Below, piece after piece: positions 1 through 53,919 of a stretch of 53,919 nucleotides of DNA. The DNA comes from an uncultured Bifidobacterium sp. (lineage in GTDB: Bacteria; Actinomycetota; Actinomycetes; Actinomycetales; Bifidobacteriaceae). The position numbers and the translations under genes are program-made. The stretch lies in NCBI RefSeq assembly GCF_945269915.1, contig NZ_CALYOY010000011.1, positions 1-53,919 on the forward strand, written 5' to 3'. A model generated the notes under the pieces. That model had not been told where the DNA came from and did no database searches. It worked only from the letters and a program-made list of their open reading frames with translations. Within the stretch, counting starts at the first letter, position 1, and each line of letters begins with the position of its first letter.

Positions 1-8
1 CAGCTCCA
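1..8 (+). tRNA. Probable 3' end of a tRNA-Ala, cut by the window edge
   Basis: The first seven bases, CAGCTCC, followed by A, read as the 3' acceptor strand plus discriminator base of a tRNA. With a 5' strand GGGGCTG the fifth base (T) would form the G3-U70 pair that identifies tRNA-Ala. A terminator follows directly. The body of the tRNA lies outside the window, so this is an inference from eight bases. No CCA is encoded at the expected place. It could equally be unrelated sequence. Confidence 0.35.
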
Positions 9-18
9 CTCGAACACA

Positions 19-47
19 GCCGCCCGGGTTCGCCCGGACGGCTTTTT
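19..47 (+). terminator. Rho-independent terminator
   Basis: A 10-bp stem with one mismatch (arms at 19-28 and 33-42) closes a TTCG tetraloop and is followed by five T residues at 43-47. The orientation fits the end of a plus-strand transcript entering from the left, possibly the tRNA whose 3' end seems to lie at position 1. Confidence 0.75.
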
Positions 48-301
48 GCTGCTCTCCTTGATTTCATCCTGGGAACCGCAGATTGTATTGGACGGTGCCT
101 GGATGGTTGCCAGGACCCTCCCCGTCGCATAACAACGTGGAACTGCAGATCAGCAGAGCGAAACGACTGTGCCAATAGCCCGGAATACAAATTCAACAAA
201 TCCCTGTTCATACCAGTAGAGCAATACTTCCAATGCCATATCGCACTATTCTCAACACACTACGCACACATATTCATCGGTTGGCACTTATCGAATAGAC
301 C

Positions 302-838
302 TCATTCATCGAACAGGGTGATTGGACATTCTGGAGGGTGGCGAACACTGATGCCGATACTCGCTGTGGCATTGGCTTTCTTGACGAATTCAATGAATTT
401 ATCATCCCACGAATATACTACGGTGGCATTCGCGTATTTTGCCGTAGCCAATATCGCAGAATCGATAGGACGGATACACTGTATTGACGTATTATCGTGG
501 TACCACTCGGCAGCAGGCAAGGTAAGATCCGCAAAATCAAGCGTGGAATCCTCACACCACTGCATCACTTGCTGTTTCATTTCTTTGTATTGTCTTTTAG
601 TCGGGTTACCGTCCGCATGAATAATATGGTCCGACGACAGTTCAATCAGGGCGATGGAAGGAAGCAGAAGTTCAAACTGCCCACTGATGGCATCATCCAA
701 CAATCGTTTTGATCGGTCCAAACACGTCGCGGGGAGATTGTCCATCTTCCCCAGAGCGACGTTCAAGATAACGTTGGTATCAACAATGGCACGCGCGGGG
801 TAACGAAGTCCATCTTCCCTCTCCATATTTAGGGTCAT
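302..838 (-). CDS. PIN-domain protein, candidate VapC-like toxin
   Basis: This 178-residue protein has the PIN-domain layout of a Mg-dependent RNase. VDTN near the N-terminus gives Asp20, IELSS gives Glu66, the RPIDSAIL motif gives Asp126, and a Trp-Asp-Asp near residue 145 supplies the fourth acid. VapC toxins usually cleave tRNA or rRNA; this protein is somewhat longer than the usual 130-150 residues. Its start codon overlaps the stop codon of the upstream gene by four bases (ATGA), so the two are translationally coupled, as in toxin-antitoxin operons. The pair is clearly lower in G+C than the rest of the window, which suggests transfer. The upstream partner is not a recognisable small antitoxin, so toxin function is an inference and a general RNase role is possible. 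Confidence 0.75.
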   Translation of the reverse strand: MTLNMEREDGLRYPARAIVDTNVILNVALGKMDNLPATCLDRSKRLLDDAISGQFELLLPSIALIELSSDHIIHADGNPTKRQYKEMKQQVMQWCEDSTLDFADLTLPAAEWYHDNTSIQCIRPIDSAILATAKYANATVVYSWDDKFIEFVKKANATASIGISVRHPPECPITLFDE

Positions 839-1626
839 TGGCTATCCCCTCTGGTGATCCGTTGCTCTCCGCAGCTTCTCAGCGAGTCGATGATACTGAC
901 AGAGTTCACACCTGACGGCAACTGTATCTTTATGGTATTGACCAAGTCATCAGCCGTGACCGGTGCGCGATGCTTCTTCTGAATCGTTTGAATTCCTTCA
1001 GCATCCATCGAGAGACAATCATCAGCATCAAGCCGAATAAACCCCGTAACCTCTATCAGCCTTCCAGGATTGAGCGTGCTCACGACACCATCAAGATCAC
1101 TCGGGAAAGTGACCTTTACCCTTCTACCGCTCGATTTATCCACCAGCCCGATCGACCTATGATTCCTCTGTAATATGAGCTTGTCGATTTTCCCCTGAAT
1201 GCGACCGAAGGAACGACGTGCAGCCTTCTTGAGAAGACGCTCTAAGTTCTCAAGCAACTGTTGGTCGAGGATGCTAATCTGACCATCGATATTCAGAATC
1301 AGGTCTGATTGAGTTTCATGAACAAGAGCGTTGGAGTTTTCTATGACCCGTTTAAAAGTAATCAACGCAACCTGATTAGGTTCAGCCGATGAGGCCATGC
1401 CGGCAAAGGACCTCATCACTTGTAAAGATCGATTGGCCAAGGAATCATAAACAAGAGGTTCAGCAGTCATATGGACGCTCGCTATACGTGCCTCGGTGAC
1501 TATCCAATCGTCGGCCTCTGCTTGAGACAACAATTGAGAAAATGCCTCAGCCGCCAGATTAAAAGCTCTAGCCGTAACTTTTTCAGGAGGGCAATTGACT
1601 TCAAAACTAAAGTGCGGCACGTCCAT
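835..1626 (-). CDS. Uncharacterised partner of the PIN-domain protein
   Basis: This 263-residue soluble protein lacks a signal peptide or membrane segment. I do not recognise a named family. Residues 1-55 could form an alpha/beta unit, 120-140 is a basic helix, and 141-216 looks like a small beta-barrel (OB-like), with a GRIQGKID start and an RLIEVTGFIRLD strand. It has a strong SD (GGAGGGAGGG) just before its ATG. It is the first gene of a two-gene operon and overlaps the PIN gene by four bases. The position suggests an antitoxin or a regulatory/RNA-binding subunit, but it is three times the size of a usual VapB and shows no obvious ribbon-helix-helix or AbrB domain. Base composition is A+T-rich like its partner. 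Confidence 0.7.
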   Translation of the reverse strand: MDVPHFSFEVNCPPEKVTARAFNLAAEAFSQLLSQAEADDWIVTEARIASVHMTAEPLVYDSLANRSLQVMRSFAGMASSAEPNQVALITFKRVIENSNALVHETQSDLILNIDGQISILDQQLLENLERLLKKAARRSFGRIQGKIDKLILQRNHRSIGLVDKSSGRRVKVTFPSDLDGVVSTLNPGRLIEVTGFIRLDADDCLSMDAEGIQTIQKKHRAPVTADDLVNTIKIQLPSGVNSVSIIDSLRSCGEQRITRGDSQ

Positions 1627-1829
1627 TGTCCCTCCCTCCGATCCTACTGGATAAGCGTATCATTGACCACCCGTATGCCATAGGAATCAATCGTTTGGAA
1701 AATAACCGATCTGGCGCTGTACCGTACACAGCACAAAACGGAACTGATCTAATCGAATATTGACTTTGCAATACCGATCAGCGCCCGAGCACCAAGCAGG
1801 TCGTCATTCAGTGCGCCTTTGCTCGGCAA

Positions 1830-2096
1830 TCAGGAGTATCTCCGCTCAAGCTGTGCATAACGGGATTCGCGGGCGCCCAGGCGGATGGATTCGATATCGG
1901 CTTTGACCTGACGGTACCGGGCGGCCAGATCGTCGCGTCGGGATGGCGACAGGGTGGGGTCATCCAGCTGGTAGAGGATCTGATCCTTGCGCTTCTCCAG
2001 TAATGTGCGGATACGAGTGTGGTATTGGTCGAGCAGCTCAGGCCCGGAATACCCGGGTGAGCGCAGAACTACATCTGCCGGGTCCTGATACTTCAT
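1830..2096 (-). CDS. Small hypothetical protein, 88 residues
   Basis: An open frame starting MKYQDPADVV and ending in LERRYS encodes 88 residues, strongly charged and predicted mostly helical, with no cysteines and no membrane segment. No convincing SD precedes the ATG; a TATATT hexamer lies about 12 bases upstream, so a leaderless transcript is possible. The frame stays open upstream only because it runs antisense to dtd. I do not recognise a family. It may be a small DNA- or ribosome-associated protein, but nothing in the sequence shows that. Confidence 0.5.
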   Translation of the reverse strand: MKYQDPADVVLRSPGYSGPELLDQYHTRIRTLLEKRKDQILYQLDDPTLSPSRRDDLAARYRQVKADIESIRLGARESRYAQLERRYS

Positions 2097-2201
2097 TGGA
2101 GCGAATATACCGGTCCGTGGATTAATACAAGCTTTATCTCGCCATAGGCATAGGCGGCCACGGATCGGCGCGGTCCTGTGGTCGCCTCTAGACTGGCAGA
2201 C

Positions 2202-2696
2202 ATGAGAATCGTCATACAACGTGTTTCCAGGGCACATGTGGATGTGGTCGATGACCGGGGCCAGCCCGATGGGGAATTCGAACCACAGCAGATCCGGCAG
2301 GGGCTGCTGCTCCTGGTGGCGGTCAGTGACCAGGACGGCCCTGAGCAGGTGGCCTATGCGGCCCGGAAAATTGCCAAGATGAGGATTTTCGAGGACGACC
2401 AGGGCAAAATGAACCGTTCGGTGGTCGATTGCCGGGGGCGGATCATGTCGGTCTCCCAGTTCACCCTCTATGCCGACATCCGCCACGGCAACCGTCCCAG
2501 CTTCATCGGAGCCGGCAGGCCCGACCATGCCGAAGAGGTCTGGGAGGACCTCAATCAAGCCCTGTCGGAATACGGCATCGAGGTGATCACCGGCAGCTTC
2601 GGTGCCCACATGAGGTTGGACTTCGTCAACGACGGACCTGTGACCATCCTCCTGGACACGGACGAGCTGATGCAGGCACCCGCCCACCAGGGCTGA
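2202..2696 (+). CDS. dtd: D-aminoacyl-tRNA deacylase
   Basis: Dtd hydrolyses the ester bond of D-aminoacyl-tRNAs (and Gly-tRNA-Ala), recycling tRNA and keeping D-amino acids out of proteins. The start MRIVIQRVSRA matches the family N-terminus, so the ATG at 2202 is preferred over one eight codons upstream. The cross-subunit active site is present as SQFTLYAD, and the second signature is NDGPVTILLDT near the C-terminus. At 164 residues it is slightly longer than usual (about 145-150) because of a short insertion after VDVVDD. It converges with ftsQ, leaving 98 bp between them without a clear terminator. Confidence 0.95.
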   Translation: MRIVIQRVSRAHVDVVDDRGQPDGEFEPQQIRQGLLLLVAVSDQDGPEQVAYAARKIAKMRIFEDDQGKMNRSVVDCRGRIMSVSQFTLYADIRHGNRPSFIGAGRPDHAEEVWEDLNQALSEYGIEVITGSFGAHMRLDFVNDGPVTILLDTDELMQAPAHQG

Positions 2697-2794
2697 CTTT
2701 ACGCAAACGAAGGAGGGCGCAAACCACCGCAGCCGGTCAATGGCTCGATGGACACATTCCTGCTGAGGGCAATATGAAACGGCTGTACCACCGC

Positions 2795-3964
2795 TTACTT
2801 GACGATGGGTCTGAGCGGGGCGGAGACATCGAGCTGGTGTTTGTCACCGATCTTGCTGGGATCATTGATGATCTTGTCAACGACGGCCAGCTTGAGCTTC
2901 AGGTCGGAACCATCTCCCCAGATGATCACACGCTCCCCCCTGTTCAGCTCCGTGGTGATGGAATCCTGGGTGTCGGCGGTCACCTTGGTCACTGAGTGAC
3001 GCATGTCCTCGGGCATGGAGGAGAGGATCAGCAGGGTCTGCTTGACGGTCCGGTCGCTCTTGCCGCGCTCCAGATTGGCCACCTGGATGATGGGGATGTT
3101 CTTGGCCGGCCTGTCGACGGCGTTGAGCACCCGCCCCTTCCGGTCGACGGCGGTCAAAGTGCCCTGGGAATCCTTGAGGATGGCCGTGGGCTCCTGGGCC
3201 CTGAAAGTCACATCCAGGCCATGGGGGAAGTGCTTGTGCACCTGGGCATCGGTCACGCCGGCCATACCGCCGATGTCCTCTTCAATCGACTTGGTCGAAA
3301 CCAGCATGAGGGAACGGTCGCCCTGCTCCCTGACGATGGACTCCACCTTCTTGTTCGCCACCCAGGCGTTGCCGCCGGAGACCTCGATATCCTCGGCTTG
3401 GAGCCGGAAGACCGGTGATATGAAGAGAAGCCAGACCAGGGCCGCGATGAGGGTCAGAACCAGGAAGGTGACACCGGCGCGGATAAGGATGACACGGCGG
3501 CTGGCCGACTTCTTCTCGTTGACCCTGGCCTCGAAGTCGATGACCTTGGGACGGACGAAGACCCCCATGCCCTCCTGGTCCCGGTCGACCCCGATGCGAT
3601 TCGACACGGCCTGGTCGGAGGGCATGGCACGGGCATCAACGAAATCGTCGGCCCGGCTTTCCTGCTCCGAGCGAATCGCGCGCGGGGACGACTGGTCGGC
3701 AGTGGTCGCAGTCTTCCCCTTGGATCTCCGACGGGAGGGAATCAGTTCCTTGGATCGACGGCGCCTCCGGGACTTCCCGGACTCCGTGGGTTCCCCGGAG
3801 TGCCCGACCTGTTTGGAACGCGGACCGCCGCCCTGTCTGGAACCCTCTTGCGACACAGCCCCGTCCGCACCCGACACCGCATCCTTGGAGCGGGAGCGGA
3901 TGGATCGCCCGGACCGTCCATGCCCGTCCGGGTTCCGGGAGCTGACGACTCTGCGGGATGTCAC
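2795..3964 (-). CDS. ftsQ: Cell division protein FtsQ
   Basis: FtsQ is a bitopic divisome protein that links the Z-ring side to the septal synthase FtsW/FtsI. The first 155 residues are a basic, serine/arginine-rich cytoplasmic tail, much longer than in E. coli. A single transmembrane helix follows at about 158-182. The extracytoplasmic POTRA domain begins at FRLQAEDIEVSGGN and is followed by the FtsQ/DivIB domain. It is the last gene of the dcw cluster and its start overlaps the end of murC by four bases, so it is translationally coupled. The identification rests on domain order and position. Confidence 0.93.
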   Translation of the reverse strand: MTSRRVVSSRNPDGHGRSGRSIRSRSKDAVSGADGAVSQEGSRQGGGPRSKQVGHSGEPTESGKSRRRRRSKELIPSRRRSKGKTATTADQSSPRAIRSEQESRADDFVDARAMPSDQAVSNRIGVDRDQEGMGVFVRPKVIDFEARVNEKKSASRRVILIRAGVTFLVLTLIAALVWLLFISPVFRLQAEDIEVSGGNAWVANKKVESIVREQGDRSLMLVSTKSIEEDIGGMAGVTDAQVHKHFPHGLDVTFRAQEPTAILKDSQGTLTAVDRKGRVLNAVDRPAKNIPIIQVANLERGKSDRTVKQTLLILSSMPEDMRHSVTKVTADTQDSITTELNRGERVIIWGDGSDLKLKLAVVDKIINDPSKIGDKHQLDVSAPLRPIVK

Positions 3965-5625
3965 CGTGTCTCCTCTTTCCTACCCTGGCCTGAGAACCTG
4001 ACGGAGAGTTCATCAAGGATGACCTGCCCCATGGTGGTGATGTCGCCTGCACCGACCGTGATGATGACATCACCGGACCGGGCACGGTCGGCCAGGTCCA
4101 GAGCCGCCTGGTGCATGTCCCGGCAGGCATGGAAGGAGGCCTGATGCACATCTCCGGCGGCTGTGGTCTGGCGGGCCTGCAGAATGGTGTCGGGACCAAC
4201 CTCGGGGTAGTCCTCCTGGCGTTCCCGGGCGGGGAAGATACCAGTCACGGTCACATCATCGGCCCGGTTCAGGGCCGAGGCGAACTGGTCGGCGAAGATT
4301 CTGGTCCTGGAGAAGAGATGAGGTTGGAAGAGCACACGGATGGTCCGGTCCGGGTAACGTCTGCGGGCGGCATCCAACAGGGCGGCGATTTCAGTGGGAT
4401 GATGGGCGTAATCGTCCACCAGGGTCACCCCACCGACCTCTCCCCTGACCTCGAACCGCCTGGAGGCCCCGCGGAAACCACCCGCCGCACGGGCCGCGGC
4501 CCGAGGGTCCAGGCCCAGGAGGGTGCAGGCGATGATGGCCGCTGTGGCATTTCGGGCGTTGTGGATGCCGGGTATGGCCAGATCGACTGGCACCTCGACG
4601 CTCCGGTCCGCACTATCCCCGGAATTCCCTGAATCTCTGCCGGTATCGTCCCCGGCCCGGTCAAGGAGGTCGGCCGGAATCTGCAGAGTGCAGTGCTCAC
4701 GGCCCGATCCACTGGCCTCGGACTCGGATACGATCCTGACCAGGCTGGCCCCCTTCAGGGCCTCTCCCAGCTCCGAGCGCGTTTCGGTCGAGTAGACCAC
4801 CACCCTGGCCTTGCAGGTCCCGTTCAGGTCCCGCAGGACCTCCAGGGCACCCTGGTCATCTCCGCAGATGACCAGATACCCCTGGGCATGGCGGACATGG
4901 TCGACGAAGGCCTGGCGGAAGGCGGCCGGGGTTCCGTAATGGTCCAGGTGGTCGGGTTCCACATTGGTCACGATGGCGATGGTGGGGCGGTACTTGCCGA
5001 AGCTCCCGTCCGACTCGTCCGCCTCGGCCACCAGCACGTCACCCTGGCCGACATGGCCCCCGTCGATGGCCCCCCGTGCGGTCTGGATGGAACCCCCGAT
5101 GGCATAGCTGGGGTCGGCGAGCCTGCCGGTTCCGGCATTGGCCAGAATGTGGGCGGTCAAGGCGCTGGTGGTGGTCTTGCCGTGGGCTCCGGCCACGGTG
5201 ACCGAACGCCTGGAGGCCATGAGGAGGGCCAGGATGTCGCTCCGGTGCAGGAGTCGGGCACCCTGGGCTCGGGCCGCCAGGATCTCGGGGTTGTCGGGCT
5301 TGATGGCGCTGGACCAGACCACGGTCCGGGCACCCGCCACGTTCCCGGCGCTCTGCCCCAGGCGGACCGTGATACCCAGCCGCTCCAGGCGGTCGGTCTT
5401 CTCGCTGGCCTGCCTGTCGGAACCGGAGACCTGCACGCCGACCTGGTGGAGCATCTCGGCCAGGACACTCATTCCGGCACCCCCGATACCGATGAAGTGG
5501 GTGGCTCCCAGGTCCTGGGGGTCGGTGATCCCCGTTCCGGCCAGGGCATCCCGGGTCGGGTCCAGGGGCAGGGCAGACGGGTCCGCTTCCCCGGTGGTTG
5601 GGTTCCTACGATCAGTGCTGGGCAA
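3961..5625 (-). CDS. murC: UDP-N-acetylmuramate--L-alanine ligase
   Basis: MurC adds L-Ala to UDP-MurNAc in the cytoplasm, the first step of the peptide stem. The N-terminal Rossmann motif HFIGIGGAGMS, the ATP loop AGAHGKTTTS and the Mur-ligase motif VTNVEPDHLDHYG are intact, and the C-terminal domain carries VDDYAHHPTEI. An open frame reaches an ATG at 5661, but that codon has no SD. A TTG at 5625 follows AGGAG at a proper distance and is chosen here, giving 554 residues. This is longer than usual (about 460-500), with insertions around the Gly/Ser/Asp-rich stretch before VEVPVDLAIPGIHN. Confidence 0.95.
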   Translation of the reverse strand: MPSTDRRNPTTGEADPSALPLDPTRDALAGTGITDPQDLGATHFIGIGGAGMSVLAEMLHQVGVQVSGSDRQASEKTDRLERLGITVRLGQSAGNVAGARTVVWSSAIKPDNPEILAARAQGARLLHRSDILALLMASRRSVTVAGAHGKTTTSALTAHILANAGTGRLADPSYAIGGSIQTARGAIDGGHVGQGDVLVAEADESDGSFGKYRPTIAIVTNVEPDHLDHYGTPAAFRQAFVDHVRHAQGYLVICGDDQGALEVLRDLNGTCKARVVVYSTETRSELGEALKGASLVRIVSESEASGSGREHCTLQIPADLLDRAGDDTGRDSGNSGDSADRSVEVPVDLAIPGIHNARNATAAIIACTLLGLDPRAAARAAGGFRGASRRFEVRGEVGGVTLVDDYAHHPTEIAALLDAARRRYPDRTIRVLFQPHLFSRTRIFADQFASALNRADDVTVTGIFPARERQEDYPEVGPDTILQARQTTAAGDVHQASFHACRDMHQAALDLADRARSGDVIITVGAGDITTMGQVILDELSVRFSGQGRKEETR

Positions 5626-5730
5626 GATACATCTCCTCGGACGATTCCATACTGACTCCATTATGACGGCAGACCTGTACGCGCAGGGTGGCCCTATCCG
5701 CCCACCGACCCTGCCTGCCCCACCGGGCCT

Positions 5731-6951
5731 TCAGCCCTTTTCGGCCACGGAAAGAATCCTGGAGGTCATGACCTGGGCCGCATCGCGGATGCCGTAATCC
5801 CAGGCATGGTGCCGCATGGTGCCCAGCCTGTCCACATCGGCCAGGAGGGCGGGCACCTGCTCTTCGATCCAGGCGGGGGTCAGGTCGGCATCGGCCACCA
5901 TCAGCCCTCCCCCGGCCTCGACGACCGGCTGGGCGTTGAACCGCTGCTCCCCGTTGCCGATGGGCAGGGGAACATAGACGGCCGGCAGGCCCAGGGCCGT
6001 CAACTCGCTGACCGAACCTGCCCCGGACCGGCAGATGACCAGGTCGGCACAGGCGAAGGCCAGATCGATACGTTCCAGGTATTCGGCCATGTGGTAATCA
6101 CCGGAACCACGGTGGGCCGGATCCAGGTCGGTGACCACCCCATCGCCCAGATCGCGGACAACCTGCTCCTGCACCTGGCCGCTCTTGCCGCGCCCGGTCA
6201 GGTGCACCACCTGCCCAAGTTCCAGAAGCCTGCCCGCACAGGCGGATACGGCCCTGTTGAGGCTGGCCGCGCCCAGAGAGCCGCCGGTCACCAGGACCAC
6301 CTTCCGCTCGGGGTCCAACCCCAGCTGTGCCGCGGCCTGGACCCGGGCAGCCCGGGAGTCACGCTCCATTTTCACGACCAGGTCGGCGATGGCAGGCCGC
6401 AGGGGCAGCCCGACCCGTTCGACCGGGATACCCGGACGGGCCTTGATGCCGGTGTGATCATAGGCCGTGCCCACATAGTCCGCCCACCGGGCACCCAGCT
6501 TGTTGGCCATGCCGGCCCTGGCATTCTGCTCATGAATCAGGATGGGCAGGCCCATCACCTTGGCGGCCCTATAGACCGGTGCCGAAGCGTAGCCGCCGAA
6601 GCCTACGACCAGATCAGCCGATTGTCGGCGGAGAATCTCCTTGACCCTGCCGACCTCCCTGCCCCACCGCATAGGGAACTTCAGGGCATCCGTATTGGGA
6701 CGACGGGGGAAGGGTACCTTCTCGATCGTATCCAGGGGGAATCCCGCAGCCGGAACCAGGTCGTGCTCCAGACCTACGGCGGTGCCGATGACGCTGATTC
6801 GGGCCTGGGGGCACTGCCCGCGCAGGGCGGCCGCCACGCTGAGCAGGGGGTTGACATGCCCTGCCGTGCCGCCACCCGCCAAGACCACATGGGGCCCGTC
6901 TCCGGACCCGTCTCCCTGCTTCGCCATTCCTGTCCGACCCCTGTCACTCAT
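5731..6951 (-). CDS. murG: UDP-N-acetylglucosamine--lipid I GlcNAc transferase
   Basis: MurG is a GT28 membrane-associated transferase that converts lipid I to lipid II on the inner face of the membrane. Visible hallmarks are the glycine-rich loop [12 protein letters not shown] near the N-terminus, the second loop [12 protein letters not shown], and the UDP-GlcNAc-binding C-terminal motif [19 protein letters not shown]. The ATG at 6951 has an AGGA eight bases upstream and gives 406 residues; an ATG eight codons later has a poorer SD. The open frame extends far upstream only because it runs antisense-free through ftsW. It lies 14 bp downstream of ftsW, consistent with one operon. Confidence 0.95.
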
Positions 6952-6965
6952 GCTGAAAATCCTAC

Positions 6966-8183
6966 TCAGGCCCCCGTAACGAGGGCCTTGACGTCGGGTT
7001 GGGTCCGAATCATCCGCAGGGCCACCCCGGCCGCCATCAGGCACATGATCAGGGCCGTGCCACCCGCGGAGACGAAGGGCAGGGGCAGACCGATGACCGG
7101 CAGGAGCCCGAGGACCACGCAGATGTTGATCAGGGCCTGGCCCACCAGCCAGACGTCCAGGCAGACCAGGACCATGCCGGCGTACCGGTTCTTGGTGGTC
7201 AGGGCGATCCGCAGCATGCACCAGCCCATGATGATGAAAGCCAGGATGACCAGGGCAGCCCCGAAGAAGCCGAGCTCCTCGCCGATAACGGCGAAGATGA
7301 AGTCGTTGTGGGCCTCGGGCAGGTAGTTCCACTTCTCCCGGGAATTGCCCAGACCCACCCCGCTCAGACCACCGGATGCCATGGCGTAGAGACCGTGAAT
7401 GGATTGATAACAGACGCCCTGAATGTCATCGGCCGAGCACTTCCCATAGGCCGCCATGATGCGCTGGGTCCGGTTTCCGTTGCCCATGACCGAGAAACCG
7501 ATGATACCGACCAGGCCGACCACGGCCAGGCTCAGGAGCCACCTCAGGGGGAAACCGGAGACCAGAAAGGCCACGAAGCCGATGATGACGATGATCATGG
7601 CCGTGCCCAGGTCCCTGCCCAGCATGATCAGGCCGAAGCTGAGCACGAACCCACAGATCGGCGTCAGATACGGTGTCCACGGGTGGGTGGGGGTCTTCCC
7701 CTCCCGGATCTCTCGCTGGGCCTCAATCAGGGCCTGGGGAAGCCATATGCACAGGGCCAGCTTCAGCATCTCGGCCGGTTGCATGGAGATGCCCCCGATC
7801 GAAATCCACCCCTGGTTGCCGTTGGCCGAGCGCCCCAGTGGGGTACGGGTCAGAAGCTGGAAGAACTGGCTGAAGACCAGGAAAGCCAAGGACCAACGCT
7901 GGTAATCCTCCACCTTGATCCGTTGGGCGGCGAAGGCGATGACCAGGCCGATCACACAGTAGACGGTCTGCCGGACCACCTGGCTCCAGGGGGAGCTGCC
8001 CTGGGCCACCAGGTCGACCGAGGACGAGGAGAAGACCATCATCAGTCCGAAGACCGTGGTGGCTATGACCGAGGCCAGGAACCCGTAGTAGCACCAGAGC
8101 GGGTTCATGATGGCCCGCCATCCCCGGTAGGGGTTCTGGGGCATGCCTGTGCCGCCACCGGTCGAGTCAGTGGTTTTCGCCAT
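6966..8183 (-). CDS. ftsW: Septal peptidoglycan glycosyltransferase FtsW (SEDS)
   Basis: FtsW is a SEDS-family integral membrane protein that polymerises lipid II at the septum together with FtsI. The 405-residue sequence shows about ten hydrophobic segments, starting with [20 protein letters not shown], and conserved SEDS stretches such as [10 protein letters not shown], the ARGLGxxMI-like [11 protein letters not shown], and [13 protein letters not shown]. The start overlaps the end of murD by 17 bp; an internal ATG at 8144 is a possible alternative. Its neighbours are the usual dcw order (murD-ftsW-murG), so it is assigned as FtsW rather than RodA. Confidence 0.95.
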
Positions 8184-9600
8184 GAGCCTTCACCCACCTG
8201 TCGGCCTGATCCGCGAACTGCTGGCCACGATCGGCGTATGACTTGAACTGGTCCATGGAGGCACAAGCCGGCGCCAGGAGCACCACCTGCCCGGGGCGGG
8301 CGTAGGAACCGGCGGCCTGGACGGCCCTGGCCATGACATCCTGCTCGGGCTCAGGGTTTATCAGTGTCAGGGGAAGGTCCGGGGCCTCGGCCTCGAAGGC
8401 CTGGAGCATGGTGGTCTGGTCCCTGCCGATGATGACCACGGCAGACATCCGCCGGGCCTGTGTCCTCACCAGGTCCTCGAACCGGGCTCCCTTGGCCAGG
8501 CCACCGGCGATCCAGACCACGGAACCATCCTGGTAGCTGGACAGGGAAGCCATGGCCGCGTGGGCGTTGGTGGCCTTGGAATCGTCCACGAACCGGATGG
8601 CGTCCGGTCCGGAACCCAGACTGGCGACGGTCTGGATCCGATGGTCTCCGGGTGTGAAGACTCGCATGGCTTCCAGGGCCGCACCCCTATCGGCACCGGC
8701 TCCCAGGCAGAGGGCCAGGGCACACAGGGCATCGGCCAGGAGGTGGGGGTAGACGGTCCCGTCGGGTTCGCTCAGATGAGCGAGGTCCGACAGCCTGACC
8801 AGTCGCTCGGCCCTGTCTGGCTCACCACCGGCCAGGCCGCTCTTGTCGACGATCCAACCCCGGTCCACGCCGATCTGCCCTGCTGTGGGGCTGCCAAGGG
8901 TGAACCCCACCTTCAAGCATCCGGGGGCCGGGTGGGCCCGGTCGGTCAGAACGCGGACCCGGTCATCATCGGCGTTGTAGACCAGGGCCTTGCGCACCCC
9001 TTCATAGACCTTGGCCTTGTCGGCGGCGTAGCGCTCGAACCCGCCGTGCCAGTCCAGGTGGTCGGCCGCCAGGTTGGTGATGGCCGCGCATTCCAGGGCC
9101 AGGGAATCGGTGAAGTGGAGCTGGAAGGAGCTCAGCTCGACGCAGAGGCAGTCGTTCGAGGGGTCCAGAACGGCCTGGGATACGGCCTTGCCGATGTTGC
9201 CGACCGCCGGTGCCCGCAGGCCCGAGGCCTCCATCATGGCCGAGGCCATCTGGGTGGTCGAGGTCTTCCCGTTGGTGCCGGTGATGCCGATCCAGGGGGC
9301 GGGGGCACCGGTCCGGGCGCTGTCCACCCGCAGGTTCCAGGCCACCTCGACCTCGCTGACCACCGGGATGCCCCGCCGCTGCGCCTCCAGGATGAAGGGG
9401 GTGCGGGGGTTGAAGACCGGCGAGGTCATGACCAGATCGACCTGGTCCCAGTCGATGGCATCAAAGTCATGGAGATCGGCCTGGGCCACCTTCTGGTCCA
9501 GGGTGGTCACAGCGGCCGCACGTCCCTGCAGGGCCTCGGCCACGCTTCTGCCCGAGATGCCCAACCCTACGACCAGCACCCGCTTGTCACTCATGTCCAT
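8167..9600 (-). CDS. murD: UDP-N-acetylmuramoyl-L-alanine--D-glutamate ligase
   Basis: MurD adds D-Glu to UDP-MurNAc-L-Ala. The Rossmann motif [15 protein letters not shown], the P-loop [13 protein letters not shown], the metal/substrate motif [11 protein letters not shown] and the C-terminal [12 protein letters not shown] are all intact. The open frame begins at a GTG at 9612, but the ATG at 9600, preceded by GGGG at suitable spacing, is the better start; a third candidate ATG is at 9594. At about 477 residues it is normal for the family. It lies between mraY and ftsW with short gaps, which fits co-transcription. Confidence 0.95.
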
Positions 9601-9688
9601 GAAGGGAAACACCCCGTTTCATCGGGCCGGCGGTTCCTGGTACTGATACCGGTCGCCGGCGGACCGCTACCCTGCACATTTCTGCCGC

Positions 9689-10792
9689 TCAGACGGGGAG
9701 CCCGGACCGGACCACCCAGTCCACATAGAAGAGGACCAGGGCCAGGAGGACGAAGATCAGGTCGATCATCCAGAACCTGACCACCACCTTGGATTCCTGC
9801 CACCCCATCAACTCGAAGTGGTGGTGGATGGGCGCCATCTTGAAGACCCGTTTGTGGGTCAGTTTGAAGTAGCCCACCTGAATCACGTCCGAGGCGGTCT
9901 CGACCACGAAGAGCCCGCCCAGGATGACCGCGAGGAGCTCGGTGTGTGTGGCGATGGACAGGGCCGCGAAGAGCCCGCCCAGGGCCAGGGAGCCGGTGTC
10001 GCCCATGAAGATGGAGGCCGGGTTGGTGTTGTACCAGAGGAAGCCGAAACAGGCCACGGCCGCGCAGCAGGCGATGATGGTCAGGTCCAGGGGGTCGGAG
10101 ACGGCGTAGGAGTGGCCGGGATGGCCCGCTCCCTTGAGGTGGTAGCTCTCCCAGAAGGCGATGATGGTGTAGCCGGTGAAGGCGATCATGGAGCTTCCCG
10201 ATGCCAGGCCGTCCAGACCGTCGGTCAGGTTGACGGCATTGCTCCAGGCCGTCATGAGGAGGTTGACCCAGATGATGAAGAGGATGATGGCCACGGCATG
10301 GCCGGCGAACTCGAAGTTGATGATGGGACGCTCCACGAAGGAGATACCGGCCTGGGCGCTGGGGAAGCCGTTCTTGGTGGGGAGCTGGAGGGCCAGTATG
10401 GCGTATATGGTGGCCAGGATGAACTGACCGGTGAACTTGGCCCTGACCGACAGACCCAGGTTCTGCTTCTTACGGACCTTGGCAAAGTCGTCGATGAAGC
10501 CCAGGCCGCCCATGGAGAGCATGGCGAAGAGGACCAGCATGGCCGAGAGGGATGGGGACTCCCCCCGTGACAGGTAACGGTAGAGCGCGGAAACGGCCCA
10601 CCCCAGGAGGATGGCCAGGTTGATGACCAGGCCGCCCATGGTCGGGGTGCCCCTCTTGACCTGGTGGGACTTGGGACCGTCCTGGCGGATGTACTGCCCA
10701 TAGTGAAGACGGTGCACCAGCCTGATCAGCAGTGGGGTCCCGGCCAGTGTGACCACCAGGGAGACCAGAATTCCTATGATGAGGGCTATCAC
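9689..10792 (-). CDS. mraY: Phospho-N-acetylmuramoyl-pentapeptide transferase
   Basis: MraY is a polytopic membrane enzyme that transfers phospho-MurNAc-pentapeptide to undecaprenyl phosphate, forming lipid I. The 367-residue protein has about ten hydrophobic segments and the family motifs GTPTMGGLVI, GFIDDFAKVRKKQNLGL (catalytic Asp pair), NAVNLTDGLDGLA and FMGDTGSLALGG, plus the histidine motif APIHHHFE near the C-terminus. The start is GTG with GGAG eight bases upstream. It sits between murF and murD as in other dcw clusters. Confidence 0.96.
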   Translation of the reverse strand: MIALIIGILVSLVVTLAGTPLLIRLVHRLHYGQYIRQDGPKSHQVKRGTPTMGGLVINLAILLGWAVSALYRYLSRGESPSLSAMLVLFAMLSMGGLGFIDDFAKVRKKQNLGLSVRAKFTGQFILATIYAILALQLPTKNGFPSAQAGISFVERPIINFEFAGHAVAIILFIIWVNLLMTAWSNAVNLTDGLDGLASGSSMIAFTGYTIIAFWESYHLKGAGHPGHSYAVSDPLDLTIIACCAAVACFGFLWYNTNPASIFMGDTGSLALGGLFAALSIATHTELLAVILGGLFVVETASDVIQVGYFKLTHKRVFKMAPIHHHFELMGWQESKVVVRFWMIDLIFVLLALVLFYVDWVVRSGLPV

Positions 10793-10866
10793 TGTGTGTG
10801 CTCCAACTCTTGGATCATGTCCGTGAACGTTTGCGCCTGAAAACCGGCTTTCAGCTTACCCATACC

Positions 10867-12393
10867 TCAACCCTGCCACCTCTCCGCCAGGGCCGAGAGG
10901 CCGGACATGTGCGACCCCTTGAGGAGAACCAGGGATCCGGGGTGCCTGGCGGCCAGGGATTCGACCACTTTGCCGGCCTGATCGGCATCCTGGGCGTACC
11001 TGACCAGCATGGGGGCGGTTCCCCCCTCGGTCTCACCGGCGGTCTCCCCACCGGCCCCCCTGACCATGGCCCGGACCAGGGCATCCGCCGACTCGTCGGG
11101 GCAACCCACGGCGACCAGGGCATCCAGGCCAAGCTGACGGCAGTAGGCACCGACCTGCTCGTGGAGCTGTGCAGACCGGTCCCCCAGCTCCAGCATGACC
11201 CCCAGGACGGCAATCCGGTATGGCTCGGCACGGCCCTTGGCACCCTGCCAGGTGGAGAGGGCATCCAGACCGGCACGCATGGAATCAGGATTGGCGTTGA
11301 AGGAGTCGTCGATCAGGGTGAACCCCGCCCGCGCGGTCCGCACCGTCCCCACGGCCATGCGGTGGGGGCTGATCCTGTCATCCCGGCCCAGTCCTTCGGC
11401 GATGGAACGGGGATCCATGCCCATATGGTGGGCCACCGTGGCCGCCGCCAGGGCGTTCATGACGTTGTGGGTGCCTGATATGCCCAGGTGAACCCGGACC
11501 GGCTCGGCATCGGCGAGGGACAGGGTGAAGGAGGGCCTGTCAGAACGGTCCCGTTCCACGTCGGATGCACGGGCATCCAGGACAGCCGTCTTCCCATTCA
11601 TGCCGAATCTGAGTACTCCGCCCCTGGCCAGGGGAGCCATGGCCGCCACCCGGGGATCGTCGGCGTTGAGGACGGCCAGGCCTCCTGGCACCAGACCACG
11701 GACGATTTCGCTCTTGGCCTGGGCTATGCGTTCCACGGACCCGAACTCGCCCAGGTGAGCCACACCCACCTTGAGGACCAGGGCCAGGTCGGGGGGAACG
11801 ATCTGCGTCAGGTGCGCAATCTCCCCGACATGGTTGGCTCCCATCTCGGCCACCAGGAACCGGGTGCCCTCCCCCACCTGCAGGGCCGTCAGGGGCAGGC
11901 CGATCTCGTTGTTGAAGGACCCGACCGGGGCCACGACCTCCCCCAGCTTGGCCAGGAGGGAGGCCAGGAGGTCCTTGGTTGTGGTCTTGCCCACAGAACC
12001 GGTGATGCCGATAACGGTGAAGTCGGCGCCCGCCGCCCGGCGCAGTTCGATATTGTGCTTGGCCAGGAGACCCAGGGCCTCGACCGTATCCTTCACCAGG
12101 ATCTGAGGCAGGTCTGCCCCGGAGACCAGATGGTCGACCAGGGCGGCGCGCACCCCCCTGGCACCCATGCCGGGCAGGAAGTCATGCCCGTCAACGCGTT
12201 CGCCACGGATGGCGATGAAGAGGGAACCCTCCTCCGCCAGCCTGGAATCGGAGACCACCTTGAGGGACTCACAGGGGTCGTCAACCCCATCGGTCGGCCG
12301 GGAAGCCGCGACGGGGACCAGACGGCCAGACAGGCACCGGGCCACCTCCTGCAGGGTCATGGGCATGGTCCCTGCCTGAACACACTGAGTCAT
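10867..12393 (-). CDS. murF: UDP-MurNAc-tripeptide--D-Ala-D-Ala ligase
   Basis: MurF adds the D-Ala-D-Ala dipeptide to complete the UDP-MurNAc pentapeptide. The N-terminal domain has the Mur-ligase DSR motif (VVSDSRLAEEGSLFIA), the ATP loop is GITGSVGKTTTKD, and further motifs are EMGANHVGEI and LIDDSFNANPDSM, typical of MurF. The frame opens at a GTG at 12399, but the ATG two codons later has AGAGG five bases upstream and is preferred (508 residues). The upstream murE-like gene ends just before the start. It is complete and probably active, unlike its upstream neighbour. Confidence 0.95.
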   Translation of the reverse strand: MTQCVQAGTMPMTLQEVARCLSGRLVPVAASRPTDGVDDPCESLKVVSDSRLAEEGSLFIAIRGERVDGHDFLPGMGARGVRAALVDHLVSGADLPQILVKDTVEALGLLAKHNIELRRAAGADFTVIGITGSVGKTTTKDLLASLLAKLGEVVAPVGSFNNEIGLPLTALQVGEGTRFLVAEMGANHVGEIAHLTQIVPPDLALVLKVGVAHLGEFGSVERIAQAKSEIVRGLVPGGLAVLNADDPRVAAMAPLARGGVLRFGMNGKTAVLDARASDVERDRSDRPSFTLSLADAEPVRVHLGISGTHNVMNALAAATVAHHMGMDPRSIAEGLGRDDRISPHRMAVGTVRTARAGFTLIDDSFNANPDSMRAGLDALSTWQGAKGRAEPYRIAVLGVMLELGDRSAQLHEQVGAYCRQLGLDALVAVGCPDESADALVRAMVRGAGGETAGETEGGTAPMLVRYAQDADQAGKVVESLAARHPGSLVLLKGSHMSGLSALAERWQG

Positions 12394-12402
12394 CCTCACC
12401 TC

Positions 12403-13281
12403 TCAGGACATTTCACGGGAGACGCGCAGGGCGCTCCTGATGTTGTTGCGCTTGACCCCGGCGGCCATGACCATCGATATGCACAGGGAGAGGTCCTCGA
12501 TGGGCGCCTCCGGGGGCAGGGACTGCCTGGCCATGGAATCCGAGTCGTCGCTGCGTCGGGCCACGGTGGTCCGACCGCCAAGATTGAATCCGAACCGCCT
12601 GGCCTGGGAGATCATCCTCGTGTGGCGCAGGTCCCGCCCGGAGGCCGTCTTCGGCCCCAGACCCACCACGTCCATGTCGACCGACTGGAGGGCGTCGTTC
12701 TGGAGGGTCTCCTCCCCCACCGAGATGACGACCGCGGCGGCACCGTCCTCAAGATATATGGACAGGCAGCGCTGGATGTCGAACATGCTCAGGGGGTAGT
12801 CCATGCTGAGTTCGCGGTCCAGGGAATAGGAGCCGTGTGCGCTGATGACCCCGACCGGGTTGCCCAGGACATGCAGGAAGTCCGCCAGGGTGTCCACGCT
12901 GCTGTAAACGTCCGACCCGACCAGGCCGAAGACGGCCAGGGAACTGGACGGGTCGCCGGCTGCGTTGGAGAGGAGCTGCCCCATCTGGGAGGGCAGCATG
13001 GTGCCGAAGAGGAGGGGGATCTGTGCGTTGCGGATCCTGTGCCGGGCGGTGGGTGGCAGGAGAACGGCATAGGCCCCGTGGCGCTCCGCCTCATCCACCA
13101 TGTCCTGGTCGGCCTCTTCCGTCGGTACATAGAGACTGCCGGGACGAACCGAAACCAGGTCGTTGGCAAGGGACGTGACCGTCACCGGTTCAGCAAAGGA
13201 GGGTATCAGGGTCAGCCCATACCTCCCCTTGAGCTGCCCCAGGGTCATTCTTCGGGAGATTGACTCGCTCAGCGCGCTCAT
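12403..13281 (-). CDS. MurE-like protein lacking the ATP-binding loop
   Basis: This 292-residue protein sits exactly where murE lies in a dcw cluster, between ftsI and murF. Its first 110 residues follow the MurE N-terminal domain (SVRPGSLYV in place of the usual VRPGDLFVA, then a GAYAVLLPP strand). The next block has the hydrophobic strand LAVFGLVG, but where Mur ligases read GTNGKTTT it reads GSDVYSSV, so the Walker A lysine is gone. The expected EVSSHAL is replaced by SVGEETL and the C-terminal ligase domain is missing. MurE is normally about 480-520 residues. It cannot be a working ligase; a true murE must lie elsewhere. The frame is intact with a good SD (GGAG), so it is a kept protein, perhaps a scaffold or regulator. 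Confidence 0.8.
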   Translation of the reverse strand: MSALSESISRRMTLGQLKGRYGLTLIPSFAEPVTVTSLANDLVSVRPGSLYVPTEEADQDMVDEAERHGAYAVLLPPTARHRIRNAQIPLLFGTMLPSQMGQLLSNAAGDPSSSLAVFGLVGSDVYSSVDTLADFLHVLGNPVGVISAHGSYSLDRELSMDYPLSMFDIQRCLSIYLEDGAAAVVISVGEETLQNDALQSVDMDVVGLGPKTASGRDLRHTRMISQARRFGFNLGGRTTVARRSDDSDSMARQSLPPEAPIEDLSLCISMVMAAGVKRNNIRSALRVSREMS

Positions 13282-13329
13282 ACTCCAATCTCTCCTTCGC
13301 TCGGGATGGCCGACGACATCTCGCCGGTA

Positions 13330-15114
13330 TCACCATTCTACCGGGATAGCATCGGTTCTGGGCGTGGAGGCCGGCACCCTGTATTTCTGCATAAGGAATT
13401 CACCGATTTGGGCAAAGACGGGGCCGGCCGTGATGCTGCCGAAGACCCCGTCGCTGCTGGTGGGGTTCTTCAGAACCACGGTGACCACATAGTGGGGATC
13501 GTCGGCCGGGATGACGCCCACCCAGTCGCTGATGATGCCGGTCAGCCCGCCGGAACCGTCGGCGACCTCCGCCGTGCCGGTCTTGGAGGCCACCCGGTAT
13601 CCGTCCACCTTGGCCGTGCTCTGGTATTCCTCGGCCACCGATTCCATCCCGTTCATGACCGAGGCGGCCACCTTCTCGTCCACGACCCTGACCTGGTTGG
13701 CGTTGGTCTTCCCCTCGTTGAGGATGATGGACTGGTCGGAGCGGACGCCCTTGTTGGCCAGGGTGGCGATGGCGTTGGTCAGCTGGATGGCGTTGGTGGC
13801 GTATCCCTGGCCGAAGAGGACGGTGTTGCGGGTACGGCGGTCCCAGGTCTGCGGGGTGGTGAGCAGACCCTTGGACTCCCCCGGCAGACCCAGGGCCGAG
13901 GGTTGTCCGATGCCGAACCTGGTCAGGTAGTCGTAGCGCTTCTGGTCGGGGTACTTGTCGCCTGCCATGACCATGCCCACGTTGGAGGAGTTCTGCAGGA
14001 TGCCGGCCAGGGTCCAGTGCTTGGTCGGATGGTCGAAGGCGTCCTTGTACTGCTGGTTGTCCACGGTGATGTGGTCGGGGACGGTGAACTTGTCCGCCAT
14101 GGTGTGCAGCTGCTCCTGGAGCATGCCCGATATGGAGATGGTCTTGCCGATGGATCCCGGCTCGAAGGTCTCGGCCACGGCACGGGAGGGATGGATCTTG
14201 GCATCGTCACTGCCGGCCTGGTAGTCATCGGTGTCGGCCAGGGCCACAATTCGGTTGGTGCGGGTGTCCTGGACCACTGCCAGGGCCCAGTCGGCGTGGA
14301 AACGATCACGGCCGTTCTTCAGGGCCTGACGCACGTACCACTGGACGTCCTGGTCTATGGTCAGGGTCACGTCCTTGCCGTCGACCGGCGGGTTGGACTT
14401 GGTCATGGTGCCGGGAATCTGCTGGCCCAGCATCCCCTGCTGGTAGACCTCGTACCCGTCCTTGCCGGTCAGCTGTCTGTTCTCGGTCTGCTCCAGGCCG
14501 GCGACCCCCTTGCCCTCGTTGTCGATGCCGCCGATCAGGGGACCCATCAGGTCGGCATGGGGGTAGGTGCGTTCACTGCTGAGCTCGGCCGTGATGATGC
14601 CGGCCAGACCAAGCTTGTCGATCGACCGCTTGACCTCGGGCGTGACCTGCTTGGCCAGGACCACATAGCGGCCTGGCACGCTGAGCTTGCCGCCCAGTTC
14701 CATGGCGTTCATCTTCAGGTCGGGCGCCAGAAGTCGGGCCACACCGGCGGCCCCATCGGCACCCACCGGCCTGCCCTTGATGCTGTGGCAGTTGTCGCGG
14801 GTCTTCTCGGTGCAATCGATGGGGACGAAGTCGGCAGCGGCCTTGGGATCGCCCACGATCGTGTACCGTTCCAGACTCTGGGCCAGCACCCGCCCGTTCA
14901 CATCCAGGATTCGCCCGCGTTGGGCCTTGAGGGTATGGGGTACGGTGCGACCCTCGGACGCGGCCTGGGCCATGGAACGGCCGTCGAAGAGTTGGATGTA
15001 GGCGAGTTTGCCCAAGGCCGCCAGAGCTGTCAGGACCAGGACCAGGCCCACCACGAGTGACCTGCGGCAGAAGGGGCGCCGCCAGGCTGTGGACATTCCT
15101 GATTTGCGGCTCAA
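13330..15114 (-). CDS. ftsI: Septal transpeptidase FtsI (class B PBP)
   Basis: FtsI (PBP3) cross-links septal peptidoglycan. A cytoplasmic tail and transmembrane helix (about residues 19-38) precede the class B dimerisation domain, with RGRILDVNGRVLA, and the transpeptidase domain. Active-site motifs are SIGK (Ser321 nucleophile, Lys324), SSN (376-378) and KTGT (511-514). At 594 residues it has normal length and carries no PASTA domains. Its ATG overlaps the stop of the upstream ftsL-like gene by four bases. It acts with FtsW encoded in the same operon. Confidence 0.95.
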   Translation of the reverse strand: MSRKSGMSTAWRRPFCRRSLVVGLVLVLTALAALGKLAYIQLFDGRSMAQAASEGRTVPHTLKAQRGRILDVNGRVLAQSLERYTIVGDPKAAADFVPIDCTEKTRDNCHSIKGRPVGADGAAGVARLLAPDLKMNAMELGGKLSVPGRYVVLAKQVTPEVKRSIDKLGLAGIITAELSSERTYPHADLMGPLIGGIDNEGKGVAGLEQTENRQLTGKDGYEVYQQGMLGQQIPGTMTKSNPPVDGKDVTLTIDQDVQWYVRQALKNGRDRFHADWALAVVQDTRTNRIVALADTDDYQAGSDDAKIHPSRAVAETFEPGSIGKTISISGMLQEQLHTMADKFTVPDHITVDNQQYKDAFDHPTKHWTLAGILQNSSNVGMVMAGDKYPDQKRYDYLTRFGIGQPSALGLPGESKGLLTTPQTWDRRTRNTVLFGQGYATNAIQLTNAIATLANKGVRSDQSIILNEGKTNANQVRVVDEKVAASVMNGMESVAEEYQSTAKVDGYRVASKTGTAEVADGSGGLTGIISDWVGVIPADDPHYVVTVVLKNPTSSDGVFGSITAGPVFAQIGEFLMQKYRVPASTPRTDAIPVEW

Positions 15115-15581
15115 TGCTGGCCGCCGGTCTTGTCGGAGGACGGGGCCTGGTAGCCCTGGAGGTCTATGGAGTTCAGCCCCTGCTGTGGTTGCATGCCCAG
15201 CTCCTGGGCCTTGTCGGGAAGGGACGCCTGGAGCTGATCCAGCTTGTTCTGGTCATCCTGGACGTCCTGGGTCAGGTTGCTGATCGAATTCTGCACCCGG
15301 GTGGCCTCGAAGGAGTTCTGGACCATCTGGGTGCGCAGCATCAGGGAACCGAACATCGAGGTCGCCAGGAAGATGACGGCCACCAGGATATGCATCATGG
15401 GGGTGCCACGGGTATGGGTCCAGGAGATGACCCTCCTGGCCCCCTCCACCATGGCCCGGCCGCCGGTTTGAGTTCCCTTGACCAGGTTGAGTTCAGGACG
15501 GGTTGAAATAGGCTGGGATTGCGGGTGACCCTTCCCGGGTGTCGCTCTGGAGCGCACGGTACGAGCTGCCGATGCCATCAC
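15111..15581 (-). CDS. ftsL: FtsL-like divisome membrane protein
   Basis: This small bitopic protein has a basic cytoplasmic tail (1-60), one transmembrane helix (about 63-83) and an extracytoplasmic coiled coil (about 85-122), then a Gln/Ser-rich end. That layout and its place between rsmH and ftsI match FtsL, which forms a complex with FtsQ and the FtsB/DivIC-like protein to activate FtsWI. Sequence identity within this family is too low to be decisive, so the assignment rests on topology and synteny. It overlaps both neighbours by four bases. Confidence 0.8.
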   Translation of the reverse strand: MMASAARTVRSRATPGKGHPQSQPISTRPELNLVKGTQTGGRAMVEGARRVISWTHTRGTPMMHILVAVIFLATSMFGSLMLRTQMVQNSFEATRVQNSISNLTQDVQDDQNKLDQLQASLPDKAQELGMQPQQGLNSIDLQGYQAPSSDKTGGQH

Positions 15582-16711
15582 AGTCCCCTTCCGTAAGCGT
15601 GTACGGACCCAGCCGAGGCCGACCGGCCCCCGCCCCTTCCATTGCGGCCCCTGGTGTCAGAACAGATCTGACCTTCCAGTTCCCGGCGACGCTCCTGGGG
15701 GATGGAATCCGTCAGTTCCACCGCCCTGAGCCGCACCGAGGCGGAACGCGGGTTCAGTTCGAGCTCCCGCCGGTCGGCCTTGATGGCGCCATGGGTCAGG
15801 TCCCGGAAGAAGGGCCTGGCTTCTTCGGGAACCACGGGCAGACCCGCGGGCAGATCCACATGCAGCCCGGCCCCCATGAACCGCTTGACGATTCGGTCCT
15901 CCAGGGAGTGGTAGGCCTCCACAACCAGGCGCCCCCCTAGGGACAACCGCAAAGCCGCCTGCGGGAGGGTGCACTGGAGCTTGTCCAGTTCCCCATTCAC
16001 CTCGATGCGCAAGGCCTGGAAGACCCGCTTGGCCGGATTGCCGGGAGCCCTGTGGGCCTTGGGCACAACCCGGTCGACCAGCCTTTCCAACCGGGACGAT
16101 GAGGTCAGGGGTTCCTTGGCGCGTTCCTCGACGATGGCCCGGGCTATGCGGCCGGAGTAGCGCTCCTCCCCATAGGTGCTGAAAATCCTGGCAAGGTCCT
16201 CCTGGCTGGACTCGGCAAGAATCTGGCTGGCCGTGAGATCCTGATCGGTATCCATGCGCATATCCAGGGGGGCGTCCCTGCGGTAGGTGAAGCCACGGTC
16301 CTCCTGGTCGATCTGCAAGGAGGAGAGGCCCAGATCCATGAAGACCAGGTCGACCACGTCGACCCCCTCCTGGTCGAGGACCTGGTCCAGCTGGTCGAAG
16401 GCCGCATGGACAGGTCTGAACCTGTCGGCCAGACCTGCGTCACGCATCCTGCCCGTGGCCAGGTCCAAGGCCTCCTGGTCCCGGTCGATGCCTATCAACC
16501 TGGCCTGGGGGCACGCCCGGAGGAAGGCCGTGGCATGGCCTGCCAGGCCCAGGGTACAGTCCACCGCGGTGGCACCGGGATGGTCGAGGGCCGGAACGGC
16601 CAGGTCCAGGCAGTCCTGCAGGAGAACAGGCTGATGCACCTCTCCCCTGTCGACGGCCTCCTGGTCGGGCATGCCGGTCATCATGCGCCGGTCCGCTTCC
16701 CGAGCGCCCAT
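15578..16711 (-). CDS. rsmH: 16S rRNA (cytosine1402-N4)-methyltransferase
   Basis: RsmH (MraW) methylates N4 of C1402 in the 16S rRNA decoding centre using S-adenosylmethionine. The N-terminal HQPVLLQDCLD, the SAM-binding DCTLGLAGHA (usually T.G.GGH), LIGIDRDQEAL and the family block FMDLGLSSLQID are present, as is RIEVNGEL in the C-terminal part. At 377 residues it is at the long end because of an Arg/Gly-rich tail. It ends by overlapping ftsL and its start abuts the mraZ stop codon, making a tightly coupled operon head. Confidence 0.95.
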   Translation of the reverse strand: MGAREADRRMMTGMPDQEAVDRGEVHQPVLLQDCLDLAVPALDHPGATAVDCTLGLAGHATAFLRACPQARLIGIDRDQEALDLATGRMRDAGLADRFRPVHAAFDQLDQVLDQEGVDVVDLVFMDLGLSSLQIDQEDRGFTYRRDAPLDMRMDTDQDLTASQILAESSQEDLARIFSTYGEERYSGRIARAIVEERAKEPLTSSSRLERLVDRVVPKAHRAPGNPAKRVFQALRIEVNGELDKLQCTLPQAALRLSLGGRLVVEAYHSLEDRIVKRFMGAGLHVDLPAGLPVVPEEARPFFRDLTHGAIKADRRELELNPRSASVRLRAVELTDSIPQERRRELEGQICSDTRGRNGRGGGRSASAGSVHAYGRGL

Positions 16712-17241
16712 CAGAAGTCCACCGCCGGCAGAACGTCGTCCGCAATGTCGGAGTAGCCCTGCTCCTTGCTGTCCAGGTATGTCTGCCAGGCGTCCTGATC
16801 CCAGATCTCGGCCCTGGTACCCACGCCGATCACGACCACCTTGGAGGTCAGACGGGCATAGTCCCGGAGCATGGGGGGTATCAGAATGCGGCCCTGTCTG
16901 TCCGGAATCTGGTCAACGGCACCGGAAAGGAAGACGCGCAGATAGTCCCTGGCCCCCTTGTTGCCCATGGAGGTGTGCTGGATGCGAACCGCCATCCTGC
17001 GGAACTCATCCACCGGAAGGAGGCTGACGCAGCGTTCCTGACCCCTGGTCATGACCAGCCCCCGGCCCAGTTCTGTCCGGAACTTGGCGGGCAGGGCCAT
17101 CCGGCCCTTGGCATCCATTTTGGGGGTGTAGGTACCCAGGAGCATAGGCGGCAGAAGGGATGAGACCTCGTCTTCGTCCAAGGTCCGGGCCTTTTCATCA
17201 TCCACGGCGGAGGGGGTTCCGGCATGTGGCTCATCTGCCAT
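16711..17241 (-). CDS. mraZ: Transcriptional regulator MraZ with an N-terminal extension
   Basis: MraZ is a ring-forming DNA-binding protein that controls the dcw operon. Two SpoVT-AbrB domains are visible with their DxxxR signatures, DAKGR at 43-47 and DRQGR at 114-118. The family usually starts at the MLLGTY motif, which here is residue 33. The ATG at 17241 follows AAGGAGG at good spacing, while no SD precedes the internal ATG, so an acidic 32-residue N-terminal extension is likely real. It is the first gene of the dcw operon, and five candidate MraZ boxes lie just upstream, suggesting autoregulation. Confidence 0.93.
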   Translation of the reverse strand: MADEPHAGTPSAVDDEKARTLDEDEVSSLLPPMLLGTYTPKMDAKGRMALPAKFRTELGRGLVMTRGQERCVSLLPVDEFRRMAVRIQHTSMGNKGARDYLRVFLSGAVDQIPDRQGRILIPPMLRDYARLTSKVVVIGVGTRAEIWDQDAWQTYLDSKEQGYSDIADDVLPAVDF

Positions 17242-17302
17242 GGTCCCCACCTCCTTCACCCTCAAGTCGCCCACGACCATCACTGATATCGGATGGTCGG
17301 TA

Positions 17303-17348
17303 TCCACAGTGTTCCCCACTTTACCCCACAAATCACCATAAATCACCA
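17303..17348 (-). promoter_or_regulatory. Array of five MraZ boxes upstream of mraZ
   Basis: Read on the minus strand, five hexamers follow each other at an exact 10-bp period: TGGTGA, TGGTGA, TGGGGT, TGGGGA, TGTGGA (plus-strand positions 17343-48, 17333-38, 17323-28, 17313-18, 17303-08), each separated by four bases. MraZ is known to bind direct repeats of TGGG-type boxes spaced about one helical turn apart upstream of mraZ. The array ends 61 bp before the mraZ start, well placed for control of the dcw promoter. The -10/-35 elements themselves could not be fixed with confidence. Confidence 0.85.
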
Positions 17349-17628
17349 CCGATTGTCCAATTTGATGACGAATCAACGAGTTGATCCCCCAAAATGCGCA
17401 TATCCGGCGTTTCCTGGGAGGGGTGAGGACTTCGCCATGATTGTCGCCGACGATTTCCCGACGGCTTATCGCACCTGGCCGAACCGGCCGAAATCGCGCC
17501 TGCTCGCATGCAAGGAGTCAGGGAGGGGAGGAAGCGGGAAAAGGTAGAGGTCACGCGCTATATTTGATAACCCGGTTTTGTTCAATCGCCTTGGCCGAGC
17601 GTGAATTCACCACAGAAATGGGACGCAC
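17349..17628. other. Intergenic region between mraZ and helD
   Basis: This divergent spacer must hold the helD promoter and probably the upstream part of the dcw promoter. On the plus strand, a TATATTTGATAA stretch at about 17558-17569 is the most promoter-like element for helD. Nothing else, such as an RNA gene or a convincing small reading frame, is seen. The left part is A+T-richer than the genes on both sides. Confidence 0.5.
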
Positions 17629-19905
17629 ATGTCGAGCTATTCCTCGCAGCTAAATGAAGAACAGGGTGCAGTGGACAGTGCCTATGCCAGGCTGGACGAC
17701 CTTCGTAGACAGGCACGGACCAGGCTGGACGTGGTCAGGGCGGCCGGTTCCCACGGTTCCCCCACCCAACGCACCGAACGCGACTCCTTCGCCACCATGT
17801 ACGAGGACAGGCTGGCCCAACTCAGGGCTGTGGAGGATCGTCTGGTCTTCGGCCGGCTGGACACCAGGGCCGGCGAGCGCCGGTACATCGGCCGAATCGG
17901 TCTGCTCAACGCGGACCATGAACCCATCCTGACCGATTGGCGGGCCGATGCGGCACGTCCCTTCTATGAGGCCACCCCCTCCAACCATGGCGACGTCGTC
18001 ATGCGCCGCCACATCACCCTGAGCTTCCGAAGGGTCACCGGCATCGAGGACGAGATCCTCGACCTGCAATCCCCGCGGGTCGGCCAGGCCGCCGACAGCG
18101 GCACCCTGGCCGGGGAAGGGGCCCTCATGGCCTCACTGTCCAGCCGCCGTACCGGTCGCATGACCGATATCGTGGCCACCATCCAGGCGGAACAGGACAG
18201 GATCATCCGTGCCGACATGGCCCAGGCCCTGGTGGTCCAGGGCGGCCCCGGCACCGGCAAGACGGCCGTCGCCCTGCACCGGGCGGCCTACCTGCTCTAT
18301 ACACACCGCCGGATGCTCGAACGTTCCGGGGTCCTGGTCCTGGGCCCCAGCTCCGCTTTCCTCCACTACATCGACCAGGTCCTCCCCTCCCTGGGAGAGA
18401 CCGGGGTCCTGAGCAGGACCATGGCAGACCTGATACCGGGCATCAGGGCCGAGCGGCAGGACGACCCGCACACCGCCCGCCTCAAGGGGGACCGTCGAAT
18501 GGCCCAGGTGGTGGCCAATGCCGTGACCGCCCGCGAGCGTGTCCCATCCACCCTGCCCACGGTCATGGTGGATGGGGTGCCGGTCCCCATGCTGGCCGTG
18601 GACCTCCAGGAGGCCCTGGCCGACGCCCATAGGAGCCGGCAAACCCACAACCAGGCCAGGGCGGTCTTCGTCCGCGCCGCCCTCCATGCCATGACCACCC
18701 GGTATGCCGAGCGGGTGGAGTACGAGCCCAAGGAGGAGGAACTGGCCAGGGTCACTTCCCTGCTCAGACTCAACGACAAGGTGCGCAGGACCCTCAACCT
18801 GGCCTGGCTGCCCATGAAACCCACCTGGCTGGTCGACAATCTCTGGTCCCGTCCCGACCGTCTACGCCGCTACGCCCCCTGGCTGGGCCAGGATGAGATC
18901 GAACTCCTGACCCGCCCCAGCGGCGCGGACCTGACCGTGTCGGACATCCCCATCCTGGATGAGGCCATGGAGCTGCTGGGCCCCGACCCCCGGGAGGAGG
19001 AGCGCCGCAGGGCCGAGGAGGCACAGCAGGAGGAGGAGCGGCGTTTCGCCCAGGACACCCTGGCCCAGAACGGCATCGGCTCGGGCATCGTCACCTCCCG
19101 GATGCTGCTCGACTCCATCAACGGACATGACGAGACCATGGCGGCCCAGCAGGCGGCCAACGACCGGGAATGGGTCTTCGGCCACATCGTCGTCGACGAG
19201 GCCCAGGAGCTGACGGCCATGGATTGGCGGATGCTGATCCGACGATGCCCCTCCCGCTCCTTCACCATCGTCGGCGACGTGGCCCAGACCTCGGCCCTGG
19301 GCGGCACCAGGTCCTGGGCGGAGACCATGGACCCCCTCTTCGGCCCCGACGGATGGGACCTGCGCCAACTGACCATCGACTACCGCAATCCCAGCCAGGT
19401 GTCGCAGATGGCCTCCGCCTTCGCACAGTCTGAAGGGCTGCAGGTCTCCACCCTCAAGGCCGTCAGACAGGTCGAGGGAGCCGTTGAATGTCTGGTCGCC
19501 CCCGACGATGACCGACTGCCGGAAGTCGTTCAGAGCCAGGTCCGGACCCTGGCAGAACAGTACGTGGGGCAGGACGGGACCGGACGATTGGCCGTCATCG
19601 CACCGGACGGACTGATCGGCACTGTCCGCGAATCCGTCGGCCAGGCCCTGATCGGTTTCCCCCGGGCGGAAGCCATACGTGACCAGCCCGTCTGGGACCG
19701 GCAGGTCCTGGTCACGCAGACCGGGGATACCAAGGGGTTGGAGTTCGATGCGGTGGTCCTGGTCAACCCTGGCCGGATCGAGGACGAGGCCCCCTCCCGC
19801 CTGACCGCGGCATCGGACCTCTATGTGGCCATGACCAGACCCACCCAGAAGCTGGTCGTCATCCAGACCAGGGAGGATGCGGCCGCATTGCCTTTCCCGC
19901 GATAA
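17629..19905 (+). CDS. helD: HelD-type ATPase (UvrD/Rep superfamily, RNA polymerase recycling)
   Basis: The 758-residue protein starts with a charged helical hairpin (about 1-80), typical of HelD, which inserts into the secondary channel of RNA polymerase. A superfamily 1 motor follows: Walker A GGPGTGKT at 205-212, a helical insertion in domain 1A, the Walker B/DEAQ box VVDEAQELTAMDW, motif III VGDVAQT, and motifs V-VI near GLEFDAVVLV and YVAMTRPTQKLVV. HelD proteins use ATP to release stalled or inhibited RNA polymerase from DNA. The full N-terminal arm argues for HelD over a DNA-repair UvrD. It is divergent from mraZ with 387 bp between starts. Confidence 0.88.
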   Translation: MSSYSSQLNEEQGAVDSAYARLDDLRRQARTRLDVVRAAGSHGSPTQRTERDSFATMYEDRLAQLRAVEDRLVFGRLDTRAGERRYIGRIGLLNADHEPILTDWRADAARPFYEATPSNHGDVVMRRHITLSFRRVTGIEDEILDLQSPRVGQAADSGTLAGEGALMASLSSRRTGRMTDIVATIQAEQDRIIRADMAQALVVQGGPGTGKTAVALHRAAYLLYTHRRMLERSGVLVLGPSSAFLHYIDQVLPSLGETGVLSRTMADLIPGIRAERQDDPHTARLKGDRRMAQVVANAVTARERVPSTLPTVMVDGVPVPMLAVDLQEALADAHRSRQTHNQARAVFVRAALHAMTTRYAERVEYEPKEEELARVTSLLRLNDKVRRTLNLAWLPMKPTWLVDNLWSRPDRLRRYAPWLGQDEIELLTRPSGADLTVSDIPILDEAMELLGPDPREEERRRAEEAQQEEERRFAQDTLAQNGIGSGIVTSRMLLDSINGHDETMAAQQAANDREWVFGHIVVDEAQELTAMDWRMLIRRCPSRSFTIVGDVAQTSALGGTRSWAETMDPLFGPDGWDLRQLTIDYRNPSQVSQMASAFAQSEGLQVSTLKAVRQVEGAVECLVAPDDDRLPEVVQSQVRTLAEQYVGQDGTGRLAVIAPDGLIGTVRESVGQALIGFPRAEAIRDQPVWDRQVLVTQTGDTKGLEFDAVVLVNPGRIEDEAPSRLTAASDLYVAMTRPTQKLVVIQTREDAAALPFPR

Positions 19906-19933
19906 GTATGTAAGGCGGATGCCTGGCATGGCG

Positions 19934-19944
19934 CCCCCCCCCCC
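19934..19944. repeat. C11 homopolymer tract
   Basis: Eleven consecutive C residues lie 28 bp after the helD stop codon and about 130 bp beyond the end of the decayed gene. It is the left member of a pair of tracts that bracket the region without intact genes. Confidence 0.9.
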
Positions 19945-20073
19945 ATTGCGGGAAACCGTCCTCTCCGCTTCCCCGCAGCCGCCTGCTTGGGTCTCATCCA
20001 TCTCGTCATCGCCCCTCGCGCTTGATTTGGATAGAGACACCGGTGGTGGTGCCGTTGTATGACGTCACCCCCG

Positions 20074-22518
20074 TCAAAGGTGCTGTCCATATAGGAGACC
20101 ATCTTCAGCTTCTTGCTGGACCGTCCACCCGACTGGGAGGGGACGACGGGCACCCCCCAGCCTCGGATACCCAGGCACGGCGGTGTTGTTCTTTGACGAA
20201 TCCGCGAGTTCGATGTCGCATCCATTCCCGGCTTGTCGGTCCATATCTTCCGGCTCCGTCCCGGACCTCGAACCGCAGCTGGGTGAACATGTCGGGGAAG
20301 TACAGGTTGTCCACGGGGTTGATATTGTCCGCAAGGGTGGGGAAGGTGCTTCTTGATCTTGTTATTGGGATCCGGATTCATGATCCTGATATTCAGCGCT
20401 CCGATATCCGGACCGATGGAGGTGACGGTCATGGACCACTCTTGGGGACCGGTGGCGTAGGAGTCCCGCAGGATGACGGTAACCGGCTCCTTATCTCGCT
20501 CCCCGTTGAGACCCGGTTGACTCATCCTCCTGGCGGTCATCAGGGGCACCTTGAATCCGGTATCGGCATGTGCCTGCCCTGCTCCCCCTATTCCCGTACA
20601 AGCCGACATCAGCCAACGTCGGCACAAGAATCACGGACAGAAGCGCCGGAATCGTCCTGACCGACTTTGCAGGACCCCACCTGCTTGATTCCAAACGGGT
20701 CCCTCTCCGGGTTGATGGCACAAGGATCGGTCCCTCCCTCTCCTGGTACCCATGAAAAGGAGCTTCTGGGAGTGGCCATGTCACGACGCACTGTCTCCTC
20801 CCCGATACCCAACGGAATCGGTCCATGTGAACGTTCCGGAACCGTTCCAAGCGGCCCTTCTTCATATACCCAGGGAGGAATCAAACACGGGCGGCACCTC
20901 GCCACCGACACGCCTCCTCTGCTTATATACCCACAAAGAGGAGACCGGTCTCGAAGAGATGTTCAGGACCATCACACCCCCCACGGAGAGGAGGTTGAAG
21001 AACTCATCCACCTTGTTGACAAGCGGCCCTCAACCCCCATAGTGAAGAGTCCTGCTGCAGTAGGGGCCTTTACTGCGACCGAGCTATCCGCGTGGAAGAG
21101 GCCTGCCCTATCCCGGCCCGTATCACCCATTTGGCATCAAGGACGTCTTCTTCCACAGACGGTTGCCGTTGACATCAATGGCATCAAACTGCCTGGGCTC
21201 ATCCCTGTACACACTGTTGTCGGTTACATCGGCGGCCTCCGGCACGACCATACGGGTGGCCGGGGCTCCCAGGCCCGGAGTCTATGGCTCTTGGTCAGCA
21301 GCGCTCCGTATCCATGGCCTCCGGCCCCCTTCGGATACCCGCCGTTCTCCTTGGACACCTTGGATACGAGGGGAGCCGGAACCGGATTGAAACAGCATGC
21401 GTCCTTGCCGGAGGACCGGGAACAGGGAGCCTGCTTCTGCTTCTTGTCGGTGTCATCGTCACTGGAGGAACACCCCCAGGAGCCCTTCATCGCTGATTCC
21501 GGCAGATACGGCGAAGGCACGGCCGGCAGTACATGGTGTCATCCGAATCAACGGCATAGAAATTCTCATATCCACTCCACAGGGCCTTGACGAGGACGCC
21601 CGGGGGCAAAGCTCACAGGGGTTGGTGCCGGGGATACGCACGTCTCCGTCCCACTGGCCTTGTCATCAAGGTCATGGTCGATCACAGGCCATTCGTCCGG
21701 ATTGTGTTCGCTCCGGGATCCGCTGGTCTTGGCATTGTGCTTGCCCGCTCCTCTGTCACCGAAGACGTTGTGCCCACCGGTTCATACGGTTCCGTTCCCT
21801 TTCTGACAACTCGTTGGATGCCACGTCCTTCACCTTGAAGGTATTGTCGCCCCGGGTAGGTGCCTATCGGGGTGCCCGGACCGTCTATGGGCCACCAGGT
21901 GGCGCCGGATTCCTGAGGATTCGCCTGATTGATGGGGTCGGGGAATACCTTCGGTGGTGCAGTCAGGTCTTTGTACACCCCATATGCACCTCCTCTTGCC
22001 ACCTTCTTTTCCGACTCATACCCCGGTAGCTGGGTTATGGCCGTGTTGACCGTGGTGGAACCACCGCCTTGGGTCTTGTCACCCATCCTTGGATGTTCCC
22101 ATAGCAGTCCCACAGCCATGGTGGCTTAGGCGGACCCGGCCACCTCCTTGATGCAACCAAGACCATGCACAACAGCCGGCTTGTTGCTGGCCTGGCGCTT
22201 GTCACCATCCTTTGTGTTCGGCGCCGCCCCGTTCCTGCCGCCGGTCCACGATCGATGCTCCCCGGTGTCGGTGTGTTTGCAACCCGATCCGCACTACCCC
22301 AAACCCACAGATTGCCCACTTGTCCGGGACCCTGGTCGCATCCGAGGAGCAGGTTCCCCTCACACCAGCCCATCACCGAAGTTCGTGTAGGAGGAATCGA
22401 TATTCACGCAACGATTCCGAACATAGGCCACGTTGGCTACACCAGCTCCAGCGAACATGACCAGAGCCAAGACCACGGCATACAGGACCTTGATGATATT
22501 CGTCCATGAACGGTTCAC
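20074..22518 (-). pseudogene. Multiply frameshifted gene for a large secreted or membrane-anchored protein
   Basis: No intact reading frame covers this 2.4-kb stretch, but minus-strand coding-like pieces follow each other in changing frames. The head is well preserved: AGGAG, eight bases, a GTG at 22518, then a positively charged start and a hydrophobic helix (VLYAVVLALVMFAGAG), broken by a stop at 22360. Further pieces include 22119 to about 21850 (TTVNTAITQLPGYESEKK), 21520-21224 (GCSSSDDDTDKKQK), 20911-20609, about 20570-20340 (EPVTVILRDSYATGPQEW) and 20314 to about 20074 (LYFPDMFTQLRFEVRDGAG, then NGCDIELADSS). At least eight frame changes are needed to join them into roughly 800 residues. 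I do not recognise the family; the pieces are rich in Gly, Asp, Asn and Pro, as in extracellular proteins. Sequencing error is unlikely because flanking genes are intact. Confidence 0.7.
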
Positions 22519-22769
22519 AACAAGATCTCCTGACTGGATCAGGCGCGAGTCAAGGCTGTCGGATTGCGGACACCGCCGATCAATACCGGATTCACCATGA
22601 TACCGATTCGGAACACAACGCCATCAGCAAGCCGGAATACCGTGTACCGATACAGGACAATAGTGGATTATCACAGCTGTTGTTCTGAAAAGCTCCACTT
22701 ATCAGTCTCGAGCGAACTACGGTCCGGAACGGGGTCAGAAGATATCACGGGGGGGGGGGGCAGGGATAC
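22519..22769. other. Intergenic region upstream of the decayed gene
   Basis: The 250 bp between the decayed gene start and the nrdR stop codon contain the G12 tract and A+T-richer sequence that should have held the promoter of the decayed gene. No RNA gene or clear promoter hexamer pair could be assigned. Confidence 0.4.
22749..22760. repeat. G12 homopolymer tract
   Basis: Twelve consecutive G residues lie nine bases beyond the nrdR stop codon and about 230 bp upstream of the start of the decayed gene. Together with the C11 tract it brackets that region, in inverted orientation. Tracts of this length are prone to slippage. Confidence 0.9.
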
Positions 22770-23240
22770 CTACCGCGATTCGGTTCTATCCTCTTCGCGC
22801 AGAACGTCGATGGCGGACTGGAAATCCTCGAGATCAGCGAAATTCTGGTAGACGGATGCGAAACGCAGATAGGCAACCTCGTCAAGTTTGCGCAACGGGG
22901 TAAGGATTGCCTTGCCGACCTCCTCCGAATCCACCTGGGCCAACCCTCGCGACCTCAGATCCTCCTCGACCTGCTGGCCCAGCTGCTTAAGGTCAACCTC
23001 ATCAATGGGCCTGCCCTGGCATGCCTTGCGAACGCCGGAGATGACCTTGTCACGGTCAAAGGGTTCAGCATTCCCGGACCTTTTCATGACCAGAAGGATG
23101 GAGGTCTCGACAGTGGTGAACCGGCGCGAGCAGTGCGGGCATTCTCGACGACGCCGAATTGCATGGCCGTCTTCGCTGATACGGGTGTCGACAACCTTCG
23201 TATCCGGGTTCTGGCAGAAAGGACAGTGCATGCTTTTCAT
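22770..23240 (-). CDS. nrdR: Transcriptional repressor NrdR
   Basis: NrdR represses ribonucleotide reductase genes in response to nucleotide levels. A zinc ribbon is formed by CPFC and CPHC near the N-terminus, followed by the ATP-cone domain with [14 protein letters not shown] and the C-terminal [15 protein letters not shown] block typical of the family. At 156 residues (or 153 from the internal ATG before HCPFC, the common family start) it has normal length. Adjacency to a LysM protein and lexA is common in actinobacteria. No target NrdR boxes were seen inside the window. Confidence 0.96.
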
Positions 23241-23347
23241 CTTAACGCCAAATCACATCAATAGACCAGACCGACGAAACCCTGGCCACATTCCCCATAT
23301 TCATCGGAGGGTGGCACCACCCGGTTCACCCGAAGGCAGAGTCCCGA

Positions 23348-23743
23348 TCAACCCTGATCGCTCGGAACCAGAAGACGGTCCCCAGCCTGGAGGTTTGGCG
23401 TAGAGAGGTTGTTGATCTTCATGATGCGATCGACGTTGGCATTGACGTCCTCACCGGCAGGGGTAATCAAGGCCGCGTAGGTCCAGACACTGTCACCCGG
23501 ACGCACCGTGTATGACACCACCGCCTGTGGACCAGTACTGGACTCGGCAAACTGTGCGCCTATCCCCAATCCACCAAAGACAAGGGCCAGACCCAGGAGA
23601 AAAGCAATCACCTTTCCCCTGGCGTTCAGATGATAGCGACGACCTGAGCTCTGCCGACCGGCGGATCGTCCTTGTGCCGACCAGGAAGAGGCAGCCATCC
23701 CGGACCGAGACACGGGAGTCTTCGCTACAGTACTACTGGTCAT
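23348..23743 (-). CDS. LysM membrane protein, candidate SOS division inhibitor
   Basis: This 131-residue protein has a basic serine-rich cytoplasmic tail (1-43), one transmembrane helix (about 44-64) and an extracytoplasmic LysM domain (about 77-127: SYTVRPGDSVWTYA to LQAGDRLLVP) that should bind peptidoglycan. The ATG at 23743 with GAGAGG upstream is chosen over a longer frame that would run into the LexA sites. It is divergent from lexA, and LexA boxes lie between the two starts. This arrangement and architecture match YneA of Bacillus and Rv2719c of Mycobacterium, SOS-induced proteins that delay cell division. The role here is inferred from that context. Confidence 0.85.
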   Translation of the reverse strand: MTSSTVAKTPVSRSGMAASSWSAQGRSAGRQSSGRRYHLNARGKVIAFLLGLALVFGGLGIGAQFAESSTGPQAVVSYTVRPGDSVWTYAALITPAGEDVNANVDRIMKINNLSTPNLQAGDRLLVPSDQG

Positions 23744-23758
23744 GACCACACCTCTCTC

Positions 23759-23770
23759 GAACGTTTGTTC
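23759..23770. promoter_or_regulatory. LexA (SOS) box 1
   Basis: GAACGTTTGTTC matches the Gram-positive LexA operator core GAAC-N4-GTTC exactly. It lies 16 bp upstream of the LysM gene start, where LexA would block its transcription. Confidence 0.88.
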
Positions 23771-23774
23771 TATC

Positions 23775-23786
23775 GAACATCTGTTC
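23775..23786. promoter_or_regulatory. LexA (SOS) box 2
   Basis: GAACATCTGTTC is a second exact GAAC-N4-GTTC site, with its centre 16 bp from that of box 1. Two close sites would allow strong repression of the LysM gene. Confidence 0.88.
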
Positions 23787-23826
23787 TCATTGTGGCACAC
23801 GCCGACCGGTTTGACAACCTCTGTTC

Positions 23827-23838
23827 GAACATTTGTTT
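23827..23838. promoter_or_regulatory. LexA (SOS) box 3, in front of lexA
   Basis: GAACATTTGTTT matches the operator except for the last base, and overlaps the palindrome GTTCGAAC at 23823-23830. It lies 58 bp before the chosen lexA start, suggesting autoregulation with a slightly weaker site. Confidence 0.75.
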
Positions 23839-23895
23839 GATTTTTCTCATCTTTGGGATACACTGTCAGCAGAAGCCACAGAGAAGGAGCCCGCC

Positions 23896-24699
23896 TTGAC
23901 CACCATCCACCTCATCCAGGAGACTGCGGCGGTTCCCGAATCCGATCAGACACGAACCTTGACCGGGCGCCCCGGGGAGGACCTTGCCCGCACCAATCGG
24001 AAGGGGGCCACCGAGGTGGAGGAGAGAGAAGGGAAAAAGAACCAGGAGGCTCACACCGACCTGACGGACCGCCAGGAACGCGTCCTCCAAGCCATCCGTG
24101 CCCACTTGGAGGAGCAGGGATACGTCCCCTCCTTCCGTGAGATCGGCAGGGATGCCGGGCTGAAGAGCACCTCATCGGTCAAGCACCAGCTTCAGGTCCT
24201 GGAAGAGCTGGGATACATCCGGCTCACCGCCAACAAGGGACGCGCCATAGAACTTGTCCAGGAGCAGGAACCAACGGCCAGGATCGTTCCCTTCCCCACA
24301 CCTGATCAGGATGAGGCCATCGCCAATTCGCATGATGTCCCCCTGGTGGGCAGGATAGCGGCTGGCCAACCAATCCTGGCCGACCAGCACATAGACGATG
24401 TCATGCGGCTACCGGAACGGTTGACCGGAACAGGACAACTCTTCATGCTGGAAGTCCACGGCGACTCCATGGTGGATGCCGCCATCTGTGACGGGGACTT
24501 CGTGGTGGTACGGCAACAGAACCAGGCGGAGAACGGTGAAATCGTTGCCGCCCTCCTGGACGATGAGGCCACCGTCAAGACCTTCCGTCGGGATGGGGAC
24601 CACATCTGGCTGATCCCCCACAACCCGGCCTACTCCCCCATCGACGGCACCCACGCCACCATCATGGGCAAGGTGGTCACCGTCCTGCGCAAGGTCTGA
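23896..24699 (+). CDS. lexA: SOS repressor LexA
   Basis: LexA represses DNA-damage genes and cleaves itself when RecA is activated. The winged-helix domain begins at LTDRQERVLQAI and the protease domain holds the cleavage site Ala156-Gly157 (RIAAGQPI), the nucleophile Ser191 (VHGDSMVDA) and Lys228 (TVKTF). The start is taken as TTG at 23896 after AAGGAG; an upstream in-frame ATG would lie inside LexA box 3 and lacks an SD. The resulting 267 residues include about 55 extra residues before the DNA-binding domain, longer than E. coli LexA (202). Confidence 0.95.
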   Translation: MTTIHLIQETAAVPESDQTRTLTGRPGEDLARTNRKGATEVEEREGKKNQEAHTDLTDRQERVLQAIRAHLEEQGYVPSFREIGRDAGLKSTSSVKHQLQVLEELGYIRLTANKGRAIELVQEQEPTARIVPFPTPDQDEAIANSHDVPLVGRIAAGQPILADQHIDDVMRLPERLTGTGQLFMLEVHGDSMVDAAICDGDFVVVRQQNQAENGEIVAALLDDEATVKTFRRDGDHIWLIPHNPAYSPIDGTHATIMGKVVTVLRKV

Positions 24700-24712
24700 T
24701 TCCGCCCATCAT

Positions 24713-24753
24713 CACAGCTCACCTCCCGCCCACCTGGAGGTGAGCTGTGTTTT
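24713..24753 (+). terminator. Rho-independent terminator of lexA
   Basis: A perfect 13-bp stem (24713-24725 with 24737-24749) and an 11-base loop are followed by TTTT, starting 14 bp after the lexA stop codon. The opposite strand lacks a T-run, so it serves mainly lexA. Confidence 0.9.
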
Positions 24754-24795
24754 ACCTCCTTACTGGTGCTGCTGGACTCCGGACGGCTGCGCGCC

Positions 24796-25734
24796 TCACA
24801 TATCAAGATGTTCACCACTCTGGTCACGATGCCCCAGGGGCTCGATCTGGAAGGTGGTGTGCTCCACGGAAACAGGGAAGTGGGTACGCAGACACTCCTG
24901 CATGCTGGTCAGGATACGTTCACTCTCGGCAGGGGAAGTACCCTCCTTGACCGTGACATGGGCCGACAGCTGTGGCAACCCGCTCGAGACGCTATTGGCG
25001 TGGAGGTCATGCACTTCAAGCACACCCGGGACCTGTTCCAGGTGATCCCGTACCTGCTTCATATCCAGCCCCTGCGGGGGTTCCTCCAGAAGCACCCTGA
25101 AACTTCGGGAGAGCAGGCCCAGGGCCCGGGGGATGATCAGGATGGCGATGATTCCACCGGCCACTGCGTCGAACCCGTTCCAGCCCGTCAGAAGCATGAC
25201 CACGGCCGAGACCACCACGGCCACCGACCCCAGGGCATCGTTCATGACCTCCAGGAAGGCCGCCCTCATGTTGAGGTTGTCCTGGTGGCTGGATCCCAGG
25301 ACGAGGATGGACCCCACGTTGGCGGCCAGCCCCAGGATGCCGAAGAAAAGGAGGAGCCCTATGTCCTCGACCTGGCCATCGCTGCCCCCGAACAGACGCC
25401 TACCGGCCTCGAAGAGGGCATAGACACCGACCAGGAGGAGCACTAAGGCACCGCCGGCCGCCGTGATGACCTCCAGCCGTGACCACCCCCAGGTCCGGTT
25501 GGCCGTAGGGCGGCGGTCCATAAGGATGGCAGTAACGGTCGAGGCGATCAGGACGGCCATATCGGTCATCATATGACCGGCGTCCACCAGGAGGGCCAGG
25601 CTGTGGGTGATGAAGGCTCCGGCGACCTCCGCCATGAAGACGGAACCGGTCAACCCCAGGGTGGTCAGGAGTTGCCTGCGATGCCGGCGTCCGGCTTCAC
25701 TGGACACCCCAGTATGCTCATGATCTTCGACCAT
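24796..25734 (-). CDS. Cation diffusion facilitator (Zn/Cd/Co exporter type)
   Basis: This 312-residue protein has six hydrophobic segments and a cytoplasmic C-terminal domain (from about residue 215), the CDF layout of proton-coupled divalent-metal exporters. The first metal half-site is His54 and Asp58 in LVDAGHMMTDMAV. In the second, the usual His-x3-Asp appears as Glu162-x3-Asp166 (FLEVMNDALGS). The ATG at 25734 with GGGGAGG upstream is preferred over a start 31 codons earlier. The substrate cannot be fixed from sequence. It converges with lexA. Confidence 0.9.
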   Translation of the reverse strand: MVEDHEHTGVSSEAGRRHRRQLLTTLGLTGSVFMAEVAGAFITHSLALLVDAGHMMTDMAVLIASTVTAILMDRRPTANRTWGWSRLEVITAAGGALVLLLVGVYALFEAGRRLFGGSDGQVEDIGLLLFFGILGLAANVGSILVLGSSHQDNLNMRAAFLEVMNDALGSVAVVVSAVVMLLTGWNGFDAVAGGIIAILIIPRALGLLSRSFRVLLEEPPQGLDMKQVRDHLEQVPGVLEVHDLHANSVSSGLPQLSAHVTVKEGTSPAESERILTSMQECLRTHFPVSVEHTTFQIEPLGHRDQSGEHLDM

Positions 25735-25902
25735 CAGTGGATACCTCCCCGCAATCGATTTGCCCCAGGACCCGACGGGCCATACATCACCAGGCGGCAC
25801 ATCCTGGATGAGAGGTCTTCTCCTCAATGTCGACGCCGAACCACCCGGCTCACATGCGGTGCCATCCTAACATCATGAAAACGGGGTCGGGGAATATCTT
25901 CA

Positions 25903-25941
25903 CAAAAGAAATGGGGCATCCGGATTGCTCCCGGATGCCCC
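25903..25941 (-). terminator. Rho-independent terminator of ldh
   Basis: A perfect 11-bp stem (25913-25923 with 25931-25941) and a 7-base loop are followed on the minus strand by ATTTCTTTTG. It lies about 90 bp after the ldh stop codon. The rest of the roughly 300-bp gap between ldh and the CDF gene holds the presumed CDF promoter but no other recognisable feature. Confidence 0.85.
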
Positions 25942-26031
25942 CATGCCAGTTCAGGCCCGGACCAGTCAGGCTTCGCCGCGCCCGCAGGACCCGGAGCTCA
26001 GAACGAACCGGTCCGGATGGATGCACACAAA

Positions 26032-27096
<1,065 letters not shown>

Positions 27097-27124
27097 CTAT
27101 CACAGGCGATTGTACGGGACCTTC

Positions 27125-27192
27125 ACCGCACAGACCAGCCGATCAGAACTTCAAAACAATACCGAGAAAGACTCGAACCGACCAGACCAGCC
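27125..27192 (+). repeat. Pair of 16-bp direct repeats between hflX and ldh
   Basis: ACCGCACAGACCAGCC at 27125-27140 and ACCGACCAGACCAGCC at 27177-27192 agree at 14 of 16 positions and start 52 bp apart. They lie between the hflX stop codon and the ldh palindrome. They may be regulatory or a chance duplication. Confidence 0.45.
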
Positions 27193-27208
27193 AAGGTCGC
27201 CAACGGTT

Positions 27209-28783
27209 TCAGTCTATCGACTCCTTCATGAGGGCAGCCGCCAATCCGTCATCCACATCGGCGCTCAGCCCTATTCCGTCAGGTCGGTAGTCCAGGGCGG
27301 TCACCCTACCGAATTGTCTGACGCGAGCCAACAAGGACCCGCTGGTATAGGGCAGGAGGGCCTCCACATGGACCTCGGGCCTGGGCAGGAGGGATTCCAC
27401 CCGCTCACGCAGATCGTCGATACCGATTCCGCTCCGTGCGGAAACCTGGAAGGCATCGGGCTCAAGGTTGGAAAACCTCTCCCGGGTGGCCCGATCAATC
27501 AGGTCGACCTTGTTGAAGACCAGGACCCTGGGGATGGACCCCACGCCCTCGATGTCGGCCAGGACCTTGTCGACGGCGCGAATCTGCCCGAAGGGGTCGG
27601 GGTGGGAGCCGTCCACCACATGAAGGATCAGATCGGCCTGGGCCACCTCCTCCAGGGTGGATTTGAAGGCCTCGACCAGCTGGGTGGGCAGGCGACGCAC
27701 GAACCCGACCGTGTCGACGTAGACATAGAGTCGCCCGTCCCTGGCCTTGGTCCGGCGCACGGCCGTATCAAGGGTGGCGAAAAGGGCGTTCTCCACCAGT
27801 TCCCGGGACCCGGTCAGCCGGTTGGTCAGGGAGGACTTGCCGGCGTTGGTATACCCCACCACGGCCACGGCCGGCAGGCCGTACCGCTGCCTCGACCCCC
27901 TCTTGACCTGTCGGGAGGGGGCCATCTGTGCGATCTGACGCTTCAGGCGGGTGATACGGTGACGAATGACACGGCGATCGGTTTCGATCTTGGTCTCACC
28001 GGGGCCTCGTGACCCGATGCCACCGGACTGACCCGCGGCCTGGCCACCGGCCTGACGGGAGAGGGATCCACCCCAACCACGAAGCCTGGGCAGCATGTAC
28101 TCCAACTGGGCCAGCTCCACCTGGGCCTTGCCCTCCCGACTGGTGGCATGCTGGGCGAAGATGTCGAGGATCAGGGCGGTCCTGTCGACCACCTTGACCT
28201 TGGTCATGTCCTCCAGGGCACGTCGCTGGGAGGGGTGGAGGTCATCATCGGTGATGATCGTATCCGCCTCGAGCCTGGCAACGATATCGGCCAACTCCCT
28301 GGCCTTGCCCGAACCCACGTAAGTGGCGGGGTCGGGCTTGTCCCGCTGCTGGAGAAGGCCATCCAGGACCTCCGCCCCGGCTGTCTGGGCCAGGGCGGCC
28401 AGCTCACGCAGGGATTCCTCGGCTCCCTCCACATGGGTCTGGGCATTCGACCAGACGCCGACCAGAACCACCCGTTCCAGGCGGACCTTCCGGTACTCGA
28501 CCTCGGTCACATCCCGGAGTTCGCCCAACCCTTCGACGTGCCTGAACTGGCTGCGCCGCTGGCGTTCCTCCCACTCCACCTGTTCACCGGCCGGGGGCGA
28601 CCCCCCTGCGGACCGGTCGGAAAGGACCTCGGACCGCCCGGCCAGGGGGTCGACGCGTTTCGGACGGGTAGGCGGGGACGGCACCTCCCCCCGAGGCCCG
28701 GACGGGTCGGGGTTGGCGGCTTTGCCGGGGTCTGCACCGTCTTCTCTGGGATGGTTCTGGGTCAAAGGCACCTCTGCACACAT
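27209..28783 (-). CDS. hflX: Ribosome-associated GTPase HflX
   Basis: HflX is a GTPase that splits stalled or stress-damaged ribosomes. The N-terminal HflX domain holds ATYVGSGKARELA and the GSRGPGETKIETDRR loop; the G domain has G1 GYTNAGKSS (310-318), G3 DTVGFVRRLP and G4 NKVD. The first 70 residues are Pro/Gly/Asp-rich and poorly conserved. The ATG at 28783 is used, but a TTG seven codons in has AGAGG upstream and may be the true start. At 524 residues it is typical of actinobacterial HflX. Confidence 0.94.
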   Translation of the reverse strand: MCAEVPLTQNHPREDGADPGKAANPDPSGPRGEVPSPPTRPKRVDPLAGRSEVLSDRSAGGSPPAGEQVEWEERQRRSQFRHVEGLGELRDVTEVEYRKVRLERVVLVGVWSNAQTHVEGAEESLRELAALAQTAGAEVLDGLLQQRDKPDPATYVGSGKARELADIVARLEADTIITDDDLHPSQRRALEDMTKVKVVDRTALILDIFAQHATSREGKAQVELAQLEYMLPRLRGWGGSLSRQAGGQAAGQSGGIGSRGPGETKIETDRRVIRHRITRLKRQIAQMAPSRQVKRGSRQRYGLPAVAVVGYTNAGKSSLTNRLTGSRELVENALFATLDTAVRRTKARDGRLYVYVDTVGFVRRLPTQLVEAFKSTLEEVAQADLILHVVDGSHPDPFGQIRAVDKVLADIEGVGSIPRVLVFNKVDLIDRATRERFSNLEPDAFQVSARSGIGIDDLRERVESLLPRPEVHVEALLPYTSGSLLARVRQFGRVTALDYRPDGIGLSADVDDGLAAALMKESID

Positions 28784-28921
28784 GGACTATGGAATCCGCC
28801 GGGAATCCGGTATAAGCGGAATCACGGCATGGTCTTTATTATCATCGTCTTAGCAGACATTGAAGAAGCCACGGGCTGAACCAGGTAAGAGGCCTTCCGG
28901 AAGGGCCGCTGGCGGACAAGG

Positions 28922-29617
28922 ATGAAGACTGGCAGGACGGATGGAACGGACAGGACAGGCATGATGGACAGGAACCAGGGAACCCCCACTGACGAACGGC
29001 GGTCGGCCCACCGCGACGAACAGTACTTCACGGCCAGTCCCGCCTCCCCCGACGAACGCAGGACCATCCAGGTCAACCTGGTGGGCCATCAGGTTCCGGT
29101 ACAGGTCTCCAACGGGGTCTTCTCGGCCAACAGACTGGATCTGGGCACCTCGGTCCTCCTGAAGAAGGTCCCTGCCCCCCCGCAGACCGGGGACTTCCTT
29201 GATCTGGGCTGCGGATGGGGCCCGATCGCCCTCAGCATGGGCCTCCTCTCCCCCCAGGCCCGCATATACGCCGTCGATATCAACGAACGGGCCCTGGACC
29301 TGACCAGGCGCAACGCCGAATCCAACGGCCTGGGAGGAATCAGGGCGGTCCTGCCCGACCTGCTGCCGGCCGACCTCACCTTTGACCTGATCTGGTCCAA
29401 CCCGCCCATCCGGGTCGGCAAGGAGGCGCTTCACGAACTCCTGATGGGCTACCTGCCCCGTCTGAATCCCCGGGGCAAGGCCTACCTGGTCGTCCAACGC
29501 AACCTGGGTGCGGATTCCCTGATCCCCTGGTTGGCCCGGAGTCTGGGACCCGACTGGACGGTCGGCAAGTTCGCCTCGGCCAAGGGCTACCGAATCATCG
29601 AGGCGGGCCGGGCATGA
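28922..29617 (+). CDS. RsmC-like class I methyltransferase
   Basis: This 231-residue protein has a SAM-binding methyltransferase domain with motif I DLGCGWGPIALSMG, motif II VDINERAL and the catalytic NPPI motif found in N-methylating RNA/DNA enzymes. It resembles the C-terminal half of RsmC/RlmG, which methylate guanine in rRNA. The large actinobacterial single-domain forms are unassigned as to target. The ATG at 28922 gives a Thr/Asp-rich start; the ATGs at 28961/28964, with AGGA upstream, are equally possible. The gene overlaps hrpA by four bases, suggesting a joint RNA role. Confidence 0.85.
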   Translation: MKTGRTDGTDRTGMMDRNQGTPTDERRSAHRDEQYFTASPASPDERRTIQVNLVGHQVPVQVSNGVFSANRLDLGTSVLLKKVPAPPQTGDFLDLGCGWGPIALSMGLLSPQARIYAVDINERALDLTRRNAESNGLGGIRAVLPDLLPADLTFDLIWSNPPIRVGKEALHELLMGYLPRLNPRGKAYLVVQRNLGADSLIPWLARSLGPDWTVGKFASAKGYRIIEAGRA

Positions 29618-32600
29618 GGTTTCAGTACCCGGCGGAGCTGCCGGTCAGCGCGGCCAAGGATGATATAGCGCAGGCCGTCAGGACCTCACAGGTGGTCATC
29701 GTCTCCGGCCAGACCGGGTCGGGCAAGACCACACAGATACCCAAGATCCTCCTGGAGATGGGGCGGGGCACCCACGGTCATCAGATCGTCCACACCCAGC
29801 CAAGGCGCATCGCGGCCCGGACCGTGGCCGAACGCATCGCCTCCGAGACCGGGGTGCGGCTGGGGGATGAAATCGGCTACCAGGTCAGGTTCACCGACCG
29901 GTCCTCCAAGCGCACCCGCCTGCGTGTGGTGACTGACGGCATCCTCCTGGCCCAGATACAGGGCGATCCCCAGCTGCGGGCCTACGACACAATCATCATC
30001 GACGAGGCCCACGAGCGCAGTCTCAACATCGACTTCCTCCTGGGATATCTGACGGCCCTCCTGCCCAGGCGGACGGACCTGAAGCTGATCATCACCTCGG
30101 CCACCATCGATTCCGTCAAGTTCCGGGACCACTTCGCCAAGGCCCTCCACACCAGGGTGCCGGTCATCGAGGTTTCCGGCCGGACCTACCCGGTCCAGAC
30201 CCTCTACGAGCCCGCCGGTTCGGCACCCGCCCTGATGCGGTCCGTTCCGGGATTCCCCTCCGGTGGCTTCGACCAGGACGGGGACCGGGACCAGGACGAC
30301 CTGGATGTGCCCACCGCCGTGGCCAGGGCCTGCGCCGAGCTGGTCATCCACTCAGCCCATGTGGGGGGACCTCGTGACGTCCTGGTCTTCGCTGCCGGCG
30401 AGCGTGACATCCGTGAATACGAGACGGCCCTGAGGCACCACTTCGGCCCCCGGACCTCGGACATGCAGCGCCCCGACGCGATTGAGCTGGTCCCCCTCTT
30501 CGCCCGGCTCTCAGCCAAGGAGCAGCACCGGGTCTTCGAACACCGCAACCACCAGCGCATCGTCATCGCCACCAACGTGGCGGAAACCTCCCTGACCGTG
30601 CCCGGCATCCGCTACGTGGTTGACCCGGGACTGGCCAGGATCAGCAGGTACTCCAAGTCGGCCAAGGTACAGCGCCTTCCCATCGAACCCATCTCACAGG
30701 CCTCAGCAGACCAGCGGGCCGGGCGCTGCGGGCGTGTGGCCGACGGCATCGCCATCCGCCTGTACAGCAAGGACGATTACGACACCCGCCCCAGGTTCAC
30801 CGACCCGGAGATCCTGCGCACCTCCCTGGGTGCGGTGGTCCTCCACATGCTCTCGGTGGGCGTGGCGCGGACGGCCGAGGACGTGACAGGGTTCGGTTTC
30901 ATCGATCCACCGGACACCCGGGCCGTGACCGATGGCTTCAACGAGCTGACCGAGCTCCAGGCCGTGGCCCGCCACCGCGGGGAGGTCAGACTGACCCCCC
31001 TGGGCAGGAAACTGGCCAGGATCCCCATCGATATCCGCCTGGGCAGGATGATCCTCCAGGCCGGTCAGGACGCCACCCCGGACACCCTGGCGGCCGTGCT
31101 GGTGGTCGTGGCCTTCCTCTCCCTCCAGGACCCCCGCGAGCGCCCCGAGGAGAAGCGGGAGGAGGCCGACCGTCTCCACGCCCGGTACGACGATCCGTCC
31201 AGCGACTTCCTGACGGCCCTGAACATCTGGCACCGCTTCTTCCCCGGGGGGAAGCAACCCTCCAACTCCGTCCTGCGCAAAGCCTGTAAGCAGGAGTTCA
31301 TGAGTTTCCTGCGGATGCGGCAATGGCACGACCTCTACCAGCAGCTGGTCCAGATGTGTCAGGGAGGGCACATGAGGGTGGGCACCCCCAAGCCGGTCAA
31401 GGGGCCCGACAAGGAAATACTCGAACTCCCCTTGGCCCAGCAAGCCGCACACGCCCTGGTCTCCTCCTGGGACGACCAGGGAATCCACCGGGCCATGCTC
31501 TCCGGTCTCCTGTCCAGCATGGGGATGCAGATCATCCACGAGCCCAAGGCATCGGACTTCACCGGACTCAAGGGGGCAGCCAGGGCCAAGGCCATGAAGC
31601 GAGCGCAGAAACGGTCCAAGAACGAATACCGGGGGGCCCGGGGGACCCATTTCGCCATCTTCCCCGGGTCGGCCGTCTCCAAGAGCACCCCCGCCTGGAT
31701 CATGTCGGCCGAACTGGTCGAGACCTCCCGTCTCTGGGCAAGGTACTGCGCGGCGATAGACCCGGCCTGGGCCGAACCCCTGGCACGTTCACTGACACGG
31801 ACCACCTATGCGGAACCCCACTGGTCGGCCTCACGCGGGTCGGCCGTGGCCTCCTCCAAGGTCCTCCTTTACGGGCTGCCCATCGTTCAGGACCGTACCG
31901 TTCAATGGGGGTCCATCAACCCCACCCAGGCCCGTGAGTTCCTGGTACGCCAGGGCCTGGTCGAGGGCGACATCCGCCAGCACTTCCCCCATGATGGCTT
32001 CATCCAGGCCAACCGGGACATCCTCCGGGAGGCCGACGACCAGACCAGCCGCACCCGCCGTGTGGCCGAGAGCGTCAACGAGGAGGACCTGGCCGACTTC
32101 TACTTCGAGCGGCTGCCCAGGGAGGCCACCTCGCTGGCGGCCCTGAGCAACTGGTGGCGGCACAACCGCGACAGGAACCCCCACCTCCTGGACTTCGACC
32201 CGGGCCAGGTGGAACGACTCACCCAGGACGAGGGGGGGTATCACCCCGGCGACTACCCCGACCACTGGCACACCCTGGGCAGGGACGGGAGCGAATTGGA
32301 CCTCCCCCTGACCTACGTCTACGACCCCAGAGACCCCAACGACGGGGTCACCGTCCATATACCGGTCGGGGCACTCTCACGCCTGAATCCGCAGGAGTTC
32401 ACCTGGAACGTGCCGGGACTCCTGGATGATTTGATCGTCTCCACCATCAAGTCCCTCCCCAAGACCCTGCGGGTCCAGTTCGTCCCCGCCCCCGACACGG
32501 CCAGGGCCATCCGGCGGTGGATAGACGGACACTACCCCACCCTCCCCGGCGGGGACCCGGATCAGCAGGGCCAGGAGGCCGTCTATGGGTCTGCCGGCAA

Positions 32601-33738
32601 CTCCGGAGGCGACGCCGCCGGGGGCCACCGGCCGATAGACCAGGAGCCGCCCGAAGGCGCCTGGCCCGACTTCAACCATGTCTTCACCGCCGCCGCCATC
32701 GACGTGGTCGGCGCACAGATCCATCCCGAGGTCTTCGACCAGGCCCAAGAGGACCGGCTTCCCTCCTACCTGCGGATGACCTTCCAGGTCGAGGAGGGAA
32801 CCAGACGCAGGCGCCATCCCGACAAGGGTGGTCGATCAGGTCCAGGCGGACTCAAGGTCCTGGGGCAGTCCAAGTCCCTGGCCGAACTCCAGTCCCGTCT
32901 TGCCGGTCAAGCCAGGGAATCCGCCCGGAACGTGGTGGGGCGCAAGGCCTCCCAGGCCGCCAAGGAGGGCCAGGTGGTCAAGCGGGCCGACCTCCTCCAC
33001 AAGGCAGGTGCCACGACCGTTCCCCGGAAGGACATGATCTGGCAGGCCGCCCTGGAGAAGCTTGAACTACCGGCCCAGCGCATATCCTCGCGCTGGCTGA
33101 GCCGCGAATCCCTGATGCTGGCATCGGCCCCCTACCCCGGCACGGAGGCCCTGGCCAAGGACCTCCAGCTGGCGGCCGTCAAACGCCTGATCCCCGAAAC
33201 CGGGGCCATCACCGATGACCGCATCCTCCAGGAGACGGTGGCCGGGCTGGGTCAGGTCTTCGAGGACACCGTCTACCAGGTGGCCAAGGATGTGATCGCC
33301 ATCCTCCAGCGCTACGCCGAGGTCGACAAGGCCGTCTCCGGACCGGCCGACCTCCCCCTCCTCTCCGTCCTGCAGTGGATCCGCCAGCATGCATCATCCC
33401 TGGTGGCCAAGGGGTTCATCGGGGCAGATCCACCCTATGCGCTTCCCCGCCTCCAGACCTACCTCCATGCCGACCTGATGCGCCTGGGAAAGGCCCGGCG
33501 GGACAAGGACCGGGATGTACGCTGGGCCTGGCAGGCCCAGACCGCTCAGGATAAGGTGGACAACGCCCTGAAGGCGGCGTCGGCCCTGCCCAACGGCCCC
33601 GCCCGCGAGGCGGCCATGGACAGGGCCCAGGAGGCCAGGTGGATGCTGGAGGAGTACTACGTCTCCATCTGGGCCCAGGAACTGGGCACGGCAACACCCG
33701 TGAGTCTGCAACGCATCGAGAAGATCCTGGAGGCCTGA
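29614..33738 (+). CDS. hrpA: ATP-dependent RNA helicase HrpA
   Basis: HrpA is a DEAH-box RNA helicase, linked in E. coli to rescue of stalled or collided ribosomes. Walker A GQTGSGKTT is at 32-40, DEAH at 130-133, motif III SATI follows, and motif VI is QRAGRCGRV. The helicase core is followed by the helicase-associated winged-helix/ratchet, an OB fold and the long C-terminal DUF3418-type region that define HrpA. At 1374 residues it is near the E. coli length (1300); about 60 residues of Gly/Gln-rich linker around residues 975-1015 add to it. It is coupled to the upstream methyltransferase gene. Confidence 0.95.
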   Translation: MRFQYPAELPVSAAKDDIAQAVRTSQVVIVSGQTGSGKTTQIPKILLEMGRGTHGHQIVHTQPRRIAARTVAERIASETGVRLGDEIGYQVRFTDRSSKRTRLRVVTDGILLAQIQGDPQLRAYDTIIIDEAHERSLNIDFLLGYLTALLPRRTDLKLIITSATIDSVKFRDHFAKALHTRVPVIEVSGRTYPVQTLYEPAGSAPALMRSVPGFPSGGFDQDGDRDQDDLDVPTAVARACAELVIHSAHVGGPRDVLVFAAGERDIREYETALRHHFGPRTSDMQRPDAIELVPLFARLSAKEQHRVFEHRNHQRIVIATNVAETSLTVPGIRYVVDPGLARISRYSKSAKVQRLPIEPISQASADQRAGRCGRVADGIAIRLYSKDDYDTRPRFTDPEILRTSLGAVVLHMLSVGVARTAEDVTGFGFIDPPDTRAVTDGFNELTELQAVARHRGEVRLTPLGRKLARIPIDIRLGRMILQAGQDATPDTLAAVLVVVAFLSLQDPRERPEEKREEADRLHARYDDPSSDFLTALNIWHRFFPGGKQPSNSVLRKACKQEFMSFLRMRQWHDLYQQLVQMCQGGHMRVGTPKPVKGPDKEILELPLAQQAAHALVSSWDDQGIHRAMLSGLLSSMGMQIIHEPKASDFTGLKGAARAKAMKRAQKRSKNEYRGARGTHFAIFPGSAVSKSTPAWIMSAELVETSRLWARYCAAIDPAWAEPLARSLTRTTYAEPHWSASRGSAVASSKVLLYGLPIVQDRTVQWGSINPTQAREFLVRQGLVEGDIRQHFPHDGFIQANRDILREADDQTSRTRRVAESVNEEDLADFYFERLPREATSLAALSNWWRHNRDRNPHLLDFDPGQVERLTQDEGGYHPGDYPDHWHTLGRDGSELDLPLTYVYDPRDPNDGVTVHIPVGALSRLNPQEFTWNVPGLLDDLIVSTIKSLPKTLRVQFVPAPDTARAIRRWIDGHYPTLPGGDPDQQGQEAVYGSAGNSGGDAAGGHRPIDQEPPEGAWPDFNHVFTAAAIDVVGAQIHPEVFDQAQEDRLPSYLRMTFQVEEGTRRRRHPDKGGRSGPGGLKVLGQSKSLAELQSRLAGQARESARNVVGRKASQAAKEGQVVKRADLLHKAGATTVPRKDMIWQAALEKLELPAQRISSRWLSRESLMLASAPYPGTEALAKDLQLAAVKRLIPETGAITDDRILQETVAGLGQVFEDTVYQVAKDVIAILQRYAEVDKAVSGPADLPLLSVLQWIRQHASSLVAKGFIGADPPYALPRLQTYLHADLMRLGKARRDKDRDVRWAWQAQTAQDKVDNALKAASALPNGPAREAAMDRAQEARWMLEEYYVSIWAQELGTATPVSLQRIEKILEA

Positions 33739-33741
33739 ACC

Positions 33742-34635
33742 ATGGGAAAGACAAGGAAGAGGCGGTCCGCCGGAGCAGGCCTGACCCGGGCCTGGAAACG
33801 GATGGACACGACCCACCGTATCGAGACCGTGGCCGCCGCCCTGATGGCCCTGGTGCTGGTGGTCGCCCTGATCATCGTCTCGGCGCGCTTCATCTCATAC
33901 CGCCGACTGGTGGACAGGACCCGGGAGCATCAGAACGAGACAGCCCGTCAGTACGAGTTCAACCCGGGCAGGATCATCACCGACCGGCGTTTCCATGACA
34001 CCACCGGCATGAACGCCGAGGATGTCCAGTCCTTCTTGGACCGGAAAGGGGCCTCATGCACCGGCGACTCCTGCCTGAGGACCATGAAGGTGGACACCCC
34101 CAGCCCCAAGGGCGATGGGCTCTGCGATCCCTACCAGGGAGGGAAGGGCCAGACCGCGGCCCAGATCATCGACGGATCGGCCAGGGCCTGCGGCATCAGC
34201 CAGAAGGTCCTCCTGACCATGCTCCAGAAAGAGCAGCACCTGGTCACGGCCAAGAATCCGGACCCCACCCAGATCCGGTCGGCCATGGGGCTCTCCTGCC
34301 CCGATGACGCCGCCTGCGACGCCAAGTATGCCGGGTTCTTCAACCAGGTCTACGGAGCAGCCAAGCGGTACAGGTACTATGAGACCCACCGGTCCGACTA
34401 CCGGTTCCGGACCGGGGCCATCAACCAGGTCAGGTTCAGCCCCGATGCCTCCTGCGGCACCGCCGATGTCTACATCGAGAACGATGCCACTGCCCTGCTT
34501 TACATCTACACACCCTATCAGCCCAACACCGCGGCCCTGGCGGCCGGCGACGGGGAGGGCGACTCCTGCTCCAGCTATGGCAACAGGAATTTCGTCATCA
34601 TCTATGACTCCTGGTTCGGCCGGGCCGATAGATAG
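33742..34635 (+). CDS. Membrane-anchored, cysteine-rich extracellular protein
   Basis: A basic N-terminus, one transmembrane helix (about 30-52) and a 240-residue extracellular part are seen. The outer part has eight cysteines (an even number, for example C106, C111, C128, C150) and blocks I recall from secreted actinobacterial proteins of unknown function: an FNPGRIITDRRF start, ACGISQKVLLTMLQKEQHLVT, YAGFFNQVYGAA and SYGNRNFVIIYDSWFG. The Glu164 in LQKEQ sits like the catalytic Glu of lysozyme-type folds, so a cell-wall hydrolase is possible but unproven. The gene starts three bases after hrpA and is likely co-transcribed with it. Confidence 0.8.
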   Translation: MGKTRKRRSAGAGLTRAWKRMDTTHRIETVAAALMALVLVVALIIVSARFISYRRLVDRTREHQNETARQYEFNPGRIITDRRFHDTTGMNAEDVQSFLDRKGASCTGDSCLRTMKVDTPSPKGDGLCDPYQGGKGQTAAQIIDGSARACGISQKVLLTMLQKEQHLVTAKNPDPTQIRSAMGLSCPDDAACDAKYAGFFNQVYGAAKRYRYYETHRSDYRFRTGAINQVRFSPDASCGTADVYIENDATALLYIYTPYQPNTAALAAGDGEGDSCSSYGNRNFVIIYDSWFGRADR

Positions 34636-34731
34636 ACCCAACCGCCTGACGCGGCAGAGCCGTTTCCCCGGAGATGATGCCACCACCGGCCCGCGGGGTG
34701 TAGCTCCATCCCCACTGGTCGGCGGACACGC

Positions 34732-36078
34732 TTACAGGCGGGGCAGGTAGTACTCCAGTTCGTAGGGGGTGACCTGGCGGCTGTAGCTGTTCCACTCCTT
34801 GTGCTTGTTGCGCAGGAAGTACTCGAAGGTGTGCTCGCCCAGGACGTCGGCCACGAAGTCCGACTTCTCCATCAGCCTCAGGGCGGAATCCAGGGAGTCG
34901 GGCAGGGGGGCGATGCCCATGGCCTGACGCTCCGAATCGGTCAGCTCCCAGACGTCATCGCTGGTGGGCTCGCCCAGGGTCATCTTCTGCTCGATCCCGT
35001 CCAGTCCGGCGGCCAGGAGGACGGAATAGGCCAAATAGGGGTTGGCCCCAGGATCCAGTCCACGGAACTCCATCCGGGCCGAGTTCCCCTTGCCGGGCTT
35101 GTACTGGGGAATTCTCAGGAGGGCGGAACGGTTGTTGTGCCCCCAGCACACGTAACTGGGCGCCTCCGCCCCTCCCCAGAGCCGCTTGTATGAGTTGACG
35201 TACTGGTCGGTCACCGCGCAGATCTCAGCGGCGTGGGCCAGGATGCCGGCCGCGAACTGGCGGGCGGTCTGAGACATGTTGAACTCCTGGCCCACCTCAT
35301 AGAAGGCGTTGCTGTCGCCCTCGAAGAGGCTCAGATGGGTGTGCATGCCGGAGCCGGGCTGGTCGGTGAAGGGCTTGGGCATGAAGCTGGCATAGATCCC
35401 CCGCTCCAGGGAGATCTCCTTGACCACCGTCCGGAAGGTCATGATGTTATCGGCCGTAGTCAGGGCATCGGCGTAACGCAGGTCGATCTCGTTCTGACCG
35501 GGGCCGGCCTCGTGGTGGGAGTACTCCACCGAGATGCCCATCTGCTCCAGCATGTTTACGCAGGCCCTGCGGAAGTCCATCCCCGGGCTGCGGGGCACGT
35601 GGTCGAAGTAGCCGCCCTCGTCAATCGGCACCGGGGGCTTCGACCAGTCCTCCTGGTTTTCGAAGAGATAGAATTCGATCTCAGGATGGGTGTAGAAGAT
35701 GAATCCCTTATCCTTGGCGCGGGCCAGGGCTCGCTTCAGTACGTGCCTGGGATCCCCGCTGCTGGGCTCACCATCCGGGGTGAGCACATCGCAGAAGATC
35801 CTGGCCGTACCCTGGGGTCCCCCCCGCCAGGGCAGGATCTGGAAGGTGGATGGGTCCGGTCTGACGATCATGTCATCCTCGGAGACCCGGGTCATGCCTT
35901 CGATGGCGGACCCATCGAAGCCCAGGCCCTCCTCGAAGGCCACCTCCAGCTCGGCCGGCGCGATGGCCACCGATTTCAGGGTACCCAGAACGTCCGTGAA
36001 CCAAAGCCGTATGAACCGAACATCGCGCTCCTCGACAGTGCGCAGCGCAAATTCCTCTTGCTTATCCATAGAGCTCAT
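34732..36078 (-). CDS. glnA: Glutamine synthetase type I (alpha-like)
   Basis: GlnA makes glutamine from glutamate, ammonia and ATP. Present are GFDGSAIEG (53-61), the Glu/His metal-site block EYSHHEAGPGQNEIDLRYAD, MHTHLSLF and the Arg-rich RNRSALLRIP-type stretch (NNRSALLRIPQY). The length of 448 and absence of the Tyr adenylylation motif NLY-x-LP near the C-terminus point to a GSI-alpha form not controlled by adenylylation. The ATG at 36078 with AGGA upstream is chosen over a far-upstream frame start. It lies 37 bp after priA and is probably read with the his genes. Confidence 0.94.
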   Translation of the reverse strand: MSSMDKQEEFALRTVEERDVRFIRLWFTDVLGTLKSVAIAPAELEVAFEEGLGFDGSAIEGMTRVSEDDMIVRPDPSTFQILPWRGGPQGTARIFCDVLTPDGEPSSGDPRHVLKRALARAKDKGFIFYTHPEIEFYLFENQEDWSKPPVPIDEGGYFDHVPRSPGMDFRRACVNMLEQMGISVEYSHHEAGPGQNEIDLRYADALTTADNIMTFRTVVKEISLERGIYASFMPKPFTDQPGSGMHTHLSLFEGDSNAFYEVGQEFNMSQTARQFAAGILAHAAEICAVTDQYVNSYKRLWGGAEAPSYVCWGHNNRSALLRIPQYKPGKGNSARMEFRGLDPGANPYLAYSVLLAAGLDGIEQKMTLGEPTSDDVWELTDSERQAMGIAPLPDSLDSALRLMEKSDFVADVLGEHTFEYFLRNKHKEWNSYSRQVTPYELEYYLPRL

Positions 36079-36115
36079 GTTCCCATTCCTATATTTCGCA
36101 GTCTTGCTTATTGCG

Positions 36116-36847
36116 TTAACAATGCCCGGAGACCAGGTCCAGGGCCTGACCCAGGGTGAAGGCCCCCTCGTAGAGGGACTTGCCAAGGATGGCGCTGTCC
36201 ACCCCACGGTCGCTCAGGCCGGCGATGGCCTCCAGGTCGGCCAGGCTGGATATGCCGCCCGAGGCGGTCACCCTGGCGGAGGTCCGGTCGGCCACCTGGC
36301 CCAGGAGGTCCAGATTGGGGCCGGTCATCATCCCGTCACGGGTCACGTCGGTGACCACGTACCGGCCGCACCCGTCCTGGTCCAGGCGTTCCATGGTTTC
36401 GAAGAGGTCACCGCCCTTCCGGGTCCAACCCCGGGCGGCCAAGGTGTGCCCGCGCACGTCCAGACCCACGCAGACCTTCTCCCCGAACCGTTCCAGGACC
36501 CGACCGGTCCACTCCGGATCCTCCAGGGCGGCCGTGCCGATGTTGACCCGAGTGGCGCCGGCGTCCAGGGCGGCCTCCAGACTGGCATCGTCACGGATGC
36601 CGCCACTGAGTTCCACCTTGACCCTGTCGCCCAACTCATTGACCAGGGCGGTCAGCTTGTCGCGGTTGTCACCAGTGCCGAAGGCCGCATCCAGGTCGAC
36701 CAGGTGGAGCCATTCGGCACCCTGGTCCGCCCAGGCCTTGGCGGCATCGGCAGGTTCCCCGTAGACCTTCTCGGAGCCGGAGACCCCCTGCCTGAGCCGG
36801 ACCGCCTTCCCGTCGCGGACATCTACCGCCGGTAGGAGCGTCAGCAT
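36116..36847 (-). CDS. priA: Phosphoribosyl isomerase PriA/HisA
   Basis: This beta/alpha-barrel isomerase converts ProFAR to PRFAR in histidine synthesis; actinobacterial PriA enzymes also do the TrpF step of tryptophan synthesis. The catalytic Asp residues are in [13 protein letters not shown] near the start and [15 protein letters not shown], and phosphate-binding loops are SGGIRD and ASGGISS. The ATG at 36847, eight bases after AGAGG, is preferred over a GTG three codons upstream. It has 243 residues and adjoins hisH. Whether TrpF activity is retained cannot be read from sequence alone. Confidence 0.93.
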
Positions 36848-36848
36848 C

Positions 36849-37613
36849 TCATTCACCTCTCTCGGATGGGAGTCCGGAAGCCCCGGAAAGGGTCCGTATC
36901 CAGTTGGTCAGCAATCGTGCGCCGGCCTGGGCCGACTTCTCGGGATGGAACTGGGTGGCGCTCAGGGGTCCGCATTCGTATGCGGCCACGAACCTGCTGC
37001 GCCCGTAGGCCGTCCAGGTGACCAGCGGTTCGCCGGCAGTCAGGTCTTGCGGGGCCTTGGCCGACTTCGCCCCTGATTCGGCCTCCCGGTCTTCCTGGAG
37101 CACCGGCAGACGGAGGGGAAAATCAGGCTCCGCCCCCCTCTCCGCTCGAGTATCCAGGACGGCCATGGCCGCATAGGAATGGACGAAGTAGAAGCTCTGG
37201 TCTTCGACCCCCGCCAGGAGTTTCGACCCCTGAGCCACCTGGACCTGGTCCCATCCCATGTGAGGGACCACATCGGCATCCAGCCTGGAGACCCGACCAG
37301 GAATCAGTCCCAGGCCCGGTTCGCTCCGACCGTCCTCGTCACCGGACTGGAACATGACCTGGAGACCTACGCAGACCCCCAGAACCGGCAGCCCCCGGGC
37401 CACCCGACCACGGATGACCCTGTCGCCGCCGACGGCGCGCAATCCCGCCATGCAGGCCCCATAGGCACCCACTCCGGGAATGACCAGGCCATCGACCTGC
37501 ATGGCCAGGTCCGGGTCGGCGCTGAGTTCCACATCGACGCCAAGCTGGGAGAGGGCATGGACCATGGATCTGACATTGCCGAACCCATAATCAAGCACCT
37601 GTATCCTGGTCAT
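36849..37613 (-). CDS. hisH: Imidazole glycerol phosphate synthase, glutaminase subunit
   Basis: HisH releases ammonia from glutamine and channels it to HisF for the imidazole ring. The class I glutaminase nucleophile Cys is in [10 protein letters not shown] and the His/Glu pair in TQFHPEKS; the oxyanion strand is IPGVGAYG. At 254 residues it is longer than usual (about 200-215) because of an insertion of about 40 residues rich in Glu/Arg before SAKAPQDL. HisF is not in the window. It overlaps neither neighbour by much and fits the his operon. Confidence 0.94.
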
Positions 37614-37643
37614 GACCCTCCTTGCAGGTTGTGTCCTGAACCT

Positions 37644-38393
37644 CTACTCGACGCGACCCTTCCGGGCCGAACCGCCTGTTCCGAATCTGGTGTGCGCGGC
37701 GATGATGCCCATGGCCTTCTCGCGGTTGTAGTCGCCTGAGTCGAACATCGTGGCCCCGTCCTCGCGCAGCCCGTCCACCGTGATGGTCCCGATCATCAGG
37801 TCCTCCACGAAGTCGGGCGTGGAGGCAAAGAGCATGGGAGGCGCAAAGGTCTGCCCGGACTGACCGTTGATCCAGAGGGTCACCTCGAGCTTGTCTGCCC
37901 TGTTGACGGCCAGGATGGCGCTGAGCCCGGAAACGACCGTTGTCAGGTCGCGGATGGCTGTCTCGGGCCCGTCCCCGTCCAGGTTGCGCAGAACGGCCAC
38001 GGCACCCTCACGGGCCTGGATGCACCAGGCGGAAATGTCAGAAAGCTGGCAGAAGGCAGCCAGAAGTTCGGCCGAGGCCAGACGGGTCACCATGACGGCC
38101 GCCTTGGCCCGGTTACCGATCAGACCCTCAAGTTCCTGATCAAAGTCGGAGGACGCCCCTTCAGCCTCCCTCAGCCCCGCCGCAGACCCGTCGGCGGACT
38201 CGGGATGCGTGGCGGGATCAGGTTGCGTCCCATCCCCGGAATCCTCATCGGAGTCCCCGCTGCCCTGGCCCTGGTCCTCGCTGAACTCGGCCTCGAAACC
38301 GGCCATGGCCTGTTCGATCTCCTCGTCGCTCAGATGATGGCCCGAATCCGGCAGACCCTCGTTCCTCCGGTCCTTGTTCTCGTCGGCACTCAT
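37644..38393 (-). CDS. Uncharacterised protein encoded inside the his operon
   Basis: The first 90 residues are acidic, rich in Asp, Glu, Gly and Ser, probably disordered; residues from about 90 to 249 look like a compact alpha/beta domain with [17 protein letters not shown] and [16 protein letters not shown]. No catalytic motif or membrane segment is seen. Its ATG overlaps the hisB stop by four bases (ATGA), so it is coupled to the his operon. I do not recognise a family; a regulatory or assembly role in histidine synthesis is a guess from position. The frame opens further upstream only as antisense of hisB. Confidence 0.8.
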
Positions 38394-38992
38394 AGCGACC
38401 CCTTGGTGCTGGGAATGCCCTCCACCCTGGGATCGGGCTCGACCGCGAAGCGCAGGGCCCGGGCCAGGGCCTTGAACTCGGCCTCGGCGATGTGGTGGGG
38501 GTCCCGCCCGGCCAGGAGGGTCAGGTGGAGGCAGATGCCGGCGTGCATGGCGATGGACTCCATGACATGCCTGACCAGGGAACCGGTGAAATGCCCGCCG
38601 ATCATGGCGTATTCGAATCCCTGGGGTTCCCCGGTGCACACCGCGTAGGGCCTGCCGGAGATGTCGACCACGGCACGGGCCAGGGCCTCATCCAGGGGGA
38701 CGGTGGCATCGGCGAACCGCCTGATGCCACGCTTGTCGCCGAGGGCCCGGGCCAGGGCCTCACCGAAGACGATGGCCACATCCTCGACCGTGTGGTGGAC
38801 ATCGATCGGGGTGTCCCCGCTGGCCTCGATGGTCAGGTCGATCAGTGAGTGCCTGCCCAGGGCCGTCATCATGTGGTCATAAAAGGGAACCGAAGTATCG
38901 ATATCGGTCACCCCGGTACCGTCCAGGTCCAGGCTCAGACTCACCTTGGATTCGCTGGTCTGGCGGGTGATGGTGGCTGTTCTGCCTGCCAT
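38390..38992 (-). CDS. hisB: Imidazoleglycerol-phosphate dehydratase
   Basis: HisB removes water from IGP to give imidazole acetol phosphate. The Mn-binding histidine motifs [10 protein letters not shown] and [17 protein letters not shown] are intact, and the early [13 protein letters not shown] motif is present. The ATG at 38992, with AGGAG close upstream, gives 200 residues, the normal size for the monofunctional enzyme (no HisN-type phosphatase domain). It follows hisC by 136 bp, the only sizeable gap inside the his operon. Confidence 0.95.
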
Positions 38993-39128
38993 TGTTGCTC
39001 CTCTGCTTTCTGCCGTGCGCACCGGCCCATCCCACGGACCCCATCGGCCCCTTCAGGGCCTGGCCCCATCCGGTCGTCAGGCGCGGCGTCTAGACCACAG
39101 CATAGCCGTGCCGCTGGTCCACCACCCC

Positions 39129-40277
39129 CTACGACCCTTCCAGGACCCCGACCAGGGTCTGGCGGAACCGTTCCATCTCAGCGTCAGTGCCCATGCAGAC
39201 ACGCAGATAGCCCTCGGGGCCAACGGCCCGGATCAGCACACCCTGGTCCTTCATGGCCTCGAAGATGGCATCTCGGTCCGGGAAGGTGCCGAAGAGGATG
39301 AAATTGGATGCCGATGGCACCACGGTCAGTGGTCGACCATGGTACTCCTGACCGGCCAGCCACTCGGCGGTCGCCCGGCGGGCCCTGCGGAGCTGGTCCA
39401 CCCGGGCCAGCTGGAGGTCCGTGTGCTCCAGGGCAGCCAGGGCGGCGGCCTGGGTGAGGGCACTCAGATGGTAGGGCATCCGGACGATGCGGACGGCATC
39501 GATGATTTCCCTTGATGCCGCAAGGTACCCCACTCTGGCACCGGCGAAGGCAAAGGCCTTGGACATGGTCCGGCTGACCGCCAGGTGGTCGTATCGACCG
39601 ATCAGGCTGACCGCGGAGGGGGTGCCCGGATCGCGGAACTCGATATAGGCCTCGTCCACCACCACGATGGGCCGGGCCTGTGGACCGGCTCCCGCCACCC
39701 GGATCTGGGAGCAGACCTCCAGGAGCCTGGTCAGATTCTCCATGGGGAGGGGGGTTCCGGTGGGATTGTTGGGGCTGGTGACCAGAACCATGGCGGGGCC
39801 CAGTGCCTTGATTCGTTCGATGGTGGTGTCCATGTCCAGGCTGAAATCAGACAGCCGGTGGGCCAGCTCCCAGTTGGTGAAGGTGTCCCTGGCGTACTCG
39901 GGGTACATGGAGTAGGTCGGATCGCAGCCCAGTACGGTCCTGCCCGGGCCCCCGAAGGCCTGGAAGAGCTGGAGCATGATCTCGTTGGATCCGTTGGCCG
40001 CCCAGACCTGCTCAGGCCCCAGGCAGGCCCGGGACTCCCCCTTCAGGTAGTCCGCCAAGGCCCGGCGCAGGTCCTCGTGCTCCCTGTCCGGGTATCGGTT
40101 GAGGCCGGGCGCGACCTTGCGGACGCGCCTGCAGATGGCCTCGACCACCTCCGGGTCCAGGGGATAGGGGTTCTCGTTGACGTTCAGACAGACGGGAACA
40201 TCAAGCTGGGGAGCACCATAGGGCTCCTCCCCGACCAGGTCCGAGCGGAGGGGCAGATCGGCGGGGATGGCACTCAC
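39129..40277 (-). CDS. hisC: Histidinol-phosphate aminotransferase
   Basis: HisC is a PLP-dependent aminotransferase that makes histidinol phosphate. The substrate/PLP motif LNVNENPYPL, SPNNPTGTPLP, VVDEAYIEF and the PLP lysine Lys240 in SRTMSKAFAFAGARVGY are all seen. At 382 residues it is normal. It overlaps the end of hisD by four bases and is the second gene of the his operon. Confidence 0.95.
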   Translation of the reverse strand: MSAIPADLPLRSDLVGEEPYGAPQLDVPVCLNVNENPYPLDPEVVEAICRRVRKVAPGLNRYPDREHEDLRRALADYLKGESRACLGPEQVWAANGSNEIMLQLFQAFGGPGRTVLGCDPTYSMYPEYARDTFTNWELAHRLSDFSLDMDTTIERIKALGPAMVLVTSPNNPTGTPLPMENLTRLLEVCSQIRVAGAGPQARPIVVVDEAYIEFRDPGTPSAVSLIGRYDHLAVSRTMSKAFAFAGARVGYLAASREIIDAVRIVRMPYHLSALTQAAALAALEHTDLQLARVDQLRRARRATAEWLAGQEYHGRPLTVVPSASNFILFGTFPDRDAIFEAMKDQGVLIRAVGPEGYLRVCMGTDAEMERFRQTLVGVLEGS

Positions 40278-41671
40278 CGCAGACCGGCCTTCTCTTCATT
40301 GGACTCCAGGTCGGCCTTGTCGTAGGGGTCATTCAGGAACCTGCTCAGGATGCACTCACCGTGGGCAGGCAGGTCCTCGGAGACAGCGAAATCGTTGATC
40401 TTGGCCGCTATGGGCTTGAGTCCCTCCCTGTCGTACTCGATGACCTCCACGGGCTTCATGAAGGTGTGGACGCCCAGGGCCACGTCGAACCGGGCCGTGC
40501 CGCCCGTGGGCAGGACGTGGTTGGACCCGGACATGTAGTCGCCCAGGGGCACCGGGGAGTAAGGACCGCGGAAGATGGCGCCGGCGTTGCGGATACGGTC
40601 GATGACCGGGTCGGGGTCGGCCGTCTGGATCTCCAGGTGCTCGGCGGCGTAGGCGTTGGCCACCGCGATGGACTGGTCGATCCCGTCGGTCAGGATGATT
40701 CTCGACTGGCTGCCGCCCAGGGAGGTACGAACCCGCTCGGCGTGCTCGGTCCGTGGCACCCTGTGCCCCAGGGCCTCCTGGACCCCCTGGGCCAGGTCCG
40801 GGCTGTCGGTGATCAGGACCGACCCGGCCAGCTCATCGTGCTCGGCCTGACCGATCAGGTCGGCCGCCACCCATTCGGGGTTGGCCTGGCCGTCGGCAAG
40901 GATGGCGATCTCGGTGGGTCCTGCCACCGCATCGATGCCCACCATGCCGGAGACCATCTGCTTGGCCGTGGCCACGAAGATGTTGCCCGGGCCGGTGATC
41001 TTATCGACCGGATCGCAGAGAATCTCCCCATCCTGGGGTTCGGAGCCCTTGGCCCCATAGGCGAACATGGCCACGGCCTGGGCCCCGCCCACGGCGTAGA
41101 CCTCGTCCACACCCAGGATGGCGCAGGTGGCCAGGATGATCGCCGCCGGAAGACCACGGGGGTCATCGGAAGAGGGAGGCGTGGCCACGGCCAGGGAGTC
41201 GACACCGGCCACCTGGGCAGGCACCGCATTCATGATGACCGATGAGGGATAGAGGGCCTTGCCACCAGGCACATAAAGTCCGACCCGCTCCACCGGGATC
41301 CACCGCTCGCTGACCCTGGCACCGGGGGCCAGGTCGGTGGCCATGGGTTCGGGCACCTGGGTGGTGCAGACCTTGCGAATGCGGGCGACGGACTCCTCGA
41401 TGGCATCCCTGACCCTGGGGTCCAGCCCCTCCAGGGCCTCCTGCATGGCCGAGGCGGGCACTCTCAGATCATGGGGACGCACATGGTCGAACTTCTCCTC
41501 CAGATCACGCAGGGCGGCGGCGCCCCGCTTACGTACCTGGTCCAGTATGGGCTGCACCTGGCTGCCGGCCTCGCGGGTGCCCATATCGGCCCTGGGCATG
41601 GCGGCGAGGAGTTGGGCGCGGGACATGATCTTCCCACGCAGGTCCATGGTTCTCATCATGAGGTTTGACAT
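40274..41671 (-). CDS. hisD: Histidinol dehydrogenase
   Basis: HisD performs the last two oxidations to histidine with NAD+ and Zn. Family blocks seen include YVPGGKALYPSSVIMN, the GPGNIFVATAK NAD-binding region, DAVAGPTEIAILAD, LIGQAEHDELA, the AEHLEIQ motif and SGSNHVLPTGGTARF near the C-terminus. The first ATG at 41671 has GAGG only one base upstream; the ATG eight codons later (before DLRGK) may be the real start. It heads the his operon, 83 bp after dnaE, with two inverted repeats upstream. Confidence 0.94.
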   Translation of the reverse strand: MSNLMMRTMDLRGKIMSRAQLLAAMPRADMGTREAGSQVQPILDQVRKRGAAALRDLEEKFDHVRPHDLRVPASAMQEALEGLDPRVRDAIEESVARIRKVCTTQVPEPMATDLAPGARVSERWIPVERVGLYVPGGKALYPSSVIMNAVPAQVAGVDSLAVATPPSSDDPRGLPAAIILATCAILGVDEVYAVGGAQAVAMFAYGAKGSEPQDGEILCDPVDKITGPGNIFVATAKQMVSGMVGIDAVAGPTEIAILADGQANPEWVAADLIGQAEHDELAGSVLITDSPDLAQGVQEALGHRVPRTEHAERVRTSLGGSQSRIILTDGIDQSIAVANAYAAEHLEIQTADPDPVIDRIRNAGAIFRGPYSPVPLGDYMSGSNHVLPTGGTARFDVALGVHTFMKPVEVIEYDREGLKPIAAKINDFAVSEDLPAHGECILSRFLNDPYDKADLESNEEKAGLR

Positions 41672-41696
41672 ACCTCGATGGTAGTGAACTTTTGTG

Positions 41697-41735
41697 TCAC
41701 CAACACGGGTGATTCGTCACCATCCCATATGGTGA
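41697..41735. promoter_or_regulatory. Two inverted repeats in front of hisD, candidate his operators
   Basis: TCACC-N6-GGTGA (41697-41712) and TCACCAT-N5-ATGGTGA (41717-41735) share the half-site TCACC and begin exactly 20 bp apart, two helical turns. They lie 26-64 bp upstream of the hisD start, inside the 83-bp gap after dnaE. The pattern is that of paired operators for a dimeric repressor. The regulator is not in the window. Confidence 0.65.
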
Positions 41736-41754
41736 GACGGTTCGGGGGTGAAAC

Positions 41755-44700
41755 CTAGGCGGACGGCAGGCAGGAGGGCCCGAAGACCGACTTGATCTCA
41801 GCCAGCATGGAGGTGTCGTGGGTGGTCCGGAACCCATCCCCGAAGGTCAGCATGCGCACGTTGCCCTTGTCGTCGGTCACGGCCAGTCTGACCTGACAGT
41901 ACCCGGGATGGGTCTTCAGAATCTGGGCCAGCCGTTGCATCCGTCCACGGTCCAGGGCGGTCCGCGGCAGCGTGATGGTCAGGGGCCTCTCGTCGGCCGA
42001 CTCCAGCATGGGGACCTCCATGTCGGTGACACGCAGGCTGGTCGCCTCGTCACGCAACTCCACCTGCCCCCGTACCCGGATGATCGAGTCCAGGGAGAGG
42101 TCATCGGCGTTGGCTTCGTATACTTTTCCGAAGAACATGCACTGTATCGAGGATTCCAGATCCTCGATGGTGATGATGGCCCAGGGGTTCCCTTTCTTGG
42201 AGACGCGCCTGTCGACCGCCGTGACCATACCGGCCAGGGTCACGGTCTGGTTGCCCATGGTGTTGGCCCGATTGAGCAGCTGGGCGATCGACATGTCCCT
42301 CATTCCGGCCAGGACAGAGGTCATCCCGCTCAGGGGATGGTCGGAGACATAGAGCCCCAGCATCTGCCGCTCGAAGTTGAGCTTGGTCGACTTGTCCCAC
42401 TCATCAATATCGGGGACGGTGACCTGGGCGTCTCCCAGGGCATCGGACTCGTCCTCTCCGTCACCGGTCTCGGCGAAGAGGTCGAACTGTCCTTCGGCCT
42501 GTTTGCGCTTGATGGGCATGACCTGGTAGATGGCCTCGTCATGGATCTGGAAGAGGGCCCTCCTGTTGGGGTCGATGCCGTCGAAGGCACCCCCCTTGAT
42601 CAAGGATTCCACGGTCCGCTTGTTGAGGACGTCCATGGGTGCCCGCTTGACGAAGTCGATGAAGTTGATGTACTTGCCCCGGGGGCCGGACCGCTCCTTG
42701 ACGATCTCCTCGACCGCCTTGGCACCCACATTGCGGACGGCCGCCAGGCCGAAGCGGACCACGTCGCCGACAGCGGAGTACTCCGCCACGGACTCGTTGA
42801 TGTCCGGCGGCAGAATCTGGATACCCATCCTCCGGGCCTCACCCAGGTAGAGGGCGGTCTTGTCCTTGTTGGTTCGCTCGTTCTCCAGGAGGGCGGCCAT
42901 GAACTCCACCGGGTAATGGGTCTTCAGGTAGGCGGTCCAGTATGCGATCAGGGCGTAGGCCGCGGAGTGGGCCTTGTTGAAGGCATACCCAGAGAAGGGT
43001 ACCAGGACGTCCCAGACGGCCTGAGCCGCCTCCCGGGAGTAACCATGCTCCTTCATCCCCTCGAAGAAGGGAACCTGCTCCTTGGCCAGGACCTCGGGCT
43101 TCTTCTTGCCCATGGCTCGGCGGAGCACGTCCGCCCTGCCCAGGGAATAGCCCGCCAGGATTCGCGCCGCGGACTGGACCTGCTCCTGGTAGACGATCAG
43201 ACCGTAAGTCTCGTCCAGCACGGTCTTGAGGGGCTCGGCCACCTCGGGGTGGATGGGTTCGATCTTCTGCAGGCCATTCTTGCGCTTGGCGTAGTTGATG
43301 TGGGAATTCATATCCATGGGCCCCGGCCGGTAGAGGGCGATCAGGGCGGATATGTCGTTGAAGTTATCGGGCTTGAGCATCCTCAGGAGGGAACGCATCC
43401 CATCGCCATCGAGCTGGAAGACACCCAGGGTGTCGCCCCTGGCCAGGAGCTCGTAGGTCTCCTTGTCGTCCAGGGGGACCTTTTCGATGCTGATCGGGTC
43501 CTTCCCGTTCCGTTCGATGTTGTTGATCGTATCCCTGATGACCGAAAGGTTGGACAGCCCCAGGAAGTCCATCTTGACCAGGCCCAGGGTTTCGCAGGTA
43601 TGGTATTCGAAGGTGGTGGTCACCGTACCGTCGTTGCGCTCCATCAGGGGCGAGGTGTCGGTGATGGGGTTGGATGCCATGATGGTGGCGCAGGCGTGCA
43701 CACCGGTCTGGCGGATGATCCCCTCGATGCCCTTGGCCTCCTCGGTGATACGCTTCACGTCCGGGTTGGTCTCGTAGAGGTCGCGGAACTCCTTGGCCTC
43801 GGCGAACCGCTTGGAGGTGGGGTCGAAGATCTCCTTCAGGCTCATGTCCTTCCCGTTGGCGGAGGGGGGCAGGGCCTTGGTCACCTGGTCGCCCATGGCA
43901 TACTCGTAGTCCATGATCCTGGCAGAGTCCTTCAAGGCCTGCTTGGTCTTGATGGTGCCGTAGGTGACGCACTGGGCCACCTTGTCCGAGCCATACTTGT
44001 CGGCTACATACTCCAGGACCTTGGCCCTGCCGTCGGGGTCGAAATCGATATCGATATCAGGCAGGGAGACACGTTCCGGATTGAGGAAGCGTTCGAAGAT
44101 AAGGCCGTGCTTCAGAGGGTCCAGCTCCGTGATCCCCATGGCATAGGCAACCATGGAACCTGCGGCGGAACCGCGGCCCGGCCCCACCATGACCCCATGG
44201 TGCTTGGCCCAGTTGATGTAGTCGGAGACCACCAGGAAGTAGCCGGTGAACTGCATCTGGCAGATCACACCGCACTCGTAGTCGGCCTGGTGGGAAACCT
44301 CCTCGGGGATCCCATCCGGGTACCGGTTTTTCAGCCCCTCGTCCACTTTCCTCAGGAAGAGGGAGGTCTCGTCCCACCCCTCGGGGCAGTCGAACCGGGG
44401 CATGAAGGCCCCGTCCTCATGGTCGTCGAACATGACGTTGCAACGTTCGGCGATCTCCAGGGTGTTGTCGCAGGCTTCGGGGAAGTCCTTGAAGATCCGA
44501 CGCATCTCCTCGGCTGAGCGGATGTAGTAACCGGAGCCGCCGAACTTGAACCGTCCGGGGTCGGTCAGTCGGGAACCGGAGTTGATGCAGAGCAGGGCAT
44601 CCTGGGCCGAGGCATCCTCCTCACGAACATAGTGGGAGTCGTTGGTGGCCACCAGGGGGGCACCCAGCCGCTTGGCGATCTCCAGAAGGTCCTTGGTCAC

Positions 44701-45312
44701 CCGGCGCTCGATCTCCAGGCCGTGGTCCATCAGCTCGACGTAGTAGTTCTCCTTGCCGAAGATGTCCTGGAACTCCCCCGCCGCCCTCAAGGCCTCGTCG
44801 AACTGGCCCAGGCGCAACCGGGTCTGGACGATTCCCGAGGGGCAGCCGGTCGTGGCAATGACGCCCTGATGGTAGGTGGACAGGAGGTCCTTGTCCATAC
44901 GGGGCCACTTGCCCACCAAACCCTCCAGGTTGGCCACCGATGAGGCCTTGATCAGGTTGACCAGCCCCTGGTCGTCACTGGCCAGGAGGGTCATATGGGT
45001 GATGAAACCACCGCCGGAGACGTCATCGGAACGCTGCTCCTCGGTGCCCCAGTGGACCCTGGTCTTGTCCTGACGGGCCGTTTCGGGGGTCACGTAGGCC
45101 TCGATGCCGATGATGGGTTTGATACCCGCATCCACGGCTGTCCGCCACATCTCATAGGCACCGTGCATGTTGCCATGGTCCGTGATGGCCACGGCAGGCT
45201 GGCCCTGGGCCTTGACCTCGGAAACCAGATCGGGGATCTTTGAAGCCCCATCCAGGGTGGAATAGTGGGTATGGGTATGCAGGTGGACGAAGTTCGACTG
45301 GGAAGAGGACAT
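41755..45312 (-). CDS. dnaE: DNA polymerase III alpha subunit
   Basis: DnaE is the replicative polymerase. The N-terminal PHP domain has HLHTHTHYSTLDGA and ITDHGNMHG with its histidines present, so PHP-type proofreading is plausible, as in mycobacterial DnaE1. The palm motif appears as PDIDIDFDPDGR, the fingers/thumb region follows, and the C-terminus has the helix-hairpin-helix region and an OB domain (LAGMVTAVDRRVSKKGNPW). The open frame begins 71 codons earlier, but the ATG at 45312 fits the family start (1185 residues). GGAG lies only three bases upstream, an odd spacing. Confidence 0.96.
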   Translation of the reverse strand: MSSSQSNFVHLHTHTHYSTLDGASKIPDLVSEVKAQGQPAVAITDHGNMHGAYEMWRTAVDAGIKPIIGIEAYVTPETARQDKTRVHWGTEEQRSDDVSGGGFITHMTLLASDDQGLVNLIKASSVANLEGLVGKWPRMDKDLLSTYHQGVIATTGCPSGIVQTRLRLGQFDEALRAAGEFQDIFGKENYYVELMDHGLEIERRVTKDLLEIAKRLGAPLVATNDSHYVREEDASAQDALLCINSGSRLTDPGRFKFGGSGYYIRSAEEMRRIFKDFPEACDNTLEIAERCNVMFDDHEDGAFMPRFDCPEGWDETSLFLRKVDEGLKNRYPDGIPEEVSHQADYECGVICQMQFTGYFLVVSDYINWAKHHGVMVGPGRGSAAGSMVAYAMGITELDPLKHGLIFERFLNPERVSLPDIDIDFDPDGRAKVLEYVADKYGSDKVAQCVTYGTIKTKQALKDSARIMDYEYAMGDQVTKALPPSANGKDMSLKEIFDPTSKRFAEAKEFRDLYETNPDVKRITEEAKGIEGIIRQTGVHACATIMASNPITDTSPLMERNDGTVTTTFEYHTCETLGLVKMDFLGLSNLSVIRDTINNIERNGKDPISIEKVPLDDKETYELLARGDTLGVFQLDGDGMRSLLRMLKPDNFNDISALIALYRPGPMDMNSHINYAKRKNGLQKIEPIHPEVAEPLKTVLDETYGLIVYQEQVQSAARILAGYSLGRADVLRRAMGKKKPEVLAKEQVPFFEGMKEHGYSREAAQAVWDVLVPFSGYAFNKAHSAAYALIAYWTAYLKTHYPVEFMAALLENERTNKDKTALYLGEARRMGIQILPPDINESVAEYSAVGDVVRFGLAAVRNVGAKAVEEIVKERSGPRGKYINFIDFVKRAPMDVLNKRTVESLIKGGAFDGIDPNRRALFQIHDEAIYQVMPIKRKQAEGQFDLFAETGDGEDESDALGDAQVTVPDIDEWDKSTKLNFERQMLGLYVSDHPLSGMTSVLAGMRDMSIAQLLNRANTMGNQTVTLAGMVTAVDRRVSKKGNPWAIITIEDLESSIQCMFFGKVYEANADDLSLDSIIRVRGQVELRDEATSLRVTDMEVPMLESADERPLTITLPRTALDRGRMQRLAQILKTHPGYCQVRLAVTDDKGNVRMLTFGDGFRTTHDTSMLAEIKSVFGPSCLPSA

Positions 45313-45389
45313 ACACTCCAATCTAGCCGTCGCCCTGGCCGAATCGCCGCAGTCAGCTCCCTGCGTATACAGGTTGCCACCGGGGCCCG

Positions 45390-46319
45390 TCAGTCCTTGC
45401 GCTGGAGGCTTTCCTCCCGTTCCCGGTCCAGGGCCCGGCGTAGGTCGGCCGGGTAGGAGGAGACCACCTTGGTCCAGATGTGGGTGCGTGGATGTCGGAA
45501 TTCCAAGCGCATGGCGTGAAGCCACTGCCTGGTCAGGCCAAGACGTCCGGCCAGGTCGGGATTGGCCCCATACATGTGGTCACCGACCAGCGGATGGCCG
45601 ATGGATGAGAAGTGGACCCTGATCTGGTGGGTCCTGCCGGTCTCCAGGTTCACACTGACCAGGGTGCTGGAGCCGAAGCGCTCCATGACATCCCAGTGGG
45701 TGATGGCCTCCTTGCCGACCGGGGTGACCATGAAGCGGAAATCGGAGACCCTGGCCCGCCCGATCGGAGCCTCGATCGTCGCCTTGTCCTGGACCAGGTT
45801 GCCCTGGACCAGGGCGTGATAGATCTTGACCACCTCGTGGTGGGCGAACTGCCGGCGCATCTCCTTGTAGGCCAGGTCGGACTTGCAGACCAGCATGAGG
45901 CCGCTGGTACCCGCATCCAAACGGGAGACGATGCCCTGGCGATCCTGGGCCCCCATGGAGGTGATGTGGGTCCCCCGGTGGAGGAGGCTGCCCAGGACGG
46001 TCGGTCCGGTCCACCCCGCCGAAGGGTGGGCGGCCACACCGACCGGCTTGTCGACGACGACCACGTCCTCGTCCTCATAGACCACGGGCATGTCATCGGC
46101 CACCGGTTCCACCTCGTCAACGGGATCGGGCTGGTCCAGCTCGATCAGATCCCCGCTGAGCAGGGTGGAGGACTTGGTCACCTTCCGGCCCATGATCCGC
46201 ACCTGGCCGCCGACGATGAGTTCAGAAGCCTTGGCACGGGACATGCCCAGCATCTTGGACAGGGCCATGTCCAGACGTTTGCCCACCAGGGCATCAGGGG
46301 CCGGCAGGAGCTTGGTCAC
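45390..46319 (-). CDS. RluA-family pseudouridine synthase
   Basis: The enzyme converts uridine to pseudouridine in 23S rRNA (RluD/RluC type). An N-terminal S4 RNA-binding domain (about 12-60) is followed by the catalytic domain with Asp135 in VSRLDAGTSGLML and the ETGRTHQIRVH block. The GTG start at 46319 has GGGGGAG seven bases upstream and overlaps the lspA stop by four bases. Its 309 residues and position behind lspA match the common lspA-rluD arrangement, but the exact target uridines cannot be told. Confidence 0.93.
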   Translation of the reverse strand: MTKLLPAPDALVGKRLDMALSKMLGMSRAKASELIVGGQVRIMGRKVTKSSTLLSGDLIELDQPDPVDEVEPVADDMPVVYEDEDVVVVDKPVGVAAHPSAGWTGPTVLGSLLHRGTHITSMGAQDRQGIVSRLDAGTSGLMLVCKSDLAYKEMRRQFAHHEVVKIYHALVQGNLVQDKATIEAPIGRARVSDFRFMVTPVGKEAITHWDVMERFGSSTLVSVNLETGRTHQIRVHFSSIGHPLVGDHMYGANPDLAGRLGLTRQWLHAMRLEFRHPRTHIWTKVVSSYPADLRRALDREREESLQRKD

Positions 46320-46879
46320 AGTGCAGCTCCCCCGTGCTCCTCCCCAGCCGTCGTGTCGGCATCGGATTGCCTGGCAACGGCGACGGGGTTGAACCGCACT
46401 TCGGCCAGGATCAACAGGACGATGACCAGACCGGCCACGGTCAGATAGATGTCGGCGATATTGCCGACCGACCACCCGTAATCCAGGAAGTCGACCACCT
46501 TCCCGTTCAGGAAGCCGTCGGCATAGGCCACCCTGTCGATCAGGTTCCCCGCAGCCCCGGAGAAAGCCAGGGAGAGGGCCAGGGTCCAGGCCATGGATGT
46601 CGTTTTCAGAGCCAGGACGATGATGACCAGGCAGGCCACGACGGCGATGATCGAGATGACCCAGGTGGCCCGGGAACCCAGCCCCAGGGAGGCCCCTGGG
46701 TTACGCAGGAGTCTCAGGGTGACGAGGGAGCCCAGGAAGGGGTGGGTGGCGCCATCGGCCAGGACGATCCGCGCCAGGGCCTTGCTGACCTGGTCCAGGC
46801 CGATGGCCACTGCCGCCAGGCATGCAAAGACGGCCACGCGCTGGCGCAGCCGTCTGGATACGTGTCGTGAAGAGTTCAC
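46316..46879 (-). CDS. lspA: Lipoprotein signal peptidase
   Basis: LspA removes signal peptides from prolipoproteins in the membrane. Four transmembrane helices and the aspartyl dyad are present: Asp115 in GAAGNLIDRV and Asp143 in VGNIADIYL (usually NVADS/A). The NPGASLGLG loop matches the family. The start is GTG and no clear SD is seen, ten bases after wag31, so translation may rely on coupling. At 187 residues it is normal. Confidence 0.94.
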   Translation of the reverse strand: MNSSRHVSRRLRQRVAVFACLAAVAIGLDQVSKALARIVLADGATHPFLGSLVTLRLLRNPGASLGLGSRATWVISIIAVVACLVIIVLALKTTSMAWTLALSLAFSGAAGNLIDRVAYADGFLNGKVVDFLDYGWSVGNIADIYLTVAGLVIVLLILAEVRFNPVAVARQSDADTTAGEEHGGAAL

Positions 46880-46889
46880 AGCCGGATGC

Positions 46890-48221
46890 TCAGTTGTTGT
46901 CCCCGGTGTTCTTCTCCATGGACTGGAAATTGCTGGTATCCGAAATCTGGTTGACCAGCTGGTTCAGGAACTCGGTCAGCTTGCTGCGGTATCCGGCCTC
47001 GAACTGCTTGAGTCCCTGGATGTTGTCCTCGAGCACCTTGGACTGCTCGACCAGCTTGCTCTTGACCTCTGCCGCATAGCGATCGGCACCGTCACGGGTG
47101 TTCTTGTCGTACTCCTGGGCCCTGGTCTGTACCTGGGTCTCGTACTCGTCGGCCTGGTCGTGCTGGTTCTTGGAGTAGGTATCCGCATCCGAACGGGTCT
47201 TGACCGAGTACTCGTCAGCCTGGGAACGCACGCGCTCCGAATATCCGTCGGCCTCGGAGTGCACCCTCTTGGAATACTCGTCGACCTCGGCGTGGGTGCG
47301 CCTGGAGTAGTCCTCGGCCTTCTTGACGATCTCATCGTGTTGGGCCTGGCCCTCGTCCACCAGCTGGGCGGCGTTGGCCTTGCCCTTGTCGACATACTGG
47401 TCGTGCAGCTGCATGGCCAGGGTGAGCATGGCGGTGGCACGGCCGGCCTCACTGTTGGCCTCGGCACCTGCTCCGGCGATCTTGCGCAGGCTGCCGGTCT
47501 CGGTCGAGGGCTCGACCTTGGAGACCTGCTCGCGCAACTGCTCCTCGCGCTTCCGGGACTCTTCCAACTGTTTGCCGAGCTGCTCGAACTTGGCCCGCTG
47601 CTCCTGGCCGACCTGCTGGGCCTGGGCCACCTGCTGGCGGACCGCATTCACGCTCTGCTGGGCCGTGTTCAGGTCGGACTTGGCCTTGTTGAGCTCATCG
47701 GTCAGGTTCTGAACCTGCTGACGGGCCGCGTCGCGCTCCTTCTGGACCGCGGTGAGCTGGTTGGCCAGTGACTCGGAGCTGTTACCATTGGCAGCCTGGG
47801 CGGTCAGCTGGTCGATCTGCGAGTTCAGCTGCTCGACCTGGCGACGCAGCTGCTCGTTCTGCCCGCTCAGGGTCTTGACCTGACCCTCGGCCTCCGCCAG
47901 CTGGCGGGTGGTCTGTGCATCGGGGGACGGCGCCTGGGCGGCCTGACCGTTTGCAGTACGGTTCTTCAGGTCGCGGTTCTCGGCCTGGAGGGACTCCACC
48001 TGGGCGCTCAGATCGGAAATCTTGGAGTTCAGGGAAGCAACGTCAGTTCCCAGGGACTGGGTCGAAGCCGTTCTGCCTTGAATGGCCTGCTTGCCCAGGG
48101 CCTCAACCGTCTCGGTCACCTCGTCGAGGAAGTCATCCACTTCGTCAATGTCATAACCGGCATGAAGCCTCACTACTTGGAAGTTGTGCTCCCGTATGTC
48201 TTTGGGCGTCAAAAGAGCCAT
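46890..48221 (-). CDS. wag31: DivIVA/Wag31 polar growth scaffold
   Basis: Wag31 marks the poles, recruits cell-wall synthesis and sets polar growth in actinobacteria. The membrane-binding N-terminal DivIVA domain (1-60: LTPKDIREHNF, GYDIDEVDDFLDEV) is followed by a long coiled coil (about 60-235), a Gly/Ala linker, and a C-terminal helical region. Residues 305-392 are eight tandem 11-residue repeats that each start with Tyr. The ATG at 48221 with GGAG upstream is chosen over one nine codons earlier. At 443 residues it is long for the family (usually 230-320). Confidence 0.95.
   Translation of the reverse strand: MALLTPKDIREHNFQVVRLHAGYDIDEVDDFLDEVTETVEALGKQAIQGRTASTQSLGTDVASLNSKISDLSAQVESLQAENRDLKNRTANGQAAQAPSPDAQTTRQLAEAEGQVKTLSGQNEQLRRQVEQLNSQIDQLTAQAANGNSSESLANQLTAVQKERDAARQQVQNLTDELNKAKSDLNTAQQSVNAVRQQVAQAQQVGQEQRAKFEQLGKQLEESRKREEQLREQVSKVEPSTETGSLRKIAGAGAEANSEAGRATAMLTLAMQLHDQYVDKGKANAAQLVDEGQAQHDEIVKKAEDYSRRTHAEVDEYSKRVHSEADGYSERVRSQADEYSVKTRSDADTYSKNQHDQADEYETQVQTRAQEYDKNTRDGADRYAAEVKSKLVEQSKVLEDNIQGLKQFEAGYRSKLTEFLNQLVNQISDTSNFQSMEKNTGDNN
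47046..47309 (-). repeat. Eight tandem 11-residue repeats inside Wag31
   Basis: Residues 305-392 divide into eight units of exactly 11 residues, each led by Tyr (Y305, Y316, Y327, Y338, Y349, Y360, Y371, Y382), with consensus Y-S-x-R/K-V/T-x-S/D-x-A-D-E. Eleven-residue periodicity suits a long straight or slightly right-handed coiled coil. The DNA is diverged, so the repeat is kept at protein level and is not a recent duplication. Confidence 0.9.
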
Positions 48222-48318
48222 ATGATTCTCCACCTCGCTTCGAGCCACTCAGCCCGATTGTTTTTCTCTTATTGAATGCTAGCACGGAGCATGCCGATTC
48301 TCCGTCTTACCGTCTTCC

Positions 48319-48603
48319 TCAAATGAGGATCTGTATCACAATCAGGATGAAATACAGGACCATGAAGGAGACGTCCAACTGGATCCGACCCATGGGCAGG
48401 GGCGGGATGTAGCGACGGAGCCAACGCAGTGGGGGCTCCGTCAGCGCATAGACGACCCGAATCAGGGAGGCGACGACACCCCTGGGATACCAACGTGGCA
48501 TCAGGACCATGGCCCAGTCCAGGATCATCCGGATGAAGAGGACCAGAAGATAGGTGTCGATGAGGATGCTGACCAGGTAACGGAGCAAGGGAATGACGAT
48601 CAT
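48319..48603 (-). CDS. yggT: YggT-family membrane protein
   Basis: This 94-residue protein has two hydrophobic helices (about 4-30 and 75-94) separated by a conserved amphipathic loop with TEPPLRWLRRYIPP, the hallmark of YggT/YlmG proteins. They are encoded next to ftsZ and sepF in Gram-positive bacteria and are linked to division or membrane-protein assembly, without a fixed function. It lies between sepF and wag31, the usual order. Confidence 0.94.
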   Translation of the reverse strand: MIVIPLLRYLVSILIDTYLLVLFIRMILDWAMVLMPRWYPRGVVASLIRVVYALTEPPLRWLRRYIPPLPMGRIQLDVSFMVLYFILIVIQILI

Positions 48604-48673
48604 ATGATGAAACTCCGGGAATGGGCCGCAAGGATGAACATCCGCCCCGGCAGAAGGGCGGGGGAAGACGCGG

Positions 48674-49138
48674 TCACTGGGCGAAGAGGCCCTTGGCGGT
48701 GGACGAGGACTCGACCTCTTCCACCTTGATGTTGACCTGGGCGGGGCTGAGCAGGAAGACCCTGGGGGTCACCCGTTCGATGGACCCGCGGACGCCGAAG
48801 ACCACACCCGCGGAAAAGTCCACGATCCGGTAGGCCACCGACTCGGAGACCCCGGTCAGGTTGAGGACCACCGGGACCCCGTCACGCAGGGCTCGGCCAA
48901 CCATCTGGGCATCCTCGTAGGACTTGGGATGAATGGTCGTAATGCGGTTGACATGGCTCTGGAAGGGGGTGGACTCCCCATCCTGGCTGGATGCCGATGA
49001 CTGGGCGGACATGGGGGTCACCGAGTGATCGGTATCGAAACCGTCACTGGTCTCCTCCTCATCCATGACCTCGTCATCATCGTCCACGACGTCGGTCATC
49101 CCCAGGAAGGACATCGCGTTCTTCATCAAACCTGCCAT
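48674..49138 (-). CDS. sepF: Cell division protein SepF
   Basis: SepF anchors FtsZ to the membrane and bundles its filaments; it is essential in actinobacteria, which lack FtsA. The N-terminal amphipathic helix (MAGLMKNAMSFLGM) is followed by an acidic linker of about 50 residues and the SepF core with RITTIHPKSYEDAQMVGRAL, VVLNLTG and RIVDFSAGVVFGV. At 154 residues it is normal. It follows ftsZ by 17 bp. Confidence 0.95.
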   Translation of the reverse strand: MAGLMKNAMSFLGMTDVVDDDDEVMDEEETSDGFDTDHSVTPMSAQSSASSQDGESTPFQSHVNRITTIHPKSYEDAQMVGRALRDGVPVVLNLTGVSESVAYRIVDFSAGVVFGVRGSIERVTPRVFLLSPAQVNIKVEEVESSSTAKGLFAQ

Positions 49139-49155
49139 CTTTGCTCCTTATCGCA

Positions 49156-50337
49156 TCACCGAAGGAAATCGGGAATATCAAGATACCCCGGATCGGCCGA
49201 ATTCCCATCATCTTCGGTCGTCGGGGGGACCACCTCATGCTCGGAAGTCTGATCGGAGACCGCCTGATCCCGCTGGGCGGCCGAGGCCTCCTGAAGTGGG
49301 GGCACGGAAGGGGCCGGATCGGAGGCGGTTGCCTGGTGGGCGGGCGCAGCCTGGGTTTCCTCCTCATCCTTCTTGGCGTTGGGGTCGAAACCTGCGGCGA
49401 TCACGGTGACACGGACCTCGTCCCCATAGGCGTCGTCCAGGGCCAGGCCCCAGATGATCTGCGCCTCGGGGTGGATGGCGTCCTGAACCAGCTGGGCGGC
49501 CGCGGAAGCCTCCTGCATGGTCAGGTCAGTGGGTCCGGCAACGTTGATCAGGGCACCGTGGGCACCCTCGATGCTCTCCTCCAGCAGGGGGGAGCTGATG
49601 GCGATCTCGGCGGCCTGGGTGGCCCTGTCCTCGCCACGAGCGGCACCGATGCCGAAGAGGGCGGTGCCGGCATCCTTGAGGATGGCGGTCACGTCGGAGA
49701 AATCGACGTGGATGTAGGAGTTCATAGTGATCAGGTCGGTGATGCCCTGGACACCGGCCAGGAGGGCGGTATCGGCGGTCTTGAACGCATCCATGACCGA
49801 GACCGTGCGGTCGGAAAGATCGAGCAGGCGATCGTTGGGGATGACGATCAGGGCATCGACCTCCTTGCGGAGGTTCTCGATACCGGACTCGGCGGAAGCC
49901 GAACGCCTGGGCCCCTCAAAAGTGAAGGGCCTGGTGACCACGGCGATGGTCAGGGCACCCTGCTGCCTGGCAGCCCGGGCGACCAGGGGGCTGGCCCCCG
50001 TGCCGGTGCCGCCGCCCTCGCCAGCGGTGACGAAGACCATGTCGGATCCCTTGAGGACCTCTTCTATATCGGACTGGTGGTCCTGGGCCGCCTTGGCACC
50101 CTTCTCGGGGTCGGCACCCGCACCCAGCCCACGACTGTTGCTGTCGGACAGGGAGATCTTCACGTCGGCATCGGATCGCAGCAGGTCCTTGGCGTCCGTA
50201 TTGATGGCCACAAACTCGACGTTCTGCAGGCCCTCAGCAATCATCCTATTGACCGCGTTGCCGCCTGCGCCGCCAACACCGACGACCTTGATGTTGGTCT
50301 TGTCATTGAAATTGTCAGTCTGGGCAATCTCGCTCAC
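49156..50337 (-). CDS. ftsZ: Cell division GTPase FtsZ
   Basis: FtsZ polymerises into the Z-ring. The tubulin signature GGGTGTG (108-114) is preceded by Glu where many FtsZ proteins have Met (TAGEGGGTGTG). N-terminal GVGGAGGNAVNRM and the T7-type region are present. A variable acidic/Gln/Ala linker leads to the C-terminal peptide DIPDFLR that binds SepF. The start is GTG after GGGAG at six bases. At 393 residues it is normal. Its neighbours sepF, yggT and wag31 complete the actinobacterial set. Confidence 0.97.
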   Translation of the reverse strand: MSEIAQTDNFNDKTNIKVVGVGGAGGNAVNRMIAEGLQNVEFVAINTDAKDLLRSDADVKISLSDSNSRGLGAGADPEKGAKAAQDHQSDIEEVLKGSDMVFVTAGEGGGTGTGASPLVARAARQQGALTIAVVTRPFTFEGPRRSASAESGIENLRKEVDALIVIPNDRLLDLSDRTVSVMDAFKTADTALLAGVQGITDLITMNSYIHVDFSDVTAILKDAGTALFGIGAARGEDRATQAAEIAISSPLLEESIEGAHGALINVAGPTDLTMQEASAAAQLVQDAIHPEAQIIWGLALDDAYGDEVRVTVIAAGFDPNAKKDEEETQAAPAHQATASDPAPSVPPLQEASAAQRDQAVSDQTSEHEVVPPTTEDDGNSADPGYLDIPDFLR

Positions 50338-50627
50338 AGTATGCTCCCGTCACTCACCTTACGCTTAACTCTAGCGCAGACCATATACGCCAACACGCAT
50401 TCACCCATAGGCGTTCCTGCCCCACGTGGCACCCATCAGCAATGCTCATGGCCGGCACGGACCTCCTGTGCGCAACCCGGACCCAACCGGATGGGGACCC
50501 ATGCTGTCTCTGTCGCATATTCTAAACCACAACCGGGTATTTTCGGATACGACAATTCACAACCCCACCCGATACGGGGTCCACCAATCGGGTCCCCGCC
50601 TCCCGAGCCAGGGTCCAATCCCCACCC
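50338..50627 (-). other. Intergenic region upstream of ftsZ
   Basis: These 290 bp separate dusB from ftsZ on the same strand, a long gap that should hold the ftsZ promoter(s) and perhaps the dusB terminator. A TAGAAT hexamer (minus strand, about 50518-50523) is -10-like, but no matching -35 is seen. The pair ACCCGA/TCGGGT near 50575-50600 could form a weak hairpin. No RNA gene is recognised. Confidence 0.4.
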
Positions 50628-51854
50628 TCAGTAGGCCGCATCCATGGGGTCGTTGCCGAAGAGGGCCTGGCGTTCCTCGTGGGTGGTTGCTCTGGAATCA
50701 AGCCAACCGTAAGGCAGACGAACCTTCTTGGCATACCGGACCCGACCCCTGGGCTTGCCGGCCACAGCCGCCGGATAGGGCATTTCCTGATCCAGGCCGG
50801 CAATGCACCCATCCAACTGGTCCAGGGTCTCACAGGACATAAAGGCACGGCGCGTCGCTCCCCCGACCGCAAACCCCTTGAGGTACCAGGCCACGTGCTT
50901 GCGCATGTCATGCACGGCCATGGTCTCGTCACCGTCATAGAAGTCCACCAGGAGGCGGGCGTGACGGGCCATGATCCGCCCCACCTGACCCAGGTCGGGC
51001 TCCTCACGGATGGAGGATCCCCGGAGGGCGTGACGGATGTCGGCGAAGATCCAGGGACGGCCCTGGCAGCCACGGCCGACGGCCACGCCGGCACACCCGG
51101 TCTGCCTGACCATATCCAGAGCATCCTCGGCCGTCCATATGTCTCCGTTGCCGAAGACCGGGATGCTCAGGGCCTGGACCAGCTGGGAGATACGGTCCCA
51201 GTCGGAATGCCCACCGTAATACTCGGCAGTGGTCCGGGCATGGAGGGTGACGGCGGCACAACCCTCCTCCTGGGCGATGCGCCCCGCCTCCATGAAGGTC
51301 AGGTGGTCCTGGTCGATGCCCACCCTGATCTTGGCCGTGACCGGGATCCCGGCAGGCCCACAGACCGACACCACCCGATGGACCAGGTCCTGGAAGAGGT
51401 CGGTCTTCCAAGGCAGTGCCGAACCTCCCCCGTGGCGGGTCACCTTGGGCACGGGGCAGCCGAAGTTCATATCGATATGGTCGGCCCACCCCCGATCCAC
51501 CACCATCCGGGTGGCCTGCTCCATGATCTGGGGGTCCACCCCGTAGAGCTGAAGGGAGCGGACCTTCTCCTCCGGGGCGAACCTGCAGAGGCGGAAGGCC
51601 TTGGGATTGCGGGCCACCAGGGCCCGGGCCGTGACCATCTCGGCCACGTAGAGACCATCAGGGCCGTATTCACGACAGAGCAGGCGGAAGGGCCAGTTGG
51701 TCACCCCCGCCATGGGCGAGAGCATGACCGGGGTGGGCACATGGATGGGCCCAAGGTCCAGTGAACGGACCTGGACGGGTTCCTTGACCGGCGGTTGCCC
51801 GCTCCTGCTCAGGCCGGCATCGGGCTCCTGCGGTACCTCACTGACGGATCTCAT
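50628..51854 (-). CDS. dusB: tRNA-dihydrouridine synthase (DusB-type)
   Basis: Dus enzymes reduce uridine in tRNA D-loops with FMN and NADPH. The TIM-barrel start TPVMLSPMAGVTNWPFR, catalytic Cys133 in MNFGCPVPKVTRHGGGSAL, VTAKIRVGID, TLHARTTAEYYGG and VFGNGDI are all present. The ATG at 51854 gives 408 residues; a GTG at 51878 with AGG upstream, overlapping glyS, is an equally good start. The about 35 N-terminal residues before VRSLDLG are non-conserved. It is in one operon with glyS. Confidence 0.93.
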   Translation of the reverse strand: MRSVSEVPQEPDAGLSRSGQPPVKEPVQVRSLDLGPIHVPTPVMLSPMAGVTNWPFRLLCREYGPDGLYVAEMVTARALVARNPKAFRLCRFAPEEKVRSLQLYGVDPQIMEQATRMVVDRGWADHIDMNFGCPVPKVTRHGGGSALPWKTDLFQDLVHRVVSVCGPAGIPVTAKIRVGIDQDHLTFMEAGRIAQEEGCAAVTLHARTTAEYYGGHSDWDRISQLVQALSIPVFGNGDIWTAEDALDMVRQTGCAGVAVGRGCQGRPWIFADIRHALRGSSIREEPDLGQVGRIMARHARLLVDFYDGDETMAVHDMRKHVAWYLKGFAVGGATRRAFMSCETLDQLDGCIAGLDQEMPYPAAVAGKPRGRVRYAKKVRLPYGWLDSRATTHEERQALFGNDPMDAAY

Positions 51855-51867
51855 CGAGGATTCGGCC

Positions 51868-53385
51868 TCAGTACTCACCGCCGGCCTCGGCCACCTTGAC
51901 AGGGGCGGACTCGTCCTGCCCGGGCTCGGCCTGCACATCGGTGTATCCGTCGGCGGCCTGGGTGCCGGTGATCGAAGCCGGGCCCATCGGGTAACGCACA
52001 CGCTTCTCCCCGATGCACTCGCGGACATAGTCCTCGACCTGGTCCAGGGCGACCCGATCCTGTTGCATGGAATCACGCTGACGGATGGTGACGGCGTGGT
52101 CATCCGGGGAATCGAAGTCCACGGTGATGCAGAGCGGAGTGCCGATCTCGTCCTGACGACGGTAACGGCGGCCGATGGCCCCGGACTCGTCGTAGTCGAC
52201 CATCCACTCCTGCTGGCGGAGGTCCGCAGCCAGATCATGGGCGACCTGCTGAAGCTCGGGCTTCTTGGATAGCGGCAGGACGGCGGCCTTGACCGGGGCC
52301 AGCCTGGGGTCGAGACGGAGGACGGTGCGGCGGTCCACCCCACCCTTGGTGTTGGGTGCCTCGTCCACGTCGTAGGCATCGACCAGGAAGGCCATCAGGG
52401 AACGGGTGAGTCCGGCGGCGGGCTCGATCACGTAGGGGACGTACCGCTCGCCACTGGCCTGGTCGAAGTAGCTCAGGTCCTCACCTGAGTGCCGGGCATG
52501 GGCCTTCAGGTCGAAGTCGGTCCTGTTGGCCACGCCCTCCAGCTCACCCCATTGGGACCCCTGGAAGCCGAAGCGGTACTCGATGTCGACGGTCCGCTTG
52601 GAGTAGTGGGCCAACTTGGCCTTGGGGTGCTCGTAATGGCGCAGATTTTCGGGGTCGATGCCAAGGTCGGTGTACCAGCGGGTGCGGGCGTCGATCCAGT
52701 ACTGGTGCCATTCCTCGTCGGTGCCTGGCTGAACGAAGAACTCCATCTCCATCTGCTCGAACTCACGGGTGCGGAAGATGAAGTTGCCTGGCGTGATCTC
52801 ATTGCGGAAGCTCTTGCCCATGTTGGCGATGCCGAAGGGGGGCTTGGACCGGGAGGAGGCCATGACCGTCTTGAAGTCGACGAAGATGCCCTGGGCGGTC
52901 TCCGGGCGAAGGTAATGCAGGCTCTTGTCATCCTGGACGGGACCCAGGTGGGTCTGCAGCATCATGTTGAAGTCGCGCGGCTCGGTCCACTGGCCCTTGG
53001 TCCCGCAGTCGGGGCAGGGAATGTCCTCGAGTCCGTCGGCGGGCTGGTGACCGTGCTTCTCGGCGTAGGCCTCCTCCAGGGTGTCGGCCCGGTGCCGCTT
53101 GTGGCAGTTCAGGCACTCGATCAGAGGATCATTGAAGACGGAGACATGGCCCGAGGCCACCCAGACGTCGGTCGGAAGAATGACAGAGGTATCCACGCCA
53201 ACCACGTCATCACGGGTGACGACCATGGACCGCCACCACTCGCGCTTGATGTTGTCCTTGAGGGCCACGCCCAGGGGACCGTAATCCCATGCCGAGCGGG
53301 TTCCCCCGTAGATCTCCCCCGCAGGAAAGACGAACCCCCGGCGCTTGGCCAGGGAGATGACCTCATCCAGTTTCGAGACTGCCAC
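51868..53385 (-). CDS. glyS: Glycyl-tRNA synthetase (dimeric type)
   Basis: This alpha2-type class II GlyRS charges tRNA-Gly. The N-terminal block [13 protein letters not shown][11 protein letters not shown] is characteristic, class II motif 2 is [26 protein letters not shown], and motif 3 lies in [14 protein letters not shown]. Two CxxC pairs (IECLNCHK and IPCPDCGTK) suggest a zinc knuckle. At 505 residues it is slightly long for the type. The start is GTG with AGAAGG eight bases upstream. A short hairpin lies just before that. Confidence 0.96.
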
Positions 53386-53410
53386 TGATCACACCTTCTC
53401 TTAGGGATCG

Positions 53411-53427
53411 CCGTATGGCACATACGG
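53411..53427. promoter_or_regulatory. Perfect inverted repeat in the glyS leader
   Basis: CCGTATG-GCA-CATACGG lies 25-42 bp upstream of the glyS GTG, just ahead of the SD. A second, looser pair (CCGTC-N7-GACGG at 53451-53467) lies upstream. They may be an operator or an RNA hairpin. No T-box features are seen. Confidence 0.5.
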
Positions 53428-53582
53428 ACCTGACGCTGGCCCCAAGCATACCGTCGGCTTATGACGGGCCCCAATCGGCGCAAGGGCTGTCAGAACCAGG
53501 ACATACGATTTGCTTACCACGGCGGTATGGGGGACGGACCAACCAGGCACCCCACCCCCCACCATGATGAAAGGCTTCGGAC

Positions 53583-53919
53583 ATGGATGAGCACAGGAAG
53601 CACGGGGATCCGGCCTATTTGAACACGGTGGCCTCGGTCTCCATCGCCCCGAGCGGACAGGGCGAGGAGCTTTCGACATACGTGGCCCAGGCCATCAAGG
53701 TCATCCGCGAGTCGGGTCTGCCCAACCAGACCAACGCCATGAACACGATCATCGAGGGCGATCTGAGCCAGGTCATGCAGACCGTCGAGAAGGCGACCCG
53801 CATCCTGGCCGAGCAGGGATACAGGACGGGGGTCACCCTGAAGCTGGACATCCGCCAGGGCAAGCGGAACCAGATTCACCGGAAGGTTGAGCTGATCGAC
53901 GACATCCTCTCGGATGATT
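53583..53919 (+). CDS. MTH1187-family thiamine-binding protein, cut by the window end
   Basis: The visible 112 residues start MDEHRKHGDPAYLNTVASVS and show the ferredoxin-like family pattern: a first strand with SIAPSGQGEELSTYVAQAIK, the SGLPNQTNAMNTIIEG segment and a second helix QVMQTVEKATRIL followed by the TLKLDIRQGKRN strand. Such proteins bind thiamine and are often encoded near transporters. An AAAGG precedes the ATG by eight bases. The family is about 100 residues, so the stop codon should lie just past the window edge. Confidence 0.85.
   Translation, partial: MDEHRKHGDPAYLNTVASVSIAPSGQGEELSTYVAQAIKVIRESGLPNQTNAMNTIIEGDLSQVMQTVEKATRILAEQGYRTGVTLKLDIRQGKRNQIHRKVELIDDILSDD

What the first reader, a model, noticed from the sequence alone, without database searches (positions are those of the whole stretch)
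302..1626. PIN-domain gene coupled to a large, unrecognised partner in an A+T-rich patch
The two genes overlap by four bases in antitoxin-toxin order. The first gene is 263 residues, with a possible OB-like barrel at 141-216, and resembles no standard VapB (RHH, AbrB, MazE). Lower G+C and a likely tRNA-Ala end at the left edge suggest acquired DNA. This could be a toxin-antitoxin or RNase-effector system with a new type of neutralising subunit.
Basis: partly seen in the sequence, partly recalled or inferred. Interest (0 to 1): 0.72.

Follow-up and report, generated by a model that had tools for sequence, protein, structure and literature searches.

The report
PIN nuclease with unusual partner protein
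A predicted RNA-cutting enzyme is made together with an unusually large, so far unnamed partner protein that probably keeps it in check, and this two-gene module seems to travel between bacteria on mobile elements such as integrated phages.

Summary
A 178-residue PIN gene (302-838, minus) follows a 263-residue gene (835-1626, minus) with a 4-base ATGA overlap, in a 47.9% G+C patch (window from 1830 on: 64.1%). The 'tRNA-Ala end' is most likely the 3' end of ssrA (tmRNA), a known phage attachment site. The partner reaches no cut-off in Pfam, NCBIfam, PADLOC or PHROGs. I found 12 loci with a full-length partner in two divergent clades (16-22% identity to the window protein in the far clade; profile-profile E 4.4e-9). 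In 11 of 12 an overlapping PIN gene follows; in the twelfth about ten PIN codons remain. In 189 genomes of the family, PIN profile and full-length partner hit the same 5; in the viral collection both hit the same 5 contigs. One copy lies just inside one end of an about 48-kb att-bounded, probably prophage, element in ssrA. Best reading: a mobile toxin-antitoxin-like module whose partner masks the PIN active site with its C-terminal tail. Main rival: a two-component PIN defence system that is not toxin-antitoxin. Toxicity, neutralisation and structure are untested (one fold model failed, one was never collected).

The parts
835..1626 (-). partner gene, 263 residues, first gene of the pair; probable antitoxin or regulator
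   Evidence: ORF; no match over cut-off in Pfam, none in NCBIfam or PADLOC, only E 0.26 and 0.35 in PHROGs; 11 further full-length homologues
302..838 (-). PIN-domain nuclease gene, 178 residues, second gene of the pair; probable toxin or effector
   Evidence: Pfam PF01850 E 3.6e-7; D20, E66, D126 invariant in 10 of 10 aligned PIN proteins; their profile has one match in solved structures up to E 1, a VapC (7by2, E 7.2e-5)
835..838 (-). ATGA overlap of stop and start codons
   Evidence: 4-base overlap also in L002, L003, L004, L005
979..1206 (-). possible OB-fold region, partner residues 141-216
   Evidence: weak PF01336 matches under the cut-off; with the tail, homologous to a stand-alone 127-residue protein (E 2e-8)
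871..972 (-). conserved C-terminal tail, partner residues 219-252, with Arg250 invariant; proposed PIN-masking element
   Evidence: alignment of 11 partners; role inferred
1630..1639 (-). ribosome-binding-site-like GGAGGGAGGG ahead of the partner start
   Evidence: read from sequence
1..10 (+). probable last bases of ssrA (tmRNA), cut by the contig end
   Evidence: same bases end tmRNA genes of four related genomes; window 1-47 aligns to the att copy and terminator ahead of dtd in G121, 76.6% identity, E 0.008
19..47 (+). terminator-like hairpin and T run
   Evidence: read from sequence; no terminator scan was run

Best explanation
A mobile two-gene toxin-antitoxin-like module. The PIN protein is a metal-dependent RNase of the VapC type (profile match and conserved acidic residues are shown; RNA as substrate is inferred). 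The first gene makes a large neutralising partner with an N-terminal domain, a possible OB-fold domain and a C-terminal tail ending near an invariant arginine. Translated first and coupled by the overlap, it binds the PIN protein and its tail blocks the active site (inferred). The module is cargo of integrated elements, probably prophages among them, and helps to keep them or protects their host against other phages (inferred).
For: Partner-first order and overlap in 11 of 12 full-length loci over two clades. PIN and full-length partner co-occur exactly: same 5 of 189 genomes; same 5 viral contigs. In these searches no PIN of this kind was seen without the partner, while a partner survives with its PIN cut to about ten codons in G874, the direction expected if the PIN is harmful alone. 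PIN catalytic acids kept; the one solved structure matched by sequence is a VapC. Between the nearest non-identical relatives the partner changes faster than the PIN, dN/dS 0.141 against 0.042. Mobile-element setting.
Against: No toxicity or neutralisation data. The partner is much larger than usual VapB (recalled) and shows no DNA-binding domain of the known antitoxin kinds. One partner remnant (G049) and two C-terminal-half homologues (G066, G057) have no PIN beside them. The dN/dS contrast rests on one pair; in the few other computable pairs the ranges overlap (partner 0.215; PIN 0.205 and 0.137) near saturation. The single-sequence fold model failed (pLDDT 31.7).
Confidence: 0.6

Rival explanations
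1. A two-component phage-defence RNase that is not toxin-antitoxin: the partner is the sensor or guide (the OB-like domain binding nucleic acid, or a phage protein), both are needed, and the PIN is inactive until infection.
For: Mobile-element setting; a large multi-domain partner is more like a sensor than a minimal antitoxin; published precedent DS-5, a PIN plus a second protein whose deletion abolished defence without unleashing toxicity (passages of PMC13092281).
Against: Partner retained with the PIN nearly gone in G874 is not expected if both are needed, though one case may be decay. PADLOC: only one weak hit, PDC-M07B E 0.0046, for the window PIN, and none at E up to 1 for six proteins of three relatives.
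Confidence: 0.25
2. An RNA-processing or element-regulation pair (for example controlling the element's own transcripts or excision) rather than a toxin or defence module.
For: OB-like region and PIN nuclease could act on one RNA; the copy in G121 lies about 225 bases from the att copy.
Against: The pair occurs in unlike places: ssrA-dtd gap, end of an att-bounded element, beside ParA and replication-type genes, among glycosyltransferase-type genes, beside phage amidase genes (several names read by eye), so no fixed element function follows it.
Confidence: 0.1
3. Chance neighbours or an annotation artefact.
For: Only one copy in this genus.
Against: 11 of 12 loci coupled; purifying selection on both genes between L002 and L003.
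Confidence: 0.02

Closest known systems
VapBC type II toxin-antitoxin systems
   Same: PIN nuclease as second gene, inhibitor-like gene first with overlapping ends, mobile and patchy; PIN profile matches a solved VapC
   Different: Partner of 263-281 residues with a possible OB region and no RHH, AbrB, Phd or HTH match
PIN-associated antitoxin families of Makarova 2009 (COG2442/DUF433, COG2880, COG1753, truncated MerR)
   Same: Found by PIN neighbourhood, predicted antitoxins (passages of PMC2701414)
   Different: The passages seen describe DNA-binding-type domains (three-helical bundle, AbrB-like, RHH, MerR-like); OB-fold does not occur in that text
DS-5 of DefensePredictor
   Same: Two-gene system with a PIN nuclease and a second protein (passages of PMC13092281)
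   Different: DS-5's second protein has DUF5830 and an AcrIF4-like domain; no match of that name appeared for seven partners or part-partners scanned in Pfam at E up to 10
tmRNA-integrated prophages of Bifidobacterium breve
   Same: Integration at the 3' end of ssrA with a similar attachment core (passages of PMC6109161)
   Different: The word toxin does not occur in that paper's main text; the PIN pair is not described in the passages seen

Membership tests
VapBC | PIN-domain toxin gene | tested here: met
   PF01850 E 3.6e-7 over cut-off; VapC 7by2 E 7.2e-5 for the profile
VapBC | conserved acidic PIN active site | tested here: met
   three positions invariant in 10 of 10; the fourth, D145, is kept in the 4 aligned close relatives and differs in the other clade
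VapBC | antitoxin gene directly upstream and coupled | tested here: met
   11 of 12 loci
VapBC | VapB with a known DNA-binding domain (RHH, AbrB, Phd, HTH) | tested here: not met
   no such match for the partners scanned in Pfam or NCBIfam
VapBC | PIN toxic alone and neutralised by the partner | not testable with these tools
   needs bench work
VapBC | autoregulation through an operator | not tested
   upstream sequences of four loci were printed but no operator analysis was done
DS-5-like PIN defence | partner with DUF5830 | tested here: inconclusive
   no such match, but I did not check that this family is in the Pfam copy
DS-5-like PIN defence | both genes needed for phage protection | not testable with these tools
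   needs bench work
prophage cargo | inside an att-bounded element with phage genes | tested here: inconclusive
   G121 copy: between ssrA and a copy of its last 20 bases, with an integrase, SSB and ParB family gene, but virion genes were not looked for. Window copy: beside the ssrA end at a contig edge, no second copy of CAGCTCCAC in 1-3000

The most novel reading that the evidence does not exclude
A new class of phage-carried PIN immunity module of actinobacteria: the OB-like domain of the partner senses nucleic acid or protein of a rival phage, and this frees the PIN RNase whose active site the arginine tail masks. The free-standing OB-plus-tail proteins in two genomes would then be orphan neutralisers that let an element escape the module.
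Probability: 0.22. Interest if true: 0.72.

Novelty: new variant of a known kind. Interest (0 to 1): 0.52.

Why it matters
PIN nucleases are one of the most abundant toxin groups, and their known antitoxins are mostly small DNA-binding proteins (in part recalled, in part passages). A conserved large partner with a possible OB domain, linked to a PIN gene across two distant actinobacterial groups and carried by mobile elements, would add a new antitoxin or sensor family and offers a compact system for testing how prophages protect themselves or their hosts.

Tried and rejected
Single-sequence searches with the window partner in genome contigs, viral contigs, plasmids and phages and with the window PIN in genome contigs, plasmids and phages found nothing, as did the profiles A1, A2 and A6 in viral contigs, the 127-residue protein and P0004 against plasmids and phages and the two L081 proteins against plasmids. 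396 genomes of the order gave no new carrier with the partner or the PIN profile; only the window's own genome was hit, so the other known carriers were apparently not in that sample.

Rows dropped: of 19 genomes listed at E up to 0.1, I kept 5 full-length, 1 remnant (G049) and 2 short homologues (G066, G057); 11 with E 0.007 to 0.098 were dropped without individual reading. In one search two hits of about 33 residues (E 0.0072, 0.0099) were looked at in translation and dropped. In one search G1074 (partial, E 6.5e-4) and G1216 (27 residues, E 6.5e-5) and G1117 (partial, E 2.4e-4) were not accepted; the G1117 frame was not resolved. DARPin matches of the profile were taken as chance.

Rejected: tRNA-Ala at the left edge (ssrA fits better). 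Looking for a complete tmRNA in the own genome gave four sub-threshold hits, all tRNAs by ARAGORN, and no pattern match, which fits ssrA lying in an assembly gap but does not prove it; the same family search also missed its cut-off in 5 of 14 control genomes. Rfam found nothing in 1-4000. One search was a script that failed on a file name and was repeated.

Full report
What is there. The two ORFs are as described: partner 835-1626 and PIN 302-838, both on the minus strand, with ATGA shared. A GGAGGGAGGG stretch precedes the partner start. The pair has 47.9% G+C against 64.1% from 1830 on, and no other stretch of the same length starting after 1700 falls below 55.8%. Window position 1 is the start of a contig.

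Boundaries. In the same-genus genomes with the closest dtd, G014 and G015, DNA matching the window begins at about 1830 (an 88-residue ORF) and runs through dtd; nothing in the 14-kb stretches fetched matches 1-1829. The partner is absent from 26 of 27 same-genus genomes. The left edge CAGCTCCAC plus a hairpin matches the end of ssrA: ssrA lies next to dtd in G013 and, in the other orientation, in G026, and 5 to 7 kb from it in G004 and G009; none was found in the stretches of G014 and G015. Window 1-47 aligns with the att copy and terminator ahead of dtd in G121. In G004 a YafQ-RelB toxin-antitoxin pair sits about 0.2 kb from ssrA, so this gap looks like a landing site for such modules; that is an inference from few genomes.

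Homologues. In 189 genomes of the family, full-length partners were found in 5 genomes including this one, a remnant in G049, and C-terminal-half homologues in G066 and G057. The PIN profile hit 5 of 189 genomes, the same five. G115 and G093 copies differ at one of 3753 positions and are not independent. A phylum sample of 376 genomes gave one distant homologue, G874. From it came G957 (3 of 199 genomes listed, two accepted, one of them G874 itself) and five viral contigs. A last search of 198 genomes of that family added none that I accept. The two clades are related by profile comparison over 211 columns, E 4.4e-9. A PIN profile of the second clade, searched in the viral contigs, returned the same five contigs, as did the partner profile again. 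That PIN scan used patterns taken from partner-linked PINs, so it favours them.

Coupling. Of 12 full-length partner loci (window, L002, L003, L004, L005, L078, L079, L081, L083, L084, L085, L086), 11 are followed at once by an overlapping PIN ORF: 4 bases in five loci, 11 in L081 and 14 in the five viral contigs if the longest ORF start is used. In L078 only a stub reading PDRPESVYLD follows. The three partial homologues have no PIN.

Protein features. Ten PIN proteins share D20, E66 and D126. Eleven partners share W41, S50, P57, L128, G141, G145, L161, G195, L228 and R250. The 127-residue protein of G057 matches the OB-like region and tail, E 2e-8. OB-fold support is weak in every search. 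One second-clade PIN has a sub-threshold NCBIfam match to another PIN family, 20 bits against a cut-off of 170. That VapB-type antitoxins often place a C-terminal arginine into the PIN active site is recalled, not taken from a call; the passages seen in PMC4803016 describe VapB5 acting by another route.

Setting. In G121 ssrA is at 819286-819678 and a copy of its last 20 bases at about 868005; between them lie an integrase gene, SSB, a ParB-family gene, a YafQ toxin gene and, about 225 bases from the right copy, the pair. I listed genes only for roughly the right half of this about 48-kb element, the integrase is not at an end of it, and virion genes were not looked for, so 'prophage' is an inference. 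Prophages at this site are known in B. breve (passages of PMC6109161). In G115 the pair follows ParA and replication-type genes, in G082 it lies among glycosyltransferase-type genes (names read by eye). In the viral contigs L085 and L086 amidase genes are nearby, Amidase_2 E 1.5e-20 and 1.4e-5, the second just under the cut-off. The recombinase that I suspected in L083 had no Pfam match.

Selection. Between L002 and L003 dN/dS is 0.141 for the partner and 0.042 for the PIN. Most other pairs are saturated at silent sites; those with a value give 0.215 for the partner and 0.205 and 0.137 for the PIN, which does not show the contrast.

Known work. Makarova 2009 lists several PIN partners of DNA-binding type in the passages seen. 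DefensePredictor describes DS-5, a PIN plus partner system judged likely not to be toxin-antitoxin. Searches of the paper library for PIN with OB fold and antitoxin, Bifidobacterium PIN toxin-antitoxin, PDC-M07, VapC with novel antitoxin, OB fold with VapC, prophage VapBC defence, Bifidobacterium prophage VapC, and Streptomyces PIN antitoxin family listed nothing that I recognised as describing this pair; I saw listings and, for a few papers, passages, and the library misses most subscription journals.

Conclusion. The gene pair is a real, conserved, mobile unit with an uncatalogued partner family. That it is a toxin-antitoxin system is likely but unproven; a defence system with a sensor partner remains open.

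Noticed in passing
L013:1492-1875 and L007:1492-1875 (minus): 127-residue proteins homologous to the partner's OB-like region and tail, without a PIN gene, beside a gene that looks like a CHAP-domain cell-wall enzyme (read by eye); possible orphan antitoxins.
   Followed up: partly
L063:12950-13484 (minus): A YafQ-RelB toxin-antitoxin pair about 0.2 kb from ssrA in a same-genus genome.
   Followed up: partly
L052:16089-16674 (minus): A YafQ-type toxin gene and a probable antitoxin gene (the latter read by eye) in the same element as the PIN pair of G121, about 0.8 kb from it.
   Followed up: partly
window:1830-2096 (minus): 88-residue ORF of no Pfam family, conserved next to dtd in G014 and G015.
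   Followed up: partly
L006:1240-1881: Remnant of the partner (residues 136-251) with an altered N-terminal part and no PIN gene, probably a decayed copy.
   Followed up: partly
L075:10804-10826 and L052:18928-18950: A 23-base perfect repeat near each attachment site in G121, possibly integrase arm sites.
   Followed up: no
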